Shown: positions 1 through 11,107 of the stretch, one piece after another
Layout of the letters: every line of letters begins with the position of its first letter
Numbering within the stretch: the stretch's first letter is position 1
Assembly: GCA_017963715.1 (NCBI GenBank)
Contig: JAGCTK010000086.1
Location: 1 to 11,107 of the forward strand
DNA length: 11,107 bases
Direction of reading: 5' to 3'
Source: Alphaproteobacteria bacterium
GTDB lineage: Bacteria; Pseudomonadota; Alphaproteobacteria; RF32; CAG-239
Translations under genes and position numbers: made by a program
Notes under the pieces: model-generated
What the model was told of the DNA's origin: nothing
Database searches by the model: none
The model's input: the letters and a program-made list of their open reading frames with translations, nothing else

Positions 1-120
1 AAGAACCATCCGGCTAACGCCGGAGGTATCTCCGTTCCCGCCAAGCTGCGCTTGCCAATCCGACTGAAAGTCGGCTTGGAATTCGCTTTCCACCGGCTGA
101 CGCCAGTGGTCCAAAGCATT
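1..120. other. GC-rich block of tandem small hairpins, cut by window edge
   Basis: About 57% GC by hand count, against about 22% in the following 324 bases. Visible stems are 9-14/19-24 (TCCGGC with GCCGGA, loop TAAC), 21-25/30-34 (CGGAG with CTCCG, mutually exclusive with the first), 42-46/50-54 (CAAGC with GCTTG), 55-65/69-79 (CCAA plus CCGACT, one mismatch, loop GAA) and 90-97/102-109 (CCAC/GTGG around GGC/GCC, loop TGAC). CCAAGC 41-46 can also pair with GCTTGG 74-79. The core GGCTRACGCC occurs in both the first and last hairpin. Frame 1 is open from base 1 to a TGA at 121-123, and the opposite strand is also open, so the 3' end of an upstream gene cannot be excluded, but I recognise no family. 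It could be a palindromic repeat element, the end of a mobile element, or a structured RNA. Its identity is unknown. Confidence 0.5.
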
Positions 121-309
121 TGATGTTATCAACAGTTTTTTTACCTAACAATAAATTTAAAAAAAAACATTGTTGTTTTAGTATATGACTGTGTATGTTG
201 TTGATTATTTTTTATCAACATATTTATTAGAAAAGACAGATATTTTTTATGATGTTTTTTAAAAGGGTTATAAAAATATATGATATATTATAAACATAAT
301 TAACAAGGA

Positions 310-337
310 TGTTGATAATTTATGAACATGTTTATAA
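310..337. promoter_or_regulatory. Cluster of three abutting DnaA-box-like sites
   Basis: TGTTGATAA (310-318, minus orientation), TTATGAACA (320-328, plus) and TGTTTATAA (329-337, minus) lie with one or zero bases between them. Each differs from TTATNCACA only at the sixth position (A for C), the same deviation seen in the boxes at 126, 212 and 288. This suggests a local variant consensus, not chance AT-rich matches. Confidence 0.6.
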
Positions 338-396
338 GTGCCTTAAAAGGATTTAAATATCGAGGATAAAAAGTTAAGGTCGTGGTAAATAAGGTA

Positions 397-432
397 TTTT
401 ATACACAAATTTGTGAGATGTTGTGTATAAAA
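397..432. promoter_or_regulatory. 12-bp inverted repeat carrying two perfect DnaA boxes
   Basis: TTTTATACACAA (397-408) and its exact reverse complement (421-432) flank a 12-base spacer. Each arm contains a perfect TTATACACA box. The repeat ends just before the coaE ribosome binding site (AGAGGA, 433-438). DnaA bound here could act as part of the origin and could also control coaE-dnaQ expression. As RNA it would form a 12-bp hairpin immediately upstream of the coaE Shine-Dalgarno. Confidence 0.6.
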
Positions 433-444
433 AGAGGATAATTA

Positions 445-1032
445 ATGAGTATCGTAGGTATTACAGGTTTAATAGGAAGCGGCAAAACAACCGTCGGTCA
501 AATTTTAAGATCGATGGGGTATGTTGTTTATAATATGGATGTGTGGTGTCGTCAGTTATATAATGATCCTGTTTTTATCGACCGAATTTATCATCATTTT
601 GATTTTTGTTTTGAAAATGGTGTTTTTAACAAAAAAATTTTGAGAAAAAAAGTTTTTGAAAATCAAACGGAATTAAAAAAACTTGAAAATTTAACGCATC
701 CGCAATTAATCAGTCGATTTAAATACACCGTTCATTATTATCGTTTTGAGCCTTATCCAGTTTTTATTGAAAGTGCTTTATTAAAGCAAATGGGTCTTGA
801 TAAATATTGTTCTGATATTATTGAAACAACGGCCCCTGTTGATGTGATGCAAGACAGAGTGATGAAACGTGATCATATCACAAAAGAAGATTATTTGAAT
901 ATATATCATCAGCAAAATCAAAAACAAAATAAGAAGTATCAAAAAAATCATTTTATGATAGACACCAATCAAAACACGCGTATAATAAAAGCTGATTTAA
1001 TAAAGTTATTACAAAGGATTGAACAGTGTTAA
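445..1032 (+). CDS. coaE: Dephospho-CoA kinase
   Basis: This enzyme phosphorylates the ribose 3'-hydroxyl of dephospho-CoA with ATP, the last step of coenzyme A synthesis, in the cytoplasm. The 195-aa length is normal for the family. The Walker A loop GLIGSGKT is at residues 8-15. The usual DAD substrate-binding motif after strand 2 is present as NMD (30-32), so only the last aspartate is kept. The later KRD helix, the Gln-rich lid helix and the terminal FMIDTN (usually a VIDN-like motif) fit CoaE. The ATG at 445 has an AGAGGA site six bases upstream. The 3' end overlaps dnaQ by seven bases, so the two are probably co-transcribed, the arrangement known near the alphaproteobacterial origin. 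Codon use is very AT-rich. Identification is secure at family level, although the altered DAD motif is unusual. Confidence 0.9.
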   Translation: MSIVGITGLIGSGKTTVGQILRSMGYVVYNMDVWCRQLYNDPVFIDRIYHHFDFCFENGVFNKKILRKKVFENQTELKKLENLTHPQLISRFKYTVHYYRFEPYPVFIESALLKQMGLDKYCSDIIETTAPVDVMQDRVMKRDHITKEDYLNIYHQQNQKQNKKYQKNHFMIDTNQNTRIIKADLIKLLQRIEQC

Positions 1033-1706
1033 GAGAAATTGTTTTTGATACGGAAACAACAGGTTTGAGTGCAGAGCAGGGTGACAGACTTGTTGAAATA
1101 GGTGCGATTGAATTGATCAATCATTTGCCGACCGGCCGAACATATCACCAGTATATCAATCCTTTAAGAGAAGTGCCTGAAGATGCTTTTAAGGTTCACG
1201 GTTTATCAACCGAATTTTTGCAAAATTATCCTAAGTTTTCGGATATTGCTAAAGACTTTTTATCATTTGTCGGTGATGACGGAATTTTGGTGGCGCATAA
1301 TGCCGGTTTTGATATGGGTTTTATCAATTATGAATTAAAACACAACGGCTTTGAAACGCTTGAAAAGCACGAAGTGATTGATACATTGCAAATCGCACGT
1401 CAAAAATTTACAGGTGCTCATAACAGTTTGGATGCGTTATGTCGTCGTTTTAAAATAGATAATTCAAAACGAACTTTACACGGTGCGTTGCTTGATGCGG
1501 AGTTGTTATCTGAAGTTTATCTTGAACTTTTAGGCGGGGCGGAACCATCGATGAATTTTGAGGTTAATCACCTTCAAAATGAACCAATGAACAGTGTTCA
1601 AAAACAAAAAAGAGAACAAAGACATTTTTTAATTTCGGCTGAAGAAGAAAATATTCATACCGAATTTTTAAAACAAAACATCACAGATGCCGTCTGGTTG
1701 AAGTAA
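1026..1706 (+). CDS. dnaQ: DNA polymerase III epsilon subunit (3'-5' proofreading exonuclease)
   Basis: DnaQ removes misincorporated bases as part of the replicative polymerase core with the alpha subunit. Three exonuclease motifs of the DEDDh family are seen: Exo I FDTETTGL with Asp8 and Glu10, Exo II HNAGFD at 91-96 with Asp96, and Exo III H152-x4-D157. Residues 1-180 form the nuclease domain. The C-terminal tail of about 45 residues resembles the tail common in alphaproteobacterial DnaQ (acidic helix, then a closing A-x-W). The start is GTG at 1026, supported by AAAGGA at 1013-1018 inside coaE. The start codon lies within the last codons of coaE, which suggests translational coupling. At 226 aa the protein is complete. 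No terminator is visible behind it, and the next gene has its own promoter. Confidence 0.95.
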   Translation: MLREIVFDTETTGLSAEQGDRLVEIGAIELINHLPTGRTYHQYINPLREVPEDAFKVHGLSTEFLQNYPKFSDIAKDFLSFVGDDGILVAHNAGFDMGFINYELKHNGFETLEKHEVIDTLQIARQKFTGAHNSLDALCRRFKIDNSKRTLHGALLDAELLSEVYLELLGGAEPSMNFEVNHLQNEPMNSVQKQKREQRHFLISAEEENIHTEFLKQNITDAVWLK

Positions 1707-1721
1707 TTTTTAAAAACAATA

Positions 1722-1750
1722 TTGACAATAAGCGCGATTTTAAGTATAAT
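1722..1750 (+). promoter_or_regulatory. Consensus sigma70 promoter of the TPR gene
   Basis: A perfect -35 TTGACA (1722-1727) and a perfect -10 TATAAT (1745-1750) are separated by exactly 17 bases. Transcription should begin near 1757, giving a leader of about 30 bases with AAGGA at 1776-1780 before the ATG at 1787. Perfect 12/12 matches are rare and suggest strong constitutive expression. Confidence 0.85.
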
Positions 1751-1786
1751 CCGATTCTAAAATTATTTTGGAATTAAGGAAATAAC

Positions 1787-2770
1787 ATGGTTAATGTCAA
1801 CGAAAACAGCTCTTATAAAAGAGGACAGGAACTTTTAGATGCCGGTATGTATCGTGAGGCGGTCGAGCAATTTGATGCAGCCATCAGAGAGCAGCCGGAT
1901 TCGTGGAAAGCTATCAATTCAAAAGGTTTTGCTTTTCAAAAAATGAGTCGATATACAGATGCGGTTGAATGTTTTGATAAAGCATTGGAACTCAATCCTA
2001 AATCTGTTGAAGTGCTTAATAATAAAGGTGTCACGCTGAGTATGCGCGGCCTTTATAAAGAGGCAATGGAATGTTTTGAAAAAGCATACCAAACAGATCC
2101 GACATCGCTTGAAGCATTAAACGGTAAGGCAATTGCTTTACAACATTTGTTTATGTTCAAAGAAGCACTTGATGTTTTGGAACAGGCTTTGAAAATTGAT
2201 CCGAAGCATGCACAAACCTTGCTGAGTGTGGCTGTGACACTTCAAAAATTAAAACAATATGACAGATCAATATCGTTTTTCAAAAAAGTTTTGATGTATG
2301 ACAAAACAAACGTGAAAGCATGGAACGGTATCGGTGTGACCTATCAGTTGATGGGTGATAACGATTCGGCCTTGAAATGTTTTACAAAAATTTTGAACAT
2401 CAACAGTTCGGAAATTCAAGCATGGATTTCGATCGGTTTTGTTTATCAAAAAATGTTTAAGTTCAAAGATGCCTTAAAGTGCTATAAAAAAGCCCAAACA
2501 TTTGTGGGTGGCAGATATCATCATAAACTTTATGACGGTTTGGCATCTTGCCTGACAAAGTTGTCTGAATTTGATCAGGCTATTGAGGTTTATAAGCAAA
2601 TCTTCCAACATGAAGAAGGCAAAAAGAAATGGGATGCACAACGTTCCATGAAGTTTGTCAATAAATTAAAACGCAAGAAAGCCATCGGCATTTTGCCGGA
2701 TATTATGGCTTCCGCACCGGAAGAAGCAGAACCTGTTGAGCCGGCTGAAGCACCGGAAGGTGAAGAATAA
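1787..2770 (+). CDS. Cytoplasmic tetratricopeptide-repeat protein
   Basis: From about residue 10 to 281 the protein is an almost uninterrupted run of eight 34-residue TPR units, beginning near residues 10, 44, 78, 112, 146, 180, 214 and 248. Several show the typical G-Y-A-F-A-P spacing (for example F-D-K-A-L-E-L-N-P at the end of the second unit). TPR arrays form a superhelical scaffold for protein-protein contacts, and no enzymatic domain is present. There is no signal peptide or membrane segment, so it should be cytoplasmic. The C-terminus is a basic stretch (KLKRKK near 293) followed by an acidic Glu/Pro/Ala tail of about 20 residues. The gene is monocistronic: a perfect promoter lies upstream and a strong terminator downstream. 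In Caulobacter-like gene order secB follows dnaQ, so this position is different. Partner and role are unknown. Confidence 0.85.
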   Translation: MVNVNENSSYKRGQELLDAGMYREAVEQFDAAIREQPDSWKAINSKGFAFQKMSRYTDAVECFDKALELNPKSVEVLNNKGVTLSMRGLYKEAMECFEKAYQTDPTSLEALNGKAIALQHLFMFKEALDVLEQALKIDPKHAQTLLSVAVTLQKLKQYDRSISFFKKVLMYDKTNVKAWNGIGVTYQLMGDNDSALKCFTKILNINSSEIQAWISIGFVYQKMFKFKDALKCYKKAQTFVGGRYHHKLYDGLASCLTKLSEFDQAIEVYKQIFQHEEGKKKWDAQRSMKFVNKLKRKKAIGILPDIMASAPEEAEPVEPAEAPEGEE

Positions 2771-2790
2771 ATCAAACAGATTACAAAAAA

Positions 2791-2827
2791 ATGCCTTGCG
2801 GTTTTTGATTGCAAGGTATTTTTTTTT
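2791..2827. terminator. Bidirectional intrinsic terminator between convergent genes
   Basis: ATGCCTTGC (2791-2799) pairs with GCAAGGTAT (2811-2819), a 9-bp stem with one G-U pair. T-runs lie on the right (2819-2827, plus strand) and A-runs on the left (2785-2791, a T-run for minus-strand transcripts). It can stop both the TPR gene and the minus-strand holC operon. The holC stop codon (2826-2828) falls inside the right-hand T-run. Confidence 0.85.
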
Positions 2828-3287
2828 AAGTGTTATTCTTTTCCTGCCATTGAGCGGCGGGGGTTTGCTGCCAATAATGTCGCTCGAATGTGTTTTGATC
2901 GCAAAGTTTCCAAGCATTTCTTGCTTTTGAAAGTTCTAAATCGTTTTTGGCATCAAAAATATAAAAAATACGATCAAAATCTTGTAAATCGGAAGCCTTA
3001 ACATCGGCTCCGTCGACAATAAATAATAATTGAGCATTGTTTGGTATTTCATCATCGGATGAGAGAAAAATCGGTTGCAAATCGGCAAAGCCGTCTTTTT
3101 TAACGCCGTGGGGTAAAAAACTTTCGTCATCAAAAGTCCACAATAATGCGCTTAAAAAATCAACACGTTCGGGTGTGCCGATTTTGATTTTGATATTTTT
3201 ACCTGTTTGATAGGCTTTTAAGAGAAGTTTAGGCAAAGTCTCATCTAAAGTGCTTTGTGTCAAATAGTAAAAATCAATCCGCGACAT
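2826..3287 (-). CDS. holC: DNA polymerase III chi subunit
   Basis: HolC is the clamp-loader accessory subunit that, with psi in E. coli, links the polymerase III holoenzyme to single-strand binding protein. The 153-aa length fits. Recognisable features are the N-terminal strand DFYYL (5-9), the basic KNIKIKI strand (30-36), and the family signature LLWTF...SFLPHG (48-61). The later FIVDGAD and the YIFDAKN segment near the C-terminus match the core fold. The ATG overlaps the end of the protease gene by 14 bases in another frame, with GAGG (3294-3297) seven bases upstream, so translation is probably coupled. A replisome subunit at the end of an envelope-protease operon is unusual. In many proteobacteria holC follows pepA. 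Confidence 0.85.
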   Translation of the reverse strand: MSRIDFYYLTQSTLDETLPKLLLKAYQTGKNIKIKIGTPERVDFLSALLWTFDDESFLPHGVKKDGFADLQPIFLSSDDEIPNNAQLLFIVDGADVKASDLQDFDRIFYIFDAKNDLELSKARNAWKLCDQNTFERHYWQQTPAAQWQEKNNT

Positions 3288-4296
3288 TTTTTTCCTCGGA
3301 AGGTTGGTTATGATGCGGTGTTTTTAAGGTTGTTGTTTCGACCAAAAGTTCTGTCATTTCACCGTCACGATAAATCTTAAATGTGAGTTCGGTTGATGGT
3401 TCAAGTTCGGAAATAAATACCTGAAAAGCCTGTGAAGTCGTCACGGGTGTGTTGTTGTATGAAATAATGATGTCACCGACGCGCAGGTCATTTTTTAAGG
3501 CCCAATCTTCATTTTTAAGACCGGTGACAATAAGGGCTTTTTGATGATTTTCAAGTTCGGTTTCTTTAAAATCCATCGCAAGCGAACTGTGTGTAATTTG
3601 GCCTTTATTTCTTAAAGACAGATAAACACGTTTAACCTGGTTGGAAGGTATAGCAAATCCGACACCTAAGCTGTTGCCCGTTTTAGAAAAAATCAATGTA
3701 TTAAGACCGACAACTTGCCCCTTTGTATTAAACATGGCCCCGCCGGAATTACCCTCGTTAATCGGTGCATCAGTTTGGATATAGTCATCAAAAGGTGTTT
3801 CATCGATGTTGCGTGATTTTGCCGAAATAATACCAGCCGAAACGGTGTTTTCAAGCCCGAAAGGATTGCCGACAATCAAAACCCAATCACCGACCTCTAA
3901 TGTGTCGGAATCAGCCAAAACGGCGGGCGATAAAGGCTGTTCAGGTTCGATTTTTAAGAGGGCAATATCGGTGACCTCATCTTCGCCGACAAGGGTTGCA
4001 ATATATTCTTCCCCGTCAAAAGTCTTGACTTTAATTTCGGTTGATTTTTCAATAACATGGCGATTAGTGAGAATATAACCGTCTTCGTCCGCAATAAATC
4101 CAGAACCGAGCGCCGTATGTCCTGTTGTATCAAAAACAAGGCTGTCTTCGACATCAGCGGCGGAACTTTGGGCTTGAATTGCGCTTGAGATATTGACAAC
4201 GGTCGGCAAAACTTCTTTGACAATCGGCGCAAAAGAAGTTTGGGAAAATGCCTCAAAACTCAATAAAAGCGACAAACATAACGTTTTTTTGAACAT
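3274..4296 (-). CDS. htrA: Secreted HtrA/Deg-family serine protease with one PDZ domain
   Basis: This is a periplasmic ATP-independent protease/chaperone of the S1C family that handles misfolded envelope proteins. A signal peptide occupies about residues 1-18 (KK, then hydrophobic LCLSLLLSF). The catalytic triad is visible: His80 in TNRHVI, Asp110 in TDIALLKI and Ser184 in GNSGGA. One PDZ domain follows at about 230-325. At 340 aa with one PDZ it is shorter than DegP (two PDZ, about 450-500 aa) and is DegS-like in layout, but it has a cleavable-looking signal and no clear membrane anchor. The start is ATG with a full AAGGAGG site (4301-4307) that overlaps the hflC stop, nine bases downstream of that gene. 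The hflK-hflC-protease order is a known alphaproteobacterial arrangement. Substrates cannot be inferred. Confidence 0.92.
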   Translation of the reverse strand: MFKKTLCLSLLLSFEAFSQTSFAPIVKEVLPTVVNISSAIQAQSSAADVEDSLVFDTTGHTALGSGFIADEDGYILTNRHVIEKSTEIKVKTFDGEEYIATLVGEDEVTDIALLKIEPEQPLSPAVLADSDTLEVGDWVLIVGNPFGLENTVSAGIISAKSRNIDETPFDDYIQTDAPINEGNSGGAMFNTKGQVVGLNTLIFSKTGNSLGVGFAIPSNQVKRVYLSLRNKGQITHSSLAMDFKETELENHQKALIVTGLKNEDWALKNDLRVGDIIISYNNTPVTTSQAFQVFISELEPSTELTFKIYRDGEMTELLVETTTLKTPHHNQPSEEKNVAD

Positions 4297-4305
4297 TTTG
4301 CCTCC

Positions 4306-5169
4306 TTATTTGACAACGTCCTTGAAATAATCAAAAAATTTGGTATCGGGCGATAAAACAAGTTTGCTGCTGGGCACCGCTTTACGATAAGCTTCGAGTG
4401 AGCGATAAAAGGCATAAAACTCGGCATCCGTACCGGCGGCTTCGTTCCAAATTTGTGTGGCTGTTTTATCACCTTCGCCTTTAATAATTTGAGCTTTCTT
4501 TTCGGCCTCAGCCACAATGATTGTGCTTTCTTTATCAGCCTTGGCTCTAATTTGTTGAGCCGCCTGCTGACCTTCGGCGCGGGCCTCTTTGGCATCACGT
4601 TCACGTTCGGCTTTCATACGGTCGTTGATGGCTTGCAAAACTTCCATCGGCAAATCGGCGCGACGAATACGCACTTCGGCGACCTGAACACCGATTTGAG
4701 AGGCGTCTTTTTTGACCGCGCTTGAGATATCAGCCATGATTTGTGAGCGTTTTTCGGACAACAATTCTTTTAAGGTGATACGTCCCAAAACGTTTCTAAC
4801 GGATGAATTGACAATTTCTTCAAGTTTGCTTTGAGCCTGATATTCGGTGCGGACCGTTTTGAAAAATTTGAGCGGGTCAACAATTTGGTAACGTGTAAAA
4901 CTATCAACATCCAAACGTTTTTTATCACCCAAAACGATTTCTTGCGCCGGCGGATCAAGATTTAAGAGGCGCGTGTCATAATAGATGACATTTTGAATGA
5001 ACGGTGTTTTGATTTTGAGCCCGGGTTCTTTGACAACACGGACAGGTTCGCCGAATTGAAGGACAATGGCTTGTTCAAACTGTTGAACGGTGTACAAAGA
5101 CTGTGCGACCGTGATGAGAACAAGTGCAACTAAAGCGATAACGATATATTTAATCTTAAAATTTGACAT
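4306..5169 (-). CDS. hflC: FtsH protease modulator HflC (SPFH family)
   Basis: HflC forms with HflK a large inner-membrane cage around the AAA+ protease FtsH and modulates its access to membrane substrates. The 287-aa product has one N-terminal membrane segment (about 8-25). An SPFH/band-7 domain follows (from about 28, beginning TVQQFEQAIVLQFGEP), then an Ala/Glu/Lys-rich coiled coil (about 185-235) including RADLP. A C-terminal hydrophobic-aromatic region ends in FDYFKDVVK. Most of the protein should lie in the periplasm. The start ATG has AAGGA (5178-5182) overlapping the hflK stop. The gene begins 11 bases after hflK and ends nine bases before the protease gene, so the operon is tight. 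Confidence is high because it pairs with HflK. Confidence 0.94.
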   Translation of the reverse strand: MSNFKIKYIVIALVALVLITVAQSLYTVQQFEQAIVLQFGEPVRVVKEPGLKIKTPFIQNVIYYDTRLLNLDPPAQEIVLGDKKRLDVDSFTRYQIVDPLKFFKTVRTEYQAQSKLEEIVNSSVRNVLGRITLKELLSEKRSQIMADISSAVKKDASQIGVQVAEVRIRRADLPMEVLQAINDRMKAERERDAKEARAEGQQAAQQIRAKADKESTIIVAEAEKKAQIIKGEGDKTATQIWNEAAGTDAEFYAFYRSLEAYRKAVPSSKLVLSPDTKFFDYFKDVVK

Positions 5170-5180
5170 CTTTTTTATCC

Positions 5181-6227
5181 TTATTTGATTTGTAAAATCG
5201 GCAAAACATTGGCGCCTTTAGCGGACGGATCAACAATCGTGGTATCAGATTGTTTAATGACATCTTCCATGGTTTCCAAATAAAGGCGGATGGCGGTCAC
5301 TTCTTTGCCGTCTTTATAGGCGTTGTAAACAGACATAAAGCGCTCGGCATCACCTTTGGCTTTGTTGATGACGGCTTCTTTATAGGCCTCTGCATCCTGC
5401 AGGCGTTTAACGGCTTCACCTTTGGCTTTTGGTAAAACCTCGTTGCGATAAGCCTCAGCCTCGTTTTTGAAACGTTCTTGGTCGGCCTTGGCACGCTGAA
5501 CTTCGTTGAAGGCATCGACAACCTGCTTTGGCGGGTCGGCTTTTTGCAGTTTGACACGGACAATCACAATACCGGCCCCGAAATCATCCATCAACTTTTG
5601 AAGTTCGGTTTTTGTTTCGTCTTCAACCTTGCTTCTGTCGCCGGTGATAATCGGTTGCATTTCGGATTGACCGACAATCTCGCGCAAAACCGATTGAGCC
5701 GCCACACGCACGGTGACATCCGGACTGCGCACGTTGAACAGATAATCTTTGGCATTTTTGATTTTCCACACAACCGTTAAGTTGATGTCGACAATGTTTT
5801 CATCACCGGTGAGCATATGGCTTTCGGTAAACGAGTTGAGCGCAACGCTTGAGCGGTTGGAAAATCTGTTTTGGGCAAAATTGTCATCCATACCGAGATT
5901 GATACTACGTTCTTGTGTGACATTGAGTTTGATGACTTTTTCAATCGGGTAGGGGATGTGATAATGCAAACCGGCGTCAGTGGTGGTAACGTATTTGCCA
6001 AAGCGCAAAACAACACCTTGCTCACTCGGTTGCAATTGGTAAAAACCGGAGCCGAGCCAAAGCAGCACTAAAGCCAAAATACCAAGTTTAAGCATGCCGC
6101 CGAAACTGTTTTTTGATGATTGAAATTGTGCAACCTTAACGGGAGATGTGTTTTTTAATTTGCGAACAATGGTTTGACCGGGTTCTGCCGGCAAATCGGT
6201 CTCCCAAGGATTGTTTTTTTGAGCCAT
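5181..6227 (-). CDS. hflK: FtsH protease modulator HflK (SPFH family)
   Basis: HflK is the HflC partner and the first gene of the minus-strand operon. The 348-aa product has a cytoplasmic N-tail with NPWE near residue 6, which is family-typical though without the long glycine-rich stretch of E. coli HflK. A membrane span lies at about 45-64, then an SPFH domain opening GFYQLQPSEQGVVLRFGKY and GLHYHIPYPIE. The helical coiled coil (about 240-300) is rich in KAKGEA/KAKGDA motifs. The N-terminal motifs and longer length separate it from HflC. AAGGA at 6235-6239 sits seven bases before the ATG. It diverges from mrp across a 105-base AT-rich gap. I could not find a convincing promoter in the hflK direction. 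Confidence 0.94.
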   Translation of the reverse strand: MAQKNNPWETDLPAEPGQTIVRKLKNTSPVKVAQFQSSKNSFGGMLKLGILALVLLWLGSGFYQLQPSEQGVVLRFGKYVTTTDAGLHYHIPYPIEKVIKLNVTQERSINLGMDDNFAQNRFSNRSSVALNSFTESHMLTGDENIVDINLTVVWKIKNAKDYLFNVRSPDVTVRVAAQSVLREIVGQSEMQPIITGDRSKVEDETKTELQKLMDDFGAGIVIVRVKLQKADPPKQVVDAFNEVQRAKADQERFKNEAEAYRNEVLPKAKGEAVKRLQDAEAYKEAVINKAKGDAERFMSVYNAYKDGKEVTAIRLYLETMEDVIKQSDTTIVDPSAKGANVLPILQIK

Positions 6228-6253
6228 GAAATTATCCTTAATTTAAAAAAATA

Positions 6254-6281
6254 TTGACCATAAAAAATAAGATAATATAAA
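6254..6281 (+). promoter_or_regulatory. Candidate promoter of mrp
   Basis: TTGACC (6254-6259, five of six) and TATAAA (6276-6281) are separated by 16 bases in the hflK-mrp divergent gap. An overlapping TATAAC at 6282 makes the exact -10 uncertain. The region is so AT-rich that chance -10 matches are expected. Confidence 0.5.
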
Positions 6282-6312
6282 TATAACTTAAAAACAACGA
6301 AACATTCATGAT

Positions 6313-6321
6313 TTATCCACA
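6313..6321 (+). promoter_or_regulatory. Perfect DnaA box upstream of mrp
   Basis: TTATCCACA matches the strict E. coli R-box consensus. It lies 11 bases before the mrp ATG and downstream of the candidate promoter, where bound DnaA could block transcription. A single 9-base match can be chance. Confidence 0.4.
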
Positions 6322-6332
6322 CAAGGTGAAAA

Positions 6333-7322
6333 ATGACAGACCAAATATCAATTGTGCAAAAATACTTTGACAAAGACCATATCAAAAGCGTTGAAAATTT
6401 TGACGGACATATCATTGCAACGCTTGAAAACGCGCCGGAAGACAAACAAAAAGCCGAGGCTTTGAAAGCAGAACTTTTGAGCCTTGAGGGTGTTAAAAAG
6501 GCAAGTGTTGTTTTTGTAAGGCAAAAACAGCAGGAATCGGCCGGTATTGAAAAATGGCATTTGCCGAATATCAAACACATTATCGGTGTGGCATCCGGCA
6601 AAGGCGGCGTGGGAAAATCGACCACCGCTGTTAATTTGGCTTTGGCGTTGGCAGATTTAGGGCAAAAAGTGGCTGTTTTTGATGCGGATATTTACGGTCC
6701 GTCGTTGCCGACAATGCTTTCATTTGAAAATACGCCGCCCGTTTCGTATGATGGTAAAATGTTTGAGCCGTTTGAAAATTTCGGTGTCAAAGCGATGTCG
6801 ATCGGTTCACTGATTGACAGAGATACGCCGCTTATTTGGCGCGGATCAAAGGCCGGCGGGGCGATTGAACAAATGTTTAAAGAAACGAATTGGGGCGATA
6901 TTGATGTTATGGTGTTTGATATGCCGCCCGGCACCGGCGATATTCAAATTACGCTTGCGCAACGTATTGATTTTGACGGTATTGTGATTGTTTCGACGCC
7001 GCAGGATATTGCGCTGATTGACGCGGTCAAAGGTGTGAAGATGTTTGAAAAAATAGGCATCAAAATTTTGGGCGTGGTCGAAAATATGAGTTATTACGTT
7101 TGCCCGCATTGCGGCGAAAAATCGTATATTTTCGGGCAAAACGGTGCTAAAGATACGGCTGCAAGGCTCGGCGTGAGATTTTTGGGCGAAGTGCCGCTTG
7201 ATACCAATGTGCGTGAGCAGGCCGACGAGGGCACGCCGATTGTGGCGGCCGATCCGGACGGGGCATTGAGCAGGGCATATCATCAAATTGCGACTAAAAT
7301 CGCGGATGCGCTTAAAAACTAA
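6333..7322 (+). CDS. mrp: Mrp/NBP35-type iron-sulfur cluster carrier P-loop ATPase
   Basis: Mrp (ApbC) binds a 4Fe-4S cluster at a dimer interface and delivers it to apoproteins in an ATP-dependent way, in the cytoplasm. Residues 1-62 form a divergent DUF59-like domain. The MRP core follows with a deviant Walker [10 protein letters not shown] at 89-97, a switch/Walker B-like FDMPPGTGD at 195-203, and the cluster-ligating CPHC at 257-260. The 329-aa length is normal for the two-domain bacterial form. The start ATG has AAGGTG at 6323-6328. The gene is divergent from hflK; mrp close to hflK-hflC-HtrA is a recurrent neighbourhood in alphaproteobacteria. There is no clear terminator behind it before the lysS promoter. 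Identification is secure. Confidence 0.95.
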
Positions 7323-7370
7323 AAAAATCTGAGCGGGCAACCGAAATTAAATCGCAACATATCAAATTAA

Positions 7371-7407
7371 GGCTTGAAAAATGGAACAAAAGCGCTATAG
7401 TCAAGCC
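7371..7407. repeat. 7-bp inverted repeat enclosing the lysS promoter
   Basis: GGCTTGA (7371-7377) and TCAAGCC (7401-7407) are perfect reverse complements with 23 bases between them. The left arm overlaps the -35 element and the right arm begins at the last base of the -10. This is the geometry of a repressor or activator operator. A weak terminator for mrp (stem, then TTTTTT at 7418-7423) is the alternative. Confidence 0.45.
7374..7401 (+). promoter_or_regulatory. Promoter of lysS
   Basis: TTGAAA (7374-7379) and TATAGT (7396-7401), each five of six to the sigma70 consensus, have a 16-base spacer. A start near 7408 gives a leader of about 30 bases. AAAGG (7424-7428) precedes the lysS ATG by nine bases. 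Confidence 0.7.
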
Positions 7408-7437
7408 AATAAAATCATTTTTTAAAGGTTTATTTTA

Positions 7438-8910
7438 ATGTCAAACGAAACAAATATTCATCGCGAATCGCGACTTGCCAAATTAAACACGTTAAAAGAA
7501 AAGGGATACAATCCGTATCCGTATAAGTTTGAGCCAAACGCTTATGCGGCCGATTTGCAGGAAAAATACAAAGATCTGGAAACAGGTGCCGATACCGAAG
7601 ACAGAGTGACAATTGCCGGTCGGGCGATGGCTGTGAGAAACAGCGGTATGTTTATTGACCTCAAAGATATGAGCGGCAAAATTCAAGTTTTCTGCCACAA
7701 AAATCATTTGAACGAGGCAGATTTAGAACTTTTAAAGTGTTTGGATGTGGGTGATTTGGTCGGTGTGACGGGTTATATTCGTCGCACACCGCGCGGCGAA
7801 TTGTCGGTTGCGGCCGAAAAATTTGACATTATCTCAAAATCATTGCAACCGCTGCCGGAAAAATTTCATGGTTTGACGGATATGGAGGCCAGATATCGTC
7901 AGCGCTATGTTGATTTTATGATCAATGATGATGCCAAAGAAATTTTCAAAAAGCGTTGCCAAATTACGTCGGCCATCCGCAAATATTTTGAACAGCACGG
8001 CTTTTTGGAAGTTGAAACACCGATTTTGCACCCGATTTTGGGCGGTGCCAACGCCAAGCCGTTTATCACACATCATAACACGCTTGATATGGATTTATAC
8101 TTGCGTATTGCGCCGGAACTTTACTTGAAACGTCTTGTGGTGGGCGGTTTTGACAGAGTGTTTGAAATCGGGCGCAACTTTAGAAACGAGGGTATTGATA
8201 AAAGCCATAACCCTGAATTTACGGCTTTAGAGGCTTATCAGGCCTATGCAGATTATAACACAATGGCAGAACTTATTCCTGATTTGCTCAAATTTGTGGC
8301 GCGTGAAGTTTTGGGCACAACGGTTGTGAAGTTTGGTGAACATGAAATCGACCTTTCAAAACCGTTTGGCCGCAAGTCTATTGTTGAATTGGTGGAACAA
8401 TATGCCGGTATTGATTTGATGAAAGCGCAAACGCTTGAAGATGCCCAAGAAATGGCAAAATCGGTGGGTGTTGATGCTTCCGATTGCACATCATGGGGCA
8501 AGGTGGTGCAGGCTGTTTTTGATGAAAAAGTCGAGCACAATTTGATTGATCCTATTTTGGTGACGGATATGCCGCGTGATGTGTCGCCGCTTGCCAAAAC
8601 ACACCGTTCCAACCCGCGCCTTGTTGAGCATTTTGATGCTTATGTGGCCGGTCTTGAGATGGGTTGCGCCTATTCGGAACTGTCGAATCCGCTGGAACAG
8701 CGCGAACGTTTTGAAGCACAGGTTAAAGCGCGCGAAGCAGGCGATGATGAAGCGCAAATGTTGGATGAAGACTTTGTCAATGCTTTGGAAAACGGGTTGC
8801 CGCCGACGGGCGGTATGGGCATGGGTATTGACCGTTTGGCTATTTTGTTGACCGGCGCCGATACCATCCGCGATGTGATTGCTTTTCCGACTTTAAGAAA
8901 GAAAGACTGA
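7438..8910 (+). CDS. lysS: Lysyl-tRNA synthetase, class II
   Basis: This enzyme attaches lysine to tRNA-Lys in the cytoplasm. The 490-aa protein has an N-terminal OB-fold anticodon-binding domain (about 50-145, with the strand [17 protein letters not shown]). The class II catalytic core follows: motif 1 around [10 protein letters not shown] (about 186-195), motif 2 [15 protein letters not shown] (from 248) with the arginine that contacts ATP, and motif 3 [13 protein letters not shown] (from 458). Length and motifs match bacterial LysS, not the closely related AspS/AsnS (KSHNPEF is LysRS-typical). Many alphaproteobacteria use the unrelated class I LysRS, so the class II enzyme is phylogenetically informative. 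The stop codon overlaps the next gene's ATG by one base (TGATG), so the two form an operon. Confidence 0.97.
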
Positions 8911-9980
8911 TGGATAAAACCGAAGATTTAGAAACAAAACCTCAAAAATCATCCGCACTGACAAAGTATTTGACGTGTATGGTGCTGATACTTGCCGTAT
9001 GTGTGATTGTTTGGTGCGGCTATGTTTTGGCAAAACCGCGTTTTGACGTATACAAAAGAGCGGCTGTCGTGATCACGTTGCCGGGCGAAAAAATTGAAAC
9101 GGCAGAAAGCGAGCAAGCGCCCGTTAAAGAAATTTTTGCAGATGAAATCGAGACAGTAGCCGAAAGAGTGGCGATTGAGCCTGTTATGGTGGCAGAAAAT
9201 GAGCCTCAAACAAGTAAAGAAATTTTTGAAGATGAGGTGTTGCCCGAGACAGCCCAAAACCAATCGCCCGAAGATGCGGCAGTGGTGCCGGATGATAAAA
9301 ATGCCTATATTGCGGTTGTGATTGATGATGCGGGGGCCTCGCACAAACACACACAAGAGGTGATCGCGATTGATGCACCTTTGACGCTTGCTTTTTTGCC
9401 GGATAGTGAACATTTGACCGATTTGTTAAATGATGCCGTTGCAACAAACCACGAAATCATTGTGCATGTACCGATGCAACCACGTGTTGAAGCCTCGTTG
9501 GAAGAAGATACGTTAAAAGTGAGCATGGAAGATGATGTGCTTAAAGAGCACTTTTTGAGGATGTTGTCGGTTTTTGACGGTTATGATATCAAAGGTGTCA
9601 ATAATCACATGGGGAGTTTCTTTACGGAAAGCGCATCGAAACTGGACGTTGTGATGCGAGTTTTGAAACAAAGAGGTTTGTTCTTTTTAGACTCCAAAAC
9701 AACGCCGTATTCACAGGTTGTGGGCGTTGTGGCACTCGATGGTGTGCCGGTTGTGACGCGTGATGTGTTTTTGGATAATAACAACAATTATCAAGCAGTC
9801 ATGAAACAATTGAAAAAAGCCGAGAAAATCGCCAAGAAAAAAGGATCGGCAATTGTGATCGGACACCCGAAAAGCGAGACAATCAAAGCCGTGGCAGATT
9901 GGGCAAAAACGCTTGAAAATAAAGATGTTAAGTTGGTGTATTTGAGCCGGCTTGTCGATATGCAAAACAAAAAAAATTAA
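8910..9980 (+). CDS. Membrane-anchored divergent polysaccharide deacetylase (YibQ/DUF610 family)
   Basis: After a short cytoplasmic tail, residues 20-41 form a membrane segment. Residues 43-130 are an acidic, low-complexity linker. From about 132 to the end lies the domain of the divergent polysaccharide deacetylase family (PF04748). It is marked by AVVIDDAG (135-142), VHVPMQP, NHMGSFFT, LFFLDSKT and RDVFLDNN, all conserved features of that family. It is related to NodB-type carbohydrate esterases and probably acts in the periplasm on cell-envelope glycans, though activity for the family is poorly established. The linker contains two copies of KEIF-x-DE (73-79 and 103-109) exactly 30 residues apart, within a longer similarity, which suggests internal duplication. 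The 356-aa length is normal. The ATG overlaps the lysS stop, so translation is likely coupled. No terminator is visible downstream. Confidence 0.82.
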   Translation: MDKTEDLETKPQKSSALTKYLTCMVLILAVCVIVWCGYVLAKPRFDVYKRAAVVITLPGEKIETAESEQAPVKEIFADEIETVAERVAIEPVMVAENEPQTSKEIFEDEVLPETAQNQSPEDAAVVPDDKNAYIAVVIDDAGASHKHTQEVIAIDAPLTLAFLPDSEHLTDLLNDAVATNHEIIVHVPMQPRVEASLEEDTLKVSMEDDVLKEHFLRMLSVFDGYDIKGVNNHMGSFFTESASKLDVVMRVLKQRGLFFLDSKTTPYSQVVGVVALDGVPVVTRDVFLDNNNNYQAVMKQLKKAEKIAKKKGSAIVIGHPKSETIKAVADWAKTLENKDVKLVYLSRLVDMQNKKN

Positions 9981-9998
9981 AAATGGCAAAAAAAATTC

Positions 9999-10027
9999 TT
10001 GACGAACGATAAAAATAAAGTTATACA
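9999..10027 (+). promoter_or_regulatory. Promoter of tRNA-Glu
   Basis: TTGACG (9999-10004) and TATACA (10022-10027) are spaced by 17 bases. Transcription would start about 10 bases before the mature tRNA 5' end, typical for a single tRNA gene. Confidence 0.65.
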
Positions 10028-10044
10028 TGCTTTACTTTCATAAT

Positions 10045-10119
10045 GGTCCCATCGTCTAATGGTTAGGACATCACCCTTTCACGGTGGTAATATGGGTTCA
10101 AGTCCCGTTGGGATCACCA
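10045..10119 (+). tRNA. tRNA-Glu (anticodon UUC)
   Basis: A full cloverleaf of 75 bases with encoded CCA. The acceptor GGTCCCA (10045-10051) pairs with TGGGATC (10109-10115) with one G-U pair, followed by discriminator A and CCA. The anticodon stem TCACC/GGTGG (10071-10075/10083-10087) encloses the loop CTTTCAC with anticodon TTC at 10078-10080. The T-arm GGGTTCAAGTCCC (10094-10106) is intact. The overall sequence closely follows E. coli tRNA-Glu. It has its own promoter and terminator. tRNA genes are common integration sites, and the DNA beyond this one changes character. Confidence 0.97.
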
Positions 10120-10127
10120 ATAAAAAA

Positions 10128-10151
10128 GCGCCCTTAAAGGGTGCTTTTTTT
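10128..10151 (+). terminator. Intrinsic terminator of tRNA-Glu
   Basis: GCGCCCT (10128-10134) pairs with AGGGTGC (10138-10144) with one G-U pair and loop TAA, followed by seven T (10145-10151). An A-run upstream could pair with the T-run and make it work on the other strand too. Confidence 0.9.
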
Positions 10152-10290
10152 GTTGCGTGACTTTAACGACGTTGAAGAAGCCATCGGTTCGGGATCGAAG
10201 TTTTTGCCAGCAAAGTCGGCAAAAGATAAGATGAGTAAGGAGATGCTGAAAGCAATGTCGCGCTCCATCCCGGCAAAGAGTTTAAAATAA
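10138..10290 (+). pseudogene. Probable 3' remnant of an unidentified gene
   Basis: After a TAA at 10135-10137 the frame stays open to TAA at 10288-10290. The reading begins inside the tRNA terminator and then gives a plausible hydrophilic protein tail of about 45 residues: LRDFNDVEEAIGSGSKF, then a Lys/Met-rich PAKSAKDKMSKEML, ending IPAKSLK. There is no acceptable start: GTG at 10141 lies in the terminator stem, TTG at 10150 and 10153 lack a ribosome binding site, and ATG at 10231 and 10243 would give under 20 residues. The codons are less AT-rich than the gene at 10495. The simplest reading is a C-terminal fragment left when a gene was cut at or near the tRNA locus. A tiny unrecognised gene is possible. 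Confidence 0.35.
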
Positions 10291-10298
10291 ATTTGAAG

Positions 10299-10336
10299 AT
10301 CGCTTGACGTTTTTACAAGGTGTAAAAACGAGCGAT
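10299..10336. repeat. Long bulged palindrome/hairpin
   Basis: CGTTTTTACA (10308-10317) pairs perfectly with TGTAAAAACG (10321-10330) across a 3-base loop AGG. After a 3-base bulge TGA on the left, ATCGCT (10299-10304) pairs with AGCGAT (10331-10336), making 16 bp in all. No T-run follows, so it is not a standard terminator. It could be an operator, a REP-like element, the end of a mobile element or an RNA hairpin. The remaining bases to the promoter-like site at 10408 contain only an AT-rich partial palindrome near 10374-10389 and no gene. Confidence 0.6.
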
Positions 10337-10407
10337 GACCTAAAAGCGGGAAATTTTACGAACACGCAGCAAAAATCAAAATTTTTCGTTTCTTTGTAAA
10401 AAAATAC

Positions 10408-10434
10408 TTGACAAAAAATCGGGGGGGGTAAACT
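10408..10434 (+). promoter_or_regulatory. Promoter-like site with a G8 tract in the spacer
   Basis: A perfect TTGACA (10408-10413) is followed by a candidate -10 TAAACT (10429-10434, four of six). The spacer is only 15 bases and contains eight consecutive G (10421-10428). Gain of two G would restore the optimal 17-base spacing. The gene starting at 10495 is the obvious target. The -10 assignment is tentative. Confidence 0.45.
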
Positions 10435-10494
10435 GGAAGTAATAAAGATAGATTCTTTATTTTGATGAATAAAACAATAAGAAAGGATAAGACA

Positions 10495-11107
10495 ATGAAT
10501 ATAGAAGATTTAGAATATTTAAGAGAAATGGTTGTTAAGAGCGAAACAGAGGATTTTTCAGATGAACAACTACAAAGAATTAGCGGAGCATTACGTACAA
10601 ATGTAAATGCCGATGATACAACAGAGGCTTTAGATTTAACGGCTCAAATAATTTATGAACAGAGTCAATATACGGATAGATTAGGTAATGATAGAAAAGT
10701 TAATAGAGAAAATCTGCATAATTTAACAAAAGAAGTAATCTATTATGGAGAACTTTTGGGTGCAACAGATGCCCTTAAAACAGTAGATGATTTTGATTTT
10801 GCAATGGATGTTAGTAAAGAAAATATTACAGAAAAAAATGCTAATAGAGATAATTCTTTTGGTAATAGTTTTTTGGAATCGTCTTTGTATGCTTCTAAAT
10901 CGCCTGAAGCAATAAAATCTATTATAGACAAAGGTGGTAAATTCAATGATGAAGTAGAGCCTAATCATATAGTTAATATATTATTAGATAGGGTCACATC
11001 AGATTATAATGGTCAATTGGAAGAATTTGGTGAAAACAGCATAAAGAATAATTTAGAAAATTTAGCCGTACTTATTGAAACCAATATGATTGAAAAAACT
11101 AAAGATT
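10495..11107 (+). CDS. Partial gene for an unidentified, weakly ankyrin-like protein (5' part)
   Basis: Open from ATG 10495 to the window end (204 codons, no stop), with AAGGA at 10483-10487 seven bases before the ATG, so the start is well supported. The product is hydrophilic and acidic, has no signal peptide or membrane segment, and begins MNIEDLEYLREMV. Residues 1-118 are predicted mainly helical and match nothing I know. Residues 122-152 (around FLESSLYASKSPEAIKSII, then DKGGKFND) have the helix-turn-helix and GG-x-x-x-N pattern of a degenerate ankyrin repeat. A second one may span 183-200 (LENLAVLIETN). Codons are far more AT-rich than in lysS or mrp (many ATA, AGA, TTA), which suggests recent acquisition. 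Ankyrin proteins are common effectors in host-associated alphaproteobacteria, but that role here is inference. Confidence 0.7.
   Translation, partial: MNIEDLEYLREMVVKSETEDFSDEQLQRISGALRTNVNADDTTEALDLTAQIIYEQSQYTDRLGNDRKVNRENLHNLTKEVIYYGELLGATDALKTVDDFDFAMDVSKENITEKNANRDNSFGNSFLESSLYASKSPEAIKSIIDKGGKFNDEVEPNHIVNILLDRVTSDYNGQLEEFGENSIKNNLENLAVLIETNMIEKTKD

Follow-up and report, generated by a model that had tools for sequence, protein, structure and literature searches.

A very probable chromosomal replication origin beside coaE-dnaQ in a family of uncultured alphaproteobacteria, and an apparent scarcity of CtrA and GANTC sites in one of its genera

Among the described origins with which the present locus can be compared, Cori of Caulobacter crescentus is bordered by hemE and COG1806, according to the section of PMC1914354 that deals with it. 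The locus shares with Cori a length of about 400 bp, several DnaA boxes and a base composition AT-richer than the genome, but not the border genes, which here are coaE and, in most relatives, rho. For the linear-chromosome origin of Cyanothece ATCC 51142, the relevant part of PMC4674748 reports TTATCAACA as a DnaA box and uses it in gel-shift oligonucleotides, a sequence also found at this locus; that origin differs in belonging to a cyanobacterium and in having two boxes (PMC4674748). No treatment of the origin of the family studied here was found in the titles or abstracts of the literature searched.

The window analysed in this study, the whole stretch of 11,107 nucleotides, is contig C216 of a 1.16-Mb genome in 245 contigs (G000). 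The intergenic gap upstream of coaE (Table 1) has the AT-rich intergenic character expected of an oriC, with a GC content far below the 40% of the window. The initial annotation had placed a candidate origin at 121-444, beside coaE and dnaQ, a gene pair which we take to be close to the origin in Caulobacter as well. Both gene identities were borne out by Pfam, and the proposed GC content of about 22% agrees with the 21.6% measured, while the left boundary was slightly off, as a repeat extends to 132 and unique sequence begins only at 133. This repeat of about 130 bp has its three other copies on contigs C110, C187 and C145 of the same genome, with identities of 91-100%, inverted stretches and a common right end, GATGTTATCAA; a Rfam scan of it returned no family at the gathering score. 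It terminates exactly within the first DnaA box, contributing TTATCAA, with just CA coming from the bases beyond. There is no left-side gene in the window, since the contig ends in the repeat, and GC skew is positive along the whole window, matching the expectation right of an origin. At the far side, a reading frame of 215 codons or more (10462-11107) is cut off by the contig end.

Table 1. Features of the gap and its surroundings in the window; conservation is the number of the nine aligned gaps of the genus with TTATN[AC]ACA at the aligned position
Feature	Position	Strand	Conservation	Remarks
Intergenic repeat	1..132	.		four copies in genome, outside conserved origin; right end gives TTATCAA of first DnaA box
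DnaA box TTATCAACA	126..134	+	7/9	at repeat junction
Unique AT-rich gap, proposed replication origin	133..444	.		21.5% GC; conserved in relatives
DnaA box TTATCAACA	212..220	+	3/9	
Most AT-rich part of gap	221..300	.		85-88% in 40-bp windows
DnaA box TTATAAACA	288..296	+	8/9	
DnaA box TTATCAACA	310..318	-	1/9	shifted look-alikes in relatives
DnaA box TTATGAACA	320..328	+	4/9	left half of 18-bp back-to-back inverted pair
DnaA-like box TTATAAACA	329..337	-	9/9	right half of 18-bp pair; sole site kept throughout genus
Exact DnaA box TTATACACA	399..407	+	8/9	
Exact DnaA box TTATACACA	422..430	-	7/9	inverted partner of 399-407
coaE, dephospho-CoA kinase	445..1032	+		Pfam PF01121
dnaQ-type exonuclease	1026..1706	+		Pfam PF00929

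We observed eight TTATNNACA sites in 121-444, namely two exact TTATNCACA and six TTATNAACA; nine boxes had been counted before, of which the two exact ones stand, and the near-perfect ones number six instead of seven. In 1000 dinucleotide shuffles of this stretch the mean was 0.39 and none got to eight, and the seven TTATN[AC]ACA sites of the unique part (133-444) compare with a mean of 0.205 and a maximum of 3 in 5000 such shuffles, so that the gap holds the DnaA-box cluster well above chance that an oriC is expected to have. Chance matches in AT-rich DNA would be favoured by a gap of 78% A+T, but a count unreached in either set of shuffles and the conservation of the box sites among relatives make this explanation practically negligible. 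Across the genome TTATNAACA occurs 88 times in 1.16 Mb, with six in 500 bp here (and a seventh at 525, within coaE) versus two in the best 500 bp of any other contig; the motif-density check proposed with the candidate therefore turned out in its favour, the motif not being equally dense elsewhere. The broader pattern TTATNNACA showed no enrichment over the whole genome, with 201 occurrences versus 193 for the reversed control pattern.

For comparison, coaE was located in 48 of the 57 genomes searched, and the best 30 of these 48 loci were retained, comprising the window, eight from its genus, 20 from elsewhere in its family and one from elsewhere in its order. Boxes were counted over the fixed last 400 bases upstream of coaE (324 in the window), the ORF-bounded gaps of L017 and L019 being spuriously short, and three to eight TTATN[AC]ACA sites were found in each of the 30 gaps. 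A divergent rho start lies on the left of the gap in 27 of the 29 relatives (24 by start pattern, in addition to G014, G015 and G029), and in G009 the left-hand gene is rho by Pfam. The two relatives in which this border was not observed are G022, where the contig ends, and G002, in whose gap-bearing contig no rho start was found. In the latter, which is of the same genus (L014), a tRNA-Arg replaces rho on the left and parS is found toward coaE, indicating that the origin border was rearranged. One further locus, L203, from a record titled Candidatus Gastranaerophilales, carries a coaE with 52% identity to the window's copy and seems to come from a misbinned contig.

Ten contigs of six relatives were scanned for AT-rich DNA in 400-bp windows (GC <=30%, steps of 50), and the coaE-upstream gap was the top AT-rich window in all six gap-bearing contigs, with four to eight boxes each. 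The GC-skew minimum lies 0.5-5.9 kb from the coaE start in five of these six contigs (G020, 0.5 kb; G009, 1.0 kb; G031, 1.2 kb; G023, 4.7 kb; G002, 5.9 kb), of which G009 and G002 are from the genus of the window; skew was computed on partial contigs for G031 (260 of 347 kb), G021 (140 of 267 kb) and G020 (140 of 222 kb). The contig of G021 has no minimum, its skew being positive on either side. The genome of G023, whole in five contigs, has one deep within-contig minimum, which is beside coaE, in addition to a maximum in C2 at 333 kb and a shallow dip in C1 at 19 kb. Moreover, parS-type sites (GTTNCACGTGNAAC) were detected in 28 of the 30 genomes searched, and exact GTTTCACGTGAAAC sites are situated 5.8-16.7 kb toward rho in five of the six contigs and at 9.7 and 69.8 kb toward coaE in G002. 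The parS/ParAB neighbourhood expected of an oriC is hence found within 17 kb in all six contigs, on the rho side in five, and G009 carries gidA, parA and parB on that side. In the window's own genome the parS-type sites are on a separate contig, C122.

These data bear on two alternatives. The cluster could belong to a promoter region through which DnaA regulates coaE-dnaQ and rho, the origin itself lying elsewhere; in most relatives the gap separates two divergent promoters, and the exact boxes at 399 and 422 stand immediately upstream of coaE. With skew minima and parS located here in five of six contigs, and with no other AT-rich window of the same contigs equal in box number, we regard this as highly unlikely. 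A datA-like titration site, near the origin but not the origin itself, would fit the many non-canonical boxes and skew minima as far as 5.9 kb off, yet no second, denser cluster is found by the skew minimum in the six contigs and both the AT-rich core and its position are conserved family-wide, which renders it very improbable indeed. Counted against an origin are the missing skew minimum of G021, the atypical border and parS side of G002, the poor conservation of box 310 (1/9) and box 212 (3/9), and the position of dnaA, which does not adjoin the gap (56 kb off in G023). The comparison nevertheless supports the clustering, position, conservation and, in relatives, the skew; with a conserved place between coaE and rho, skew minima and parS in relatives and the densest box cluster, the candidate put forward in the initial annotation is supported, and 133-444, plus the box at the repeat junction (126), is very probably the chromosomal replication origin, adjoining coaE-dnaQ.

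Taken as a whole, the best explanation, in which we are highly confident, is an origin at 133-444 that DnaA would open and that CtrA and CcrM probably do not gate directly. In the proposed mechanism, DnaA would first bind the presumably strong exact boxes, the inverted pair 399/422 close to coaE, and would then fill the presumably weaker TTATNAACA sites, among them the invariant half-palindrome at 329. The resulting filament would open the AT-rich part at about 221-300, which is suggested as the strand-opening place, and forks would depart in both directions. The sequence AACATGTTTATAA (325-337) occurs once in the window's genome. Of the 29 gaps that have a coaE-side box, 19 show a full seven-letter match 68-71 bp away from it (G014 is the one gap of the 30 without such a box), and the sixth letter of these matches is A in 15, T in four and C in none. 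Five six-of-seven matches with C at position 6 (G018, G020, G022, G025, G032) contradict a strict no-C rule. We read the site at 329 as a probable retained weak DnaA site; if true, a low-affinity DnaA site would be the most constrained part of the origin.

The preponderance of TTATNAACA had been taken as a hint of a lineage-specific DnaA preference. TTATNAACA occurs 29 times in the nine gaps of the genus, where 1.6 copies are expected, and 45 times in the 21 gaps of other genera, where 2.4 are expected; it is the sole strongly enriched one-letter variant of TTATNCACA within the gaps; at position 6 in the 21 other-genera gaps, T was recorded five times (2 expected) and G was absent. With enrichment both within and outside the genus, A at position 6 is a trait of origins throughout the family. 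The DnaA signature RDHTTVMHAVRK, part of a stretch of domain IV that presumably contacts DNA, is found in 28 of 29 DnaA proteins, the 29th (L081) being truncated ahead of it. With the variant family-wide and the signature canonical in all 28 intact proteins, the suggested preference is not supported.

What sets the genus apart is rather its scarcity of CtrA and GANTC sites. TTAA-N7-TTAA was counted 39 times (4 expected) in the gaps of the other genera, 17 of the 21 containing it, and the other TTAA spacings from 3 to 15 are close to expectation, save 8 (10 vs 4.4). Nineteen of these 39 motifs, about half, overlap a DnaA box, suggesting that CtrA probably blocks DnaA at the origin there. The nine gaps of the genus contain one such motif versus 2.5-2.6 expected, with none in the window's gap, which accordingly lacks the CtrA sites of a Cori-type origin. 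Likewise, GANTC was observed 50 times in other genera versus 10.8 expected, 19 of their 21 gaps having at least one, whereas the genus has a single copy in its nine gaps, with 3.5 expected. Among A-type sites, TTATTAACA makes up 26 of 45 in other genera versus four of 29 in the genus, where TTATAAACA accounts for 16 of 29. In the DnaA tree (29 rows, midpoint root, the order-level row being long and unsure) the genus forms one clade with support 100/99 nested in the family, so that loss of the sites is the simpler reading. As for GATC, none was found in the 30 origin gaps versus 12 expected; it is at 13-43% of expectation in the ten contigs of relatives that were tested, suggesting a genome-wide avoidance in the family, and since it is scarce in all ten, its absence is not special to the origin.

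A loss of ctrA itself in the genus was considered and rejected, as seven of 11 genomes (G001, G002, G003, G004, G006, G008 and G009, incomplete in G001 and G002) gave long matches that are 87-89% identical to the protein of G023. Fragments are located at contig ends in G000 (94%) and G005 (82%); no match was obtained in G010 or in G007, a genome 59% complete. The gene gcrA is present in nine of the 11 genomes (not found in G001 and G010) and ccrM at full length in eight (not found in G002, G007 and G009), whereas recognition of chpT (PF10090) was too weak to be used, with 12 of 34 genomes above the cut-off. The CtrA DNA-binding domain is nearly identical between the genus and the others among the 12 proteins listed.

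It could be argued that the scarcity reflects sampling or composition instead of lost control. The nine gaps are one clade, so that a single event enters the tally nine times; the counts are little below expectation (1 vs 2.5 for CtrA, 1 vs 3.5 for GANTC); four gaps of other genera (G018, G021, G022, G027) likewise lack an exact CtrA motif in the 400 bases before coaE; and the ctrA promoter offers no usable positive control, being weak, with six sites in 21 other-genera promoters (1.8 expected) and none in six of the genus (0.5 expected), after two of 29 loci (L297, L309) were left out for want of a start. Set against this, the genus has a higher chance expectation per gap than the other genera, whose spacing-7 excess is about tenfold; the DnaA tree places it within the family; and the loose motif is also without excess in the genus (9 vs 11). 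In 20,000 random draws of nine gaps from the 30, three had one CtrA site or none, but with the nine being one clade this again amounts to a single event. We consider sampling or composition unlikely, yet to be reckoned with. As both the CtrA motifs and the GANTC excess are gone in the genus, neither CtrA nor CcrM probably exerts direct control over initiation there. It is tentatively proposed, at slightly less than even chances, that the origin of this genus was freed from direct CtrA and CcrM control by the change of a composite CtrA/DnaA site, TTATTAACA, whose ancestral TTAA would be a CtrA half-site, into plain TTATAAACA, with CtrA, GcrA and CcrM kept for other genes and the invariant site non-canonical and probably weak.

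The probable origin would give this uncultured alphaproteobacterial family a mapped starting point from which read coverage could be used to estimate growth. It would also offer a natural contrast, the same gap with and without CtrA and GANTC sites and with the regulators mostly kept, for comparative tests of the role of CtrA. Compared with known systems, the other genera of the family resemble Cori in carrying TTAA-N7-TTAA motifs too, and Cori has five CtrA sites versus no exact one in the window's gap, as far as the section on Cori in PMC1914354 goes. The genus is closer in this respect to Sinorhizobium meliloti, which keeps CtrA in the genome and has a chromosomal origin without CtrA motifs according to the pertinent part of PMC4433202; there it was shown by ChIP, whereas here it is read from sequence alone, with sister genera retaining the motifs. 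The predicted origin of Ehrlichia ruminantium is likewise given without a CtrA site despite a conserved CtrA, in an intracellular member of the Rickettsiales with other border genes (the passage on it in PMC1914354). From these two precedents, as those parts of PMC4433202 and PMC1914354 describe them, an origin without CtrA sites despite the presence of CtrA is not new. The comparison thus gives good support for what would be an ordinary bacterial origin whose border genes are unlike those published for Caulobacter; what seems to be new is the genus-level scarcity of CtrA and GANTC sites, which are retained at the origin in related genera.
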